Assembly (NCBI GenBank): GCA_021838785.1
Contig: JAKCCV010000022.1
Location: 1-60,052, forward strand
Length of the DNA stretch: 60,052 bases
Direction of reading: 5' to 3'
Source: Acidobacteriota bacterium
GTDB taxonomy: Bacteria; Acidobacteriota; Terriglobia; UBA7540
The position numbers and the translations under genes are program-made. Position 1 is the first letter of the stretch; each line of letters opens with the position of its first letter. Positions 1 through 60,052 of this stretch are shown piece by piece. The notes beneath the pieces are model-generated. The model did no database searches and was not told where the DNA came from. It was given only the letters and a program-made list of their open reading frames with translations.

Positions 1-275
1 GCAGCAGGTGATAGTGCGAGAAACTCTCCGTTGTCATGCTCCCCCACCTGTCGTTAGCATTTTACGTTTCCGGGCTCGGGCGCGTCAACCGCGCCCCGAC
101 CGTCGAACCCGAAATCCCCGCCTGCTGATTGCACCCTCAGCCCGTTATCAAACGGCGTAGCACAGAGGTAGCCGCGACGGTGTTTTGCCTGTCGCGGGAT
201 TTTCCCATGGCCGCGAACGGCGCGCGTTCTTGGGCGTCGTCAGGATTTTGTCAAGGCGCGGCGTCAGTCGGCAGT
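1..275. other. Left-edge non-coding region
   Basis: No convincing gene is seen here. A small hairpin occurs around 172-198 (arms CCGCGAC and GTCGCGG). The stretch near 152-170 (GTAGCACAGAGGTAGCCG) resembles the left end of the inverted-repeat element at 484, so it may be a decayed relative of that element. The open frames in this stretch have no recognisable product. Confidence 0.4.
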
Positions 276-485
276 CCGCTGGATGGCAGTCCGGCACGAT
301 AGGCAATTCGACCGACGAAGAACATTGTGGAGAGAGCGTCGGGTGTGCCCGTCACGGGATATCCGGCGCGCGCGGCGACGATGTGGGAGAACCGTTCGCC
401 CATGATCCCGACATGCTGCTCGTAGCTGACTGAGGCGGCGATGGCCAGGCCGCCGGGCAAGGCGATTTTGCCGAGGATGCGCGAG
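276..485. repeat. 210-bp direct repeat A, copy 1
   Basis: This segment recurs at 2984-3193 in the same orientation (offset 2708) with only a few differences. Its right end abuts the inverted-repeat element starting at 484. On the minus strand it keeps an open frame containing GYPVTGT and FFVGRIAYRAGLPSSG, so it may be a fragment of a lost protein-coding gene; the family is not recognised. In this copy the minus-strand frame continues past the repeat, whereas in copy 2 it is cut by the element. Confidence 0.8.
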
Positions 486-810
486 CGGGTAGAGCAAAGG
501 TAGCCGTGGTTTGGCTTCCTTTGCGGCTTTTGACCTGGGATTCGCGGCGCTCCGTGCCCTGGGCCTTTCCGCAATCGCATCTAAAAACCGGCGACGGAAA
601 CCGCACCGTCGCGGCCACCTGCTGCCCTATTATCCCGAAAAGAACCACAGCGGTTGACAATCCGTAGCTCCGCGCCAGGCGCTGGGCGGCTCTACCTCCG
701 CGGCCCTCTAGTTGGTCCACGTCGGTTCGTTGCCAATGCCCGGTTGCCAGCGCTGGCGGTACGAAGGCCGCAGAGGAGCGCCAAAAACGCGCGCCTCTGC
801 GCTACCCGCT
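484..810. mobile_element. MITE-like element with 17-bp terminal inverted repeats, copy 1
   Basis: A 327-bp segment repeated at 2662-2988 (offset 2178). It begins AGCGGGTAGAGCAAAGG and ends CCTCTGCGCTACCCGCT, which are inverted repeats of each other with two mismatches in this copy and one in copy 2. It is too short for a transposase and no credible ORF is conserved between copies, so it fits a miniature inverted-repeat element mobilised in trans. No target-site duplication is visible, which suggests recombination between copies after insertion. The right end falls exactly at the broken 5' end of a relaxase gene. Confidence 0.7.
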
Positions 811-812
811 GG

Positions 813-1762
813 AACGGCAGGGCCGAGTGCATGAAATTTCCAACCGCGAAGAGCGCCTGGACGCTATCGCCAAGGCGTATGCACAGCAGCCGGAGCGAAC
901 CTTGGTAGTTTCACCGGACAACCGCTCGCGTCAGGAAATAGATGAGCGGATACACCACGAGTTGCAATTGAGTGGCCGGGTAGCAGAGCAGGAACACCGA
1001 ATGACCGTGCTTGTCCCGCGCCAGGAGATGACCGGGGCCGACCGGCAGTGGGCCGCGCAATATTATGAAGTCGGCGACATCGTGCGTTACACCAGGGGCA
1101 GCAAGGCCGTGGGCATCGAGGCGGGCGAATACGCGCGCGTTGCCGCAGTTGACCGCGAAAGGAATTTGCTGACGGTCGAGCGCGCGAACGGCCAGGAAGT
1201 CACCTATGACCCGAACCGGCTTCACGGCGTCAGTGTTCACCGAGAAGCCGACCGGCAGTTTTCAATCGGCGACCGCGTGCAATTCGCCGCGCCATTCCGC
1301 GATGAGCACATTGCCAACCGCCAACTTGGAACTGTCCAGCAGATCGATTCGGAAGGAAACCTGCAAGTCGGATTGGAATCAGGCCGAGACGTGCAGTTCA
1401 ATGTCCGCGAGCATCCGCATCTCGATTACGGTTATGCCGTTACCAGCCACAGCAGCCAAGGAACCACCGCCGACCGCGTGCTGATCCATGTGGACACCGA
1501 CCAGGCCCACGAGAAACTTATCAACTCAAGGCTGGCGTACGTCGCCGTTTCCCGCGCCCGCCACGATGCACAAATTTATACCAACGACGCGGTGAAATTG
1601 GGGGAGGGGTTGAGCCGCGACGTTTCCAAGCATGCGGCACTGGAGGCTGCGCATGAACTCCCCGGACAGCACCAGGGCCACTCCATTGCCAGCGCTGAGA
1701 GCCAATCGGTATGCGAGTTGCATGAACACGCGCAAGCACAAGGTCACGGCATGAGCAGGTAG
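813..1762 (+). pseudogene. 5'-truncated MobF-family relaxase/helicase (TraA/TraI-like), C-terminal part
   Basis: The product would be about 311 residues from a GTG at 827, but the frame is open back to the element end at 810 and reads ERQGRVHEI, as in the interior of TraA-type relaxases. The fragment holds the late helicase motifs: YAVTSHSSQGTTADRVL (motif V-like) and LAYVAVSRARHDAQIYT (motif VI-like), preceded by beta-rich repeats (VGDIVRYTRGSKAVGI). The N-terminal relaxase domain and the Walker A/B motifs are absent. In intact form this protein nicks and unwinds conjugative DNA; here it is almost certainly a remnant of a conjugative element, cut at the inverted-repeat element. Confidence 0.8.
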
Positions 1763-1913
1763 CCCCGGTCCCTTTAGCCTCCCCGCTGCCGATGCACACG
1801 CCCGCTCGCAAGAACCCCAGCGATCCCACGCCATTGTGAACTGGCATGGCTGGCCGTCCCGAGCATTGCCAACGGGCGTTCACAAGGTTACCATCCGAGG
1901 AGATGGCGACCAT

Positions 1914-2663
1914 ATGCGAAAATGCTGGGCTTCATGCTTAGGTGACTGCTCCGACAAAATGTCGGGCGAGCACGTCATAACAGCCGGCGTACATCTCTCT
2001 GAAACCGTGAAGGTGAAGGGCCTTCCGTGGTGCCTCGACGAGTTCAAAGAGATTGGTCTCGCGAGCCTTGTCAAAAACGTGCTTTGCACGGATCACAACT
2101 CCAGATTATCCGAGGCCGATGCTGCCGCGATCCAACTTCGCAAAGCGCTTTGCGATGTGGCGGACCTGTCGGAGTTACGGAAGCGAATGCCCCCACAGGA
2201 CTGGCCAGTAAAGAAATTCTCTGTGAATGGGTTTGCGCTTGAGCGATGGTGCCTGAAAACCTTAATCACCATTGCGTCCGACGGAAAGATTCCAATTGGT
2301 GACGGAGATTCGCCGAGCGGTGAGCCCCCGCGCGCCCTTGTCGAAACTGCCTTTGGGCTTAGGCAATTTCAGCCGCCACGCACAGGCCTGTACTGGATGG
2401 GCCAGGGCGGGGATGAGATCAACGTTAGCGAAGGTGTCGTAGTGACAACTTTCTCAAATTCAGCCAACAGGCTTGCAGGGGCAAGGTTCTGGTTTTGGGG
2501 CCTTGAGCTTCTCCTCATGGTAAGCGATGGGCCGCCTGGGCAATTCAGTTTCACATCGGCGGATGGGAAGCAAACTGTACAGCCGAAGACCTGGTATCGG
2601 CCCGGCGCAATAAATTTCGACGTGAATGGCTCCCGATCATGCTCACTGCAATTCATCTGGTAG
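1914..2663 (+). CDS. Hypothetical protein with N-terminal Cys-cluster/EHVI (HNH-like) motif
   Basis: The ATG at 1914 is chosen for the AGGAGA at 1898-1903; an upstream GTG at 1836 is also open. The 249-residue product starts with C4, C8 and C12 followed by KMSGEHVI, then a conserved-looking WCLDEFKEIGL..LCTDHNSRLSEADAAA stretch. A Cys-cluster with EHVI and a later C..HN is what I know from HNH-endonuclease-related proteins of unknown function. The remaining two thirds is not recognised. The stop codon TAG (2661-2663) overlaps the first bases of the second inverted-repeat element, so the native C-terminus may be lost. It sits between the relaxase remnant and the element, in mobile DNA. Confidence 0.6.
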   Translation: MRKCWASCLGDCSDKMSGEHVITAGVHLSETVKVKGLPWCLDEFKEIGLASLVKNVLCTDHNSRLSEADAAAIQLRKALCDVADLSELRKRMPPQDWPVKKFSVNGFALERWCLKTLITIASDGKIPIGDGDSPSGEPPRALVETAFGLRQFQPPRTGLYWMGQGGDEINVSEGVVVTTFSNSANRLAGARFWFWGLELLLMVSDGPPGQFSFTSADGKQTVQPKTWYRPGAINFDVNGSRSCSLQFIW

Positions 2664-2988
2664 CGGGTAGCGCAAAGGTAGTCGTGGTTTGGCTTCCTTT
2701 GCGGCTTTTGACCTGGGATTCGCGCCGTTCCGTGCCCCGGGCCTTTCCGCAATCCCATCCAAAAACCGGCGACGGAAACCGCACCGTCGCGGCCACCTGC
2801 TGCCCTATTATCCCGAAAAGAACCACAGCGGTTGACAATCCGTAGCTCCGTGCCAGGCGCTGGGCGGCTCAACCTCCGCGGCCCTCTAGTTGGTCCACGT
2901 CGGTTCGTTGCCAATGCCCGGTTGCCGGCGCTAGCGGTACGAAGGCCGCAGAGGAGCGCCAAAAACGCGCGCCTCTGCGCTACCCGCT
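2662..2988. mobile_element. MITE-like element with 17-bp terminal inverted repeats, copy 2
   Basis: Same orientation as the copy at 484-810 and about 95% identical by eye. Ends are AGCGGGTAGCGCAAAGG (2662-2678) and CCTCTGCGCTACCCGCT (2972-2988), inverted with one mismatch. The left end supplies the stop codon of the upstream HNH-like gene and the right end abuts repeat A copy 2. As in copy 1, no flanking direct duplication is visible. Confidence 0.7.
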
Positions 2989-3193
2989 GGATGGCAGTCC
3001 GGCACGATAGGCAATTCGACCGACGAAGAACATTGTGGAGAGAGCGTCGGCTGTGCCCGTCACGGGATATCCGGCGCGCGCGGCGACGATGTGGGAGAAC
3101 CGTTCGCCCATGATCCCGACATGCTGCTCGTAGCTGACTGAGGCGGCGATGGCCAGGCCGCCGGGCAAGGCGATTTTGGCGAGGATGCGCGAG
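2984..3193. repeat. 210-bp direct repeat A, copy 2
   Basis: Matches 276-485. Here repeat A follows the inverted-repeat element, whereas in copy 1 it precedes it, giving the order A-element-cargo-element-A. The junction shares CCGCTGG with the element end. The minus-strand open frame is interrupted at the element boundary. Confidence 0.8.
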
Positions 3194-3501
3194 CCGTCAG
3201 CCGCAGGCTGCGGAGGCGGGTCCCTCGCGGCGGGGGAGCCGGCAATAGCCCAAATGCACGACGCGATGGTTCAGGATGGAGTGGCGTAACTCTAAAGATG
3301 CTTCTAAAGTAGTTAACATTATAATGATATATATTCTCTTATATTGCAAATCGTCCAACGGCTTCTACGCGTCGGCCGCGGCGTGATGTCGGGACATCGC
3401 TCAGAGGTGCGCGACTTGGGCTGAGACGGCGTTATCCGGCCGCGCGAAGGGGCAGCGTCCGGTGGCAGCAATGGAGGTTGCCGCGGCGCGGGGGTTTTCA
3501 T
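3194..3501. other. Non-coding region with an AT-rich tract before rsmG
   Basis: About 300 bases without a supported gene. An AT-rich tract lies around 3295-3350 (TTAACATTATAATGATATAT in part) in otherwise GC-rich DNA. It may hold the rsmG promoter or a DNA-unwinding region near the origin, but I found no convincing DnaA box in it. Confidence 0.4.
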
Positions 3502-4149
3502 ATGATGGAAAACATCGTGCCACCGGCATTAACTATCGGCGGGCTGCTTGAGCCGTTTGGAATTCGGCTGACGGGGGACCAGGCCGATCAACTCCGAACC
3601 TATCTGGAGCTTTTGCTGCGATGGAACCAGAGAATCAATCTGACGGGCGTTCGTGATCCCGCCCAGTGCGTGGTCCGCCACTTCGGGGAGAGTTTGTACC
3701 TGGGAGTGGTTTTGAAGCTGGATGGTCGGCTCGTGGACATCGGCAGCGGTGCAGGCTTCCCTGGATTGGCGTTAAAAATTACCTCGCCGACGCTGCGTGT
3801 CTTGCTTTTGGAGCCGAACGGCAAAAAGTCTGCTTTTCTGAAGGAAGTCGTGAGAGAATGCGGATTTTCCGATGTCGAGGTTCGGAGAGCAAGGATCGAG
3901 GACTATGCCGAGGAGGAGAAGTCTCGGGCCTTTGATTTGGTGACGATGAGGGCGGTGGGCGGGGTGAAGAAGCTCGTGCCGTTGGCGGCTGGGTGCCTGG
4001 TTGAGGGCGGGTCTTTATGCCTATGGACGACATCCGAAATGGCCAATGAGATTCGGCAATGGTCCGGGCAAATCAATTGGAGCCAAACGGCGAAGATTCC
4101 GCGGTCAAGAGAAAGAGTGATTTTGATTGGCCGGAGGGCGGCGGGCTAA
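3502..4149 (+). CDS. rsmG: 16S rRNA (guanine-N7) methyltransferase RsmG/GidB
   Basis: RsmG methylates N7 of G527 in 16S rRNA using SAM. The 215-residue product has the class I SAM motif DIGSGAGFPGL at about residue 78, an upstream WNQRINLTGVRDP block and the downstream FDLVTMRAVG block typical of GidB. The ATG at 3502 (with a second ATG at 3505) follows a GGGGGT stretch; the longer GTG frame from 3478 has no support. It lies directly upstream of parS-parA-parB, the arrangement common near bacterial chromosome origins. Length is normal for the family. Confidence 0.93.
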   Translation: MMENIVPPALTIGGLLEPFGIRLTGDQADQLRTYLELLLRWNQRINLTGVRDPAQCVVRHFGESLYLGVVLKLDGRLVDIGSGAGFPGLALKITSPTLRVLLLEPNGKKSAFLKEVVRECGFSDVEVRRARIEDYAEEEKSRAFDLVTMRAVGGVKKLVPLAAGCLVEGGSLCLWTTSEMANEIRQWSGQINWSQTAKIPRSRERVILIGRRAAG

Positions 4150-4210
4150 TCCCAGGCGGACAGGCTGCGATGAAAAAGCTGTTGGGAAGCGCACCAGTCA
4201 CGAGCGAGCG

Positions 4211-4230
4211 AATGTTTCACGTGAAACATT
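4211..4230. promoter_or_regulatory. parS centromere site
   Basis: The sequence AATGTTTCACGTGAAACATT is a perfect 20-bp palindrome containing the canonical 16-bp parS (4213-4228). It lies in the rsmG-parA gap, 68 bases before the parA start. ParB encoded downstream is expected to bind here, load as a CTP clamp and spread. This is direct sequence evidence for a chromosomal ParABS system. Confidence 0.97.
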
Positions 4231-4297
4231 CCAGGCTTCCCAAGTCTAGCCGGCAATTGACCTGGATTCGCAGCCGGTTTATGGTGACGGGTTGAGG

Positions 4298-5083
4298 ATG
4301 GGCAGAGTCATCGCAATTGCCAACCAAAAGGGCGGCGTGGGCAAAACCACGACAGCCATCAACCTTGCGGCCGTGCTCGCCTCCCATGATATGTGGACCT
4401 TGGTCGTGGATTGCGACCCTCAAGGCAATACGACAAGCGGCTTTGGCATCCCCAAAGACCCCTCCCGGCGCTCGCTCTATCATTCCCTTCTGATGGACAT
4501 TCCGCTTAACGACTTGATTCTTCCCGGCCCGTCCGAGGCCCTGCACATTGTTCCGTCGGATAAAAATCTTATCGGGGCCAACGTCGAGCTGGTTTCTCAA
4601 CCCCAACGCGAATACATTCTCCGGCAGCGAATTCTCCCCATCCGCGAGCGGTTCAACTACATCCTGCTCGATTGCCCGCCGGCGCTCGACCTTCTCACCC
4701 TCAATGCGCTGGTCGCAGCGGATTCGGTGCTCATTCCCATTCAATGCGAGTATTTCGCGCTCGAAGGCGTATCGGAGCTCTTGGATACGCTGATCCGAAT
4801 TCGCCGTGCCCACAACCCAAAGCTTGCCATTGAGGGTATCCTGCTCACCATGTTTGATGAGCGCACTAACCTTTCCCATCAAGTCAAAGAGGATTTGAAG
4901 GATTTCTTCGGCGATCAGGTGTTTGACACGATGATTCCGCGCAACGTCCGGCTCGCCGAGGCTCCAAGCCACGGCAAACCCGTGATGTTTTATGACCCGG
5001 AATGTCGGGGCGCTAAAAGCTACGAAGAGCTTGCTAAGGAGGTGATGCGCAATGACCAGAAAGGCCTTGGGAAGGGGGCTTAA
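4298..5083 (+). CDS. parA: Chromosome partitioning ATPase ParA (Soj)
   Basis: A Walker-type ATPase that binds nucleoid DNA when ATP-bound and moves ParB-parS complexes. The 261-residue product opens with MGRVIAIANQKGGVGKTTTA, the deviant Walker A (KGGVGKTT), followed by VVDCDPQGNTTSGFG and YILLDCPPALDLLTLNAL (Walker B region). It is short, without the N-terminal HTH of plasmid ParA, so it is the chromosomal Soj type. The start is placed at the ATG at 4298; a TTG at 4292 is also open. The 3' end overlaps parB by 32 bases, implying translational coupling. Confidence 0.95.
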   Translation: MGRVIAIANQKGGVGKTTTAINLAAVLASHDMWTLVVDCDPQGNTTSGFGIPKDPSRRSLYHSLLMDIPLNDLILPGPSEALHIVPSDKNLIGANVELVSQPQREYILRQRILPIRERFNYILLDCPPALDLLTLNALVAADSVLIPIQCEYFALEGVSELLDTLIRIRRAHNPKLAIEGILLTMFDERTNLSHQVKEDLKDFFGDQVFDTMIPRNVRLAEAPSHGKPVMFYDPECRGAKSYEELAKEVMRNDQKGLGKGA

Positions 5084-5909
5084 CGCCCTTTTGCGGGAGC
5101 CTGAGCCACCTCAAGCTTCCGGCGGGGTCGGGCAAATCGAGATTAGCCTCATAGACCCGAATCCATTTCAACCACGCGAGACCTTTTCGGAAGGAAAACT
5201 GAAGGAATTGGCGGATTCCATCCGCGCGAGCGGCGTGGTTCAGCCAATTCTGGTGCGGCCCGTGGGCGAGCGCTACCAAATCGTGGCGGGCGAGCGACGC
5301 TGGCGGGCCGCGCTGCTGGCCGAACTTTCTACCATTCCGGCTGTCGTCCGCGAGCTGGATGACGCGCAGGCGCTCGAAATGGCCCTGACTGAAAATTTGC
5401 TGCGGGAAGACCTCCATCCGCTCGAGGTCGCAAAAGGCTACGAGCAGCTTCAGAAGAGATTCGGGCTGACCCATGAAGAAATTGCCCAGCGTCTGGGTGT
5501 GACGCGGTCCACCATCACCAACGCCTTGCGGCTGCTGACGCTGGACCCTGAAGTCCAACGACTGCTCGCTGAAGATAAACTCAGCGCAGGACACGCAAGA
5601 GCCTTGGCCGCGCTCCCTTCGCACGAGACTCAGCGGAAACTTGCCAAGCTTGCTTTGGAGCGCGAGTATTCCGTCCGGCAGGTCGAGAGCCTTGTCGTCT
5701 CCCCTGGCAGAATACGGCCAAGAGCGAGGGTGTCGGCGGGCGAGAAACCCCCTGACCCCAACGTGCGCTCGGCGGTCATGGAAATGGAACGGGTGTTGGG
5801 TACGCGGGTGAAAATCGTCGGTGACGACAAACGAGGAAAGCTTGAGATTAGCTACTATTCTGCCGAAGACCTTAGCCGGATATTTGACATCATTGTAGGC
5901 CGAAGCTGA
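5052..5909 (+). CDS. parB: Chromosome partitioning protein ParB (Spo0J)
   Basis: ParB is a CTP-dependent DNA clamp that loads at parS. In the 285-residue product, the N-terminal TRKALGRGLNALL (ParA-interacting) segment is followed by the CTP-binding AGERRWRAA motif near residue 77, ENLLREDLHPLE, and an HTH (THEEIAQRLGVTRSTITNALRLL). The C-terminal dimerisation domain ends near IFDIIVGRS. A strong AAGGAGGTG lies before the ATG at 5052, inside the end of parA. The matching parS is at 4211-4230. Confidence 0.96.
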   Translation: MTRKALGRGLNALLREPEPPQASGGVGQIEISLIDPNPFQPRETFSEGKLKELADSIRASGVVQPILVRPVGERYQIVAGERRWRAALLAELSTIPAVVRELDDAQALEMALTENLLREDLHPLEVAKGYEQLQKRFGLTHEEIAQRLGVTRSTITNALRLLTLDPEVQRLLAEDKLSAGHARALAALPSHETQRKLAKLALEREYSVRQVESLVVSPGRIRPRARVSAGEKPPDPNVRSAVMEMERVLGTRVKIVGDDKRGKLEISYYSAEDLSRIFDIIVGRS

Positions 5910-6252
5910 CTTACGTATGATAAGTACTACTATAGTAGTATATATGCTAACTCATTGGATAAACTACACAATCTAGGCATCTTTTACGGCTTCAATACGC
6001 CGTCATGATGTGTGGTTTCGATAGCACGATTCGCCAGCGATCTCTGAGGCCAACTGAAGGCGGCTGTGCTCCTTCACACGCTTGATGGCTGGCAAAGTCG
6101 CAGGCGACGGTGGAAAGGCCGAGGATGCTCAGTCGGCTGGGGCGTTGAGAAGGTGTAAAATGAAAGTTGGAGACGCGCGGACAGCGGATTTCCCTGAATC
6201 TTGAGATGCCCGCGAGAAGGGGTTCTATCTCCCGATTGACGGAGGCGCCTGG
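5910..6252. other. Intergenic region after parB with an AT-rich palindrome
   Basis: No gene is seen. The first 70 bases are AT-rich and include a perfect 16-bp palindrome at 5925-5940. No T-run follows it, so it is not a standard terminator. Imperfect DnaA-like matches (TTGGATAAA near 5955) differ at two positions from consensus and are not called. A GGAGG at about 6240 serves the next gene. Confidence 0.45.
5925..5940. repeat. Perfect 16-bp AT-rich palindrome
   Basis: TACTACTATAGTAGTA is exactly self-complementary and lies 15 bases after the parB stop. It could be an operator, a cruciform or an origin-associated element. It occurs once in the stretches examined; its role is unknown. Confidence 0.5.
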
Positions 6253-6660
6253 ATGCTATTGGATGCGACACCGCCGAAGCCGAAGAAAGGCATTCGGAAG
6301 TATGTTTCCTTGCCTCTGCTCATTGTTGTGGTCTTGATTTTGGGCGGGTTGGCTTACTACGCCTTCCACAATTACGCCGAGGAGCAGGTCATCAAGCGTT
6401 TTCTGACGGCGGTCGAGCGGGGAAACTATCAGCAAGCCTACCGAATTTGGCAACCATCGAAGGAATACACGTTCCAAGACTTTATGCATGACTGGGGGCC
6501 GACGGGCGATTACGGGAGGATTCGGACGTTTCGCATTCTCGGCACGCAATCCAAGGGTAGTCGAACGGTGGTGGTGACGATTCGCATCAACCATGAGAAT
6601 CCGCCGCTGGACCTGGTGGTGGACCGAAAACACAAAGGCATCGCTTACTCCCCCTTCTGA
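6253..6660 (+). CDS. Hypothetical single-pass membrane protein
   Basis: A 135-residue product with a basic N-terminus (PPKPKKGIRKYVS), one transmembrane helix at about residues 20-40 (LPLLIVVVLILGGLAYYAF) and a soluble domain likely outside the cytoplasmic membrane. The domain (VIKRFLTAVERGNYQQAYRIW) resembles the first helices of small cystatin/NTF2-like domains that often follow an anchor; that is only an impression. A GGAGG precedes the ATG at 6253. It is convergent with the GT9 gene and overlaps its 3' end by 16 bases. Confidence 0.7.
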   Translation: MLLDATPPKPKKGIRKYVSLPLLIVVVLILGGLAYYAFHNYAEEQVIKRFLTAVERGNYQQAYRIWQPSKEYTFQDFMHDWGPTGDYGRIRTFRILGTQSKGSRTVVVTIRINHENPPLDLVVDRKHKGIAYSPF

Positions 6661-7799
6661 CGCTCCGGTACGAAGCTTGGCGGGGTTTGGGGCACGCTTT
6701 CGGAAGCCGTGGCGGTCGTCCGCAGCAGACTCTCCACGGCTTGTTGAACCTGCTCCAAGCTAACCGAGAGGATGCATTCCGGCTTTGGGTAACGATAACA
6801 ATGGTCCCCGGGGCAGGGATTGCATGGGTATTCATTCTGGACGACCCAGGTTCGATGGTTGCGGTCCTCGCGCGGCCAGGGGCCCCAAATGACGGAGCTG
6901 GAGGAGCCGAAGATGACCACGGCGGGCACGCCGAGCGCCTGAGCCATGTGGGCGGGGCCGCTGTCATTGCCCACGAACAGGCGCGCGCCCTGGAGCGCCG
7001 CCGCGAGCTGACCGAGCGTGGCGCCTTCCAGCCGGCGAATCGGCCGTGGGCTCGAGCGCTGCACGGCGTCGAGGGTGGCGGATTCGCCCGGCCCCACCGA
7101 GTAGAGCGGCATCAGGCCAGCTTGCTTTTCAAGATATTCGCCGAGCTGCGCGAACCGCTCCGGCGGCCATTGCTTGGTGGCGTAGAGCGCGGCAGGATGC
7201 AGAACGGCGTAAGGGCAGTCGTGCGGGAGGTCCAACAACACCCGCTCGGTTTCCCACCACTCCAGGTCTTCCGCATGAACCACCAGGCGCGAGCGCGGCA
7301 GCGGAGCGGACGGCATGTCCAGCCAAAACAAGGCCGCAGCCTGATGCTCGGCGGTGTGAATTTGCGGCTGGCGCAAAATGAGGCGCGCGTCAGGGATGAG
7401 AAGATCGTAAATGCGCTTCATGCGAAAGTGCGCAAAGCCGGCTTTCCAGCGTGCGCCGCTCAACGCGGTGAGGAAATGGCTTGTGGGGCCGCCATGCAGG
7501 TTGAGGCAGAGTTGGAATTGATGCCGTCGAATGACTCTGGCGATTTGAAAGGCCGAGCCGTCACCCGACGGATCCCGGAGGGTCAGGGCTTCATCCACCT
7601 CGGGAATCATCTTCAGCAATTCCTTAAATCGGGATTCCACCAAAAGGGAGAGCCGCAGATCGGGTCGCCATTGCTTGAGGAGACGGAGCGCCGGCGTCAG
7701 CAGCACGATATCGCCGAGGGAGCGCAGGCGCACCAGCAAGATGGGCGTCGCGGGCGGGAAATCCGCGAGGCGAGACGATGGCGGCGCGGCCGTTTCCAC
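6645..7799 (-). CDS. Glycosyltransferase family 9 (heptosyltransferase-like)
   Basis: GT9 enzymes transfer ADP-heptose or similar donors to lipopolysaccharide core at the inner membrane. The 384-residue product begins with the family's ILLVRLRSLGDIVLLTPAL motif, has LCLNLHGGPTSHFLTAL mid-protein, and the donor-binding FVGNDSGPAHMAQALGVPAVVIFGSS block near residue 280, plus CNPCPGDHCYRYPKPECILSVS near the C-terminus as in WaaF/RfaQ-like proteins. It starts at a GTG five bases after the Trm112 stop, so the two are an operon. The exact sugar cannot be told from sequence. Confidence 0.9.
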   Translation of the reverse strand: METAAPPSSRLADFPPATPILLVRLRSLGDIVLLTPALRLLKQWRPDLRLSLLVESRFKELLKMIPEVDEALTLRDPSGDGSAFQIARVIRRHQFQLCLNLHGGPTSHFLTALSGARWKAGFAHFRMKRIYDLLIPDARLILRQPQIHTAEHQAAALFWLDMPSAPLPRSRLVVHAEDLEWWETERVLLDLPHDCPYAVLHPAALYATKQWPPERFAQLGEYLEKQAGLMPLYSVGPGESATLDAVQRSSPRPIRRLEGATLGQLAAALQGARLFVGNDSGPAHMAQALGVPAVVIFGSSSSVIWGPWPREDRNHRTWVVQNEYPCNPCPGDHCYRYPKPECILSVSLEQVQQAVESLLRTTATASESVPQTPPSFVPERQKGE

Positions 7800-7804
7800 T
7801 CGGC

Positions 7805-7978
7805 CTACTCCGGCTCAATTTGGGCCTCATCCACGAGCATCACGGGAATATCGTCTTCAATGCGGTAAACCCGCCTGCACTGGCTGCACTTGAGGCCTTG
7901 ACCGTTCGGCGTGAGCTTGACCGGAACTTTGCATTCCGGGCAAACCAGAATATCCAGCAGTTCCTGACTGATGGCCAT
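7805..7978 (-). CDS. Trm112-family zinc-ribbon protein
   Basis: A 57-residue protein beginning MAISQELLDILVCPECKVPV, with CPEC and CSQC zinc-ligand pairs and the closing RVYRIEDDIPVMLVDEAQ typical of the family. Bacterial Trm112-like proteins are often found beside envelope glycosyltransferase or methyltransferase genes; their role is poorly defined. The ATG at 7978 is chosen because GGAAGGAG stands before it and the family starts here; a longer frame reaching 8035 is unsupported. Upstream partner of the GT9 gene. Confidence 0.88.
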   Translation of the reverse strand: MAISQELLDILVCPECKVPVKLTPNGQGLKCSQCRRVYRIEDDIPVMLVDEAQIEPE

Positions 7979-8283
7979 GACGGAACTCCTTCCATGCGAT
8001 GCTTGCAATTTAGCAGACCCGCCCAACCTCTGCAAGACAACTTGGCAAAGAGGCGTGCTGTCTTGCGCGGTTGCCGAATCAGCCCTGACAGGCGCGCGCT
8101 CTGGCAGCGAGCGCGGGATTGAACCGCCTCGCGCCGCATGGCGCGGCCGGGCGCAAGCCGGAGAGCATGGAAGTTGGGAAGAAGTGATAAAGTGAACTCG
8201 ATGCCGGTGGGCTGTGGGCGCTCAACCCTCCGCCAACGCGAAAGAGGGTTCCGGCCAATTCTGATGAGGGAGGAGACTCTTCA
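7979..8283. other. Divergent promoter region between Trm112 and the GH16 gene
   Basis: About 300 bases between divergent genes with no supported ORF. It should carry both promoters, but no strong -35/-10 pair stands out. GGGAGGAG precedes the GH16 start. Confidence 0.4.
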
Positions 8284-9150
8284 ATGATGACCCGTCGCGA
8301 GGCGATGAAGCGTGTGATGGCGATGGCCGCTGCCGCCGGGGCGCGGAGCGGATGGGCGGAAGCGGAGGCCAAAGCCTATGCGGTGCCGAAAGGTTACCGT
8401 TTGGTTTGGCACGATGAGTTCAACGTGGCGGGGGCGCCCAATCCCAAGAACTGGACCTACGAGCACGGCTTCGTGCGAAACGAGGAGTTGCAGTGGTATC
8501 AGCCGCAAAATGCGTTCTGTTCGGGTGGAAAGTTGGTCATCGAAGCTCGGCGGCAGACGGTGCCCAATCCCCATTACCGCCCGGGCAGCAAGGATTGGCG
8601 CTTCAGCCGCCGGGTTGCGCGCTACACTTCAGCCAGCCTCACGACGCGCGGTCTGCACGATTGGCAATACGGTTATTTTGTGATGCGCGGTCGGATTGAC
8701 ACGCGGCCGGGCATCTGGCCCGCGTGGTGGACGCTCGGCATTTCAAAGCCGTGGCCCGCGTGCGGGGAAATTGACATCATGGAATATTACCAGGGCCACG
8801 TGAACGCCAACGTCGCCTGGCAGAAAGCCGACGGTAGGGCGGATTGGGTGACCACGTTTAAGCCCATCGTGGAATTTCACAATCCGAACTGGTCGAACGA
8901 GTTTCACCTCTGGGCCATGCACTGGACGCCGGCCTATATCCATCTGTATCTCGATGGAGCGCTGATGACGTCGGTGGAGCTCTCCCGCACGCACGATCCC
9001 CGCTATCACGGCTTCAATCCATTTCATCAGCCGGCCTTCATGATCTTGAATGAGGCGATCGGCGGGCAGGCCGGAGGCAATCCCGAGGCCACGAAGTTCC
9101 CTTCCCGCTTTGAGGTGGACTACGTGCGCGTGTATCAGCGACGCTCGTAG
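8284..9150 (+). CDS. Secreted glycoside hydrolase family 16 (beta-glucanase/laminarinase-like)
   Basis: GH16 enzymes cleave beta-1,3/1,4-glucans or related galactans by a retaining mechanism. The 288-residue product has a Tat-like N-terminus (TRREAMKRVMAMAAAAGARSGWAEA). The catalytic signature GEIDIMEYYQG places the nucleophile at E162, the helper at D164 and the acid/base at E167. Other family blocks are LVWHDEFN, ASLTTRGLHDWQYGYFVMRGR and PGIWPAWWTLG. The C-terminal strand FEVDYVRVYQRR closes the sandwich. Start ATG-ATG at 8284/8287 follows GGGAGGAG. Preferred substrate is not determinable. Confidence 0.93.
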   Translation: MMTRREAMKRVMAMAAAAGARSGWAEAEAKAYAVPKGYRLVWHDEFNVAGAPNPKNWTYEHGFVRNEELQWYQPQNAFCSGGKLVIEARRQTVPNPHYRPGSKDWRFSRRVARYTSASLTTRGLHDWQYGYFVMRGRIDTRPGIWPAWWTLGISKPWPACGEIDIMEYYQGHVNANVAWQKADGRADWVTTFKPIVEFHNPNWSNEFHLWAMHWTPAYIHLYLDGALMTSVELSRTHDPRYHGFNPFHQPAFMILNEAIGGQAGGNPEATKFPSRFEVDYVRVYQRRS

Positions 9151-9447
9151 GCGCCCGACACCGCCGAGACGGCCTTGAGCACCTCCAGAAGCCGGCCGGC
9201 GCAGCCAGCCTGACGCCGGCAATGGCGGCTGGCGTTACCATCTCTCACCGACTTGGGGCGTGAAAAAGAGACTGCCCCGCTCACCCGAAGGATCCAAGGC
9301 AAGAAGACCAGCTTTTCGCAGTCACGCGACCACCATGGGGAGGAAGCGAACTTTGGTTCGCCGCAGGCGGCGAAGGTGGCGGCGTGCGCGGCGCGGGGCG
9401 AGAAGCGTAAAATAGAGCGGAGACGCAATTTCCGGTTGCGGAGAAGG
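9151..9447. other. Intergenic region upstream of the Kdp sensor kinase
   Basis: The kinase frame is open back to 9253, but that extension is low-complexity basic sequence and is not counted as coding. A short inverted repeat (GCCAGC...GCTGGC) occurs near 9210-9233. No convincing promoter is found. Confidence 0.35.
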
Positions 9448-10905
9448 ATGGGCAAGGTGCGGGCTGGGATAGAGCGGACGCGGCGCGGGGCGAGCGGGCT
9501 CATCGTCATCGCGGTGATGACGCTGTTTTATTCGCGGGTGCTTCACGTGAACGCGACGACGGTGGCGCTCAGTTACTTGCTGGTGGTGCTGGGGGTGGCG
9601 ACGGCTTGGGGATTGTGGGAGGCGGTCGCGGCCTCGATTTTCGGGATGCTATGCTTCAACTACCTTTTCTTGCCGCCGGTGGGCACGCTGACGATCGGCG
9701 ATCCGCAGAATTGGGTGGCGCTGTTTGCTTTTCTGGCGACCTCGGTAACCGCCAGCCAGCTTTCTTCGCGGGCCAAACGAAGAACGGAGGAGGCGGTGTT
9801 CCGGCAGCATGAGTTGGAGCGGCTCTATGCGCTGAGTCGCCACTTGCTGCTGGTGGAGAGCCCGGAAGAATTGGCCAAACAGATGGCGCATCACATTGCG
9901 CAGGTGTTTCATCTGCGGGGCGTGGCGTTTTTTGACCGGGCCAGCGGACGCGTTTACCGCGCCGGGCCGGAAGACATTCCGGGCGATGAAGCGAAACTAA
10001 AAGATGCGGCGGTGCAGGGGACGGTCGTGCACGATGCGGCATCTATGACCACCATCCTGCCGCTTCGCTTGGGAGGCGAGCCTTTCGGGAGCTTGGCGGT
10101 GAAGGGGGCGGGGGTCTCTGAAACGGCGTTGCACTCGATGGCGAACTTGGCGGCCATCACGCTGGAGCGGGCGCGGGCCCAGGAAGCTACCAGCCACGCG
10201 GAAGCGGTGCGCGAGAGCGAGGAGTTGAAGTCCACGCTGCTCGACGCCATGGCGCACGAATTCAAAACGCCGCTCACCCCCATCAAAGCGGCGGTCACGG
10301 CACTGTTAGCGGATGCGCGCTGGCCAGCGGCGCAGCGGGACCTGTTGGAGATTGTCAACGAGGAAACCGACCGGCTGAGTTCCATGCTGACGGAAGCCAT
10401 TCGCATGGCGCGACTGGAGGCCGGAAAGATTCGCTTAAAGACGACGGCTGTTCCGATGGCGCGGCTGCTGCAGCCCGGCTTCGAGCGATTGAAGAAGGCG
10501 GCGGACGACCGAACGGTCAAGGTGGACGTGCCGGGCGATCTGCCGCTCGTGCAAGCCGACCCGGAATTGGTGGACATGGTGTTCTGGCAGTTGCTGAGCA
10601 ATTCGCTTCGCTACACGCCGCCGGGCTCGCCGCTGGCGGTTCGGGCCTACGCCGTGAACGGCTCGGTGGCCGTGCGCGTGGCGGATCGCGGGCCGGGAGT
10701 GCCGGCCGAAGAACAAGAGCGCATCTTTGAGAAATTCTACCGCAGCAAGACGCACCGCGAGCTGATTCCGGGCACCGGCATGGGCTTGGCCATCGCGCGG
10801 GAGATTATTCGGGCGCATGGCGGAACGTTGTGGGTGGAAAGCCGGCCCGGAGCGGGCGCAGCGTTTATTTTTACGCTTCCGGTGGCCGAAGGAAGCAGGC
10901 CATGA
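9448..10905 (+). CDS. kdpD: KdpD-like sensor histidine kinase without the N-terminal KdpD/Usp domains
   Basis: The product (485 residues from the ATG at 9448) senses potassium/turgor state and phosphorylates KdpE. It starts with a DUF4118-type bundle of hydrophobic helices (about residues 10-100), then a GAF-like domain, a HisKA H-box MAHEFKTPLTPIK with H270, and HATPase N, G1 and G2 boxes (QLLSNSLRYTPPGSP, VADRGPGVP, GTGMGLAI). The long N-terminal KdpD domain and Usp domain of E. coli KdpD are missing. A GTG at 9457, nine bases after GAGAAGG, is an equally good start. It overlaps kdpE by ATGA. Confidence 0.88.
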   Translation: MGKVRAGIERTRRGASGLIVIAVMTLFYSRVLHVNATTVALSYLLVVLGVATAWGLWEAVAASIFGMLCFNYLFLPPVGTLTIGDPQNWVALFAFLATSVTASQLSSRAKRRTEEAVFRQHELERLYALSRHLLLVESPEELAKQMAHHIAQVFHLRGVAFFDRASGRVYRAGPEDIPGDEAKLKDAAVQGTVVHDAASMTTILPLRLGGEPFGSLAVKGAGVSETALHSMANLAAITLERARAQEATSHAEAVRESEELKSTLLDAMAHEFKTPLTPIKAAVTALLADARWPAAQRDLLEIVNEETDRLSSMLTEAIRMARLEAGKIRLKTTAVPMARLLQPGFERLKKAADDRTVKVDVPGDLPLVQADPELVDMVFWQLLSNSLRYTPPGSPLAVRAYAVNGSVAVRVADRGPGVPAEEQERIFEKFYRSKTHRELIPGTGMGLAIAREIIRAHGGTLWVESRPGAGAAFIFTLPVAEGSRP

Positions 10906-11612
10906 GCAACGCCAAGATTTTGGTGGTGGATGACGACCCGCAAATTCGGCGGGTGATGCGCATGACCTTGGTGGCGCAAGGTTACGCGGTGCAGGACGCC
11001 CGCAGCGGCGAGGACGCGCTGGCCTTGCTGCGCGGCGAGGCGTTTGACCTGATTCTGCTGGATATCAACATGCCGGGGATGGGCGGCCTTGAGACTTGCC
11101 GACTGATTCGCGCGGCCAGCCAAATTCCGATTCTGGTCCTGACCGTGCGCAATGCCGAAAAGGACAAAGTGGAGGCGCTCGATGCCGGCGCCGACGATTA
11201 CGTGACCAAACCGTTCGGAACGCCGGAGCTGATGGCTCGCCTCCGCGCAGCCTTGCGGCGCGCGCCCATCCCCGCCGACGGCCTGCCGCAACGGCTGAGG
11301 CTGGGCGAGGTGGAAATTGACTTTTTGAGCCGCCGCGTGCGGGAAGGCGAGCGGGATTGCCCGCTGACGCCCAAGGAAGTGGACTTGCTCCGGTGCCTGG
11401 CCGCCCACGCCAACGCTCCGGTCTCCCACACCAAACTCCTGCAAACCATTTGGGGGCCCGATTACGGCAACGAAGTCGAATACCTGCGGGTGTTCGTCAA
11501 TCGCCTGCGGAGAAAAATCGAACCCGATCCCTCCGCGCCACGTTACCTGCTGACCGTGCCGCGCGTCGGATACCAACTTGAAACCCCACCCAAAGAAATA
11601 AAAAAATCTTGA
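10902..11612 (+). CDS. kdpE: OmpR-family response regulator KdpE
   Basis: A 236-residue response regulator: receiver domain with acidic pocket DDD at 10-12, phosphoacceptor D54 in LLDINMPG, and the conserved Lys in DDYVTKPFG; then a winged-helix DNA-binding domain (LTPKEVDLLRCLAAHANAPVSHTKLLQTIWGPDYGNE...LRVFVNRLRRKIE). The WGPDYGNE...YLRVFVNRLRRKIEPDP pattern is characteristic of KdpE. Its ATG overlaps the kinase stop by four bases. It is expected to activate the downstream kdp genes, and a candidate tandem binding site follows at 11621. Confidence 0.93.
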   Translation: MSNAKILVVDDDPQIRRVMRMTLVAQGYAVQDARSGEDALALLRGEAFDLILLDINMPGMGGLETCRLIRAASQIPILVLTVRNAEKDKVEALDAGADDYVTKPFGTPELMARLRAALRRAPIPADGLPQRLRLGEVEIDFLSRRVREGERDCPLTPKEVDLLRCLAAHANAPVSHTKLLQTIWGPDYGNEVEYLRVFVNRLRRKIEPDPSAPRYLLTVPRVGYQLETPPKEIKKS

Positions 11613-11620
11613 CGATTTCT

Positions 11621-11639
11621 TTATGCCTTGTTTATGCCC
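11621..11639 (+). promoter_or_regulatory. Candidate KdpE-binding tandem repeat
   Basis: TTTATGCC occurs twice with an 11-base period (11621-11628 and 11632-11639). Tandem half-sites one helical turn apart are the usual target of OmpR-family regulators, and the E. coli kdp operator as I recall it is a similar T-rich tandem (TTTATAC...TTTACAC). It lies just after kdpE and upstream of the structural genes. No clear -10 was assigned. Confidence 0.5.
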
Positions 11640-11922
11640 GCTTCGGTAGAGTCATGTCGAGCGATGGAGATGCGAAACACCATTCGGCACGAAGAGCGAA
11701 GGGCGCGCCGGCGGCAGGGGATGGAAGCCGGGCCAGCCGTGGGGGTCCACGTGTTTTGCCGATGGGAGGCCGCAGGCCGCGGCGGGCTTAGCCGGGTGAG
11801 GACGCTTGCTCCGACATGGCGCGTTGGTGGCCGGCGGCGATGGAGGCCCGCTGCAAAGCACCGCGTGGCCGCGCAGCTCGAACGGCTCCGGGTCATTTTC
11901 GCATCCACAGGGTGAGGCCCCG
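11640..11922. other. Leader region between kdpE and the first small Kdp ORF
   Basis: About 280 GC-rich bases with several frames open but none with a recognisable product or good ribosome site. It probably holds the kdpFABC leader. No terminator-like hairpin followed by T residues is seen. Confidence 0.35.
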
Positions 11923-12006
11923 ATGCTCGATTTCCTTTACATTGTCATTGTCTTCCTGTTTTTCGCGGTGCTTTGGCTATTCACCAAGGCCTGCGACCGA
12001 CTGTAG
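11923..12006 (+). CDS. Small membrane protein (27 aa) in the kdp locus
   Basis: The product MLDFLYIVIVFLFFAVLWLF continues with TKACDRL: one transmembrane helix with a short polar end. GGGTGAGG lies five bases before the ATG. The stop abuts the GTG of the next small gene, and the set leads into kdpF-kdpA-kdpB. It is not KdpF, which is present at 12247. I have an impression of similar ACDRL-ending small proteins near other kdp operons, but this is memory, not a search. It could be an accessory subunit or regulator of KdpFABC. Confidence 0.65.
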   Translation: MLDFLYIVIVFLFFAVLWLFTKACDRL

Positions 12007-12243
12007 GTGGACGTGAATCCTCTCTCGGCTTTTGGCTTGTTTGCGGTCGCCGCGATGCTGCTTTGCTACGCGCTGGAACACCGCAGTTCTTGGTTCACGC
12101 TCGGTTTCGCGGTGGCGTGCGTGCTCGGGTCCGTTTACGGCTTTCTTCAGGGAGCTTGGCCGTTCGGGATCGTGGAGGCCGTTTGGGCGCTCGTGGCGGC
12201 GGGTCGCTGGTGGCAGGGGCGACGCACGCCTAAGGGGGTTTGA
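12007..12243 (+). CDS. Small hydrophobic membrane protein in the kdp locus
   Basis: A 78-residue product with about three hydrophobic segments ([50 protein letters not shown]) ending in a basic RRTPKGV tail. It starts at a GTG immediately after the preceding stop, with a second GTG at 12013, and ends three bases before kdpF, so it is part of the same transcription unit. Function unknown; a role in Kdp assembly or regulation is suggested only by position. Confidence 0.7.
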
Positions 12244-12246
12244 GCG

Positions 12247-12330
12247 ATGGAATACGTCATTGCCGGCGTGGTTGCCGCGCTGCTGTTCGTCTATCTGGTT
12301 TACGCGCTGTTGCGCCCGGAGCGCTTCTGA
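12247..12330 (+). CDS. kdpF: Potassium-transporting ATPase subunit KdpF
   Basis: The 27-residue product [20 protein letters not shown] followed by LLRPERF is a textbook KdpF: a single helix ending in the LxRPERF signature. KdpF stabilises the KdpFABC complex. It lies three bases after the previous stop and ten bases before kdpA, with GGAGGG in that gap. Confidence 0.93.
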
Positions 12331-12340
12331 GGAGGGTGGA

Positions 12341-14155
12341 ATGACCGCGAGCGGCGTCTTTTACGTGGTGATTTATTTTCTGGTCTTGCTGGCGCTCACC
12401 AAGCCGTTGGGCCTTTACATGGCGAACGTGTTTGAGGGGCGTCGCACCTTCCTCACGCCGGTCCTGCGTCCCTTGGAGCGGCTGACTTACCGCGCCTGCG
12501 GCGTGCGGGAAGACGTGGAACAACGCTGGACTCAATACGCCGCTTCGCTCATCGCCTTCAGTCTGGTGGGTTTTCTGTTTGTTTACGCGATGCAGCGGTT
12601 AGAGGGATTTTTGCCGCTCAATCCGATGGGATTTGGCACGGCGCACGCGCCCGCCAACCAGACCGCGATGACGCCCGACTTGGCCTTTAACACCGCGGTC
12701 AGTTTTGTGACCAACACGAATTGGCAGGCCTACGGCGGCGAGACCACGCTGAGCTATTGGGTTCAGATGACGGCCTTGACCGTGCAGAACTTTGTTTCCG
12801 CCGCCGCCGGCATCGCCGTGGCCATCGCGCTGGTTCGCGGTTTCGCCCGCAAGCAAATGCGGAGCATTGGGAATTTTTGGGTGGACCTGACGCGCGGCAC
12901 GCTGTACGTTCTTTTGCCGCTGTCTTTTTTGCTGGCGCTTTTCCTCTGCGCGCGGGGCGTGCCGCAAACGCTGGCGGCTTACGTCAAAGCTCGGACGCTC
13001 GAAGGCCGGGTGCAAACCATCGCGGTCGGTCCCGTCGCTTCCCAGGAGGCTCCCAAGTTGCTGGGGACCAACGGCGGCGGCTTTTTCAATCAAAATTCCG
13101 CGCACCCTTACGAGAACCCGACGCCGCTCACCAACTTTGTGGAAATCCTGGCCATCCTGGCGATTCCGGCCGGTCTCACTTATACCTTCGGCAAGATGGT
13201 GGGCGACACGCGGCAGGGCTGGACGCTGTTCGCCGCGATGTCGGTGTTATTTTTCGTTGGAGTTTTCATCTGCACCCACGCTGAGCAGGCCGGCAATCCG
13301 AATCTCGCCCGCTTGGGGGTTGAGACGCGGGCCACGGCCGGTCAGCCGGGCGGAAACATGGAAGGCAAGGAGCTGCGTTTTGGGATTCCCGGCTCGGCGC
13401 TGTTCACGGTGGCCACCACCGACGCCAGTTGCGGGGCGGTGAACAGTATGCTCGACAGTTACACCCCGCTCGGTGGGCTGATTCCGATGTTCAACCTGCA
13501 AACCGACGAGGTGATTTTCGGCGGTGTCGGCTCGGGGCTTTACGGAATATTGTTGTACGCCATTCTGGGGGTGTTTATTGCAGGGCTGATGGTCGGACGC
13601 ACGCCGGAATACTTGGGCAAGAAGATTGAGCAAAAAGAGGTGAAGATGGCGATGATTGCCGTCATTTCCACCGCCTTTGCCATATTGGTGTTCGCGGCGG
13701 TCACGCTGGACGCGCGTTTTGCCGCGCACGGCTACTGGAATCCGCCCGGGCCGGCCGTCGCCAACGTTCAGAACGGCGGTCCGCACGGGTTTAGCGAAGT
13801 GTTGTACGCCTTTTCGAGTGCTTCCGAGAACAACGGCAGCGCTTTTGCCGGGCTCAACGCCAACACGCCCTGGTACAACCTCACGCTCGGGCTGGCCATG
13901 TTGCTGGGGCGCTTTCTGTTTATGATTCCGGTGCTGGCGATTGCCGGCAGCTTGGCGGCCAAGAAGAAAATTCCGGAGACTAGTGGCACGCTGCCCACCC
14001 ACGGAGCGCTGTTTGCGGGTTTGTTGGTGGGCGTGGTGCTGGTGGTCGGCGCGCTGACCTTCTTTCCGGCGCTTTCGCTCGGCCCCATCGTGGAGTACCT
14101 GCTGATGCTGAAGGGGAAACTCTATTCCTCGCTGATATTGACGGCCTGGAGCTGA
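12341..14155 (+). CDS. kdpA: Potassium-transporting ATPase potassium-binding subunit KdpA
   Basis: KdpA is the channel-like subunit that selects potassium. The 604-residue product begins [20 protein letters not shown] and has the hallmark blocks [18 protein letters not shown] (first selectivity loop), [27 protein letters not shown] (second), [20 protein letters not shown] (third) and [15 protein letters not shown] (fourth). The ATG at 12341 follows GGAGGGT; longer upstream frames run through kdpF and are discounted. It is somewhat longer than E. coli KdpA. Three bases separate it from kdpB. Confidence 0.97.
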
Positions 14156-14158
14156 CCC

Positions 14159-16267
14159 ATGACGACACCGGTAGCCGCACCGCCCGACGATCTGACGGCG
14201 CTCATCCCGCGCAAGACGCTGCGGGCGCGTCCGCTGTTTGACCGCGAGCTGACGCAGCGCGCCTTGAAACAATCCTTCGTGAAGCTCAATCCGGCCACGC
14301 TCATCAACAATCCGGTGATGTTTGTGGTGGAAGTGGGCGCGGCGCTGATTACGGTGTATCTGGCGCGGGACGCCGTTCGCGGGGCGCCGGGCGTGGGGTT
14401 TGAATTTCAGATTGCGCTCTGGTTGTGGTTTACGGTGCTGTTCGCCAATTTTGCGGAAGCGATGGCGGAGGCGCGCGGCAAAGCGCAAGCCGATACGCTG
14501 CGCAAGACCAAGACGGACACCCTCGCCAAACGAGTGGCCGCCGACGGCACGATGGAGCGAGTGCCAGCCTCGCAGCTTCGAGCCGGGGACGTGGTCCTGG
14601 CGGAAGCGGGCGACACGATTCCCGGCGACGGCGAAGTGATGGAGGGCATTGCCACGGTGGATGAGTCGGTCATCACCGGCGAAAGCGCGCCGGTGATTCG
14701 AGAATCCGGCGGCGACCGCAGCGCCGTCACCGGCGGGACCAAGGTTTTGTCGGATGCCATCAAAATCCGCATCACTTCCAATCCGGGCGAAACCTTCCTC
14801 GACCGCATGATCGCGCTGGTAGAAGGCGCCGAGCGCCAGAAGACGCCGAATGAGATCGCGCTCAACATTCTGATTGCCGGCATGACGTTGATTTTTCTGC
14901 TGGCGGTGGTGACGCTCCAGCCGTTCGCGGTGTTCGCGGTTCATGCGGCGGGAACGGGAGCCGTGCCGAGCGTGGCGGTGCTGGCGGCGCTGCTGGTCTG
15001 CCTGATTCCGACCACCATTGGCGGGCTGCTCTCCGCTATCGGCATTGCCGGCATGGATCGGGTGATGCAGCACAACGTGCTGGCCATGAGCGGCAAGGCC
15101 GTCGAGGCTTCGGGCGACATCAACACCCTGCTCCTCGACAAAACCGGGACCATCACCTTGGGGGACCGTCAGGCGGTGGAATTCATTCCCGTGGAGGGCG
15201 TGGACCCGCGCGAGCTGGCGGACGCGGCGCAACTGGCTAGCCTGGCCGATGAGACGCCGGAAGGCCGCTCGATTGTCGTGTTGGCGAAAGAAAAATTCCA
15301 ACTGCGCGGCCGCGAGGTTTCCGAGCTGGAAGCCAACTTCATTCCCTTTTCCGCCTACACGCGCATGAGCGGCGTGGATCTGCACGAGCGCCGGCTTCGC
15401 AAAGGCGCCACCGACGCCATCCTCAAGTTCGTCAAAGAGCAGGGAGGGAGCATCCCGGCCAGCTTGGAGGAGATCTCGGAGCGCATTGCGCGGTCGGGCG
15501 GCACGCCGCTGGCCGTGGCCGACGGCTCGCGCGCGCTCGGCATCATTCATTTGAAAGACATCGTGAAAGGCGGCATGAAGGAGCGCCTCGCGCAATTGCG
15601 CGCCATGGGCATCCGCTCGGTGATGATTACCGGCGACAATCCGCTGACGGCGGCGGCGATTGCCCAGGAAGCGGGCGTGGACGATTTTCTGGCCCAGGCC
15701 ACGCCCAAAGACAAATTGGAATATATCCGCCGCGAGCAGGCCGAGGGGCGTTTGGTGGCGATGACGGGCGACGGCACGAACGACGCGCCGGCGCTGGCCC
15801 AGGCGGACGTGGGCGTGGCCATGAACACCGGCACCATGGCCGCCAAAGAAGCGGGCAACATGGTGGACCTGGACTCGAATCCCACCAAGCTCATTGAAGT
15901 GGTCGCCATCGGCAAGCAGTTGCTCATCACGCGCGGCGCCTTGACCACCTTCTCCATCATGAACGACGTCTCGAAATACTTTGCCATCATTCCGGCCATG
16001 TTCGCGGCCACCTATCCCGAACTGAGCGCGCTGAACATCATGCGCCTGCACTCGCCCCAGAGCGCCGTGCTGGCGGCGGTGATTTTTAACGCCCTCATCA
16101 TCATCGCCCTGGTGCCGCTGGCGCTGCGAGGCGTCAAATATAAGCCGCAGAGCGCCGCCGGGATGCTGCGCCGCAACCTGTGGATCTACGGATTGGGCGG
16201 ACTCATCGCCCCCTTTCCGTGCATTTGGATGATTGACCGGATTCTGGGCTTGCTGCACCTGGCGTAG
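14159..16267 (+). CDS. kdpB: Potassium-transporting P-type ATPase subunit KdpB
   Basis: The energising P-type ATPase subunit (702 residues). The phosphorylation motif [12 protein letters not shown] has D327; [13 protein letters not shown] is the actuator [19 protein letters not shown] and [22 protein letters not shown] are the hinge motifs. A preceding [24 protein letters not shown] matches the membrane domain. Translation starts at 14159, three bases after kdpA. Normally kdpC follows immediately; here the next co-directional genes are a restriction-modification system and kdpC appears only at 18450. Confidence 0.97.
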
Positions 16268-16428
16268 CAGGCAGGAGCGGCAGCGGGGACTTGTTTTCGG
16301 AGGCTGAGGATTTTCGGCGGCTCCCGGCATCGGCTGTCGCGCCAGTTGGCGACCAGCGCCACAGGCGCTGGCGGAGCATCGGCCGCGATCTGTGGTAATA
16401 TCGCCGATAACGTAAACGAGGACCGCGG
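16268..16428. other. kdpB to methyltransferase junction
   Basis: A short hairpin (CCAGCGCC-ACA-GGCGCTGG, 16353-16371) has no T-run, so it is probably not a terminator. A TAATAT at 16396-16401 could be a -10 for the methyltransferase, and CGAGGA lies before its ATG. This is the left junction of the inserted R-M system; no direct repeat matching the right junction was recognised. Confidence 0.4.
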
Positions 16429-17361
16429 ATGGCGCGTTATAGCTTGCACTTAGGCGATTGCGTGGAGTGGATGGAGAGGCGGGAGGAGAATTCCATCCAT
16501 GCGATCGTCACCGACCCGCCGTACGGGCTCAAAGAATACACCCACGAAGAAAAAACCAAGCTGCGGAACGGCCGCGGCGGCGTGTGGCGCATTCCGCCTT
16601 CGTTCGACGGCTGCAAGCGCAGTCCGTTGCCCCGGTTCACGGTCCTGACCGAAGCCGACCGCGCCAAGTTGAAGGATTTCTTCTCCGGATTCGCGCGGGG
16701 AGCCTTTCGCGTCCTGGTTCCCGGGGGACACCTCTTCATCGCTGCGAATCCGCTTCTTTCGCATTGGGTTTATGCGCCGTTCATAGACGCCGGATTCGAA
16801 AAGCGCGGCGAGATTATTCGTCTGGTCAAGACCCTGCGCGGCGGCGACCGTCCCAAAAACGCTCACGGGGAATTTGCCGAGGTCAGCGTGATGCCGCGTT
16901 CCGGGTGGGAGCCGTGGGGCCTTTTCCGCAAGCCGTGCGAGGGGCGGGTGCAAGATAATCTGCGCAAGTGGAAAACCGGCGGTTTGCGGCGCGTTTCGTT
17001 GGAGCAGCCGTTCGAGGACGTTATCCGTTCGGCCCCGACTCGCCCGGAAGAGCGCCGCGTTGCTCCTCATCCCTCGCTGAAGCCGCAGGCGTTCATGCGG
17101 CAAATCGTTCGCGCCGCGCTGCCGCTCGGCGAAGGCGTCGTTCTCGACCCGTTCATGGGCGCGGGCTCGACCATCGGCGCGGCGCTCGCTGTCGGCTATG
17201 ACAGCATCGGCATCGAAAGCGACGCCACCTTCTTCAGAATCGCTGAGCGCGCCATCCCGAAGCTGGCCGCGCTTGGAGCCGTGGCGAAGCCTTCCGGCGG
17301 GGGACGTTCGGAGCGGGTGCAAGGCTTGGCCGCTGGCTTTACGCTGCCGCTTGAGCTTTGA
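16429..17361 (+). CDS. DNA methyltransferase of a type II R-M system (beta-class, likely N6-adenine)
   Basis: The 310-residue enzyme would methylate the recognition site to protect host DNA. The catalytic motif TDPPYG (D29-Y32) comes before the SAM-binding VLDPFMGAGSTIGAAL (D240 onwards), the order seen in beta-class methyltransferases; DPPY suggests adenine-N6 activity. Additional blocks are GGHLFIAANPLLSHWV and HPSLKPQAFMRQIVRAAL. The start ATG at 16429 is preceded by CGAGGA. The restriction partner starts 18 bases after the stop. It is embedded between kdpB and kdpC. Confidence 0.9.
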   Translation: MARYSLHLGDCVEWMERREENSIHAIVTDPPYGLKEYTHEEKTKLRNGRGGVWRIPPSFDGCKRSPLPRFTVLTEADRAKLKDFFSGFARGAFRVLVPGGHLFIAANPLLSHWVYAPFIDAGFEKRGEIIRLVKTLRGGDRPKNAHGEFAEVSVMPRSGWEPWGLFRKPCEGRVQDNLRKWKTGGLRRVSLEQPFEDVIRSAPTRPEERRVAPHPSLKPQAFMRQIVRAALPLGEGVVLDPFMGAGSTIGAALAVGYDSIGIESDATFFRIAERAIPKLAALGAVAKPSGGGRSERVQGLAAGFTLPLEL

Positions 17362-17379
17362 CGCCGTGCGGTCCTCGAG

Positions 17380-18006
17380 GTGCAATTCTTGACCGCTGAT
17401 GCCGACGGATTCGACCGCCAAGTTCTGCTGCCGCCTGAACTGAAAATTGGCCAGGTCCGCGAGGCGATTGACTACATCGAACGCGAAATGGGGGATCTGA
17501 TCGAGGTCTATTTCGAGCAGACAAACGTCTTTAGCGGGCTGGTGGGAATTTTTGGCGCGCGCGCCCTCCATGCGCTGAGTCCTTATAAGAAGCACAAGCA
17601 TCCCGACGTGGCCCAACAACGCTTTCCAGATCTCTCGCTCGGCGGAAAGCCGAATCCTCCGCCGGAACACGCGCTGGAATCAAAGGGCACTACGCGCCCG
17701 TGGGCCTTGCAGTCGCATTACAACCATGCCGGGTGGTATATCGTCTGGCGTTACCTTGTTGACCCAACCGAAACGATCAAGGCGGGACGCAAGGTCGTCA
17801 TCTGGCGCGTGGACGTAGCCTTTCTGGGAGAAGACGACTGGAAATACGAAGGCAGCAAAGCGGCAGAGGGCCGCGGCGGCCGGACGCACACCTTCGGCAT
17901 CAAGCTCCCGGCCTCGCGCTTCGCTCGCGCCATTCTGTATCAACATCCCAAAATCGTCCTCCGCCAGGGCAGGCCGACATTGGCGAATGGAGAAGACCAG
18001 ACATGA
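17380..18006 (+). CDS. Type II restriction endonuclease, PD-(D/E)XK type
   Basis: A 208-residue product beginning at a GTG. The core reads FPDLSLGGK...ALESKGTTRPW, giving D84, E100 and K102: a PD-(D/E)XK nuclease motif. Following residues (HYNHAGWYIVWRYLVDPT, KVVIWRVDVAFLGEDDW) have the compact beta-rich pattern of type II enzymes. Position after a methyltransferase makes it the likely cognate restriction enzyme. Recognition sequence unknown; I cannot assign an isoschizomer. Its stop overlaps the next short ORF by ATGA. Confidence 0.78.
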   Translation: MQFLTADADGFDRQVLLPPELKIGQVREAIDYIEREMGDLIEVYFEQTNVFSGLVGIFGARALHALSPYKKHKHPDVAQQRFPDLSLGGKPNPPPEHALESKGTTRPWALQSHYNHAGWYIVWRYLVDPTETIKAGRKVVIWRVDVAFLGEDDWKYEGSKAAEGRGGRTHTFGIKLPASRFARAILYQHPKIVLRQGRPTLANGEDQT

Positions 18007-18185
18007 CCGCCGCCGCCGCCGGTTTCCACGAGCCGAAGGACTTTCCCGGCCGCTATCCGCGCCTGCAAATCCTGACCATCGCGGAGCTTTTGACCGGAAA
18101 GAAAATTCTGTTTCCCGAGCACCGCGTGGAAACCTTCGCCAGAGCAGAGAGGAAAACGAAGCATGAGCAGGAAGGGCTGTTTTAG
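18003..18185 (+). CDS. Short ORF coupled to the restriction gene
   Basis: A 60-residue product overlapping the restriction gene stop (ATGA). It contains YPRLQILTIAELLTGKKILFPEHRVETFARAERKTK. I recall YPRLQILTIxELLxGK in the C-terminal tails of larger DNA-methylase proteins, so this could be a detached tail domain or remnant. Alternatively it may be a small accessory protein of this R-M system. No ribosome site beyond the coupling is evident. Confidence 0.5.
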   Translation: MTAAAAGFHEPKDFPGRYPRLQILTIAELLTGKKILFPEHRVETFARAERKTKHEQEGLF

Positions 18186-18347
18186 GGGAGCGGTGCTTTG
18201 GAGTGCGGCGCCTCGGCGCCGCTTTCCGAGGCGGCAGGGAGCTGCCGCAAACTGGAAGACGGCGAAGCGGGAGCAGGCTCTGCGCTCCAGAAAGCTGGCT
18301 GAATTATTCGGCGGACCTCGAATGGGGATTGCAAAACATAGCTGTAG

Positions 18348-18402
18348 CGCCGGTCCCGCAGGGCGGGACCGGCGATGTCGCCGCTCATAGAGCGGCGCGA
18401 CA
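18348..18402. repeat. Two adjacent GC-rich hairpins at the R-M/kdpC junction
   Basis: The first (18348-18374) has perfect 12-bp arms CGCCGGTCCCGC and GCGGGACCGGCG around a 3-base loop. The second (about 18375-18402) has TGTCGCCGCT and AGCGGCGCGACA around CATAG with a small bulge. No poly-T follows, so these look like REP-type intergenic palindromes rather than terminators. They lie just upstream of kdpC and may mark an insertion hotspot or shape kdpC mRNA. Confidence 0.7.
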
Positions 18403-18449
18403 GGAAGAGCGGCGGTACAAAGGGCGGTCCAGCAAAGGGAGGAGGATTC

Positions 18450-19022
18450 ATGTGGCGACAACTGGCACCGGCGTTGCGCGCGATGGTGTTTTTCACGCTG
18501 CTGACGGGTTTGATTTATCCCGGGGTGATGACGGCTTTGTGTCAGGCGCTGTTTCCGCGGCAAGCGAACGGCAGCCTGGTCAAAGTCCGTGGGCGGATTG
18601 TCGGCTCGGCGTTGATTGGGCAGAAGTTTACCCAGCCGCAATATTTCCATCCGCGGCCGTCGGCTTCGAACTACGACGCGAGCGCGTCGGCGGCGTCGAA
18701 TGACGGGCCGACGAGTGAGGCATTGGTGGAGCGAGTCAAGGCGGCCATCGCCCAATTTCGCAAGGACAATCCTGATTATTCCGGCCCGATTCCCTCGGAC
18801 CTGGTGACGGCGTCGGCGAGCGGGCTCGATCCGGACATCAGCGTCGCATCGGCCGAAGCCCAGGCGGCGCGGGTGGCTGCGGCGCGCGGCGTTTCCGTAG
18901 CGCAGGTTCGCGCGTTGATCCGGCAACAGGTTGAGCGCCCCACGCTGGGATTTTTGGGGCCGCCGCGCGTCAATGTGCTGGCGCTTAATTTGGCTCTCGA
19001 TCGCAGATTTCCGCGTCCGTAG
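18450..19022 (+). CDS. kdpC: Potassium-transporting ATPase subunit KdpC
   Basis: KdpC is the peripheral subunit of KdpFABC (190 residues). It has an N-terminal helix (ALRAMVFFTLLTGLIYPGVMTALCQALFP), then GSALIGQKFTQPQYFHPRPSA, the DGPTSEALVERV segment and the signature SGLDPDISVASAEAQAARVAAARG, ending with VNVLALNLALDRRF. The ATG at 18450 follows a strong GGGAGGAGG. It is separated from kdpB by nearly 2.2 kb of R-M DNA, so its expression must come through that insertion or from a local promoter. Protein looks intact. Confidence 0.95.
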   Translation: MWRQLAPALRAMVFFTLLTGLIYPGVMTALCQALFPRQANGSLVKVRGRIVGSALIGQKFTQPQYFHPRPSASNYDASASAASNDGPTSEALVERVKAAIAQFRKDNPDYSGPIPSDLVTASASGLDPDISVASAEAQAARVAAARGVSVAQVRALIRQQVERPTLGFLGPPRVNVLALNLALDRRFPRP

Positions 19023-19060
19023 CGGCGCGGAGCCATGCGCCGGAGGCCATGAATTCCGGC

Positions 19061-19270
19061 TTACTTCAGGCGAATCTCCAGTGATTTTTTGACCTGGCTG
19101 ATGGCAATTTTATCCTCGCGCGCCAGCCAGCCGACGGCCAGCTCGACCAGCGGGCCGGCGCCGTTGATTTTCTTCTTGAGACCGGACAGGGTGTGCGGGC
19201 CTTCGTCGTGGAGCGCATGCCACACCTTCCCGGCGGTTTCTCCGACTGCTTGTGTCAGTTCCATAGACAT
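19061..19270 (-). CDS. Winged helix-turn-helix protein, DUF2582 family
   Basis: A 69-residue product (MSMELTQAVGETAGKVWHAL...) with the pattern of the DUF2582 winged-helix family: GETAGKVWHALHDEGPHTLSGLKKKI, then LVELAVGWLAREDKIAI. It probably binds DNA or protein, but targets are unknown. Start at the ATG at 19270 or, with better spacing to AGAAGGGAG, the second ATG at 19264. It is convergent with kdpC and divergent from recG. Confidence 0.82.
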   Translation of the reverse strand: MSMELTQAVGETAGKVWHALHDEGPHTLSGLKKKINGAGPLVELAVGWLAREDKIAISQVKKSLEIRLK

Positions 19271-19629
19271 CTCCCTTCTCGCTTGTTGCTATCCGCAGCA
19301 AAATTCGGGCAGCCGTCCGCGAACGGCCCGGGCGGCCTGCCGAGCGTCACCTCGACGGGACGGGGAGCCTCGCTCGCGCAGGACGCCTCGCCGTCGCCCC
19401 AGAAGATTGGATTAGTTGCTCACGTTTTATTTTCGCTCAATTTGGCCGGCGTGGGAACCGAAAAGTTATTATCGGTTATGGAAAAATTTGTTATAGGTCG
19501 CGGAGCCGACCTCGGTTGAGCTGCGGTGACCGAACGGAGCAGCCGAAGGTTGGCGGACGAGCTCCCGCTAAGGCCACGAATTTTCTAAACTCGCCGCAAT
19601 GGTCAGGATATGATAAAGAAACCAACGCA
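19271..19629. other. Divergent intergenic region between the DUF2582 gene and recG
   Basis: About 360 bases. The recG frame is open back to 19516 but the extension lacks homology, so this part is treated as leader. AT-richer stretches near 19460-19498 (GTTATTATCGG, TTTGTTATAGG) could hold the recG promoter. Nothing else is recognised. Confidence 0.4.
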
Positions 19630-21759
19630 ATGCCCGCGCAAAAATTGACGCTGACCTCAGAGCTAAAAAATCTTGCCGGCGTCGGCCCGGCGCGAGCCGA
19701 GCTGTTGGCCACGCGCGGGCTGCGGACGGTTGAAGACCTGCTGTATTACGCCCCGTTTCGCTACGAAGACCGCACTCGCCTTACCGCCGTTCGCGACCTC
19801 ATGCCCGGCCAGACCGCCACGCTGTTGGTGAAGGTCCTGACGGCGGGTCTGGTGCGCACGCGGCGCGGGCTCTACATCTATGATCTTGCCGCCGTGGACG
19901 ACAGCCGGCCGGGCGCGCAGGGCTTGATTCGGTGCAAGTGGTTCAACGCCGCTTATCTGGAGCGGGCGAAAATCTTTCGGCCCGGGCAGCGCGTCTTTTT
20001 TTACGGCAAGGTGGAGCGGGACCCGTTCGGCCACGGCAACCTGCAGATGATCCAGCCGCAGTACGAAATCCTGACGGAAGAAAAAAGCGATTCGCTCGAA
20101 GTCGGGCGCGTGGTGCCGATTTACGAAGCAGTGGGAAGGCTCGGCAGCCGGGCGGTGCGGCGGCTGATGTGGACGGCGTTGGCCGCGGTGGGCCAGGACA
20201 TCGCGGACCGCTTGCCGGCGTCAGTGCGCAACAAAAATCGGCTGATGGACGGTCCTTCTGCCTTGCGGCGGCTGCACTTCCCCGATGCCGACGCCTCGCC
20301 CGAAGAGCTGGCGCGCTTTCGCACCCCGGCTCAAGTGCGGATGATCTTCGAGGAGTTTTTCCATCTCCAGGCGCGGCTGGCCTTGCAGCGGCGCCAGGCG
20401 CACGCCAAGCCGGGGATCGCGTTTGCGGTGACGCCCGAGGCGCGCGAGGCGATTAAAAAAATTCTTCCCTTCCACCCGACGGCGGCGCAGAAGCGGGTGC
20501 TGAAGGAAATTGTGGAAGATATGCGGTCGCCACGGCCCATGAATCGTCTGCTGCAAGGCGACGTCGGTTCGGGCAAAACCATTGTTGCTCTTCAGGCGGC
20601 GATTCTTGCCATGGTCAACGGCGCGCAGGTGGCGCTGATGGCGCCGACGGAAATTCTGGCCACGCAGCATTATCTGTTTGTAAAACAACTGCTGGGTCCG
20701 CTGCCCTTCACGGCCGATTGGTTGATTAGCGGGCGCAAAGCCTCGGAAAAGCGCGAAATCAAACGGCGGCTGGCGGGCGGCGAGCTGAACCTGGTGGTGG
20801 GCACGCACGCCTTGCTGGAGGGCGACGTGGAATTTGCGCGGCTGGGGCTGGTGATTGTGGATGAGCAACACCGCTTCGGCGTGATGCAGCGCTATCAATT
20901 GATTTCGAAGGGAGTTTCTCCGGACGTGCTGGTGATGACGGCGACGCCCATCCCGCGCACGCTGGCGCTGACGCTCTACGGCGATTTGGATTTTTCGGTC
21001 ATTGATGAGTTGCCGCCGCATCGCTCCCCCATCGAGACCCGTCGGTTGACCGAGGCGGAGCGCGCCACGGCCTTTGAAATGATGCGCGCCCGGCTGCGGC
21101 AAGGGGAGCAGGCGTATGTGGTCTATCCGATTATTGAAGAATCCGAAAACTCGGACCTTCGGCCCGCCGTCCGAATGTACGAGCATCTGGCGCGCAACGT
21201 GTTCCCGGAGTTTCGGGTGGGCTTGCTGCACGGGCGCCTGGCCAGCGCGGAGAAGGAGGAAGTGATGCTGCGGTTCAAACGCGGCGAGATCCAAGTTCTG
21301 GTTTCGACGACCGTCGTGGAAGTGGGCGTGGACGTTCCGAACGCCACCATGATGCTCATCGAACACGCCGACCGCTTTGGCTTGGCGCAGCTTCATCAGC
21401 TTCGCGGCCGCATTGGGCGCGGGCCTAAGCCCTCGCTCTGCTTGCTCTTAACCGCCGACGCCCCCAGCGAAATCGCCGAAGAGCGGCTGCGCGCCCTGGT
21501 GGAAACCACGGACGGCTTCCGCATCGCGGAAATGGATCTGAAGCTGCGCGGGCCGGGTGAATTTTTCGGCACGCGCCAATCCGGCTTGCCCGCCTTTCGC
21601 ATCAGCAACCTGCTCCGCGATCAGGAGATTCTTGAATGGGCCAAGCGCGAGGCGACGGCGTTCCTTGAGCATCCCGCCTCCGAAGAAGAACGGGAGGCCT
21701 ATCTGCGCTTTTTGCGCAATGAGTGGCCGCGCCGCTACGGCCTGGCCCGCGTGGCCTGA
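19630..21759 (+). CDS. recG: ATP-dependent DNA helicase RecG
   Basis: RecG remodels stalled replication forks and branched DNA. The 709-residue product starts with a wedge/OB domain (LKNLAGVGPARAELLATRGLRTVEDLLYYAPFRYEDR), followed by helicase motifs: LLQGDVGSGKTIVALQAA (Walker A), VDEQHRFGVMQR (DExH-type), VMTATPIPRTLALTLYGDLD (III), LLHGRLASAEKEEVMLRFKRGEIQVLVSTTVVEVGVDVPNA, and HQLRGRIGRGPKPSLCLLL (VI). The ATG at 19630 is chosen because homology begins there. Length is typical. The gap to rsmD is about 145 bases. Confidence 0.96.
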   Translation: MPAQKLTLTSELKNLAGVGPARAELLATRGLRTVEDLLYYAPFRYEDRTRLTAVRDLMPGQTATLLVKVLTAGLVRTRRGLYIYDLAAVDDSRPGAQGLIRCKWFNAAYLERAKIFRPGQRVFFYGKVERDPFGHGNLQMIQPQYEILTEEKSDSLEVGRVVPIYEAVGRLGSRAVRRLMWTALAAVGQDIADRLPASVRNKNRLMDGPSALRRLHFPDADASPEELARFRTPAQVRMIFEEFFHLQARLALQRRQAHAKPGIAFAVTPEAREAIKKILPFHPTAAQKRVLKEIVEDMRSPRPMNRLLQGDVGSGKTIVALQAAILAMVNGAQVALMAPTEILATQHYLFVKQLLGPLPFTADWLISGRKASEKREIKRRLAGGELNLVVGTHALLEGDVEFARLGLVIVDEQHRFGVMQRYQLISKGVSPDVLVMTATPIPRTLALTLYGDLDFSVIDELPPHRSPIETRRLTEAERATAFEMMRARLRQGEQAYVVYPIIEESENSDLRPAVRMYEHLARNVFPEFRVGLLHGRLASAEKEEVMLRFKRGEIQVLVSTTVVEVGVDVPNATMMLIEHADRFGLAQLHQLRGRIGRGPKPSLCLLLTADAPSEIAEERLRALVETTDGFRIAEMDLKLRGPGEFFGTRQSGLPAFRISNLLRDQEILEWAKREATAFLEHPASEEEREAYLRFLRNEWPRRYGLARVA

Positions 21760-21904
21760 ACGCGTCTCAACGTTTCGGCTGTTCCATCCCGCACGAGGGA
21801 CGCAAATTCTTGACTCATCCGGGCCGGCGAAGTTTGCGCTATGCTTTGAAGGGCGAGAGGAGGCCGCCGCGGGCTGGCGGTGGCTTGCTTCGCACCCGCT
21901 GACA

Positions 21905-22555
21905 ATGCGCATCATTGCCGGGACGTATCGAGGATTGCGGCTCAAGGCGCCCAAGCACGGCCGTTTGCGGCCGACCTCGGATCAATTGCGCGAGACGTTG
22001 TTTGACGTGCTGGGGCCGAGCGTCCAAGGCACGCAGTTTTTGGACGCCTACGCGGGTTCGGGGGCCGTGGGATTGGAGGCGATGAGCCGCGGCGCCGCGG
22101 AGGTGGTCTTCATTGAGCATCACCGCGCCGCGACGGAGGCGATTCGCCAGAACCTGGCGAGCCTTGGCGTTGAGTCGGGCTGGCGGGTGCTGCATGGCAC
22201 GGTGGCGAGGGGTTTGGAGCGTTTGCAGAACGAGGGCGCTCGCTTCCATTTCATCTTTCTCGACCCGCCCTATGAGGAGATTCGCGAATACCATCACGTT
22301 TTGCGGCAGATCGGCCGAGGGCGGTTGCTTTTGCCGGACGGTCTGCTGATTGCGGAGCACTCGCGCCGCGTGCGGCTGGAAGAGCATTACGGCGCGCTCC
22401 GACGGCGGCGCAGCGTTCGGCACGGCGACGCGCAACTGGAGTTCTACGGGTTGTCGGCGCCCGGCCCGACGGGCGATACCGAAGACACCGCGCGCGCCCA
22501 GGGGCTGCGCGAGCGGCTAAATTCGAGCGAGCTTGACTTCAGCCCGCCTAAATGA
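21905..22555 (+). CDS. rsmD: 16S rRNA (guanine966-N2)-methyltransferase RsmD
   Basis: The 216-residue product begins MRIIAGTYRGLRLKAPKHG and continues RPTSDQLRETLFDVL, the RsmD N-terminal signature. The SAM-binding FLDAYAGSGAVGLEAMSRGA and catalytic FLDPPYEE motifs are intact. RsmD methylates G966 of 16S rRNA during small-subunit assembly. The C-terminal 35 residues (GPTGDTEDTARAQG...) run past the usual end and look like unstructured extension. The longer frame from 21557 overlaps recG and is not used. Confidence 0.93.
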   Translation: MRIIAGTYRGLRLKAPKHGRLRPTSDQLRETLFDVLGPSVQGTQFLDAYAGSGAVGLEAMSRGAAEVVFIEHHRAATEAIRQNLASLGVESGWRVLHGTVARGLERLQNEGARFHFIFLDPPYEEIREYHHVLRQIGRGRLLLPDGLLIAEHSRRVRLEEHYGALRRRRSVRHGDAQLEFYGLSAPGPTGDTEDTARAQGLRERLNSSELDFSPPK

Positions 22556-22627
22556 TATTGGTGACACACGACGATCGTCGAGCAGGCGGGCGTTGACCTA
22601 TAAGGTTTGGAAAAGAGGAAACCCAGC

Positions 22628-23998
22628 GTGCCCCGGACAGTTCTGATTGCTGACGACAGCCCGACCATTCAACGGCGGGCCAGCGGAATCCTGACCGGTG
22701 AAGGCTGGGAAGTGGTGACGGTCTCGAACGGCGTGGCCGCCATCAAAAAGCTGCCCAGTCTGAAGCCCTTGGTCGCGCTGGCGGATGTGTCCATGCCGGG
22801 CCGGGATGGTTACGAGGTCTGCCAGTTTATCAAGCAGTCGCCCGAACTGAAGCATGTGCCCGTGGCGCTGATTTTCAGCGATGACGATCCCTATGAAGAG
22901 GGTCGCGCGGCGCAGGCGGGCGCCGACGGCAGAATCCGCAAGCCGTTCGATGCCGAGGAGCTGGTTAATATCGTGAACCGGCTGGCGGAGCGCGCCGAAG
23001 CAGAGGCGGCGGCTCGACCGGTGTCGCCTGCCGCGCCCCGTGTGGCCGAGCCGCACGAACCGGAAGCGGCTTTTCAAGAACCTCCTGAAGCGCCGCCGGT
23101 CAGCGAAGCGAACGCCGCCCCGGTGCCGGAAGGAATCGCCTTTGACCAATTCGTGACGGAGGAATCCGCAGAGAGCCCGTTGCAAGAGCCCGCCTCGGCG
23201 GCGGAACTGGAACTGGAATTGGGCCCGGCGCCGGCGGGCTTCGAAGAGCCTGTCGCGCCACCGGCCACCGAAACTGAAAGCGCGCCCATCGTGTCGCGTG
23301 AGCCTGTGGCCTCGGTCGAGCCGGAGCTAGTGGAGGGCATTTCCGAACCGGCGGAAATCGAACACGAAGCAGAGCACGTCCATCCGCACGCCGACGAGCG
23401 CGCCCACCCCACCTTTTTCCATGCTCCCGAGGAGATTGCGGAACCGGTTCTCTCCGATGCCGAGGAGTTGACTGCGGCGGAGCCTTCGCTCACAGACTCG
23501 GAACCGCAAGCTGCTGAAGTTGCCCCTCCCGAGTCGCAACCCGTGCCCTCTCTCACGCCGGAGGCGCTCGAGGCCATTGACGAAACCCCGATGATTCCTC
23601 CCGAAACCGCCGTCCCCAGCCCATCGGAAATTGAGACGGCTGAGCAACCCGAACCCGTTGTCGCCGAGACGCCGCCGGAAGCACCCGCCGAGGTTGAGCG
23701 TGAACCCGAGCCACCGGCGATGGGTTATTCGATGCCGGAAGCTGCTGAAGCCGGTTCCAGTTCGCCGCTTGATTCCCCGCCCGTCGCGGCGGCCGAGTTG
23801 CCCGCTGAATCAGCACCCTCGGTCGCAGCGCCGGAAGCCGCGACAGCGGCCTCCCCGACGCCTCTTGATGCGAGCCAAATTCTGGCGGTGGTGCGCCGCG
23901 TCGTCATTAAGATGTCGCCTCCTGCCTTGCCCGCCTCCGCCGTTGAAGAGGTCACGCGGCGCATTGCGGATGAAGTCATCGCCGAACTGAAGCCTTAG
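22628..23998 (+). CDS. Response regulator with long acidic Pro/Glu/Ala-rich tail
   Basis: Starts at a GTG at 22628 with AGAGGAA about eight bases upstream (TTG at 22607 also open). Residues 1-120 form a receiver domain: VLIADDSPTIQRRA, phosphoacceptor D53 in ALADVSMPGRDGYEVC, and IRKPFDAEEL with the conserved Lys. Residues about 130-410 are a low-complexity Pro/Glu/Ala region, probably disordered. The last 40 residues (ILAVVRRVVIKMSPPALPASAVEEVTRRIADEVIAELKP) are again ordered. No DNA-binding domain is present. It may be a scaffold or single-domain adaptor; partners unknown. Confidence 0.85.
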   Translation: MPRTVLIADDSPTIQRRASGILTGEGWEVVTVSNGVAAIKKLPSLKPLVALADVSMPGRDGYEVCQFIKQSPELKHVPVALIFSDDDPYEEGRAAQAGADGRIRKPFDAEELVNIVNRLAERAEAEAAARPVSPAAPRVAEPHEPEAAFQEPPEAPPVSEANAAPVPEGIAFDQFVTEESAESPLQEPASAAELELELGPAPAGFEEPVAPPATETESAPIVSREPVASVEPELVEGISEPAEIEHEAEHVHPHADERAHPTFFHAPEEIAEPVLSDAEELTAAEPSLTDSEPQAAEVAPPESQPVPSLTPEALEAIDETPMIPPETAVPSPSEIETAEQPEPVVAETPPEAPAEVEREPEPPAMGYSMPEAAEAGSSSPLDSPPVAAAELPAESAPSVAAPEAATAASPTPLDASQILAVVRRVVIKMSPPALPASAVEEVTRRIADEVIAELKP

Positions 23999-24441
23999 AT
24001 GTATTCCCCGGTACCCAACCGGGCAGGCTGTCCCAGGCAAGACATCCCCACGAAAATCGTTGTGACGCGAGCGTCTGGCTGTGCAAGAAAATTTGTTCCG
24101 CACGGGGTTGATTGGCAGGTACAACTCTTAGATGTTAGACGTTGGCACGTGCTGGGAGGTTTCAGGAATTAAAAAATTTCTCTTGACATGCTGATAGTGA
24201 GGGGCTATAAGTGTGCTCATTCCGAGCGACTGTTGTGCGGCCGTTTCGGGAACTGGTTCCACTTAGCGTCGAGTCGCATTTGGGTTTCGGAGGGCGCGGG
24301 ATTGGTCCTCACTCTGCGGAATGCGCAGGGGACTTGAGCCTCGCGAGCAGGGCTAGGGGATGAACTCGAAAGTTTCACAGAGTAGGCAGGCCAGGTTCAC
24401 GGGGTCAAGGGACAAAACGACTTAACGCAAGGAGGCAAGTC
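23999..24441. other. Intergenic region and long leader of the TonB receptor gene
   Basis: About 440 bases. A strong promoter at 24183-24211 leaves roughly 220 bases of untranslated leader before the ATG at 24442. The leader has no recognised riboswitch. AAGGAGG is present just before the start codon. Confidence 0.5.
24183..24211 (+). promoter_or_regulatory. Sigma-70-type promoter of the TonB receptor gene
   Basis: TTGACA (24183-24188), 17-base spacer, TATAAG (24206-24211). It is preceded by an A/T tract (AATTAAAAAATTTC) that could act as an UP element. It drives the TonB-dependent receptor gene. Confidence 0.75.
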
Positions 24442-27400
24442 ATGTCGGAGCGCATCACGAAGCGACTGGGAACGCTTTGCATGCTGGTGGCCGGGGTGGT
24501 TTGCGTGGCTTCTGTTCGTCCGGCCAGGGCGCAGGTTCTTTACAGTTCGATTACCGGGACGGTGACCGATCCCTCGGGGGCGGCCGTTCCGGGGGCGACG
24601 GTCACGGCAACGCAAGAAGAGACGCACCTGACCCGCACCGCGACCACGGATCCTTCCGGTGGCTACGTCATCACCACGTTGCCTTCGGGAACCTACGACG
24701 TAAAAATTTCGGCCAAGGGCTTCAAGACCTTCGCTAGGACGGGCGTGATCGTGCCGTACAACTCGGCCGCCCGCGTGGACGCGAAGCTGACCTTGGGTTC
24801 CGTGACCCAGACCGTGCAAGTGACGGGCGCCGCGCCCTTGCTCCAAACCACGCACGCCAACGTCCATCACAACATCACCGCGACGCAAATCGAGAATATC
24901 CCCATGCCGCCCGGCAATAACTTTGAGGGGTTATTCCGCGCGGTTCCCGGGCTGATTCCTCCCAACAGCGCCCACTCGATTCCGACCAATCCTTCTCGCG
25001 CCCTGCAGTTCTGGTCGAACGGAACCAGCGACCTGGGCAACAGCATTCAGATTGACGGTGTGAGCCAGTGGAACATCTGGGTGCCGGAGAACGCCGCCTA
25101 CATTCCCTCCTCGGACGCCATCCAGGTGGTGAACGTCAGCACGAACGACTTCAACGTGAACCAAGGTTTCGCTGGTGGAACGGCGGCGAACGTGGAAATC
25201 AGGAGCGGCACCAATCAGTTCCATGGCGACGCTTACGAATATCACTATGACAACAAGCTGGAGGCTCTGCCGTTCTTTGCTCCGAGAGAGCACATTACGA
25301 GCCAGCCGAAAGACGTTTACAACCAGTTTGGAGAGAGCATCGGCGGACCCATCAAGAGGAACAAGTTGTTCTTCTTCTCGAACGTTGAGCTCACCCGCGA
25401 CTATACCTTCGCCAACTCGGAAAACTCCGTTCCGACCTCAGCCATGATCCACGGCGACCTGCGAGGCCTGCTGGGCACCGCGCCGGGCGTGACCCAGCCC
25501 AACGGCGACATCATTTACGACCCGACCACCGGCAACGCCAAGGGGAGCAACCGCACCCAGATTATGGCTTCGGACAATCCTTCGAGCCCGCTCTATAACG
25601 CGCTCTGCATGGCTTCGCAAGCCAACGCGCAGGGCATGTGCGGCAACGTCATTCCGACGGCTCGGATCAGCCCCATCGCATCCAAGCTGATGGCGATGAT
25701 GCCGGCGCCCAACATCACGAGCACCAATAACAGCGAAGTCTCCAACAACTACATTTTCAATGCGGACGTTCATTTTAACCGCATTACCACCGACGACAAA
25801 ATCAACTGGAACGCGACCAACAAATTCACCATGTTTGGCCACCTCGGCTATCTCCATTACGATACGCTGAATCCGACGGTCTTCGGCAACACGCTGCAAG
25901 GCGACGGCGTGAGCGGTTACATCGGCAATCCGGGCAAGGGCAACGGCCATACCATTACGTTTAGCGTCACCGGCAACTACGTGGCGTCGCCGAATTTGGT
26001 GATTGACGGCAACTTCGGCTTCACGCGCATGGTGACGAACTCGCAGCAACTGAATCTTTCAACTAACGAAGGCCAGGTGCTGGGCATTCCGGGCACCAAC
26101 GGCACACGGCTTTTTGAAGGGAGCACGCCGCAACTCAACATCAGCGGCTTCGGCCTGCTCGGAACGCAGTACAACTTCATGCCTTACTTCCGGAACGACC
26201 CGCAGTTCTTCTGGAGCGGTGACGCCAATTGGATCCACGGCAAGCACACCGTCCAATTTGGCGGAGCCATCATGGTTCAGCATCTCAACCAGGAGCAGCC
26301 CGAATGGAACGCGGGCGGAACATCGTGGCCGGCCGCCGGAGGCCTCGGTTTTGGCTCCGGCCCTACGCAGTGCGGCAACTGCAGCAGCAGCGGCCACACC
26401 AGCTCTTCCAATAACTACAATGATTTTGCCAGTTTCCTCTTGGGCCTCGATAACGGTTGGGGCCGGAACATCCAGGTTCCCAATTTCTTCCACACCGTCA
26501 CGCATGAGATTGCGCTTTACGCCGGCGACACTTATCAGGTCACTCATAGGCTGACCGCCACGTATGGGGTTCGCTGGGAATATGATCCTTTCCCGACCCG
26601 CGGCGGCACGCCGCGCGGCGTCGAGCTTTACAACTTCTCGAGTGGCTTGATGGAAAACTGCGGCGAGGGTGGTGTCCCGCTTAACTGCGGCGTCAGCGTC
26701 AGTAAGAAGCAATTCTCCCCGCGCCTCGGCTTGGCCTATCGCGCCCGGCACGGGCTCGTTGTGCGTGCAGGCTATGGCATCACCACCGATCCTTTTAACC
26801 TGATTGACGACATTCGGACCAACTATCCTATTCTTATTCCTTTGGCAGAGGGAACGCCCAACTCGCTGACGGCGGCGGGCGTCCTCAACAGCGCCGACTT
26901 GCAGAATACCCCTGGAGGCGAATGCACGACTTACGCCTCCTATTGCTTTGGCGCCGGCGGCACGCTCCCCATCGGCATCGTGCCACCGGCTGTCCTGCCG
27001 AGCTTGACCAGCGCCTCCAACCCGATCCCTGGCAACGTCAACCTGGTGACCACCCCGGCCCACCATGTCCAGCGCGCCTACATTCAGTCGTGGAACTTTA
27101 CGCTTCAGAAGGAACTGCCCGGCGGCTGGGTGGCGCAAGCCGGTTATGTGGCTACGCGGACCGTCAATCTGACGGGTTGGTGGAACCTCAACGCCGGCTA
27201 CCCGGGCGGCGGGGCGGCCAGCCAACCGTATAACTTTAATGCCAGCAACAAGACCATCTGCCCCAGCGCCGCCTCGACTGCGCTCGGCTGCCGCACCGGG
27301 GCGACCGTGCTCATCACGCCCATCGGGGATATGCACTACGACTCCCTGCAAGCCACGCTGACCCACCACTTCCACCAGGGCTTTGATGTTCACTTGGCTT

Positions 27401-28092
27401 ATACCTGGTCGAAGGCCATCGGCGAGGCAGGTGTCAATGACGAGAAAAGCTCGGCCTCCATCGAAACCCCGAAGTACTATAACCTCAACCGCGGTTTGGC
27501 GCCGTTTGATCGTCCACAGAACTTTGAGGCCGAACTCATCTGGCAACCTCCTTTCGGCGCTGGCCAGCGCTTTGTCCGAACCGGCGTCCCGGCAAAAGTC
27601 CTGGGCGGCTGGCAGTTCAGCAGCCTGGTTAGCTCTGTCTCAGGCTCCGTCATCGGGATGAGCGCGAGCGGGACCTCCTTGAACGCGCCGTACGACGCTC
27701 AGCGACCGGATCGCCTGTGCAGCACGATTATCACTCCCAAAAACATCGGGCCCGGCGAAGATTGGTTTGACCCCAGTTGCTTTGCTGGGGTGGACACGGC
27801 GCGCTTTGGCACTTCCGCCTTCTATCCGCTTCACGGGCCGCATCAATTCGACTGGGACAGCGCGTTGTTCCGCGACTTCAAACTCACTGAGCGCTTCAAC
27901 TTGCAGTTCCGCGCCGAAGCCTTCAACTTTAGCAACACGCCGACTTTCTCTAACCCGAGCGGCAGTTGCGACAGCCTCAAGAACGGCGGTTGCAGCAACG
28001 GTGGGTTCGGCCAGGTGACCGGAACCACCAGCTTTGCGCGCCACGGCAACAATTTCCGCCAATTCGAATTCAGCGCGCGCTTAACTTTCTAA
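24442..28092 (+). CDS. TonB-dependent receptor, Oar-like, with N-terminal carboxypeptidase-regulatory-like domain
   Basis: A 1,216-residue outer-membrane protein. Signal peptide ends near VRPARAQ (about residue 31). Next comes a carboxypeptidase-regulatory-like beta-sandwich (SITGTVTDPSGAAVPGATVTATQE...GGYVITTLPSGTYDVKISAKGF), a plug-like region (NFEGLFRAVPGLIP, IQIDGVSQWN), then a long beta-barrel ending in the typical aromatic-terminated strand FEFSARLTF. This architecture is abundant in Acidobacteria and is thought to import large substrates or glycans. Start ATG follows AAGGAGG. It has its own promoter and a terminator, so it is monocistronic. Substrate unknown. Confidence 0.93.
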   Translation: MSERITKRLGTLCMLVAGVVCVASVRPARAQVLYSSITGTVTDPSGAAVPGATVTATQEETHLTRTATTDPSGGYVITTLPSGTYDVKISAKGFKTFARTGVIVPYNSAARVDAKLTLGSVTQTVQVTGAAPLLQTTHANVHHNITATQIENIPMPPGNNFEGLFRAVPGLIPPNSAHSIPTNPSRALQFWSNGTSDLGNSIQIDGVSQWNIWVPENAAYIPSSDAIQVVNVSTNDFNVNQGFAGGTAANVEIRSGTNQFHGDAYEYHYDNKLEALPFFAPREHITSQPKDVYNQFGESIGGPIKRNKLFFFSNVELTRDYTFANSENSVPTSAMIHGDLRGLLGTAPGVTQPNGDIIYDPTTGNAKGSNRTQIMASDNPSSPLYNALCMASQANAQGMCGNVIPTARISPIASKLMAMMPAPNITSTNNSEVSNNYIFNADVHFNRITTDDKINWNATNKFTMFGHLGYLHYDTLNPTVFGNTLQGDGVSGYIGNPGKGNGHTITFSVTGNYVASPNLVIDGNFGFTRMVTNSQQLNLSTNEGQVLGIPGTNGTRLFEGSTPQLNISGFGLLGTQYNFMPYFRNDPQFFWSGDANWIHGKHTVQFGGAIMVQHLNQEQPEWNAGGTSWPAAGGLGFGSGPTQCGNCSSSGHTSSSNNYNDFASFLLGLDNGWGRNIQVPNFFHTVTHEIALYAGDTYQVTHRLTATYGVRWEYDPFPTRGGTPRGVELYNFSSGLMENCGEGGVPLNCGVSVSKKQFSPRLGLAYRARHGLVVRAGYGITTDPFNLIDDIRTNYPILIPLAEGTPNSLTAAGVLNSADLQNTPGGECTTYASYCFGAGGTLPIGIVPPAVLPSLTSASNPIPGNVNLVTTPAHHVQRAYIQSWNFTLQKELPGGWVAQAGYVATRTVNLTGWWNLNAGYPGGGAASQPYNFNASNKTICPSAASTALGCRTGATVLITPIGDMHYDSLQATLTHHFHQGFDVHLAYTWSKAIGEAGVNDEKSSASIETPKYYNLNRGLAPFDRPQNFEAELIWQPPFGAGQRFVRTGVPAKVLGGWQFSSLVSSVSGSVIGMSASGTSLNAPYDAQRPDRLCSTIITPKNIGPGEDWFDPSCFAGVDTARFGTSAFYPLHGPHQFDWDSALFRDFKLTERFNLQFRAEAFNFSNTPTFSNPSGSCDSLKNGGCSNGGFGQVTGTTSFARHGNNFRQFEFSARLTF

Positions 28093-28115
28093 CCACACCA
28101 CCCCTCCTGAACCCT

Positions 28116-28146
28116 GAGGGACCGCTCCCGCGGTCCCTCTTTTTTT
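28116..28146 (+). terminator. Rho-independent terminator after the TonB receptor gene
   Basis: Perfect 10-bp stem GAGGGACCGC / GCGGTCCCTC around the loop TCCC, followed by seven T residues. It begins 23 bases after the receptor stop codon. Confidence 0.95.
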
Positions 28147-28188
28147 GCAGCCTTATGATTGTGGGTGGCCGAGGCGACCCGATGTTCA

Positions 28189-29376
28189 TTATCGGCGGGT
28201 AACAACCAGGGTTAGCGTGGCGATGGCCACGGCGGAAACCATGGGAATCCACAAAACGTCGGCGAGACCGTGCAATGCCAGCCAGCCGCCGAGCGCCGGG
28301 CCACTGGTACCGCCAATAAGCGCGAGCGTCATCACGGCGCCGAAGACGGTTCCGGTTTGGCCCGGAAAGCGGTCGCCGGCCACACCCAGGGCCGTCGGGA
28401 AAATCGCCGACATGCCGAGCCCCACGGCCATCACGCCCACCAGCGCCGTGCCGATATCCTTGGCGGTGTAAGTGATGGCGGCTCCCGCCGCCACGACGGC
28501 CGCTGAGAGCAACAACGTTTTTCGGCTGCCGAGGAATCGCAAGTATTGGGAGGCGGAAAGCCGACCAATGCCCATCGCGGCGGTCAGACCTCCCAGGGTC
28601 AACGCCGCGCCCCGCGCGTTGAGCTTAAACAGGCCGGCGGCCATTTTCCCGGTCCAAACAAACAGGCAGTTTTCGTTTCCCGATTCAAAGAACAGCAGCA
28701 GGCCAAACGCCCAGACCATTGGCTCCTTGAGCACGCCAAGCAAATCGGTGAGGTGACTTCCGGAGCGTGTGGGCGCGGGAAAACGGAGGCCCACGACGGG
28801 AATTAAAATCACCGCCGTCGCGGCCGCCAGCAGGCGCAAAATGGTGGCTTGGCCGAGGGCCGGGAAGTGAGTGGAACCGGCAAGCGCCGCGCCGCCAGGG
28901 CGACTCGCCAACGACATGAATAACGGGGCCGCGAGCGCGCCCAACGTAAAAGAGACTCCGAGCCGATTGAGCGCCGCGCCACGACCTTCGGCGCGGAGGT
29001 CCGCCACCAGAGCGTTGGTGGCTGTATTCAGAATTCCGCCTCCCAGCCCGTAAGCCAGCGCCACCGCCGCCATCTCCGCGTAACGGTGACACTCCGGCAG
29101 GAGGGCCAGCGAGACGGCAATCAATCCGAGCGCCACGGCCAAGACCGCTTGCGCCCCCACGGTGTCGAGCACCGGGCCAATCACGACCGTCGCCACCAAG
29201 ATGCCTGCCAACGGGAAAGAGCCCAAATTTCCGGCCTGCACGTTGTTCACGCCCAGGGTCGGCAAAAGCGAACCCATCAACAGCAGGATGATTCCAAAAG
29301 TGAACATGCAGGCATGGGCCGTAAGGACCAGCGGGGCGGGATGCGTCGCCGTCGCCGGCTTGGAAGGTTGGGACAT
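28189..29376 (-). CDS. Major facilitator superfamily transporter
   Basis: About 395 residues with roughly twelve hydrophobic segments (TAHACMFTFGIILLLMGSLLPTLGV, GILVATVVIGPVLDTVGAQAVLAVALGLIAVSLALLP, MAAVALAYGLGGGILNTATNALVADL...). The overall pattern resembles the FucP/sugar-permease-like branch, but the substrate cannot be inferred. The start is taken at the ATG at 29376; ATGs at 29385 and 29388 are alternatives. It ends close to the receptor terminator on the opposite strand, and its start is about 40 bases from the gatA stop. Confidence 0.85.
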   Translation of the reverse strand: MSQPSKPATATHPAPLVLTAHACMFTFGIILLLMGSLLPTLGVNNVQAGNLGSFPLAGILVATVVIGPVLDTVGAQAVLAVALGLIAVSLALLPECHRYAEMAAVALAYGLGGGILNTATNALVADLRAEGRGAALNRLGVSFTLGALAAPLFMSLASRPGGAALAGSTHFPALGQATILRLLAAATAVILIPVVGLRFPAPTRSGSHLTDLLGVLKEPMVWAFGLLLFFESGNENCLFVWTGKMAAGLFKLNARGAALTLGGLTAAMGIGRLSASQYLRFLGSRKTLLLSAAVVAAGAAITYTAKDIGTALVGVMAVGLGMSAIFPTALGVAGDRFPGQTGTVFGAVMTLALIGGTSGPALGGWLALHGLADVLWIPMVSAVAIATLTLVVTRR

Positions 29377-29418
29377 CCCGAGCATCATACACCGGCTCGG
29401 GCGATCCGTCGGCGACAA

Positions 29419-30876
29419 CTACGGGTGGATGTGAAAGCCGCCCTCTCGTTCAAACGCCTCGGCGAGCTGAAGGAGCCGCGCTTCGTCAAAGTGCCGGGCA
29501 AGGATTTGCATTCCCACCGGCAGAGGAGGGTGGCCGCGCGTCGTGCCACAGGGGATGGAGATGCCGGGAATGCCGGCCAGAGAGGCGGTGACGGTGTAAA
29601 TATCCGCCAGATACATTTGGAGGGGGTCGTTCAGGCGCTCGCCGAGCTTGAAAGGCGGGATGGGCGAGGTTGGCGTGACGATAGCGTCCACCTCATCGAA
29701 GGCCTCGACAAAATCCCGCGTGATGAGCGCGCGGACTTGTTGCGCCTTGAGGTAGTAGGCGTCGTAATAGCCGGAACTCAGCACATAGGTTCCCAGCATG
29801 ATCCGTCGCTTGACTTCGGGGCCGAAGCCCTGATGCCGCGTCTGCTTGTACAAGTCGCGCAACCCGGCGGGATTCGGGGCGCGCAGGCCGTAGCGCACCC
29901 CGTCATAACGCGCCAAATTGGAGCTCGCTTCCGCCGTGCAGATGATGTAATAGCAGGCGATGGCGTACTCGGTGTGCGGCAAGCGAATGGGAACGATCTC
30001 GCACCCCAAACGGCCGAACAGGTGCAGACCTTTTTGAATGTTATCGCCGATTTCGGGATTGAGCCCCTTGAAATATTCTTCCGGGACGCCGATTTTGAAT
30101 CCCGTCACCGGCCGGCCGAGTGCGGCCTCGTAATTTTCGACCGGCACGTCCGCAGAAGTGGAATCGCGCGGGTCGCGGCCCGCGATGACGCCCAGCAGGC
30201 GCGCCACATCCCGCACCGAGCGGCCAAACGGGCCAATGTGGTCGAGTGAGGAAGCAAAGGCGACCAAGCCGTAGCGCGAAACCCGCCCGTAGGTTCCCAT
30301 CATGCCGACCACGCCGCAAAAGGCGGCGGGCTGGCGAATGGAGCCGCCGGTATCCGAGCCGAGCGCCACCGTCGCCAAACGCGCGGCCACGGCCGCCGCC
30401 GAGCCGCCGCTTGAGCCCCCGGGCACTCGGCTCAGGTCGTGAGGGTTGTGGGTGGGATAAAAACCGGAGTTTTCTGTCGAAGATCCCATGGCAAATTCGT
30501 CGCAATTCGTTTTCCCCAGGATGATTGCGCCCGCTTGCTCCATGCGTTCGACCGCGGTGGCGGAATAGGGCGCGATAAAGTTTTCCAGCATCTTGGAGGC
30601 GCAGGTGTTGGCGAGGCCTCGAATCAAAATCACATCCTTCACGGCCACGGGAACCCCGCCCAGCGGGCCGAGCGGTTCTCCCGCGGCCAAGCGACGATCC
30701 ACGGCGCGCGCTTGCTCAAGCGCCCGCTCTTCGGCCACGGTGAGGTAAGCGCGAATCTCCGAGTCCTTCGAGGCAATGCGCTCCAAATGCGCCCGCGTCA
30801 CCTCTTCGGCAGAAACTTGGCGGCTCGTCAGGAGCGATTGCAATTCGTTGATGGTTAACTCGGTCCAGTCGGGCAT
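29419..30876 (-). CDS. gatA: Asp-tRNA(Asn)/Glu-tRNA(Gln) amidotransferase subunit A
   Basis: The glutaminase subunit of GatCAB, which releases ammonia from glutamine to amidate mischarged tRNAs. The 485-residue product has the amidase signature with catalytic K80 (PVAVKDVI), S155 (PGGSSGGSAAA) and nucleophile S179 (GSDTGGSIRQPAAFCG). The ATG at 30876 is preferred over the TTG four codons upstream. gatC lies just upstream; gatB is not in this window. The C-terminal IPCGTTRGHPPLPVGMQILARHFDE block is typical. Confidence 0.95.
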   Translation of the reverse strand: MPDWTELTINELQSLLTSRQVSAEEVTRAHLERIASKDSEIRAYLTVAEERALEQARAVDRRLAAGEPLGPLGGVPVAVKDVILIRGLANTCASKMLENFIAPYSATAVERMEQAGAIILGKTNCDEFAMGSSTENSGFYPTHNPHDLSRVPGGSSGGSAAAVAARLATVALGSDTGGSIRQPAAFCGVVGMMGTYGRVSRYGLVAFASSLDHIGPFGRSVRDVARLLGVIAGRDPRDSTSADVPVENYEAALGRPVTGFKIGVPEEYFKGLNPEIGDNIQKGLHLFGRLGCEIVPIRLPHTEYAIACYYIICTAEASSNLARYDGVRYGLRAPNPAGLRDLYKQTRHQGFGPEVKRRIMLGTYVLSSGYYDAYYLKAQQVRALITRDFVEAFDEVDAIVTPTSPIPPFKLGERLNDPLQMYLADIYTVTASLAGIPGISIPCGTTRGHPPLPVGMQILARHFDEARLLQLAEAFEREGGFHIHP

Positions 30877-30970
30877 GGTGATACTCAAAAGGCTTTATTG
30901 AAGAATTCGCTGTGCTGGCGGCGCGGGATGGCCGGCGCGGGACGGCTTCTCGGGTTGACGTTGCGCCGGG

Positions 30971-31273
30971 TCACTCCCGCTCGATGACCTTGGGCACTTT
31001 GAAGCAGCCGCCGCCCGACTCGGGAGCGTTCGAGAGCGGCTCGTCTCGGCTGAGGCCCGGGCGAGCAAGATCCTCGCGCCAGGCGGGGTGGGAAGCTTCC
31101 GTAAAGGTCACTTGCGCCATCGGCTCCACGCGCTGGGTATCGAGCTCATTCAATTTCTGAACGTACTGGAGGATGGAATCCAATTGTGGGAGAAATTTTC
31201 GCACCTCCGTCTCACTCAGCTCCAGGTGAGCCAATTCCGCAACGTACCGAACGTCCTTTTCCGTGAGCGCCAT
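30971..31273 (-). CDS. gatC: Asp-tRNA(Asn)/Glu-tRNA(Gln) amidotransferase subunit C
   Basis: A 100-residue subunit that wraps around GatA and holds the complex together. MALTEKDVRYVAELAHLELS and the helix KFLPQLDSILQYVQKLNELDT are family hallmarks, with the closing DEPLSNAPESGGGCFKVPKVIE stretch. It lies 94 bases upstream of gatA and 12 bases downstream of the DUF721 gene, all on the minus strand, forming a probable operon. Confidence 0.94.
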   Translation of the reverse strand: MALTEKDVRYVAELAHLELSETEVRKFLPQLDSILQYVQKLNELDTQRVEPMAQVTFTEASHPAWREDLARPGLSRDEPLSNAPESGGGCFKVPKVIERE

Positions 31274-31285
31274 GCGAGGGTTTTC

Positions 31286-31609
31286 CTAAACGGGACGGTT
31301 TTGTTCGGCCCTTCGTCGGGCGGCGGAGGCCGAGCGCACCTTGACCCGTTGAATGACCGGCCCACCCAGAAAGCGATTGACCTGGGCCTGAATCTCGCCG
31401 GAGAGCGCCTGGAGCTGCGCCGCCCAGCCGTCGCCGTCGGTTTCAAGGATCAAGGTGCCACCGCCGAATCTTATCGGCCGTGAATGCTGCGCGACCGCCG
31501 CGCCCGCCACTCGCGGCCACAACGGAACCAGCACCTGCGCCAGCCGCGGATCTCCCCGCTGAATTTGACGCTTGAAGACACTGGGCAGCAGGCTTCCAAT
31601 TTCTTGCAT
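31286..31609 (-). CDS. DUF721/DciA-like protein
   Basis: About 107 residues from the ATG at 31609 (a longer frame to 31669 is open). The sequence IGSLLPSVFKRQ, LVPLWPRVAGAAVAQHSRPIRF and LILETDGDGWAAQLQALSGEIQAQVNRFLGG matches the DUF721 fold. Members include DciA, which loads the replicative helicase DnaB in many bacteria lacking DnaC. Assignment to DciA itself is inferential. It lies upstream of gatC. Confidence 0.75.
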   Translation of the reverse strand: MQEIGSLLPSVFKRQIQRGDPRLAQVLVPLWPRVAGAAVAQHSRPIRFGGGTLILETDGDGWAAQLQALSGEIQAQVNRFLGGPVIQRVKVRSASAARRRAEQNRPV

Positions 31610-31729
31610 GGGCCCTTGGACCTCCGGTCCTTGAGGCGGCTTCTTCAGAAAACAGCGAGTGTAGCACAATCAGCTTTCACAAGGAACGGGTTGTCAGCTT
31701 GGTTCGACGGCTCCTATAATGCCGAAGTC

Positions 31730-32338
31730 ATGCGCTTGATTCTGGCTTCCAGTTCGCCGCGTCGCCGGGAATTATTGAAGAACGCCGGGTTTGAATTTGA
31801 GGTGCGACCGAGCGGCATTGAGGAATATCCGCAGCGGGGCGAACGGCCGGCAGACTACGCCCGACGCACGGCGCGGGAAAAGGCGCTGGCGGTTGCGGCG
31901 CCGGCGACGCCGGGCGATCTGGTGCTCGGCGCGGATACGGTGGTGGCGGTGGGCAGCGACATTTTGGGCAAGCCCGTCGGACCCTTCGACGCCACCCGCA
32001 TGTTGCGCACCCTTTCCGGCCAAACGCACGAAGTCATCACCGGGGTTTGCCTGGTGCGCGCCCCGGAGCGCGTGGAAGCGTGGACTCACGAAATCTCCTT
32101 TGTGACGTTTTGCCCCCTCACCGAAGCTGAGATTCGAAGTTACGTGGCCAGTGACGAGCCGTTCGGCAAGGCGGGCGGCTATGCAATTCAAGGTTTCGCC
32201 TCGCGCTTTGTCACTCACATCGAGGGCTGTTATTTCAATGTGGTGGGTCTGCCCATCGCCTTGGTTTACGAAATCCTCAAACAAATTCAACCGCCGCTGC
32301 CGGGCCTTTTGCCGGCGGGTTCCGGGCTTAAAGAATGA
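31730..32338 (+). CDS. maf: Maf-like nucleoside triphosphate pyrophosphatase
   Basis: Maf proteins hydrolyse non-canonical or pyrimidine nucleotides. The 202-residue product starts MRLILASSSPRRRELLKNAG, with GADTVVAVGSDILGKP, TLSGQTHEVITGVCLV and DEPFGKAGGYAIQGFASRFV as the family motifs. The ATG at 31730 is where homology begins; the frame open from 31484 is ignored. It is convergent with selB and overlaps its 3' end by 11 bases. Confidence 0.94.
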   Translation: MRLILASSSPRRRELLKNAGFEFEVRPSGIEEYPQRGERPADYARRTAREKALAVAAPATPGDLVLGADTVVAVGSDILGKPVGPFDATRMLRTLSGQTHEVITGVCLVRAPERVEAWTHEISFVTFCPLTEAEIRSYVASDEPFGKAGGYAIQGFASRFVTHIEGCYFNVVGLPIALVYEILKQIQPPLPGLLPAGSGLKE

Positions 32339-34244
32339 CGCGCTCGTCGCCCTCGCGGCGCGTGATGCGGGTTCGGTCCAGGTATTCGAGCCAAGGGATC
32401 GCGTGCTTGCGGCTGAGGCCCGTCAGTTCCTTGAAGGCCGAAACGCTCAGCCGCGGGCTTTGGGCTTTGTACTTGGCGAGCAAGGCCTGCAAGCGCTCCA
32501 GGGCACGGCGATGCGCTATCAGGTCCTCGGTAATTTTGAGGAGGGTTTTTTCCTTCAGAAGGATTTTGAGAATTTTTTCCGCGCGGGCCGCGTCCAACTT
32601 GATCTGCGCCAAAATCTCATGGGCTGGCGGCGCCGCCAGGCCGGCCTCTTCAAAGCGCCGAGCCATCTCCTGCTTGGCCTCGGCCTCTTCCGGCGTCAAC
32701 CGAATTTCGCGCCCGCTCCGGGAGACCATTTCTTCCCGCACCACGATTTGGCCCTGCTCCGCGAGGTCCGTCAAAAGAGCGTTGAAGAAGAGCGCGGCCG
32801 CGGAGGCTTCCATCGGCTGCTCGGCCAGGACTCGCCCGCGCAGTTCCTCCCGCGGCATCCCCGCCGCCAGCGGTTCTCGAGTGTGAAATTGCTCCAGCTC
32901 CTCCAGCAGGCGAGCGGCGGTCTGCCGAACCCGCAGCGCATGAACCACGGCGACGGCCGGCTGGCCCAGGATTTTCACGGCGCCGCGCGATTCCAGCTCG
33001 CGGGCGGCGCGCGCCACCTCGGCGGGCGACCACCCCAGCCGCGCTGCCAGTCCGGGGACGGAAACCTCACCTCCGACGGTGACGAAAAGCTCCAAGCGCT
33101 CGAGCGCGTCCGCTAGCTCCAGCTTTTCGAGAAATTGCCGCACCTCCGAGTCGCCCAGACGGTGCTTGGGCGCCAAACTATCCAGCACGACGCCGCCGCC
33201 CAGGGTGACGACGGGCGAAAATTGACGAAGGATAAAGCGATCTTGCGGCAAGAACAGGCCCGGCCGCTCCAGCCGCAACTGAACGTAGGCGCGTTGGCCG
33301 GGCCGGAGCTGCTTTTCCCCCGAAAGCAGCACCACTTCCGCCACGGTCTCCGCCGTGCCTGAATGAAAATGCGCTTTGGCCCGATGCTGCAAGGGGCGGG
33401 CGGTGGGCAAAAGGGAAAGCACCGCGTCCAGCCGCGCCGTGGCTCGAAACCATCCCGGCGGCCCCAGCACCATTCCTCGCTCGACCTCTTTGGTTTCCAT
33501 GCCGGTGAGGTTGACCGCCGTTCGTTGGCCTGCCACGGCTCGCTCGGCGCGGACGTTGTGCGCTTCGAGCCCGCGGACGCGGACGTGGCGCCCGATGGGA
33601 TAAATCTCCGCTTCCATCTCCTTGGTCAGCGTGCCGGCGATGAGTGTTCCGGTGACCACGGTGCCGAAACCCTTCATCACAAAGGCGCGGTCAATGGGTA
33701 AGCGAAAAGGCCGGTCCACGGGTTTGGGTTGAACCTCCCGTCCCAGCCGCTGCAATTCCGCTTTGAGCCGATCCAACCCTTCGCCCGTTTTGGAACTGAC
33801 CGGCACGATGGGCGTGCCCTCCAAGAAGGAGCCGCGAGTCAGCTCGCGAATCTCCAGGGTGACCAACTCCAACATTTCCGCCTCCACGAGGTCGGTCTTG
33901 GTCAGAGCCACCAATCCCTTTTGGACGCCGAGGAGCCGGCAGATATCAAAGTGCTCGCGGGTTTGCGGCATGATGGATTCATCGGCCGCTACCACGAGCA
34001 AGACCAAATCCACGCCGCCGACGCCGGCCAGCATGTTTTTGACAAAGCGTTCATGGCCGGGAACGTCCACAAACCCGAGGCGCAAATCTTCTCCCAAGTC
34101 CAGGTGGGCGAAACCGAGGTCAATCGTAATCCCGCGGCGCTTCTCTTCTTCCAAGCGGTCCGGGTCCGTTCCGGTCAGGGCGCGCACCAGGGCGGATTTG
34201 CCGTGGTCAATATGTCCGGCCGTTCCGACGATGACGTATTTCAC
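32328..34244 (-). CDS. selB: Selenocysteine-specific elongation factor SelB
   Basis: SelB delivers selenocysteyl-tRNA to UGA codons marked by a SECIS element. The 638-residue product has GTPase motifs GTAGHIDHGKSALVRALTGTDPDRL (G1), GITIDLGFA, DVPGHERFVKNML and LTKTDL, EF-Tu-like beta-barrel domains (FVMKGFGTVVTGTLIAGTL), and C-terminal winged-helix domains (FKELTGLSRKHAIPWLEYLDRTRITRREGDERVIL) that bind the SECIS. Start is a GTG. selA, selD and the Sec tRNA are not in this window. SelB presence predicts at least one selenoprotein elsewhere in the genome. Confidence 0.95.
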   Translation of the reverse strand: MKYVIVGTAGHIDHGKSALVRALTGTDPDRLEEEKRRGITIDLGFAHLDLGEDLRLGFVDVPGHERFVKNMLAGVGGVDLVLLVVAADESIMPQTREHFDICRLLGVQKGLVALTKTDLVEAEMLELVTLEIRELTRGSFLEGTPIVPVSSKTGEGLDRLKAELQRLGREVQPKPVDRPFRLPIDRAFVMKGFGTVVTGTLIAGTLTKEMEAEIYPIGRHVRVRGLEAHNVRAERAVAGQRTAVNLTGMETKEVERGMVLGPPGWFRATARLDAVLSLLPTARPLQHRAKAHFHSGTAETVAEVVLLSGEKQLRPGQRAYVQLRLERPGLFLPQDRFILRQFSPVVTLGGGVVLDSLAPKHRLGDSEVRQFLEKLELADALERLELFVTVGGEVSVPGLAARLGWSPAEVARAARELESRGAVKILGQPAVAVVHALRVRQTAARLLEELEQFHTREPLAAGMPREELRGRVLAEQPMEASAAALFFNALLTDLAEQGQIVVREEMVSRSGREIRLTPEEAEAKQEMARRFEEAGLAAPPAHEILAQIKLDAARAEKILKILLKEKTLLKITEDLIAHRRALERLQALLAKYKAQSPRLSVSAFKELTGLSRKHAIPWLEYLDRTRITRREGDERVIL

Positions 34245-34296
34245 GAAAGGCGATTATGCGGAATGCCCAGGGTTCCCGCAAGTGGCTTCAGGGCGC

Positions 34297-35223
34297 TCAG
34301 CGTGGCGGCGAGGGGGCGGGCGGCGCTTTTTTTCGCTCTTCGGCGCCCAGCCAAACGCTCGCCACCTGCCAGCGGCCGTCCAGCCGCGCGACAACGATTT
34401 CGTAGTGGGCCTGGGCCTGGGGCATCTCAAAGATTACGTCGGCCAGCGCGCGGTCACGGTGGGGAGAATAAGTGAGATGGAGAATGCGTTCTCGGGCGGC
34501 GGGCGGCGCTCCCCGCTCCGCTGGGGACGCCGCGGCCGGCAAGCCTTCAAACGCCGGAAGGAAGTACGCATGGATGGCTTCGGCCACGGAGCCATTGGTG
34601 GGCGAATTCGGATGCTCGGCCAGGTAACGGGCGCGGGCCGCGATGATGTCGGCGGCATTTTCAATGTCATCCTGAATCACCGGATCGGTCACGTCGTGGC
34701 TGAGGGCGCGGAGCTGGGCCGCTAATGCGGCGTCCGAGCGCGTGCTGAGCGCCAGCAAAGCGTCTTGGGTCACGCTGCGGTCAGGCTCGTGGTCGGAGTT
34801 GCGAACCTGGTTGAGCAAAATGGGCGTTGCGGTCGGGTCGTCAGCCTCGCCCAGCGCGCCAAAATAGAAACGGCGCAGATCCAAATTGCGCGGGTCGTGC
34901 ACCAGCGTGGCCAGAATCGCCAGGGCGCGTGCCCCTCCGATATAAGCCAGCGAGCGGGCGGCGAAAGTGGCCGTGCGGTCGTCCCGGAGCGCCGATTGCA
35001 ACTGGGGAATGATGGCCGGGCCCGCCGCAAACGCGGCGCGGTAAAGCAAGCGGCGCGCCTGGGCGTGGGGTGAGGTCAAGATGGCATAAAGCAGCGCGGG
35101 CTCCCAGGCTCCAGATGACGCCTCCGAGCGCGAAGCCGGAGCGCGTTGCGCTGCCAAGAGTCTTAGGTTCATCGCCGACAGCGCCAGCAGGCTGCCGCAC
35201 AACAGGATTTTTATGAGCCTCAT
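34297..35223 (-). CDS. HEAT-repeat-like exported protein
   Basis: A 308-residue product starting MRLIKILLCGSLLALSAMNL with a signal peptide ending about LAAQ. The middle contains short helical repeats (RTATFAARSLAYIGGARALAILATLVHD, LRRFYFGALGEADDPTATPILLNQV), resembling HEAT/PBS-lyase repeats. The C-terminus (LADVIFEMPQAQAHYEIVVARLDGRWQVASVWL) resembles a small cystatin/NTF2-like fold. Its ATG overlaps the stop of the phosphoglycolate phosphatase gene (ATGA), implying co-translation. Function unknown, possibly periplasmic protein binding. Confidence 0.72.
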   Translation of the reverse strand: MRLIKILLCGSLLALSAMNLRLLAAQRAPASRSEASSGAWEPALLYAILTSPHAQARRLLYRAAFAAGPAIIPQLQSALRDDRTATFAARSLAYIGGARALAILATLVHDPRNLDLRRFYFGALGEADDPTATPILLNQVRNSDHEPDRSVTQDALLALSTRSDAALAAQLRALSHDVTDPVIQDDIENAADIIAARARYLAEHPNSPTNGSVAEAIHAYFLPAFEGLPAAASPAERGAPPAARERILHLTYSPHRDRALADVIFEMPQAQAHYEIVVARLDGRWQVASVWLGAEERKKAPPAPSPPR

Positions 35224-35909
35224 TTTGCCGCCTTGGCTTGCCCGTTCCCAACGAGCGCCGCCAGTTCCCTCAAATCGTTCACCATCAGGTCCGGCGGCGC
35301 GTCGGTCAGCGAGGCGCTGCTGAGCCCGTAAGTGACGCCGCAAGTCCATACGCCGCTGTTTCGGCCCGTTAGCACGTCCGTGGCCGAATCGCCGACCATC
35401 AGGGTTTTAGATGCGGCCACGTGCGCCTCCGTCATCAGGCGCAAAATGCCGATTGGATCCGGCTTCTTATTTTCGAAGCTGTTCCCGCCATACACTTGAA
35501 AGAAGTAGCGGTCCAGTCCCAGCCCTGCCAGGATAGCTCGGCTGAAGTTCACCGGTTTATTGGTCAACACGGCGAGTGAGCGCCCGCGCAGGGCCGCCAG
35601 CGCCTCTCGAACCCCCGGGTAGGCGTCCGTGTGATCGAGCATGTGCTCGTGGTATTCTTCAAGAAAAATTTCGACGGCACGCTTCACTTCCGCCTCGGGG
35701 GCCTCTTCACCGAGCACGCGCCGCATCAGCACGTTGACGCCTTGCCCCACGAAAGAGGCGATGCGTTCCGTGGGAAGCGTAGCGCGCCCCATGCGCTCCA
35801 GGGTGGCATTGACGCTCAGCGCCAAGTCGGCTTGGCTGTCAATCAGCGTGCCATCAAGATCGAAGATCAGCAGCTCAAGCCGTTGCAATGTCTCCGGGGG
35901 AATAGGCAT
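35220..35909 (-). CDS. gph: Phosphoglycolate phosphatase-like HAD hydrolase
   Basis: HAD superfamily enzyme of 229 residues. Motif I LIFDLDGTLIDSQADL carries the nucleophile Asp, motif II LAVLTNKPV, Lys-containing motif III near NKKPDPIGI, and motif IV TLMVGDSATDVLTGRNSG. The alpha-helical cap follows motif I, as in Gph and related 2-phosphoglycolate phosphatases. Removing phosphoglycolate from DNA repair or oxygenase activity is the likely role, but other small phosphates are possible. It is coupled to the HEAT-repeat gene and follows the GalT-like gene. Confidence 0.85.
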   Translation of the reverse strand: MPIPPETLQRLELLIFDLDGTLIDSQADLALSVNATLERMGRATLPTERIASFVGQGVNVLMRRVLGEEAPEAEVKRAVEIFLEEYHEHMLDHTDAYPGVREALAALRGRSLAVLTNKPVNFSRAILAGLGLDRYFFQVYGGNSFENKKPDPIGILRLMTEAHVAASKTLMVGDSATDVLTGRNSGVWTCGVTYGLSSASLTDAPPDLMVNDLRELAALVGNGQAKAAK

Positions 35910-35919
35910 AGATCCGTGA

Positions 35920-36936
35920 TTACTCCTGGGAGGGGTCAGCCGCCGCCGGTTCGAGAGCCCGCAGAACCACGGCGGCTTCCTCGGCTGGAATGGGATTAAA
36001 GTAGAATCCTTCCGGACCGAAGTCGTTCAGATCTGGCTCCAGTTCGGGAACAATTTCAATGTGCCAGTGGTAATCTTCCCGAATCGTTGACCACCAGTCC
36101 TCAGACGGCCGCTTGGCATCCATATTGGGCTCGGAATGGATGACCATCCTCAGCCGGAGCGAGAGCCGCTCAATGCGTTGCAGGCTGGTCTTCAAGATTT
36201 CCGCCAGAGACGCTGCCCGGCCCTCGGCGGCCAAGTCTTGCTCGAAGGAGGAGGCATGATCAATCGGCAAAATCCATAGCTCGTAAGGAAAGCGGGCGGC
36301 GTAGGGGCAAAGACTGATGAATCCCCCGGCCTCATCCACCACGCGGCGGGCCGATTCCCGTTCCTGCTGGATAATATCGCAGAAGACACAACGCTCCTTG
36401 CGGCGAAAGTGAAACTGACTCCAGCGGAACTCGGCTTCGACCAGGCTGGGAACCACCGGCGTCGCCAAGATCTGCGAGTAGCTGTGCTCTTGGGTGGGAG
36501 GGCCGCTTCGCCCTTGAACCTTGAAAAGGCACACATACCGGAAGCGATGGTCGCGCTTCAGGTCAAGAATCCGGTCACGGTACACCTGAACGATTTCCGT
36601 AATCTCCTCGACCGATAATTGCGCCAAGGTCACCCCGTGGCGGCGGGTAGCGACCAAGATTTCATGGGCGCCCACGGCGTTCATGCGGTCGAACATGCCT
36701 TCGCCCGCCCGGTCCAGCTCGCCTTCAATCCTGAACAGCGGGGCCCGGTCGGGAAAGACGCGCACCTCCCACTGCCCATCCTTTCCCTTCCGCTCGTAAA
36801 CGCTCGGCGGCGTAAACCGCTCATTGCCGGGACAAAAAGGACACTCCACGCCGGATTCCAACGCGGCGGGAAGGCTGGGCCGCTTTCCCGTAATGACCCA
36901 TCGCCGCTGGACGGGGTCCAATCGCAATTCAGCCAT
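35920..36936 (-). CDS. Galactose-1-phosphate uridylyltransferase-like protein with altered active site
   Basis: A 338-residue HIT-superfamily protein. It has a CPFC zinc pair (C32, C35), RVFPDRAPLF, GAHEILVATRRHG and a second Cys pair in ERCVFCDII, plus YELWILPIDH, all consistent with GalT. The canonical active site H-x-H-x-Q reads HSYSQ (H151-Q155): the second, nucleophilic His is Tyr153 (codon TAC). This would prevent the uridylyl-His intermediate used by GalT, so activity may be lost or changed. It may be a GalT-like or ADP-glucose-phosphorylase-like protein. Located upstream of gph on the minus strand. Confidence 0.8.
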   Translation of the reverse strand: MAELRLDPVQRRWVITGKRPSLPAALESGVECPFCPGNERFTPPSVYERKGKDGQWEVRVFPDRAPLFRIEGELDRAGEGMFDRMNAVGAHEILVATRRHGVTLAQLSVEEITEIVQVYRDRILDLKRDHRFRYVCLFKVQGRSGPPTQEHSYSQILATPVVPSLVEAEFRWSQFHFRRKERCVFCDIIQQERESARRVVDEAGGFISLCPYAARFPYELWILPIDHASSFEQDLAAEGRAASLAEILKTSLQRIERLSLRLRMVIHSEPNMDAKRPSEDWWSTIREDYHWHIEIVPELEPDLNDFGPEGFYFNPIPAEEAAVVLRALEPAAADPSQE

Positions 36937-37339
36937 CGCATTCGCCTCAGACGAGCTTCTGGATTTGCAACCAAGTCGGCGGGGGGTGTTCCCCGGCGTC
37001 GCGCCATGAAACTTCCTATTCTAGCCTGAATCGCTTTCCTTCCGAGAGTTTGTTCTGAAGGCTATCACTTCGGCCGACGGTGGTCGGGCTTTTCGGTGGG
37101 CACTTGAAGCCTGTGGCACGGCCATCCTGACCGTGCTCCCGCACGGGCGGGACGTCCGAGCCACACTCGAGCTGCGCACCCGTGGGCCTGCACGGCGAGC
37201 AAGGCCTCGCCATCGCTGCCATTCAGGCACAATTTGGCTTGACGCTGTTTTCGCTTGTGGGCTACCGTCAATACGATAGGGTGAAATGGCCGCGCGAAGC
37301 TATAAGCGCGGCTATCTGCCCTCTGAGCCGATTCGCGTC
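36937..37339. other. Divergent intergenic region with repeat-like GC-rich stretch
   Basis: About 400 bases between divergent genes. The part at about 37100-37215 contains imperfect inverted repeats (GGCACGGCCATCCTGACCGTGCT and neighbouring blocks). It recalls the degenerate intergenic palindromes common in acidobacterial genomes. Short frames on the minus strand here look like repeat translations and are not called genes. Confidence 0.4.
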
Positions 37340-38344
37340 ATGGAATTGTTCGAACTTGCCAAAACGCTGATCAACCTTGACTCGGTAACGGGTGAGGAGC
37401 GACGGTGCGCCGAGTTTCTCCGTGGTTATCTCGCGGAGATGGGCTTTCACGTCGAGCTCCAGCCGGTGGAGGGCGGGCGGGCCAACGTGTTGGCGTTTTT
37501 GGATCCGCCGCGGGTCGTGTTGAGCACGCACATGGATACGGTTCCGCCGTTTGTTCCGGCCAGCGAAGACGACCAATTCATTTATGGCCGTGGCTCTTGC
37601 GACGCCAAAGGGATTCTGGCCGCGCAAATTGAGGCTGCGCGTCGGCTGGTCCAATCCGGCGAGCGGCGCCTCGGCTTGGTTTTTCTGGTGGGCGAGGAAA
37701 CCCTAAGCGACGGGGCGCGCGTCGCCAACCAGCACGCCCTCGGCTCGGAGTTCATCATTAACGGCGAACCGACCGACAACAAGCTGGCGCGGGGTTGCAA
37801 AGGCATCCTGCGCGTGGATCTGAAGGCGCGCGGGCGCATGGCTCATTCCGCCTATCCGCACCTCGGTGAGTCCGCCATCGAAAAGCTGCTGGACGTTTTG
37901 AACGATTTGCGACGCTTGCCGCTGGCGCAGCATCCCGTGCTCGGCCCGGCAACCATGAACATCGGGGTCATCCGAGGCGGTCGAGCCGCCAACGTGGTGC
38001 CCGATGAAGCCGTAGCTCAAATCCTTTTCCGCACCGTCGAGGATTCCGGCCCCTTGGAACGCGAAATTGCGCGGCGGCTCGACCGTCGCTGCGAGTTCGA
38101 ATTTGTGCGCTCCACGCCGCCGCTGATGATGGAGCCGCTCGACGGCTTTGAGACCGAAGTGGTGGCCTTCACCACCGATTTGCCCAACCTCACGCGCTGG
38201 GGCAGGCCGCTGTTGCTCGGCCCGGGTTCGATTGACGTGGCGCACACCGCGCAGGAGCGAGTTCGCAAGGCCGATTTGCTGCGGGCCGTGGAACTCTATG
38301 TGCGTTTAGTGCGAGAATTGCTTTCGCGCCCGGCGCAGGCTTAA
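37340..38344 (+). CDS. M20-family deacylase (DapE/ArgE/LysK-like)
   Basis: A 334-residue dinuclear-zinc amidohydrolase. VVLSTHMDTVPP carries the metal-ligand His/Asp, GRGSCDAKGILAAQ the second Asp, and VGEETLSDGARVANQ the catalytic Glu pair; HTAQERVRKADL has the C-terminal His. Given asd, dapB and dapA downstream, it is probably the N-succinyl-diaminopimelate (or N-acetyl) deacylase of lysine synthesis. The ATG at 37340 is selected; the upstream open frame has no homology. An ArgE role is the main alternative. Confidence 0.85.
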   Translation: MELFELAKTLINLDSVTGEERRCAEFLRGYLAEMGFHVELQPVEGGRANVLAFLDPPRVVLSTHMDTVPPFVPASEDDQFIYGRGSCDAKGILAAQIEAARRLVQSGERRLGLVFLVGEETLSDGARVANQHALGSEFIINGEPTDNKLARGCKGILRVDLKARGRMAHSAYPHLGESAIEKLLDVLNDLRRLPLAQHPVLGPATMNIGVIRGGRAANVVPDEAVAQILFRTVEDSGPLEREIARRLDRRCEFEFVRSTPPLMMEPLDGFETEVVAFTTDLPNLTRWGRPLLLGPGSIDVAHTAQERVRKADLLRAVELYVRLVRELLSRPAQA

Positions 38345-38467
38345 CCGGCCAACAACGGCGGCGAGGGCTGCGGCCCGCGGTAGCCCGGAGTCGCAGCGCG
38401 CTCGAGCCGGCTAGGCGCGAAGAGGCAGCGCGGCGTCAAGCCGTCGCAAACGACCCAGGAGACTTTG

Positions 38468-39517
38468 ATGAAGAAGATGGAAGTGGGGATTTTAGGAGCA
38501 ACGGGCATGGTGGGGCAGCGGTTTCTCAGCCTGCTGGAGCACCATCCCTGGTTTGAGGCCACGTGGGTTGCGGCCTCCGACCGCTCGGCGGGAAAGAAAT
38601 ACGGCGAAGCGTGCAACTGGCGGCTGCGCTCGCCGATGCCCGTCGCCGCGCGCGACCTGGAGGTGCATGAGTGCAAGCCCGGCGGCGCGCCCCAGCTTAT
38701 TTTTTCTTCACTCGATTCCAAAGTCGCGGGCGAGATTGAGAAGGAATTCGCCCGCGCCGGCCACGTGGTGGTCTCAAATTCCTCCAATCATCGGATGGAT
38801 GCGGACGTCCCGCTGCTGATTCCGGAAGTCAACCCCGACCATTTGGCCCTGGTGCGCACGCAGCGAAAACAGCGCGGCTGGTCGGGCATGATCGTCACCA
38901 ATCCTAACTGCACGACGGTTGGCTTGGTGATGTCGCTTGCGCCGCTGGAGCGTGCTTTCGGCTTGTCGAAGGTCATGATGACCAGCATGCAGGCGGTATC
39001 GGGCGCCGGTTACCCCGGCGTGCCGACCCTCGATATTTTGGGCAACGTGATTCCGTATATCTCGGGCGAGGAAGAAAAGGTGGAGCGTGAAACGCAAAAG
39101 CTGCTGGGGCAATTGGTGGACGGTCGAGTGCGGCCGGGTGATTTTGCCGTCAGCGCCCACTGCAACCGCGTGATGGTCGAGGACGGCCACACTGAATCCA
39201 TATCCGTCGCACTGCGCCAAAAGGTGAGCCTCGGGGAATTGATCGAAGCCTGGCGTCGCTTCCGCTCCTTGCCGCAGGAACGCAACTTGCCCAGCGCGCC
39301 CCAGCATCCCATTGTCGTCCGGGATGAAGCCGACCGGCCTCAGCCCCGGCTGGACGCCGAAACGGAGCACGGCATGGCGACGGTCATTGGTCGCGTGCGA
39401 CCTTGCCCGGTGCTCGAATTCAAATATACGGCGCTCAGCCACAACACCATTCGTGGCGCCGCGGGCGCGGCCTTGCTCAACGCCGAATTGATGAGGTCGG
39501 AAGGATACTTGGACTAA
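38468..39517 (+). CDS. asd: Aspartate-semialdehyde dehydrogenase (archaeal/fungal-type)
   Basis: Reduces aspartyl-phosphate to aspartate semialdehyde for lysine, threonine and methionine. The 349-residue product starts MKKMEVGILGATGMVGQRFL with the NADP motif. The catalytic Cys is in VTNPNCTTVGLVMSLAPL and a downstream substrate region reads MQAVSGAGYPGVPTLDILGNVIPYI. This form resembles the archaeal/yeast subclass rather than E. coli Asd. The ATG at 38468 has AGGAGA five bases upstream. Two non-metabolic genes separate it from dapB. Confidence 0.94.
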   Translation: MKKMEVGILGATGMVGQRFLSLLEHHPWFEATWVAASDRSAGKKYGEACNWRLRSPMPVAARDLEVHECKPGGAPQLIFSSLDSKVAGEIEKEFARAGHVVVSNSSNHRMDADVPLLIPEVNPDHLALVRTQRKQRGWSGMIVTNPNCTTVGLVMSLAPLERAFGLSKVMMTSMQAVSGAGYPGVPTLDILGNVIPYISGEEEKVERETQKLLGQLVDGRVRPGDFAVSAHCNRVMVEDGHTESISVALRQKVSLGELIEAWRRFRSLPQERNLPSAPQHPIVVRDEADRPQPRLDAETEHGMATVIGRVRPCPVLEFKYTALSHNTIRGAAGAALLNAELMRSEGYLD

Positions 39518-39588
39518 GGGGCAGGACGGATAGGGCCCAGCCCAAATGCGTCAAGCTGTTACCACTGTCCTGCTTAGGAGTGCGTTTC

Positions 39589-40143
39589 GTGGGGAGCACT
39601 AACTGGCTTGCTCTGGCGAGCGTGGTCGCGGCGATTGCGGCGTTCCTTATCGCCGCCTACCAAGCGAACCTCTTACGGAAAAGCATACAACTGACCGCGA
39701 TACTCGAACTGGATAAAGAGTGGAATGGGATTGAGATGTCCGACAGCCGGAGGTCATTCTGGACAGACGAAGGCCGCCCTGGTCCGAAGGATCCCGAAAG
39801 CGTGCTGGAATTCCTTGAGAAGGTTAGCTCGCTTGAGGAGAGCAGGATTATTGACGAAAAATTGATATGGGACACGTTCGGCTGGTACGTCATGAGATAC
39901 TGGCACTATAGCAAGAGCTTAGTTGAGGATGATTTGCGTATTCGTTGGACGCACCGAGCCGATGCGACCCTATACCAAGACCTCGAAAAGCTCGCCAAAA
40001 AGCTGATTGAGCGCGAAGCGAAGCAGAGAAAGCTAAATGAAGAGGAAATAACGAAAGAACTGGACGATAATGACCTGAGAAGGAAGTTTGCAGAAGCTGA
40101 AAGGGACATTCCCGTTGATGCTGGACCAAAGTCGGATTCCTAG
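39589..40143 (+). CDS. DUF4760-like membrane-anchored protein
   Basis: From a GTG at 39589 (TTAGGAG eight bases upstream) the product is 184 residues: a short helix (NWLALASVVAAIAAFLIAAYQ, about residues 5-25) then a helical cytoplasmic domain (LLRKSIQLTAILELDKEWNG...FWTDEGRPGPKDPESVLEFLEKVSSLEESRIIDEKLIWDTFGWYVMRYWHYS) and a charged coiled-coil-like end. The membrane-anchor plus conserved W/Y pattern resembles DUF4760. DNA here is clearly less GC-rich than the neighbours. Its stop overlaps the SET gene start by 26 bases, so the two are likely co-translated. Confidence 0.7.
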   Translation: MGSTNWLALASVVAAIAAFLIAAYQANLLRKSIQLTAILELDKEWNGIEMSDSRRSFWTDEGRPGPKDPESVLEFLEKVSSLEESRIIDEKLIWDTFGWYVMRYWHYSKSLVEDDLRIRWTHRADATLYQDLEKLAKKLIEREAKQRKLNEEEITKELDDNDLRRKFAEAERDIPVDAGPKSDS

Positions 40144-40690
40144 ACTGCTAATAGAATTGCGACCCACGAAGACCCGCGTGGGAGGCGTGGGAGTTTTTGC
40201 GGCCTCCAACATCCGGAAGGGTCAGGTCATCGCGGCCGGCGTCGCTGAGGAGGACTACAAAAGGCTCATCCCCTGGCGGGAATTTAAGAACTTCAGTCCG
40301 AAGCTCCGCGCGAAGATCATGCAATTCTGCATCGGAACCTCCGAAGGCTTTATCCCGCCCCAGAATCTCGATTTCAACCAGCTTTCTATTGAGTGGTACA
40401 TGAACCATTCCTGCGACGGCAATGTCGGGTTTGACGAGAACGGGAACTTTGTTGCTCGGCGGAACGTAAAGAAGGGATCGGAGCTAAGGTATGATTACGG
40501 GCTCGCTGAATCCAACCCGGCCTTCCGAATGCGGTGTAAGTGCGGCTCCCGGAAGTGTCGCGGAATGGTTACCGGAAACGATTGGAAGAGGGAGGACTTC
40601 AGGAAGAAAAATCTCAGGTACATGCTCCCAAGACTCCGCCTTGGGGAAGTCCAACCCAATCAAAACCGCGGCCTCCGATCGGCTGCCTGA
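40118..40690 (+). CDS. SET-domain protein methyltransferase
   Basis: 190 residues from the ATG at 40118. Features: RVGGVGVFAASNIRKGQVI (SET-N), NHSCDGNVGF with N96-H97-S98-C99 (SAM/knot motif), VARRNVKKGSELRYDYGL with the catalytic-site Tyr, and a post-SET CxCxxxxC cluster (C140, C142, C147). These are full SET-fold hallmarks, so it should methylate lysine in a protein. Bacterial SET proteins are uncommon and their targets mostly unknown. It overlaps the DUF4760-like gene and lies 20 bases before dapB, in AT-richer inserted DNA. Confidence 0.88.
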   Translation: MLDQSRIPRLLIELRPTKTRVGGVGVFAASNIRKGQVIAAGVAEEDYKRLIPWREFKNFSPKLRAKIMQFCIGTSEGFIPPQNLDFNQLSIEWYMNHSCDGNVGFDENGNFVARRNVKKGSELRYDYGLAESNPAFRMRCKCGSRKCRGMVTGNDWKREDFRKKNLRYMLPRLRLGEVQPNQNRGLRSAA

Positions 40691-40710
40691 CCCTCATACT
40701 GGACTTGGCA

Positions 40711-41442
40711 GTGTCAGAACCTAGCCCTAGTTCTCATCCATTGCGCCTCCTGAATCTCGCCCTGCTGGGCTACGGCAAGATGGGTCGGACGATTGCGCAA
40801 CTGGCGCCCTCGCGCGGCTTTGAAGTGAGGCTGACGCTGGATGTGGACACCAATGCGGGCGGCCAAGCTATCACGCGGGAAAACTTCCAAGGCATAGACG
40901 TCGCGGTGGATTTCACCACGCCCGAAGCGGCCGTGGAGAACATCCGTCGCGTGGCCGCGCTGGGCGTCAACCTGGTGGTGGGCACGACCGGCTGGCACCA
41001 TCGCCTGGAAGAGGTGCGTGGCATCATCGAATCGAGCGGCGTGGGGATGGTTTATGCCGCGAACTTTTCGATTGGCGTTCAGATGTTTTATCGCTTGGCG
41101 CGGGCCGCTGCGCAAGAGTTCGCGTCGCTGACCATGTATGAGCCTTATCTCACCGAGGCCCATCATCGCGCCAAAAAAGATGCGCCTTCCGGCACGGCGC
41201 TTGAACTCCAGCGTCAAATTCAGCCCTGGCTCGGCGAGCGCGTCTTAACCATCGCCAGCGTTCGCGCCGGCTACATTCCCGGCACCCATGAGCTGGGATT
41301 TGATTCCGAGGCGGACACCGTGATTCTGCGTCACACGGCGCGCAGTCGCCAAGGCTTCGCCGAAGGCGCTCTCTACGCCGCGCGCTGGATTGCGGGCAAG
41401 AAAGGTTTGTTCAATTTTTCGGATATACTGGGAGGCAGGTAA
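40711..41442 (+). CDS. dapB: 4-hydroxy-tetrahydrodipicolinate reductase DapB
   Basis: Reduces the DapA product to tetrahydrodipicolinate. NAD(P)-binding LNLALLGYGKMGRTI, VVGTTGWHHRL, and the signature EAHHRAKKDAPSGTALEL are intact. The N-terminus is uncertain: a GTG at 40711 and a TTG at 40741 are the candidates and neither has a clear ribosome site; the frame continues backward into the SET gene region. The product is about 243 residues from 40711. The inserted upstream pair has probably replaced the native leader. Confidence 0.93.
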   Translation: MSEPSPSSHPLRLLNLALLGYGKMGRTIAQLAPSRGFEVRLTLDVDTNAGGQAITRENFQGIDVAVDFTTPEAAVENIRRVAALGVNLVVGTTGWHHRLEEVRGIIESSGVGMVYAANFSIGVQMFYRLARAAAQEFASLTMYEPYLTEAHHRAKKDAPSGTALELQRQIQPWLGERVLTIASVRAGYIPGTHELGFDSEADTVILRHTARSRQGFAEGALYAARWIAGKKGLFNFSDILGGR

Positions 41443-41484
41443 AAGCGGTGCGCGAACCGCCTGGGGGCGAGAGAGGAGAATCCC

Positions 41485-42384
41485 ATGAGCCTTGACCTTC
41501 GCGGGTGCGGTACGGCGCTGGTCACTCCGTTCCAGCCGGATGGTTCGATTGACGAGGAAGCGCTGCGCCGCTTAATCCAATTTCAGCTTCGGGAAGGGAT
41601 TGATTTTCTGGTGCCCTGCGGCACCACGGCGGAAACGCCGACGCTCGAGCACGGCGAGTATCTCGGCATTTTGCGGATCGTTCGGCAGGAGGTGGCGGGC
41701 AAGGTTCCGGTGGTGGCCGGCGTCGGCGGCAACAACACCAAAAAGGTTTGCGCCCTGGCGCAAGAGGTTCAATCCCTGGGGGTGCAGGCGATTCTTTCCG
41801 TCGCACCCTACTACAACAAGCCGACACAGGAGGGACTGCTCCAGCACTTTAAGGCCGTCGCCGAGTCCACGGACCTTCCGGTGATTCTCTACAACGTGCC
41901 GGGCCGTACCTCCTCGAATCTGGAACCGGCGACCGTCGCGCGCCTGGCCAAGGTCAGCAACATCATCGGCATTAAAGAAGCCTCCGGCAGCATTGTCCAG
42001 CAGATGGAATTGCTGAAGGCGGTGCCGCCGAGCTTCCGCGTCTTCTCGGGCGACGACGCCTTTACCTTTCCCTTGATGGCCCTGGGCGGCGTCGGCGTGA
42101 TCTCCGTGGTGTCGAATGAGATTCCCGGCCCGATGACGCGCCTCACGCGCCTGGCGCTCGAAGGCAAGTGGGAGGAAGCGAGAAAGCTTCATTTCCAACT
42201 TCTACCCTTGATGCAGGCCAATTTTCTGGAGACTAACCCCATTCCGGTCAAGGCGGCGCTGGCGATGATGGGGATGATTCAGGAGGTTTATCGCCTCCCG
42301 CTCGTTCCCATGAAAGCCGAAAATCGGTCGAAGCTCGAAAAGGCTCTCATCGCGCAGGGATTGCTTCAGCCGCAAAAAGTGTAA
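41485..42384 (+). CDS. dapA: 4-hydroxy-tetrahydrodipicolinate synthase DapA
   Basis: Condenses pyruvate and aspartate semialdehyde at the first committed lysine step. The 299-residue product contains VTPFQPDGSID, CGTTAETPTL, ILYNVPGRTSSNL and the Schiff-base Lys in NIIGIKEASGSI, with the C-terminal ETNPIPVKAALAMMG block. The ATG at 41485 follows GAGAGGAGAA. It is 42 bases downstream of dapB in the same orientation, consistent with one operon. Confidence 0.97.
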   Translation: MSLDLRGCGTALVTPFQPDGSIDEEALRRLIQFQLREGIDFLVPCGTTAETPTLEHGEYLGILRIVRQEVAGKVPVVAGVGGNNTKKVCALAQEVQSLGVQAILSVAPYYNKPTQEGLLQHFKAVAESTDLPVILYNVPGRTSSNLEPATVARLAKVSNIIGIKEASGSIVQQMELLKAVPPSFRVFSGDDAFTFPLMALGGVGVISVVSNEIPGPMTRLTRLALEGKWEEARKLHFQLLPLMQANFLETNPIPVKAALAMMGMIQEVYRLPLVPMKAENRSKLEKALIAQGLLQPQKV

Positions 42385-42500
42385 CCCGGGAAGCCTGGGC
42401 GCCCTCGAAGCGTTCCACGCACCGCACGGTGACGGTGGAACGAAAAGGCGCTCAGCACATTGACCCGCACTGCCGTTTCTGCTAGAAAAGTGAGGCGTCC

Positions 42501-43757
42501 ATGTCACCCACGCTTCAGCAAGTTGGAGAGATTCACGCCGCGCAACGCCTGGACCATGTTCGTTACGCCATCCGCGACCTTGCCGTGCTGGCGGATGAAC
42601 TGGCTCGCCAAGGCAAGTCCATTATTGCGCTGAACATCGGCGATCCGCTCAGCTTTGATTTTCACACGCCTCCTCATTTGATTGAGGCGGTCATAGGCGC
42701 GCTTCGGGACGGCAAGAACGGTTACGCACCCTCGCCCGGCACGCCGCGAGCCCTCGAGGCCGTGCGGCGGGAGGCGGAACGCCACGGCATTCACAGTGTC
42801 CAGAGCATTTTCATCACCGCAGGCGTCAGCGAGGCGGTGGACGTTTGCCTGACGGCGCTCGTCAATCCGGGTGAAACCGTTTTGACGCCATCCCCGACTT
42901 ACCCTCTTTATAGCGCGGTCCTGGCAAAGCTGGGCATTGATCCGACCTCTTATCCGCTGGTGGAAGCGAACGGCTGGCAGCCGGACTTGGACTTTCTTGA
43001 AACCCAGGCGCCGCCGCACGCCCGGGCCATCGTGGTCATCAGCCCCAACAACCCCACGGGAGCGGTTTATTCACGGCAAACATTGGAGCGGCTGGCCGAG
43101 TTGGCGCGGCGTCATCACTGGGTCATTTTGGCGGACGAAATTTACGCCAAGCTGATTTTGGACGAGGAGCCGCATGTTTCCCTCGCAGCCTTGGCGCCGG
43201 ACGTTCCGGTGGTGACGCTGAGCGGACTTTCCAAGGCTTATCTGGCGCCGGGATGGCGCGTGGGCTGGGGCATCCTGAGTGGGGAGGCGGCCGCCGTCAA
43301 ACCCTACGCCGAAGGTATTCATAAGCTGTTGCGAGCCCGGCTTTCCGCCAGCCATCCGTTGCAGGAAGCGGTGCCCGCTGCGCTCGACGGTCCGCAGGAG
43401 CATTTGGTGGAGGTGCGGAGAAAGCTTCGCGCCCGGCGCGACCTTACCGTCAGTTGGTGCCGCCGGATCCCGCGGCTCAGTTGCGTGCCGCCGCGTGGCG
43501 CCTTTTACGCATTTCCGCGGCTCGAAACGGCTGAAGACGATGAGGCGTTTGCCCAAGCGCTGCTCCGCCAAAGGCAAGTGCTGGTGGTTCACGGAAGCGG
43601 GTTTGGCGAAGCCCCCGGCACCCGGCACTTCCGCGTGGTGTATCTCGCCGAGGAGGCTACGCTGGACCGCGCCTTTCAGAACATCCGCGATTTTATGAAG
43701 GAACGTTACGGCGAACACCTCGAAAAAAGCCTTAACCGGCAAGAGGATGGGACCTAA
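42501..43757 (+). CDS. Pyridoxal-phosphate aminotransferase class I/II
   Basis: A 418-residue fold-type I aminotransferase. The PLP-binding Lys is in TLSGLSKAYLAPGWRVGW, the Asp/Tyr cofactor block is ILADEIYAKL, and the phosphate Arg region and the substrate Arg near the C-terminus (GTRHFRVVYL) are present. FITAGVSEAVDVCLTALVNPGETVLTPSPTYPLY is typical of the AspC/LL-DAP family. In this cluster it probably transaminates the lysine intermediate, but aspartate or aromatic aminotransferase activity is possible. Start at the ATG at 42501 with GTGAGG upstream. Confidence 0.88.
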   Translation: MSPTLQQVGEIHAAQRLDHVRYAIRDLAVLADELARQGKSIIALNIGDPLSFDFHTPPHLIEAVIGALRDGKNGYAPSPGTPRALEAVRREAERHGIHSVQSIFITAGVSEAVDVCLTALVNPGETVLTPSPTYPLYSAVLAKLGIDPTSYPLVEANGWQPDLDFLETQAPPHARAIVVISPNNPTGAVYSRQTLERLAELARRHHWVILADEIYAKLILDEEPHVSLAALAPDVPVVTLSGLSKAYLAPGWRVGWGILSGEAAAVKPYAEGIHKLLRARLSASHPLQEAVPAALDGPQEHLVEVRRKLRARRDLTVSWCRRIPRLSCVPPRGAFYAFPRLETAEDDEAFAQALLRQRQVLVVHGSGFGEAPGTRHFRVVYLAEEATLDRAFQNIRDFMKERYGEHLEKSLNRQEDGT

Positions 43758-43798
43758 CACGGCATCGCAATGCGGATTCTAGTCGAAGCGGCCATGGA

Positions 43799-44020
43799 GT
43801 GCCGTCACGGCTCGGCCGAATGGGGAGAAGTCAAGTCGGGAGCGTGGCCATAGAGAAGGAGCGGAAATCGGAACGCCCTCGCCCCGGAACGGCTCCGCCG
43901 CCGACCGAAGAGTTCCCTGCACAGTTTTGTCCCGTTTGCAGTTTGCGCTTGGAACCGTTACGATGCAAGATGGTGTGCCCGCGCTGCGGCTATTTCATGT
44001 CCTGTTCGGAATTTGAATAA
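43799..44020 (+). CDS. Small zinc-ribbon protein
   Basis: About 73 residues; CPVC (in FCPVCSLRLEPL) and CPRC (in VCPRCGYFMSC) form a likely zinc-binding knuckle, followed by an acidic end SEFE. The N-terminal start is uncertain (GTG at 43799, ATG at 43820 and GTG at 43844 are open). Similar short zinc ribbons occur beside many genes and rarely have a known function. It lies between the aminotransferase and the STAS gene. Confidence 0.6.
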   Translation: MPSRLGRMGRSQVGSVAIEKERKSERPRPGTAPPPTEEFPAQFCPVCSLRLEPLRCKMVCPRCGYFMSCSEFE

Positions 44021-44098
44021 AACGAATGAGCACCGCGCCGAGGCTTGAGCCGTGGGGCGCGCTTCCGCGCGGCGCTCAGCAGACCATGGGAGGATGCG

Positions 44099-44455
44099 AT
44101 GGCGTTGAAAATTGAAGAGGAAAAAACGGCAGGCGTGACGGTGCTGCGATTGGCCGGGCGGGCGACGCTCGGCGACGAAAGCAACCAGCTTCGCTCCAAG
44201 CTCCGCGAGTTACTCGACCGTGGCGTAACCCGCATGGTTCTGGACCTTGGTGAAGTCACTTACCTGGACAGTGCGGGGCTTGGGACTCTCGTGGCCGGTT
44301 ACACCTCGGCGCGAAGCAAAGGCGCCAGCATCAAGCTGGCCAATCTCACCAAGAAAATCACCGAACAACTCAACATCACCAAGCTGGTGACGGTTTTTGA
44401 GGTGTACCCGGACGTTCAAGCGGCCGTCCAGTCGTTCGCCCAGCCGTCAGCCTAG
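44099..44455 (+). CDS. STAS-domain anti-sigma factor antagonist-like protein
   Basis: The 118-residue product contains the STAS fold: VTVLRLAGRATLGDESNQL, then MVLDLGEVTYLDSAGLGTLVAGYTSARSKGASIKL, with the phosphorylatable Ser of DSAGLGTL as in SpoIIAA/RsbV. The ATG at 44099 is preceded by GGGAGGA. The partner kinase (RsbW-like) is not adjacent, so the regulatory circuit is not visible in this window. It could instead be a component of another signalling cascade. Confidence 0.85.
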   Translation: MALKIEEEKTAGVTVLRLAGRATLGDESNQLRSKLRELLDRGVTRMVLDLGEVTYLDSAGLGTLVAGYTSARSKGASIKLANLTKKITEQLNITKLVTVFEVYPDVQAAVQSFAQPSA

Positions 44456-44577
44456 GGTCGCACGCTCGAAGACGCTCCGTGGCTTCCCGCGACCGACGGC
44501 TCGACGAGGAAAAGCGCCGGGCGAGCGCCGGGCGCCTGGGATGGCCGCTTGCTCGCGTCGGGACCACGCGCGCTCGC

Positions 44578-45894
44578 TTACAACCCCCGAGGATTATCCA
44601 TCCAGTAGAGGGTGAGGCCGCTCAGCAACTTGGGATAAAAGTCCGTGGACTTTTGCGGCAGAACCTGTCCGGCCAAGGCGTTGTTCCAAACCGCCGCCAT
44701 GGGGGTGGGATTCATCAAGAAGGCCACTTGGGCTCGGCTTTCATCAACTTCTTTGAGCGCCGCCTCCAACTCCCGCACATATCGCAGGTTTTTTTGTTCT
44801 CGCACGGCTTCCGGGTCAATGCCGAGCGCCCGCTCGATACACAACCGGTGGAGCAGCACCACATCAAGATGACGCAGCCCTTCCGCCACCTCGGGCATCC
44901 ATCGTGCCAAGTCCACATCACGCCGCAAAGTTAACAGTGCCACCCGCTGCCGTCCGGCGTAAGCGATCCACGACGGCCGCTCGCCGCCTGCCTTTTCGAG
45001 CGCCGCCCGCAACTCGCTTGCGGTCGGTTTTCCGGTTGAAGCGCTCGAGAGGTCCTGTTCTTCAAACCATTGCTTGGCCTTGCGCGCAAAGTCTTCCCAT
45101 TCAAAATTCGTCAATCCGTGCACGACCCGATGCGTGGGGAGGATCAACAAGCCAGCGCTCTCCATGGGGACCAACGTCGCCATCACATACTCGGCGCGAT
45201 CGTCGCCCGGGGCTTCCACCCTCCGCAGGTTCCGATACGTCAGTGACGTTTCGTAGCGGTGATGGCCGTCCGCGATGACCAGCTTTTTGTCGCGCATCGC
45301 CTCGACGACGGATTCGATGACGGCGGGATCCATGACTCGGCCCACCTGATGGAGGGTTCCGTATTCATCGGTCACTTGTTGCCAGGGCTTCGGCGGACTT
45401 GCGGCCCGAAGCAGGCCTTCCACTTCGCCCCGAGGATCGCTATAGAGCATAAAGATATGCCCGAAGTTGGCCCGCGTGGCTTTCAGCAACTCCAGCCGGT
45501 CCGCTTTGGGGCCGGAAAGGGTCTGCTCATGCCGATGCACCACGCCGGAGGAATAGTCCGCGAGCCGCAGCAGCGCAATCCATCCCCAGCGCTGTCGCCG
45601 CGCTCCACCTGGAACCTGAAATTCCTGAAGATACGGATAGAGGCACGGCTCCTGCTCGGAAATCAGCGTGTGGTCCTCAATCCAGTTGTGGAACTCTCGC
45701 GCCGCCTCTCGATAGGGATTTTCCTCGCCCTGGCGCCGCAGAATAACCCGTACCAAATTGGCCGGATGCGCGGCGTAGTAGCGTGCCTGCATCTCCCCCG
45801 AAATTTTGTCGTAAGGCTGCGTTACCACCTGGGAAAGATCGACCACGCGGGCCGGGTTGTAGTGCAGCGCCCGAAAAGGATAGATTTCACCCAT
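44578..45894 (-). CDS. DUF1015 family protein
   Basis: A 438-residue cytoplasmic protein with the DUF1015 hallmarks: YPFRALHYNPARVVDLSQVVTQPYDKIS at the N-terminus, FGHIFMLYSDPRGEVEGLL, VIADGHHRYETSLTY, and the closing HRLCIERALGI region. A role in serine kinase (SbnI-like) chemistry has been described for related proteins, but the function here is not established. Gene neighbours do not clarify it. Start at the ATG at 45894. Confidence 0.88.
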   Translation of the reverse strand: MGEIYPFRALHYNPARVVDLSQVVTQPYDKISGEMQARYYAAHPANLVRVILRRQGEENPYREAAREFHNWIEDHTLISEQEPCLYPYLQEFQVPGGARRQRWGWIALLRLADYSSGVVHRHEQTLSGPKADRLELLKATRANFGHIFMLYSDPRGEVEGLLRAASPPKPWQQVTDEYGTLHQVGRVMDPAVIESVVEAMRDKKLVIADGHHRYETSLTYRNLRRVEAPGDDRAEYVMATLVPMESAGLLILPTHRVVHGLTNFEWEDFARKAKQWFEEQDLSSASTGKPTASELRAALEKAGGERPSWIAYAGRQRVALLTLRRDVDLARWMPEVAEGLRHLDVVLLHRLCIERALGIDPEAVREQKNLRYVRELEAALKEVDESRAQVAFLMNPTPMAAVWNNALAGQVLPQKSTDFYPKLLSGLTLYWMDNPRGL

Positions 45895-46237
45895 AAGCCT
45901 CCGCCTGCATTGGCTTGAGGTTCAGAATCCTCCAGGCTACCACACGGATTGCCCGCCGTCGAGTTGACGCGACTGTTGACGCGGCTGTCGCTCGCTCTTC
46001 TCATTCCTTCCTGGCTACCATTTCGAGCTGCGCTTCAACCACTTCAAACGAGCAGCCGCTAAGTTCGGGCACGCAGTTGCCGGATGGTGAACGGCATCCC
46101 GTACCGGTGGGTCGCGCAACGTTGCGGGCCAAGAAAGGAATGGTTCAAAGCTCGCGAGGTCGAAGTGGAGATTCGCTCACTTAGGGGCCGTCGGGGTGCT
46201 TGGTCCAGCGAGGCATCGAGCACGCGAAGCGCTTTCC
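45895..46237. other. Non-coding region between the DUF1015 gene and the lipoprotein gene
   Basis: About 340 bases. No ORF with a ribosome site or recognisable product was found. It should hold the DUF1015 promoter. Nothing else stands out. Confidence 0.35.
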
Positions 46238-46765
46238 TCAATGAGCAGCGCGGTTCGCCACCTTGTCCTGGGGTGTAGGGCTGGGACTTAGCATGTCCGC
46301 CGCCATTTTCCATTTTCCGTCCAGTTGGCGTTTCCAGATGGCCAAGCCGGTTCCGTGCTCGGTGGTGGGTTGTTTTGATGGGCCAAGCCGTGCCGTCAAC
46401 CGGTAATCATAAATCGAGTAGCCGATCTCGCCCGAACGCGCCGCAACCACCTGAGTGGTGTGCCAGCTCATGGAGAAGTCGGATTGAAGGAAAAATTTTC
46501 GCCAAGCCGCGAGGATGGCATCTTGACCCTTGGCGGGCGGCATCCCCGGCACCCACCAGAGAGCCTGGGGAGTGTAGCAGGTGATGACTTTTTCAGCCGT
46601 TTTGGATTGAACCGCTTGGAGGCACTCCTGATCGGCGGAGCGAATCACACTCTCCTGCACGGCGCGCTCATCCATCGGCGGCGCTGGCTTCGACCCGCAA
46701 GCAGCCAAAGTAAGAACTGCGCCCAATGAGAACGTGAGTGGCATAACACGACGAACCGTCAGCAT
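46238..46765 (-). CDS. SnoaL/DUF4440-like lipoprotein
   Basis: A 175-residue product with a lipoprotein signal: SLGAVLTLAACGSKPAPP has the lipobox LAAC with the lipidated Cys. The mature part (DQECLQAVQSKTAEKVITCYTPQALWWVPGMPPAKGQDAILAAWRKFF...IWKRQLDGKWKMAADM) has the cone-like NTF2/SnoaL fold pattern of DUF4440. It is probably a periplasm-facing ligand-binding or enzymatic domain of unknown substrate. The start at 46765 has GGAGTTGAG upstream. Confidence 0.82.
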   Translation of the reverse strand: MLTVRRVMPLTFSLGAVLTLAACGSKPAPPMDERAVQESVIRSADQECLQAVQSKTAEKVITCYTPQALWWVPGMPPAKGQDAILAAWRKFFLQSDFSMSWHTTQVVAARSGEIGYSIYDYRLTARLGPSKQPTTEHGTGLAIWKRQLDGKWKMAADMLSPSPTPQDKVANRAAH

Positions 46766-47042
46766 GGCTCAACTCCTAACTCCTAATGACAATATCGGCA
46801 TCATCTTCATGGTACCTGATTGCTTCCTGAAACGACAATTGGCTCGGCCCGATGCCGCGAGGGAGGGGCGCCCGAACGCTACCCTGCAAAAGCTCGGCCC
46901 GAGACCCTTCCCTCCACGGGGCCGCGTCGGATACCCGCGATTCGTTTATAGTTCCCATAAAAAGTATTGATTTAACGAACCGGCGCCAAGCCGTCAAAAT
47001 AGATTTTTATCATGAAGGGGAGAGTGTCGGTTCTCGCAAACC

Positions 47043-51632
<4,590 letters not shown>

Positions 51633-51735
51633 TCACTTCCTCCAGGGAAAACGAACCGCAGTACCTGCTTTTCCACTTGTGTGAGCCTCTTTGGTCAGCC
51701 CTACTTTACGGCCTGATCTTCAGTCAATTTCACTA

Positions 51736-51764
51736 TTGACACAAGACATATCGTGAGATATACT
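51736..51764 (+). promoter_or_regulatory. Promoter and overlapping operator of the PadR gene
   Basis: TTGACA (51736-51741), 17-base spacer, TATACT (51759-51764). Inside the spacer and -10 lies ATATC-GTGA-GATAT (51748-51761), a perfect inverted repeat, and a wider TGAGATA...TATCTCA pair spans 51754-51790. PadR-family proteins often autoregulate through such AT-rich dyads overlapping the promoter. Confidence 0.75.
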
Positions 51765-51879
51765 CATGCTGGGTGTTAAGATGTATCTCATGAGGCGATC
51801 TATGAGTTATGGAGAGTGTGGTTCGAGAAGACACGCTCGGTTTCAAATCGGGCGCAGATTGACACAAATGGAGGAAGCT

Positions 51880-52419
51880 ATGGGACCGAGAAGAGGATGG
51901 TGGGCGGCTGGAAATTGGGCGGGCTTTGGCCCGTGGGGTCGTTGGTCGAGGTTTTTTGATTCAGGCGAGGTGCGGCTGGCGCTGTTGTCGCTGTTGGCCG
52001 ATGCCCCCAAACACGGCTATCAACTGATTAAGGACTTGGAGGAAAGGTCGGGCGGGCTTTACCGGGCGAGCGCCGGGGCTGTCTATCCGAACCTCCAGCA
52101 GCTTGAAGATGAAGGCATGGTCAGCTCGGAGAGCAAGGAGGGCAAGCGGGTTTACACGCTGACGGAGGCCGGGCGCGCTGAGCTGGAGCGAGAAAAAGAT
52201 CGCGTCAGCCAAATTTGGAACCGCGCCGAAGGATGGGGCGCCTGGTCGCCGGGCAGCGGGCCGGAAGCGGGGATGATTGCCACGACCGGCGCGATGCTTC
52301 TTAAGGCTGCTTTGGCTGCGCTCAAGCGTAGCGGCGGCGACGCCGAATCCGCGGTCAGAATTCGGGATATTCTCGACCGCGCGCGCCGCGAAATCGAATC
52401 GCTCAAGCCTTCCGCCTGA
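51880..52419 (+). CDS. PadR-family transcriptional regulator
   Basis: From the ATG at 51880 (GGAGG five bases upstream) the product is 179 residues. The winged-helix core reads EVRLALLSLLADAPKHGYQLIKDLEERSGGLYRASAGAVYPNLQQLEDEGMVSSESKEGKRVYTLTEAGRAELE, characteristic of PadR. A tryptophan/glycine-rich N-terminal segment (RRGWWAAGNWAGFGPWGRW) precedes it. The C-terminal helices are for dimerisation. The promoter at 51736 bears an overlapping dyad, suggesting autorepression. Target genes beyond itself are unknown; ABC transporter or efflux genes are common PadR targets but none adjoin it. Confidence 0.9.
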   Translation: MGPRRGWWAAGNWAGFGPWGRWSRFFDSGEVRLALLSLLADAPKHGYQLIKDLEERSGGLYRASAGAVYPNLQQLEDEGMVSSESKEGKRVYTLTEAGRAELEREKDRVSQIWNRAEGWGAWSPGSGPEAGMIATTGAMLLKAALAALKRSGGDAESAVRIRDILDRARREIESLKPSA

Positions 52420-52471
52420 GCGGCGTAAGACGTGAGAGGGAAGCCGTCGAAGCTATCCAAGCGCAGCCGAT

Positions 52472-52918
52472 TTAGGCCAGCTTGATTTCCGGGGTATAGG
52501 TCACCTTGGGTTTGATGGAATTGGAGATAAAGCAATTTTCCTTGACCTTGGTGAGCGCTTCCTGAGCGGCGCTGCGCTGCTCCTCGCTCTTGAGGGTGAT
52601 GGTGGCGCGGACTTCCACCTGGGTGATTTGGTATTTGCCCTCAACGTTTTCGAGTAGGCCCTCGGCGGTGGATTCGTAGGCGGTGAATTCGACTTTGCGC
52701 GCGCCGGCAAGGGCCTGAAACGTGGTTGCCAAACAGACGTTCACGGAGGCGACAAGCAAATCTTCCGGCCCCCAGACGTCCGCGTGGCCGCGAAACTCCG
52801 GCGGCGCACCGCTCGGTAGGTCGGGATGCTCGGCGGCTTGAACCAACACCCGGCCGGGCGATTGCCAGACGGCTTTGTTGTGGTAGCGAAAACTCTTGTA
52901 AACCTTTTTGACGTCCAC
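52472..52918 (-). CDS. OsmC family peroxiredoxin-like protein
   Basis: A 148-residue protein beginning VDVKKVYKSFRYHNKAVWQS from a GTG at 52918 with GGAGGG upstream (a longer frame to 52954 exists). The GPEDLLVASVNVCLATTFQALA motif has the single catalytic-type Cys of the OsmC/Ohr fold; the second Cys appears at KENCFISNSIKP. Such proteins reduce organic hydroperoxides. It is convergent with the PadR gene. Confidence 0.87.
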   Translation of the reverse strand: MDVKKVYKSFRYHNKAVWQSPGRVLVQAAEHPDLPSGAPPEFRGHADVWGPEDLLVASVNVCLATTFQALAGARKVEFTAYESTAEGLLENVEGKYQITQVEVRATITLKSEEQRSAAQEALTKVKENCFISNSIKPKVTYTPEIKLA

Positions 52919-53121
52919 GTTTCCCTCCTGGATTTTGAGGCAGGCTTGCGGCACCCTGCGGGGCCAGCCTAACAGACTAGCACACTTGCTTCACTGCCGA
53001 GAGAAGGTTCATTCCTCAAAAACTTTATGCGAATCCAAGCGGCCCAGCATCCGGAGGCGGCGCTCGCCGTGGTGATATGATCTCAGACGTGAGCGAAGTT
53101 GAAGCTTTCTGAGGTGGGCCC

Positions 53122-55347
53122 ATGCGAACGATTCATCACTCCAGCAAAACGAGCCGGCGCAAGATGCTGAAGGACCTGGCAGGGATGGCCATGGCCCGTC
53201 AGGTTGCGCCGCCCCTTAACGGAGAGGTGTTGAAAAATGGGCCGCCGGCGGACCCGGCCGCGGCAAAGGGCGTGACGCTGGAAGATGAGGAAGTTCGGGT
53301 AACGTTCGATCCGGTTTCGGGCGCTCTGACGCATTGGGTGAACAAGCGGTCGGGTTGGGCCATTCAACGCCGGTCGGAGCTGGGCAATTCTTTTCGCATG
53401 CAGGTGCCTCTTCGCGGCCGGCATGACAACTTCATCCTCGGGCAAAAGCAGCGGGCGTCGAGGGTAGAGAAGCGCGGCAACCAAATCCACCTTGAATGGC
53501 ACGATTTGGTGAGCGAGCACGCCGGCGTGCTGCCGCTTTCTTTCGCGGCCACGGTCACTCTCTCAAACGGCGCGCTGACGTTCGATGCGCGGTTGCACAA
53601 TCGGTGCAACTTGGTTCTAAACACCATTGAATACCCGTATCTGGGCGACCTGAGCGCGCCCGCGCCGCGGATGAAGATGTGGCGCCGCCACATGTGGTAC
53701 GGCAACCTGCAATCGGATGAAATCCATCCGCATTTTCGCAATGAAAAGGGTTATTGGGGAGATCTGTCTCCGCTCGAGACCGCCGGCTCCGAGCGCAGCC
53801 TTTTTTGCCTCATTCAGTCGGTTGGCCAAGGTGTTTATGTGCAGGTGAGCGACCCGAAAGCGACCTATTTGATCCAGTACACTTTTGAGCAAAAACCCGG
53901 TGACTTGAATTCCATTACCGATCGAGTTCCGGAAGGCGAGACGATTTCCGGCCATCCCGTCCATCTTGAATTCCGAACCACGCACTTTCTTTTTGCGCCA
54001 CCAGGCTCAGAAGTGAAACTGACGCCCATCGTCTTCCGTTGTTATCCGGGCGATTGGCAGGCAGGGGTGGATCTCTACAAAGCCTGGCGAAAGACGTGGT
54101 TTCGGCAACGCCCGATTCCCGCCTGGGCTAAAGAGGTTCATTCCTGGCAGCAGATTCAAATCAACTCGCCCGAAGATTCGCTGCGTTACTCTTATCGCGA
54201 CGTCGCGAAAATCGGCGACGACTGCGCGGCGAACGGCGTCCGCGCTATTCAACTGGTTGGCTGGAATCGCGGCGGACAGGACCGAGGCAATCCGTCGCTC
54301 GACACCGATCCACGACTGGGAACGTGGCAGGATCTTTATGACGCCATTCAGCGAACTCAAGCCAAGGGTGTCCGGGTCGTGCTGTTTGGAAAATTCAATT
54401 GGGCGGACATGACCACCGCGTGGTATCGGCGCGCCTTGTACACCTACGACGTGAAAGACCCCTACGGAATCCCGTACCAGCACGGCGGTTATAGCTACGA
54501 CACGCCCGTTCAGCTTGCGGGCATCAACAACCGCCGCTTCGCGATCATGTGTTTTCTTGATCCGATGTACCGTCGGGTGGCGGCAACGGAGTTCGCTAAG
54601 GTTACGGCTTTAGGGGCCGCGGGCTTTCTTTACGACGAAGTCTGCCACCACGGGGTGGCGCGCTTTTGCTTTGCGCCGCATCACGGCCATGCGATTCCGA
54701 GTTATCTTTACGCGGGCGATATCCCCATGGCGGAGGTCTTGGATGCGGTCGCTCATCACAGCGCGGATTTCTTGTTTGCAGGGGAAGGTCCGGAGGACAT
54801 TTTGCTCCAGCACTATCCCTTGTCGTACTTCCGCATCGGCGACGGGCACACTCCCGTTTGCCGTTATATTGACTCACAGGCTCCGCTGATGGTGGCGGTG
54901 ACCGGGTTTGACGACCGGGAGATGCTGAATCGCATTCTGATGTACCGCTACATCATCAGCTACGAACCCTACAACTTTAAGGGGCGGCTCGGCGATTTTC
55001 CGCTGACGCTCGCGTACGGCCAAAAGATTGACGCTCTGCGTCGGCGCTATCATCGCTGGCTGTGGGACGCCGAATACCGCGATACGCTCGGCGCTACGGT
55101 CACGGTGGACGGAGCGCCGCACCAACTCTACTCGGTCTTCCTTGCACAAGGCGGCGAGCGGGCCGTTGTGGTGATCAACCAAGACCCGCGCAAAGAAATT
55201 CGTGCTCAGGTGGAAATTCCCCGCCCGCATGAGCTGGTTGTGGTCAGCCCCGAAGACCCGGAAGGCCGCCGAACCTCGGGTCAGCTCTTCATTCCTGCCC
55301 GCTCTGCGGCCGTCATCCTGGAGCGAATTCCTGGCGTAACCCCTTGA
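53122..55347 (+). CDS. DUF6259-like putative glycosidase
   Basis: A 741-residue product starting with a Tat-like RRKMLKDLAGMAM segment but without an obvious long hydrophobic core. The N-terminal ~300 residues are beta-sandwich-like (GVTLEDEEVRVTFDPVSGALTHWVNKRSG...). The middle/C-terminal half is a TIM-barrel pattern with RAIQLVGWNRGGQDRGNPSLDTDPRLGTWQDLYDAIQRTQAKGVRVVLFGKFNW and GFLYDEVCHHG, which could provide the acidic catalytic residues. The end is a beta domain (AVVVINQDPRKEIRAQVEI). This matches what I know as DUF6259, a carbohydrate-associated family; substrate unknown. Confidence 0.75.
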   Translation: MRTIHHSSKTSRRKMLKDLAGMAMARQVAPPLNGEVLKNGPPADPAAAKGVTLEDEEVRVTFDPVSGALTHWVNKRSGWAIQRRSELGNSFRMQVPLRGRHDNFILGQKQRASRVEKRGNQIHLEWHDLVSEHAGVLPLSFAATVTLSNGALTFDARLHNRCNLVLNTIEYPYLGDLSAPAPRMKMWRRHMWYGNLQSDEIHPHFRNEKGYWGDLSPLETAGSERSLFCLIQSVGQGVYVQVSDPKATYLIQYTFEQKPGDLNSITDRVPEGETISGHPVHLEFRTTHFLFAPPGSEVKLTPIVFRCYPGDWQAGVDLYKAWRKTWFRQRPIPAWAKEVHSWQQIQINSPEDSLRYSYRDVAKIGDDCAANGVRAIQLVGWNRGGQDRGNPSLDTDPRLGTWQDLYDAIQRTQAKGVRVVLFGKFNWADMTTAWYRRALYTYDVKDPYGIPYQHGGYSYDTPVQLAGINNRRFAIMCFLDPMYRRVAATEFAKVTALGAAGFLYDEVCHHGVARFCFAPHHGHAIPSYLYAGDIPMAEVLDAVAHHSADFLFAGEGPEDILLQHYPLSYFRIGDGHTPVCRYIDSQAPLMVAVTGFDDREMLNRILMYRYIISYEPYNFKGRLGDFPLTLAYGQKIDALRRRYHRWLWDAEYRDTLGATVTVDGAPHQLYSVFLAQGGERAVVVINQDPRKEIRAQVEIPRPHELVVVSPEDPEGRRTSGQLFIPARSAAVILERIPGVTP

Positions 55348-55705
55348 TGGCAACCCCGAGGTTGACGGCCTTGATTCCATGCCGCCGCATGGACGGGTTT
55401 TGAAGAGAGGCGCAACGGGGGAACGTTCGGCTCCGAGCTGGCAACCAACGTGAAATGCATTTTGGCTGGCGGCTTTTTGCTATAATCATCGTGTTGGGGT
55501 AGGAGACGATTCGCCCACGGTTCGGTAGCGTTCCACGAGGCCTCATCCGGCAAGCCACGCCGGCCTTTCCCAACAAAGACGCGAGCAAGCGAAGGGGCTG
55601 TTTTCGCCAGGAAGCGAATTTTCTCCGCTTTTCCAAGGCGCAGCGTAAGACTTAGGTCATCGCGTTTGCTGCCTGCCCGCGTGCATCATCATCCAGGGAG
55701 ATTCG
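55348..55705. other. Leader region upstream of korA
   Basis: About 358 bases. A TATAAT at 55481-55486 is a good -10, but no well-spaced -35 (a TTGGCT at 55462 is only 13 bases away). This would give a leader of about 210 bases before the korA ATG. GGGAGA precedes the start codon. Confidence 0.4.
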
Positions 55706-57547
55706 ATGGGAATCAGTGAATTTGCAGTCAAGGAAGCCGAAGCCTCTCCGCAGGAAAAAGTCATCAACGACATGAGCATTCAAGTGGCCACGGTCAATGG
55801 CTCCGGCAGCCAGACCGCCAACACCGTGCTCTTGCGGGCGATTTTCCAAATGGGCATTCCGGTTTCCGGCAAGAACATGTTCCCCTCCAACATCGCCGGG
55901 CTGCCGACTTGGTTCACGGTGCGGGCTTCCAAGTACGGTTATATCGGGCGGAAAAAAGAGATTGATTTCCTGGTGGCGATGAATCCCGAAACCGCCGAAG
56001 AAGACGTGCGCGGCTTGGAGGCCGGCGCGAGCGTCGTTTATGACGAGAAGCTGAATCTCAACCGCCTGCGCCAGGACTTGATTTTCTACCCCGTTCCCTT
56101 CGATCAACTGGTTGCGCCGATTTGTCCCAACGCCAAATTGCGCAAGCTGGTGCGCAACATGATTTATGACGGCGTGCTGGCGAAATTGCTGGGCATTCCG
56201 ATGGAGGAAATTCACACCGCGCTCAAGAAGCAGTTTAGGAAAAAAGCGAGCGCCGTGGAGTTGAACTTCAACGCCGCGCGGGTGGGATACGACTACGCCG
56301 AGCAACATCTGCCGAAGCGCGGCCGGTTCTGGCTGGAGCGCATGGACGCGACGCGGGGCAAGATCATCATTGACGGCAACTCAGCGGCGGCTCTGGGAGC
56401 GCTGTTCGGCGGCGTGACCGTCTGCACCTGGTATCCGATTACTCCCTCCTCGTCGCTGGCCGAGGCGCTGGCGGATTATTTGCGGCGCTATCGGATGGAT
56501 CCCGAAACGGGCAAAGCCACGTTCGCCATCGTTCAGGGCGAGGATGAGCTCGCCTCGCTCGGCATGGCCATCGGCGCCGGCTGGGCGGGCGCCCGCTCCA
56601 TGACGGCCACTTCCGGCCCCGGCATCTCGCTCATGTCGGAGTTTGCCGGCCTCGGTTATTACGTTGAGGTGCCGGTCGTGATTTTCGACATCCAGCGCGT
56701 TGGGCCCTCGACCGGCTTGCCCACGCGCACCGCGCAGGGCGACATCCTGAAAAACGCCGTGCTTTCCCACGGTGACACGCGGCACATCCTGTTGATTCCC
56801 GGCTCCGTTGAGGAATGCTTCTCGATGGGCGTGGAAGCTTTTGATCTCGCGGAGGAATTTCAGACGCCGGTCTTTGTGATGAGCGACCTCGACCTCGGCA
56901 TGAACAACTGGATGGCCGATCCTTTTCCTTATCCCGAAAAGCCGATGGCGCGGGGCAAAGTGCTGACCGCCGAAGACCTCGACCGGCTCGGCGGGTTTGA
57001 GCGTTACGGCGACGTGGATGGCGACGGCATCGGCTATCGCACTCTTCCCGGCACCCGGCATCCCAAGGCTGCCTATTTCGCCCGCGGTTCCGGGCACAAC
57101 GCGAAAGCGCAATACAGCGAGCGGCCGGAAGATTACGTGGCCAACATGGACCGGCTCAAGAAGAAATTGGAAACCGCGCGCCGCCGCGTGCCCAAGCCCG
57201 AAATCACCGGCGCTCCGGATGCCGAAATCGGCATCATCGCTTATGGCAGCAGCCACTGCGCTATCGTCGAATGTCTGGACCAACTGCGCCAAGAATACGG
57301 CATCGAATCGGAATACTGTCGCGTGCGCGCTTATCCTTTCACGGAAGAAGTGTTCGACTTCATTCGCCGTCACCGGCGCGTTTACGTCGTCGAGCAGAAC
57401 CGCGACGCGCAGATGAAGTCGTTGCTGCGGATGGAAGTGGACGCGGCCGAGGTTGGCAAGCTCCGCAGCGTCCTCCATTACCTCGGCATGCCGATTGACG
57501 CGCGCAGCATCACCGATTCCATCGTTTCCCAGGAGGAGCAAATCTGA
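55706..57547 (+). CDS. korA: 2-oxoacid:ferredoxin oxidoreductase, fused gamma-alpha subunit (KorA-like)
   Basis: A 613-residue subunit of a two-subunit 2-oxoacid:ferredoxin oxidoreductase. Residues 1-190 form the gamma domain (IQVATVNGSGSQTANTVLLRAIFQMGIPVSGKNMFPSNIAGLPTW). The alpha part follows: CTWYPITPSSSLAEALADYLRRY (pyrimidine-binding), SMTATSGPGISLMSEFAGLGYYVEVPVVIFDIQRVGPSTGLPTR. The C-terminal domain ends RSITDSIVSQEEQI. Most probably it is 2-oxoglutarate:ferredoxin oxidoreductase of a reductive or modified TCA cycle, although pyruvate cannot be excluded. It precedes the beta subunit by one base. Confidence 0.92.
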   Translation: MGISEFAVKEAEASPQEKVINDMSIQVATVNGSGSQTANTVLLRAIFQMGIPVSGKNMFPSNIAGLPTWFTVRASKYGYIGRKKEIDFLVAMNPETAEEDVRGLEAGASVVYDEKLNLNRLRQDLIFYPVPFDQLVAPICPNAKLRKLVRNMIYDGVLAKLLGIPMEEIHTALKKQFRKKASAVELNFNAARVGYDYAEQHLPKRGRFWLERMDATRGKIIIDGNSAAALGALFGGVTVCTWYPITPSSSLAEALADYLRRYRMDPETGKATFAIVQGEDELASLGMAIGAGWAGARSMTATSGPGISLMSEFAGLGYYVEVPVVIFDIQRVGPSTGLPTRTAQGDILKNAVLSHGDTRHILLIPGSVEECFSMGVEAFDLAEEFQTPVFVMSDLDLGMNNWMADPFPYPEKPMARGKVLTAEDLDRLGGFERYGDVDGDGIGYRTLPGTRHPKAAYFARGSGHNAKAQYSERPEDYVANMDRLKKKLETARRRVPKPEITGAPDAEIGIIAYGSSHCAIVECLDQLRQEYGIESEYCRVRAYPFTEEVFDFIRRHRRVYVVEQNRDAQMKSLLRMEVDAAEVGKLRSVLHYLGMPIDARSITDSIVSQEEQI

Positions 57548-57548
57548 C

Positions 57549-58598
57549 ATGGCTACGACCACCGTTCCGCCGGCGCCGGCGAAAAAGATCAATCGGATTG
57601 GCCTGGAGCGCGCGGATTACAAGGGCGCGGCGAGCACGCTCTGCGCCGGCTGCGGCCACAACGCCATCTCGGAGCGCATCATCGAAGCTTGCTACGAGAT
57701 GGGCATCGAGCCGTACCGCGTCATCAAGCTGAGCGGCATCGGCTGCTCCTCGAAAAGCCCGGCGTATTTCCTTTCCAATTCCCACGGCTTCAACGCCGTG
57801 CACGGACGCATGCCGTCGGTCGCCTCGGGGGCGATGTTCGCCAATCGCCACTTGATTTGCCTGGGGGTTTCCGGCGACGGTGACACGGCCTCGATCGGCA
57901 TCGGCCAGTTCGTTCACCTCATGCGCCGCAACGTCCCCTTGATTTACATCATCGAGGACAACGGCTGCTACGGCCTAACCAAAGGCCAGTTCTCGGCCAC
58001 CGCCGACCTCGGCTCAAAGCTGAAAAATGGCATCGTGAACGATTTGCCGCCGATTGATACTTGCGCTTTGGCCATTTTGCTCGGCGCCACCTATGTGGCC
58101 CGCTCGTTCTCCGGCGACAAGAAACAATTGTCTGCGCTTTTGAAAGGGGCGCTCGCTCATAACGGAACGGCCCTGCTCGACGTCATCTCCCCGTGCGTCA
58201 CCTTCAATGACCACGAAGGCTCGACCAAAAGCTACAGTTACGTGCAGGAGCACGACGACCCGCTCGCCGAACTGGACTTTGTTCCCTTCTTCTCCGACAT
58301 CACCGTGGATTACGACCCCGGCACCACCACCGAGGTCACGCTTCATGACGGCTCGCGGCTCCTGCTCAAAAAACTGGAAAGCGATTACGATCCCACCGCC
58401 AAAGCCCGCGCCCTCGAGCTCCTGATGGAATCTCACGAAAAAGGAACCGTCGTCACCGGCCTGCTCTACGTGAATCCCCAGGCACCAACCTTTATTGACC
58501 TGCTGAATCTTGTGGATGAGCCGCTGGCCACGTTGCCGGAGTCGAAAGTTCGCCCGCCCAAACAAGTTCTCGCCGAGGTCATGGAGTTGCTGAAATAG
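57549..58598 (+). CDS. korB: 2-oxoacid:ferredoxin oxidoreductase beta subunit (KorB-like)
   Basis: The thiamine-pyrophosphate-binding subunit (349 residues). It has STLCAGCGHNAISERIIEA and IKLSGIGCSSKSPAYFLSNS with the iron-sulfur-ligand Cys residues, the TPP/Mg motif VSGDGDTASIGIGQFVHLMRRNVPLIYIIEDNGCYGLTKGQFS, and SPCVTFNDHEGSTKSY with a further Cys. The ATG at 57549 follows the korA stop by one base, so the genes are translationally coupled. No ferredoxin gene adjoins. Confidence 0.94.
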   Translation: MATTTVPPAPAKKINRIGLERADYKGAASTLCAGCGHNAISERIIEACYEMGIEPYRVIKLSGIGCSSKSPAYFLSNSHGFNAVHGRMPSVASGAMFANRHLICLGVSGDGDTASIGIGQFVHLMRRNVPLIYIIEDNGCYGLTKGQFSATADLGSKLKNGIVNDLPPIDTCALAILLGATYVARSFSGDKKQLSALLKGALAHNGTALLDVISPCVTFNDHEGSTKSYSYVQEHDDPLAELDFVPFFSDITVDYDPGTTTEVTLHDGSRLLLKKLESDYDPTAKARALELLMESHEKGTVVTGLLYVNPQAPTFIDLLNLVDEPLATLPESKVRPPKQVLAEVMELLK

Positions 58599-58722
58599 GC
58601 CAAGTTGCAAGCGCCCTCCTGTCCGGCCGCTTGAAACGGCCCGCTGCTACTTTCCTGCGGACAAGCGCCGAGATATTGAGTATTATGGGGCGCTAGGTTC
58701 CTCTGCCTCGAGGGTTGTGAGC

Positions 58723-59040
58723 ATGCTTTGGGGAGACCTCGAAATTAGCCCGCGCTACAGCGAGAGTGCGGCCGTTACCCTGTTCCTCGGAGACCGCCTC
58801 GACCTGCTTCGGCAGGTGCCAACCGAGCGCGCGCGTCTGGTCGTTACTTCCCCGCCGTACAATATTGGCAAGAAGTATGAGAAGAGGGTGCGTTTCGACG
58901 ACTATCTGAAGCAGCAGGAGGAGACGATAGCCGAGTGCGTCCGCGTCCTCGCCCGCGACGGAAGCCTGTGCTGGCAGGTCGGCAACCCATGCGCACCCCT
59001 CGATAGAGCGGGACGTCCGGCAGGGAGCGGAATGGTGTAG
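58723..59040 (+). pseudogene. Truncated DNA methyltransferase (N-terminal remnant)
   Basis: About 105 residues matching the N-terminal part of a DNA methyltransferase: LFLGDRLDLLRQVP, the catalytic VVTSPPYNIGKKYEKRVRFDDYLKQQ and VLARDGSLCWQVGN. The typical continuation (GNHV...) fails and the frame goes on into unrelated residues (PCAPLDRAGRPAGSGMV) before stopping, so the SAM-binding domain is deleted. It lies 13 bases before the nuclease-like gene. Probably the decayed modification half of an R-M pair. Confidence 0.8.
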
Positions 59041-59053
59041 TGTCGCACCGACA

Positions 59054-60028
59054 ATGGCGAACCTCCTCAAAGCAGCAGCGCTAGGCGAGCTGCGCCGCCG
59101 CTTCGGCGACATCGAAAAAATGCCGGGAAGCAGGTCGCTATTTACGCTCGCTGGTGGCATGGCCCGCATCTACCTCCGCTACTCGAGGGTCCACAGCCGC
59201 GGCCGAACTTTCTTCGGCCTCCGACAGATCGACCTCAGGCAGTTGGAGGGCCATGATTCGTATTTGTGCTTCCTTCTCGACGATGGCTCGCCCCCGGTTT
59301 TCGTCCCGTACTCAGACTTCGAACAGGTATTCCGGAATGCTGAGCCCGCGAGGGACGGGCAGTACAAGGCGCAGCTGGTTACCCGCGGCGGGGCGCTCGA
59401 GCTCTACGTGGCACGGCAGGGCAGGTTCAACGTTGAGGGGTACGTCGGCTACGAGACGCTGCGAGGAGCCGTGGAGGCAGGGCGCCGCTCCGACGCCCGG
59501 AGCCTTTCGCACTCGCAGGTTCAGACGCTGCTGGCAGCGATTGGACGCCTGAAGGGGTACGAGGTGCATGTTCCGGAGTACGATGTTGCGAGACTCGACT
59601 GGTCCCTTGCTGGTCGATTCCCCCTCTGTGCCGGGGTTCCCGCGGGCTTCGAAAGGATTCGCGGCATCCTGTCTGAAGTTGACGTCCTCTGGGTAGGGGC
59701 AGGCAGGTCAACGTTGGAGGCCCTTTATGAGGTCGAGCATTCCACACCCATCTACTCTGGGCTGCTGCGCTTCAACGACGTGCTCATAACCGACCACAGG
59801 GTGACCAGGTTTTCAATCGTCTCAAACGAGGCCAGGCGCGAGGTCTTCTCGCGCCAGCTTTTTCGCCCTACTTTCGTGCGGAGCGGCCTGGCCGAGCTCT
59901 GCGGCTTCCTTGAGTACGGAAATGTGCTAGTACATCGTACAGTTAGTGATTTATATTATTCTTTCTCCGATGGCGACGCCTCGGTTTTCGTGGATGCGCC
60001 GCCTGATACTCTCGGGTCTTCTCAATAA
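59054..60028 (+). CDS. Putative restriction endonuclease-like protein
   Basis: A 324-residue product. The C-terminal half contains TLLAAIGRLKGYEVHVPEYD, LSEVDVLWVGAGRSTLEALYEVEHSTPIYSGLLRFNDVLIT and RREVFSRQLFRPTFVRSGL; D210 with E226-V-E228 looks like a PD-(D/E)xK-fold active site with Glu instead of the usual Lys. I recall this EVEHSTPIYSGLLRFNDVL pattern from R-M-associated proteins with assigned nuclease folds, but the function is unproven. The N-terminal ~150 residues are not recognised. It follows the truncated methyltransferase, so the nuclease may be inactive, regulated or protected otherwise. Confidence 0.72.
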   Translation: MANLLKAAALGELRRRFGDIEKMPGSRSLFTLAGGMARIYLRYSRVHSRGRTFFGLRQIDLRQLEGHDSYLCFLLDDGSPPVFVPYSDFEQVFRNAEPARDGQYKAQLVTRGGALELYVARQGRFNVEGYVGYETLRGAVEAGRRSDARSLSHSQVQTLLAAIGRLKGYEVHVPEYDVARLDWSLAGRFPLCAGVPAGFERIRGILSEVDVLWVGAGRSTLEALYEVEHSTPIYSGLLRFNDVLITDHRVTRFSIVSNEARREVFSRQLFRPTFVRSGLAELCGFLEYGNVLVHRTVSDLYYSFSDGDASVFVDAPPDTLGSSQ

Positions 60029-60052
60029 TATGTTGCAAGTGCTGCGGTCCCT

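What the first reader, a model, noticed from the sequence alone, without database searches (positions are those of the whole stretch)
39518..40710. SET methyltransferase and DUF4760-like membrane protein inserted in the DAP cluster
A co-translated pair, in less GC-rich DNA, separates asd from dapB. SET enzymes are rare in bacteria, and pairing one with a membrane-anchored helical protein suggests a modification or defence module with an unknown target.
Basis: partly seen in the sequence, partly recalled or inferred. Interest (0 to 1): 0.6.

Follow-up and report, generated by a model that had tools for sequence, protein, structure and literature searches.

The report
Mobile membrane–SET methyltransferase gene pair
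Two small overlapping genes, one for a membrane protein of unknown function and one for a SET-type methyltransferase (the enzyme class that marks histones in our cells), form a mobile unit that was inserted into this bacterium's lysine-making operon and recurs, always as neighbours, in unrelated bacteria; it looks like an undescribed protein-modification module, quite possibly one used in conflicts with phages.

Summary
Between asd and dapB lies a GTG-start DUF4760 gene (39580-40143; one N-terminal membrane helix) overlapping by 26 nt a SET gene (40118-40690) with complete NHSC, Tyr and post-SET Cys signatures. It is an insertion: a sister species has 118 nt there, and the pair contains the lowest-GC stretch of the window. 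The pair is conserved: I found it at 11 distinct places in Acidobacteriota and several 'Deltaproteobacteria' bins, at unrelated sites and of lower GC than its flanks wherever measured. The same SET subfamily also sits beside, or is fused to, other membrane proteins, once in a dense defence island, once in a phage tail-gene module. At one site in two close relatives the DUF4760 gene is an allele swap (64% identical, against 97% for SET and about 94% for the flanks). DUF4760 proteins elsewhere neighbour OLD nucleases, other methyltransferases, toxin-antitoxin genes and a phage integrase. Most DUF4760-SET copies, however, lie among housekeeping genes and match no PADLOC family. Best reading: a mobile module that tethers a protein methyltransferase to the inner membrane, more likely than not in genetic conflict. 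The target is unknown.

The parts
39580..40143 (+). DUF4760 membrane protein, 187 aa, GTG start (39589 is an alternative); membrane helix about residues 9-27, then a cytosolic helical bundle
   Evidence: Pfam PF15956 2.8e-9; hydropathy; AlphaFold2 mean pLDDT 86.9, long helix 7-48 followed by a bundle; conserved partner alignment A3
40118..40690 (+). SET-domain methyltransferase, 190 aa, with post-SET zinc-binding cysteines
   Evidence: Pfam PF00856 7.5e-10; N96-H97-S98-C99, Y127 and C140/C142/C147 invariant in 15 of 15 homologues; model closest to KMT2/ASH1L/SETD2 SET domains
40118..40143 (+). 26-nt overlap of the two genes, suggesting translational coupling
   Evidence: sequence; overlaps of 4-47 nt, or direct abutment, at the other aligned DUF4760-SET pairs
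39518..40746 (+). inserted segment between asd and dapB; no recombinase gene, terminal repeat or target-site duplication seen
   Evidence: 118 nt in sister species G002; 18 of 21 relatives with the interval have short gaps; repeat scan
38468..39517 (+). asd, aspartate-semialdehyde dehydrogenase (left flank)
   Evidence: Pfam
40747..41442 (+). dapB, dihydrodipicolinate reductase (right flank; start codon not certain)
   Evidence: Pfam

Best explanation
The pair is a horizontally moved two-gene module. The DUF4760 protein sits in the cytoplasmic membrane by one N-terminal helix and presents a cytosolic helical bundle. The SET protein, translated with it, binds that bundle (inferred) and so becomes a membrane-tethered, SAM-dependent protein (most likely lysine) methyltransferase (chemistry inferred from motifs). 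The enzyme half is kept conserved while the membrane half varies between alleles and is replaced by other membrane proteins in sister modules, so the membrane half probably sets where, or on what, the enzyme acts. The most likely purpose is genetic conflict, meaning interference with phages or other invading elements, rather than lysine synthesis, whose operon is only the landing site. Shown here: mobility, conservation of the pair, intact catalytic motifs, predicted membrane helix, allele swapping of DUF4760 at one site. Inferred: physical complex, lysine methylation, conflict role. Unknown: the substrate.
For: Pair conservation: DUF4760 lies directly upstream of SET at 11 distinct places (window, L042-L046, L048, L050, L052, L057, L110; L047 is the same sequence as L046 in another bin), with overlap or abutment. 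Mobility: empty site in the sister; unrelated sites elsewhere; GC below flanks at 12 of 12 membrane-SET pairs measured, 34% against 61% in L052. Membrane theme: the same SET subfamily is next to, or fused with (L049), a different multi-helix protein in L049/L054/L056, and with a 285-aa plus membrane-protein set in L055 and in phage contig L163, so 17 of 19 family members seen have a membrane protein beside or fused to them. Conflict links: L056 is in an island with AbiEi, DUF4062 and a type IIG RM gene, and L049 is next to a IIG RM gene; L163 lies between a tail-terminator and other phage genes; other membrane-type DUF4760 genes abut OLD-family ATPase/TOPRIM genes (L164, L169), Methyltransf_33 and LCM methyltransferases (L104, L166), BrnT or Gp49-type toxin genes, a temperate-phage integrase and plasmid genes. 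Allele exchange: L044 against L045, DUF4760 dS 0.94 and 64% identity, SET dS 0.46 and 97%, flanks dS 0.15-0.29.
Against: Most DUF4760-SET copies are not in defence islands. No PADLOC match for either protein beyond E = 0.002. Host range found is narrow and no plasmid record encodes this DUF4760 subfamily. Distances of the two halves correlate only because of one clade (Mantel r 0.78, p 0.001 with nine; 0.01, not significant, with six), so strict co-inheritance is not shown. No complex was modelled. The dN/dS of DUF4760 is below 1, so the swap shows exchange of alleles, not positive selection as such. Neighbour scans had no matched random-gene control.
Confidence: 0.48

Rival explanations
1. 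A membrane-tethered protein methyltransferase with an ordinary accessory role (envelope or ribosome maintenance, stress), spread horizontally but not for conflict.
For: Most copies sit singly among housekeeping genes; in one clade the pair stays at one site, between a radical-SAM gene and a GlsB-like gene, in four relatives.
Against: Patchy presence, empty sites, low GC, allele swap, and defence, phage and plasmid surroundings of related modules.
Confidence: 0.27
2. DUF4760 is a membrane-acting toxin or effector and SET is its activator or restraint, by methylating it or binding it (toxin-antitoxin or abortive-infection logic).
For: Overlapping genes; DUF4760 elsewhere pairs with OLD nucleases and with two other methyltransferase families.
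Against: No lysine of DUF4760 is invariant in nine homologues; a single helix plus a well-ordered bundle is not a typical pore; DUF4760 loci without SET are common.
Confidence: 0.12
3. The SET enzyme methylates a small molecule, as BurB does with methionine; possibly an amino acid of the lysine/DAP route in which it lies.
For: BurB (9l4t/9l4v) is among the nearest solved structures; BurB methylates free Met (PMC12542666); two CPR-like homologues lie beside ATP-grasp ligases, one of them with an aminomutase-like gene; two relatives carry another SET type in the same asd-dapB gap.
Against: The other DUF4760-SET copies are not near lysine genes; the fold and motifs are at least as close to KMT2/ASH1L protein methyltransferases.
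Confidence: 0.1
4. A passing insertion without a role in this host.
For: No promoter-like site was found by a simple scan; one relative (L057) looks broken.
Against: Both frames are open, catalytic residues are intact in 15 of 15, and the SET is conserved at 43-66% identity across phyla.
Confidence: 0.03

Closest known systems
Protein-lysine methyltransferases with SET plus post-SET (KMT2/MLL, ASH1L, SETD2)
   Same: SET fold, NHSC and catalytic Tyr motifs, post-SET cysteines; best Foldseek and profile matches
   Different: 190 aa only, no reader or binding domains, bacterial, gene-coupled to a membrane protein; substrate unknown
Other bacterial SET proteins (NUE, RomA/LegAS4, BaSET; reviewed in PMC3980110)
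   Same: bacterial SET domain
   Different: those described act mainly on host histones in pathogens; here an environmental genome and a membrane partner; secretion was not tested
BurB, SET methionine S-methyltransferase (PMC12542666)
   Same: SET and post-SET region aligns (E 2.6e-9; Foldseek rank 14)
   Different: BurB acts on free Met; the stretch matched by sequence is only residues 94-154
DUF4760 (PF15956)
   Same: above the Pfam cut-off
   Different: divergent membrane-anchored subfamily; the common Acidobacteriota DUF4760 (79 of 101 relatives have a DUF4760 match) scores far higher, is separate in the genome, and the copies read appear soluble
FRG-SET fusions (PADLOC PDC-S15) and ATP-grasp-SET fusions
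   Same: SET joined to a putative conflict or peptide-ligase domain
   Different: other SET subfamilies, no DUF4760 at the joint; those of the FRG type read here lack NHSC and the post-SET cysteines

Membership tests
SET-domain methyltransferase (PF00856) | domain match above curated cut-off | tested here: met
   39.6 bits against 22.4
SET-domain methyltransferase (PF00856) | NHSC motif, catalytic Tyr, SET fold | tested here: met
   invariant in 15 of 15; Foldseek prob 1.00 to KMT2/ASH1L, Z about 11
SET-domain methyltransferase (PF00856) | post-SET zinc cysteines | tested here: met
   C99, C140, C142, C147 invariant; zinc itself not tested
SET-domain methyltransferase (PF00856) | SAM-dependent methylation of protein lysine | not testable with these tools
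   needs an enzyme assay
DUF4760 (PF15956) | domain match above curated cut-off | tested here: met
   37.7 bits against 25
DUF4760 (PF15956) | resemblance to a solved fold | tested here: inconclusive
   no significant PDB match; one viral model with probability 1.00 but E 0.03
BurB-type methionine methyltransferase | overall similarity to BurB | tested here: inconclusive
   partial alignment only; BurB binds Met mainly by main-chain atoms, so no simple side-chain test exists
BurB-type methionine methyltransferase | DMSP-pathway gene neighbours | tested here: inconclusive
   neighbours in the window are DAP genes and those read at other loci look unrelated; no profile search for the DMSP genes was run
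Described anti-phage defence system | match to a PADLOC-DB model | tested here: not met
   DUF4760 best E 0.0023, 15 bits; SET none
Described anti-phage defence system | location in defence islands | tested here: not met
   DUF4760-SET loci mostly among housekeeping genes; sister module L056 is in one
Described anti-phage defence system | protection against phage | not testable with these tools
   needs plating assays

The most novel reading that the evidence does not exclude
A new class of bacterial conflict system built on histone-type protein-lysine methylation: a conserved SET enzyme is recruited to the membrane by interchangeable, diverging membrane partners (DUF4760, a multi-helix protein, or a 285-aa plus membrane-protein set), carried also by phages, and acts by marking an invader's or the cell's own proteins.
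Probability: 0.25. Interest if true: 0.85.

Novelty: new variant of a known kind. Interest (0 to 1): 0.55.

Why it matters
What most free-living bacterial SET enzymes do is an open question. A small, self-contained SET module with a fixed membrane partner gives a concrete, two-gene, testable case, and links histone-type methylation to the prokaryotic mobile gene pool. It also gives DUF4760, which appears by name in only one paper of the library searched, a recurrent set of partners.

Tried and rejected
(1) Pair as a native part of the DAP operon: rejected, since 18 of 21 relatives with the interval, the sister species among them, have only a short gap there. (2) Functional tie to lysine genes because G018 and G007 also carry a SET gene in the same gap: those SETs form another subfamily (about 33% identical, no NHSC, separate clade) and the other DUF4760-SET copies are not near lysine genes; the coincidence stays unexplained. 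(3) Transposon ends or duplications: none convincing. (4) Co-phylogeny of the two halves as proof of co-inheritance: not significant once near-duplicates are removed. (5) Solved-fold search for DUF4760: nothing usable. (6) Plasmids and phages: only distant generic SETs, and the pair's DUF4760 has no plasmid hit. (7) Viral scan with one SET sequence found nothing; with the alignment it found L163. (8) Papers on SET plus DUF4760, or SET in phage defence: none found. (9) A viral scan with the DUF4760 alignment was not possible because it is too variable.

Full report
OBSERVATION. The window is contig C12 of a 3.4-Mb genome held as 38 contigs, of a family that contains Acidobacteria MAGs. Between asd (38468-39517) and dapB (from about 40747), all on the + strand, lie two ORFs. 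The first, GTG at 39580 to 40143, is a DUF4760 protein (Pfam 2.8e-9); the second, ATG at 40118 to 40690, is a SET protein (7.5e-10). They overlap by 26 nt. GC is 53.4% against 62% around, and the lowest-GC 1.1-kb stretch of the window begins inside the pair. It is the only SET gene found in the genome; a second DUF4760 gene lies on contig C30 and scores much higher.

INSERTION. M20 peptidase - asd - dapB - dapA is conserved in the family. In G002, whose Asd is 99% identical, asd and dapB are 118 nt apart. Of 21 genomes with both genes on one contig, 18 have short gaps (2-233 nt) and three have inserts of 613-1232 nt (for L134, measured from an incomplete Asd match, and the second piece puts the gap at about 195 nt). 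All three inserts hold a SET gene. Those of G018 (L119) and G007 (L125), however, are of another subfamily, with N-S-S or N-T-S in place of N-H-S and no post-SET cysteines, that groups with FRG-SET proteins; in G007 the SET gene again follows a multi-helix membrane protein. Why one gap should receive SET genes more than once is not explained. No recombinase, repeat ends or duplicated target were seen.

CONSERVATION OF THE PAIR. Searches of relatives found the pair in two more genomes of the family at other sites, beside a protein I read as FG-GAP-repeat (L003/L042) and beside a TrpE-like gene (L004/L050). A scan of 84,980 species genomes with the SET alignment gave 23 loci, 16 of them close (43-66% identity). 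A DUF4760 gene lies directly upstream in L042-L048, L050, L052 and L057, and in L110 (by translation, since Pfam did not flag the shortened ORF). With the window that is 11 distinct places (L047 is the same sequence as L046). Among 396 genomes drawn over the phylum the partner subfamily was found with confidence only in the window's own and the SET subfamily likewise, while 106 carried some SET match. In the nine aligned DUF4760-SET pairs gene ends overlap by 4-47 nt or abut, and GC is below flanks in all 12 membrane-SET pairs measured.

OTHER PARTNERS OF THIS SET SUBFAMILY. In L054 and L056 the gene before SET is a multi-helix protein; in L049 a homologous domain is fused to SET. In L055 the SET gene lies between a 285-aa gene and a membrane-protein gene; both have homologues (31% and 36% identity) beside the SET gene of viral contig L163, between a tail-terminator gene and further phage genes. 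L051 and L053 lie next to large ATP-grasp proteins instead. So 17 of 19 subfamily members seen have a membrane protein beside or fused to them. L056 is in a dense defence island (AbiEi, DUF4062/HATPase, type IIG RM), and L049 is next to a IIG RM gene. The DUF4760-SET loci themselves are mostly among housekeeping genes; only L043 has transposase-like and MNT/HEPN-type toxin genes near (read by eye).

WHAT DUF4760 DOES ELSEWHERE. Membrane-type DUF4760 genes in other genomes lie next to: a protein with a weak nucleoside-deoxyribosyltransferase match and a Methyltransf_33 domain (L104), an LCM methyltransferase (L166), AAA_15/OLD-TOPRIM proteins (L164, L169), BrnT (L168, below Pfam's cut-off) and a Gp49-type toxin gene (L164). 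On plasmids they are near conjugation or restriction genes, and in Alteromonas phage P24 the hit lies about 20 nt from the integrase gene (weak match, E 5e-3). These are small samples without a random control.

STRUCTURE. DUF4760 model: mean pLDDT 86.9 with nine sequences; helix 7-48 carries the predicted membrane segment 9-27 and runs on into a bundle. No solved relative was found. The SET model (mean pLDDT 79; the five models varied from 50 to 79, so details are unsure) matches KMT2, ASH1L and SETD2 SET domains and BurB. Catalytic N, H, Y and the four zinc cysteines are invariant in 15 of 15. No lysine of DUF4760 is invariant.

ALLELE SWAP. L044 and L045 carry the pair at the same site with flanks about 92% identical in DNA. 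Identity falls to about 70% over the DUF4760 gene only. Protein identity is 64% (dS 0.94) for DUF4760, 97% (dS 0.46) for SET, 91-96% (dS 0.15-0.29) for the other genes. Between L045 and L048 both halves are above background: DUF4760 57%, SET 79%, flanks 86-95%. Raised dS points to replacement by a diverged allele. The site is empty in at least two further relatives (L150, L153). The swap rests on one locus in a few genomes.

MECHANISM. The simplest model: DUF4760 anchors and positions the SET enzyme at the inner face of the membrane, where the pair methylates a protein; the anchor varies and is exchangeable, the enzyme is constant. That the aim is conflict rests on mobility, allele exchange and the company kept by relatives of each half. 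It is not shown for this pair, and the company kept by the pair itself does not support it. Confidence: about 0.75 for a membrane-tethered methyltransferase module, 0.48 for that plus a conflict role.

COMPARISON. Members of known families: SET and DUF4760 by Pfam. Not a member of any PADLOC defence family. BurB (PMC12542666) shows that bacterial SET enzymes may act on small molecules, so lysine methylation of a protein is likely, not proved. No paper in the library searched describes a SET-DUF4760 pair; most subscription papers are not held.

Noticed in passing
L119:2665-3078 and L125:2594-3589: Two relatives carry a different SET subfamily (no NHSC, no post-SET) in the same asd-dapB gap; in L125 it follows a 164-aa multi-helix membrane gene. 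Three of three inserts in this gap are SET genes.
   Followed up: partly
L021:706-1899, L077 and L012: FRG domain fused or next to a SET domain (PADLOC PDC-S15 match in L021).
   Followed up: partly
L009:475-1983, and homologous matches in L010, L011, L013: D-Ala-D-Ala-ligase-like ATP-grasp domain fused to SET in Acidobacteriota (L009 read through); ATP-grasp proteins lie beside the SET gene in loci L051 and L053.
   Followed up: partly
L104:99-2052: A protein with a weak deoxyribosyltransferase (TIR/SLOG-like) match and a Methyltransf_33 domain, directly followed by a membrane DUF4760 gene: a second kind of methyltransferase-DUF4760 pair.
   Followed up: partly
L164:2-2037 and L169:1318-3243: OLD-family ATPase/TOPRIM gene directly upstream of a membrane DUF4760 gene in two genomes.
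   Followed up: partly
L163:4794-6832: Low-GC cassette (54% against about 64-66%) with SET, a 286-aa protein and a membrane protein inside a phage tail-gene module.
   Followed up: partly
G000:C30:18153-18494: A second, high-scoring DUF4760 gene; this type occurs in most Acidobacteriota relatives (79 of 101 with a DUF4760 match), and the copies read look soluble; function unknown.
   Followed up: no
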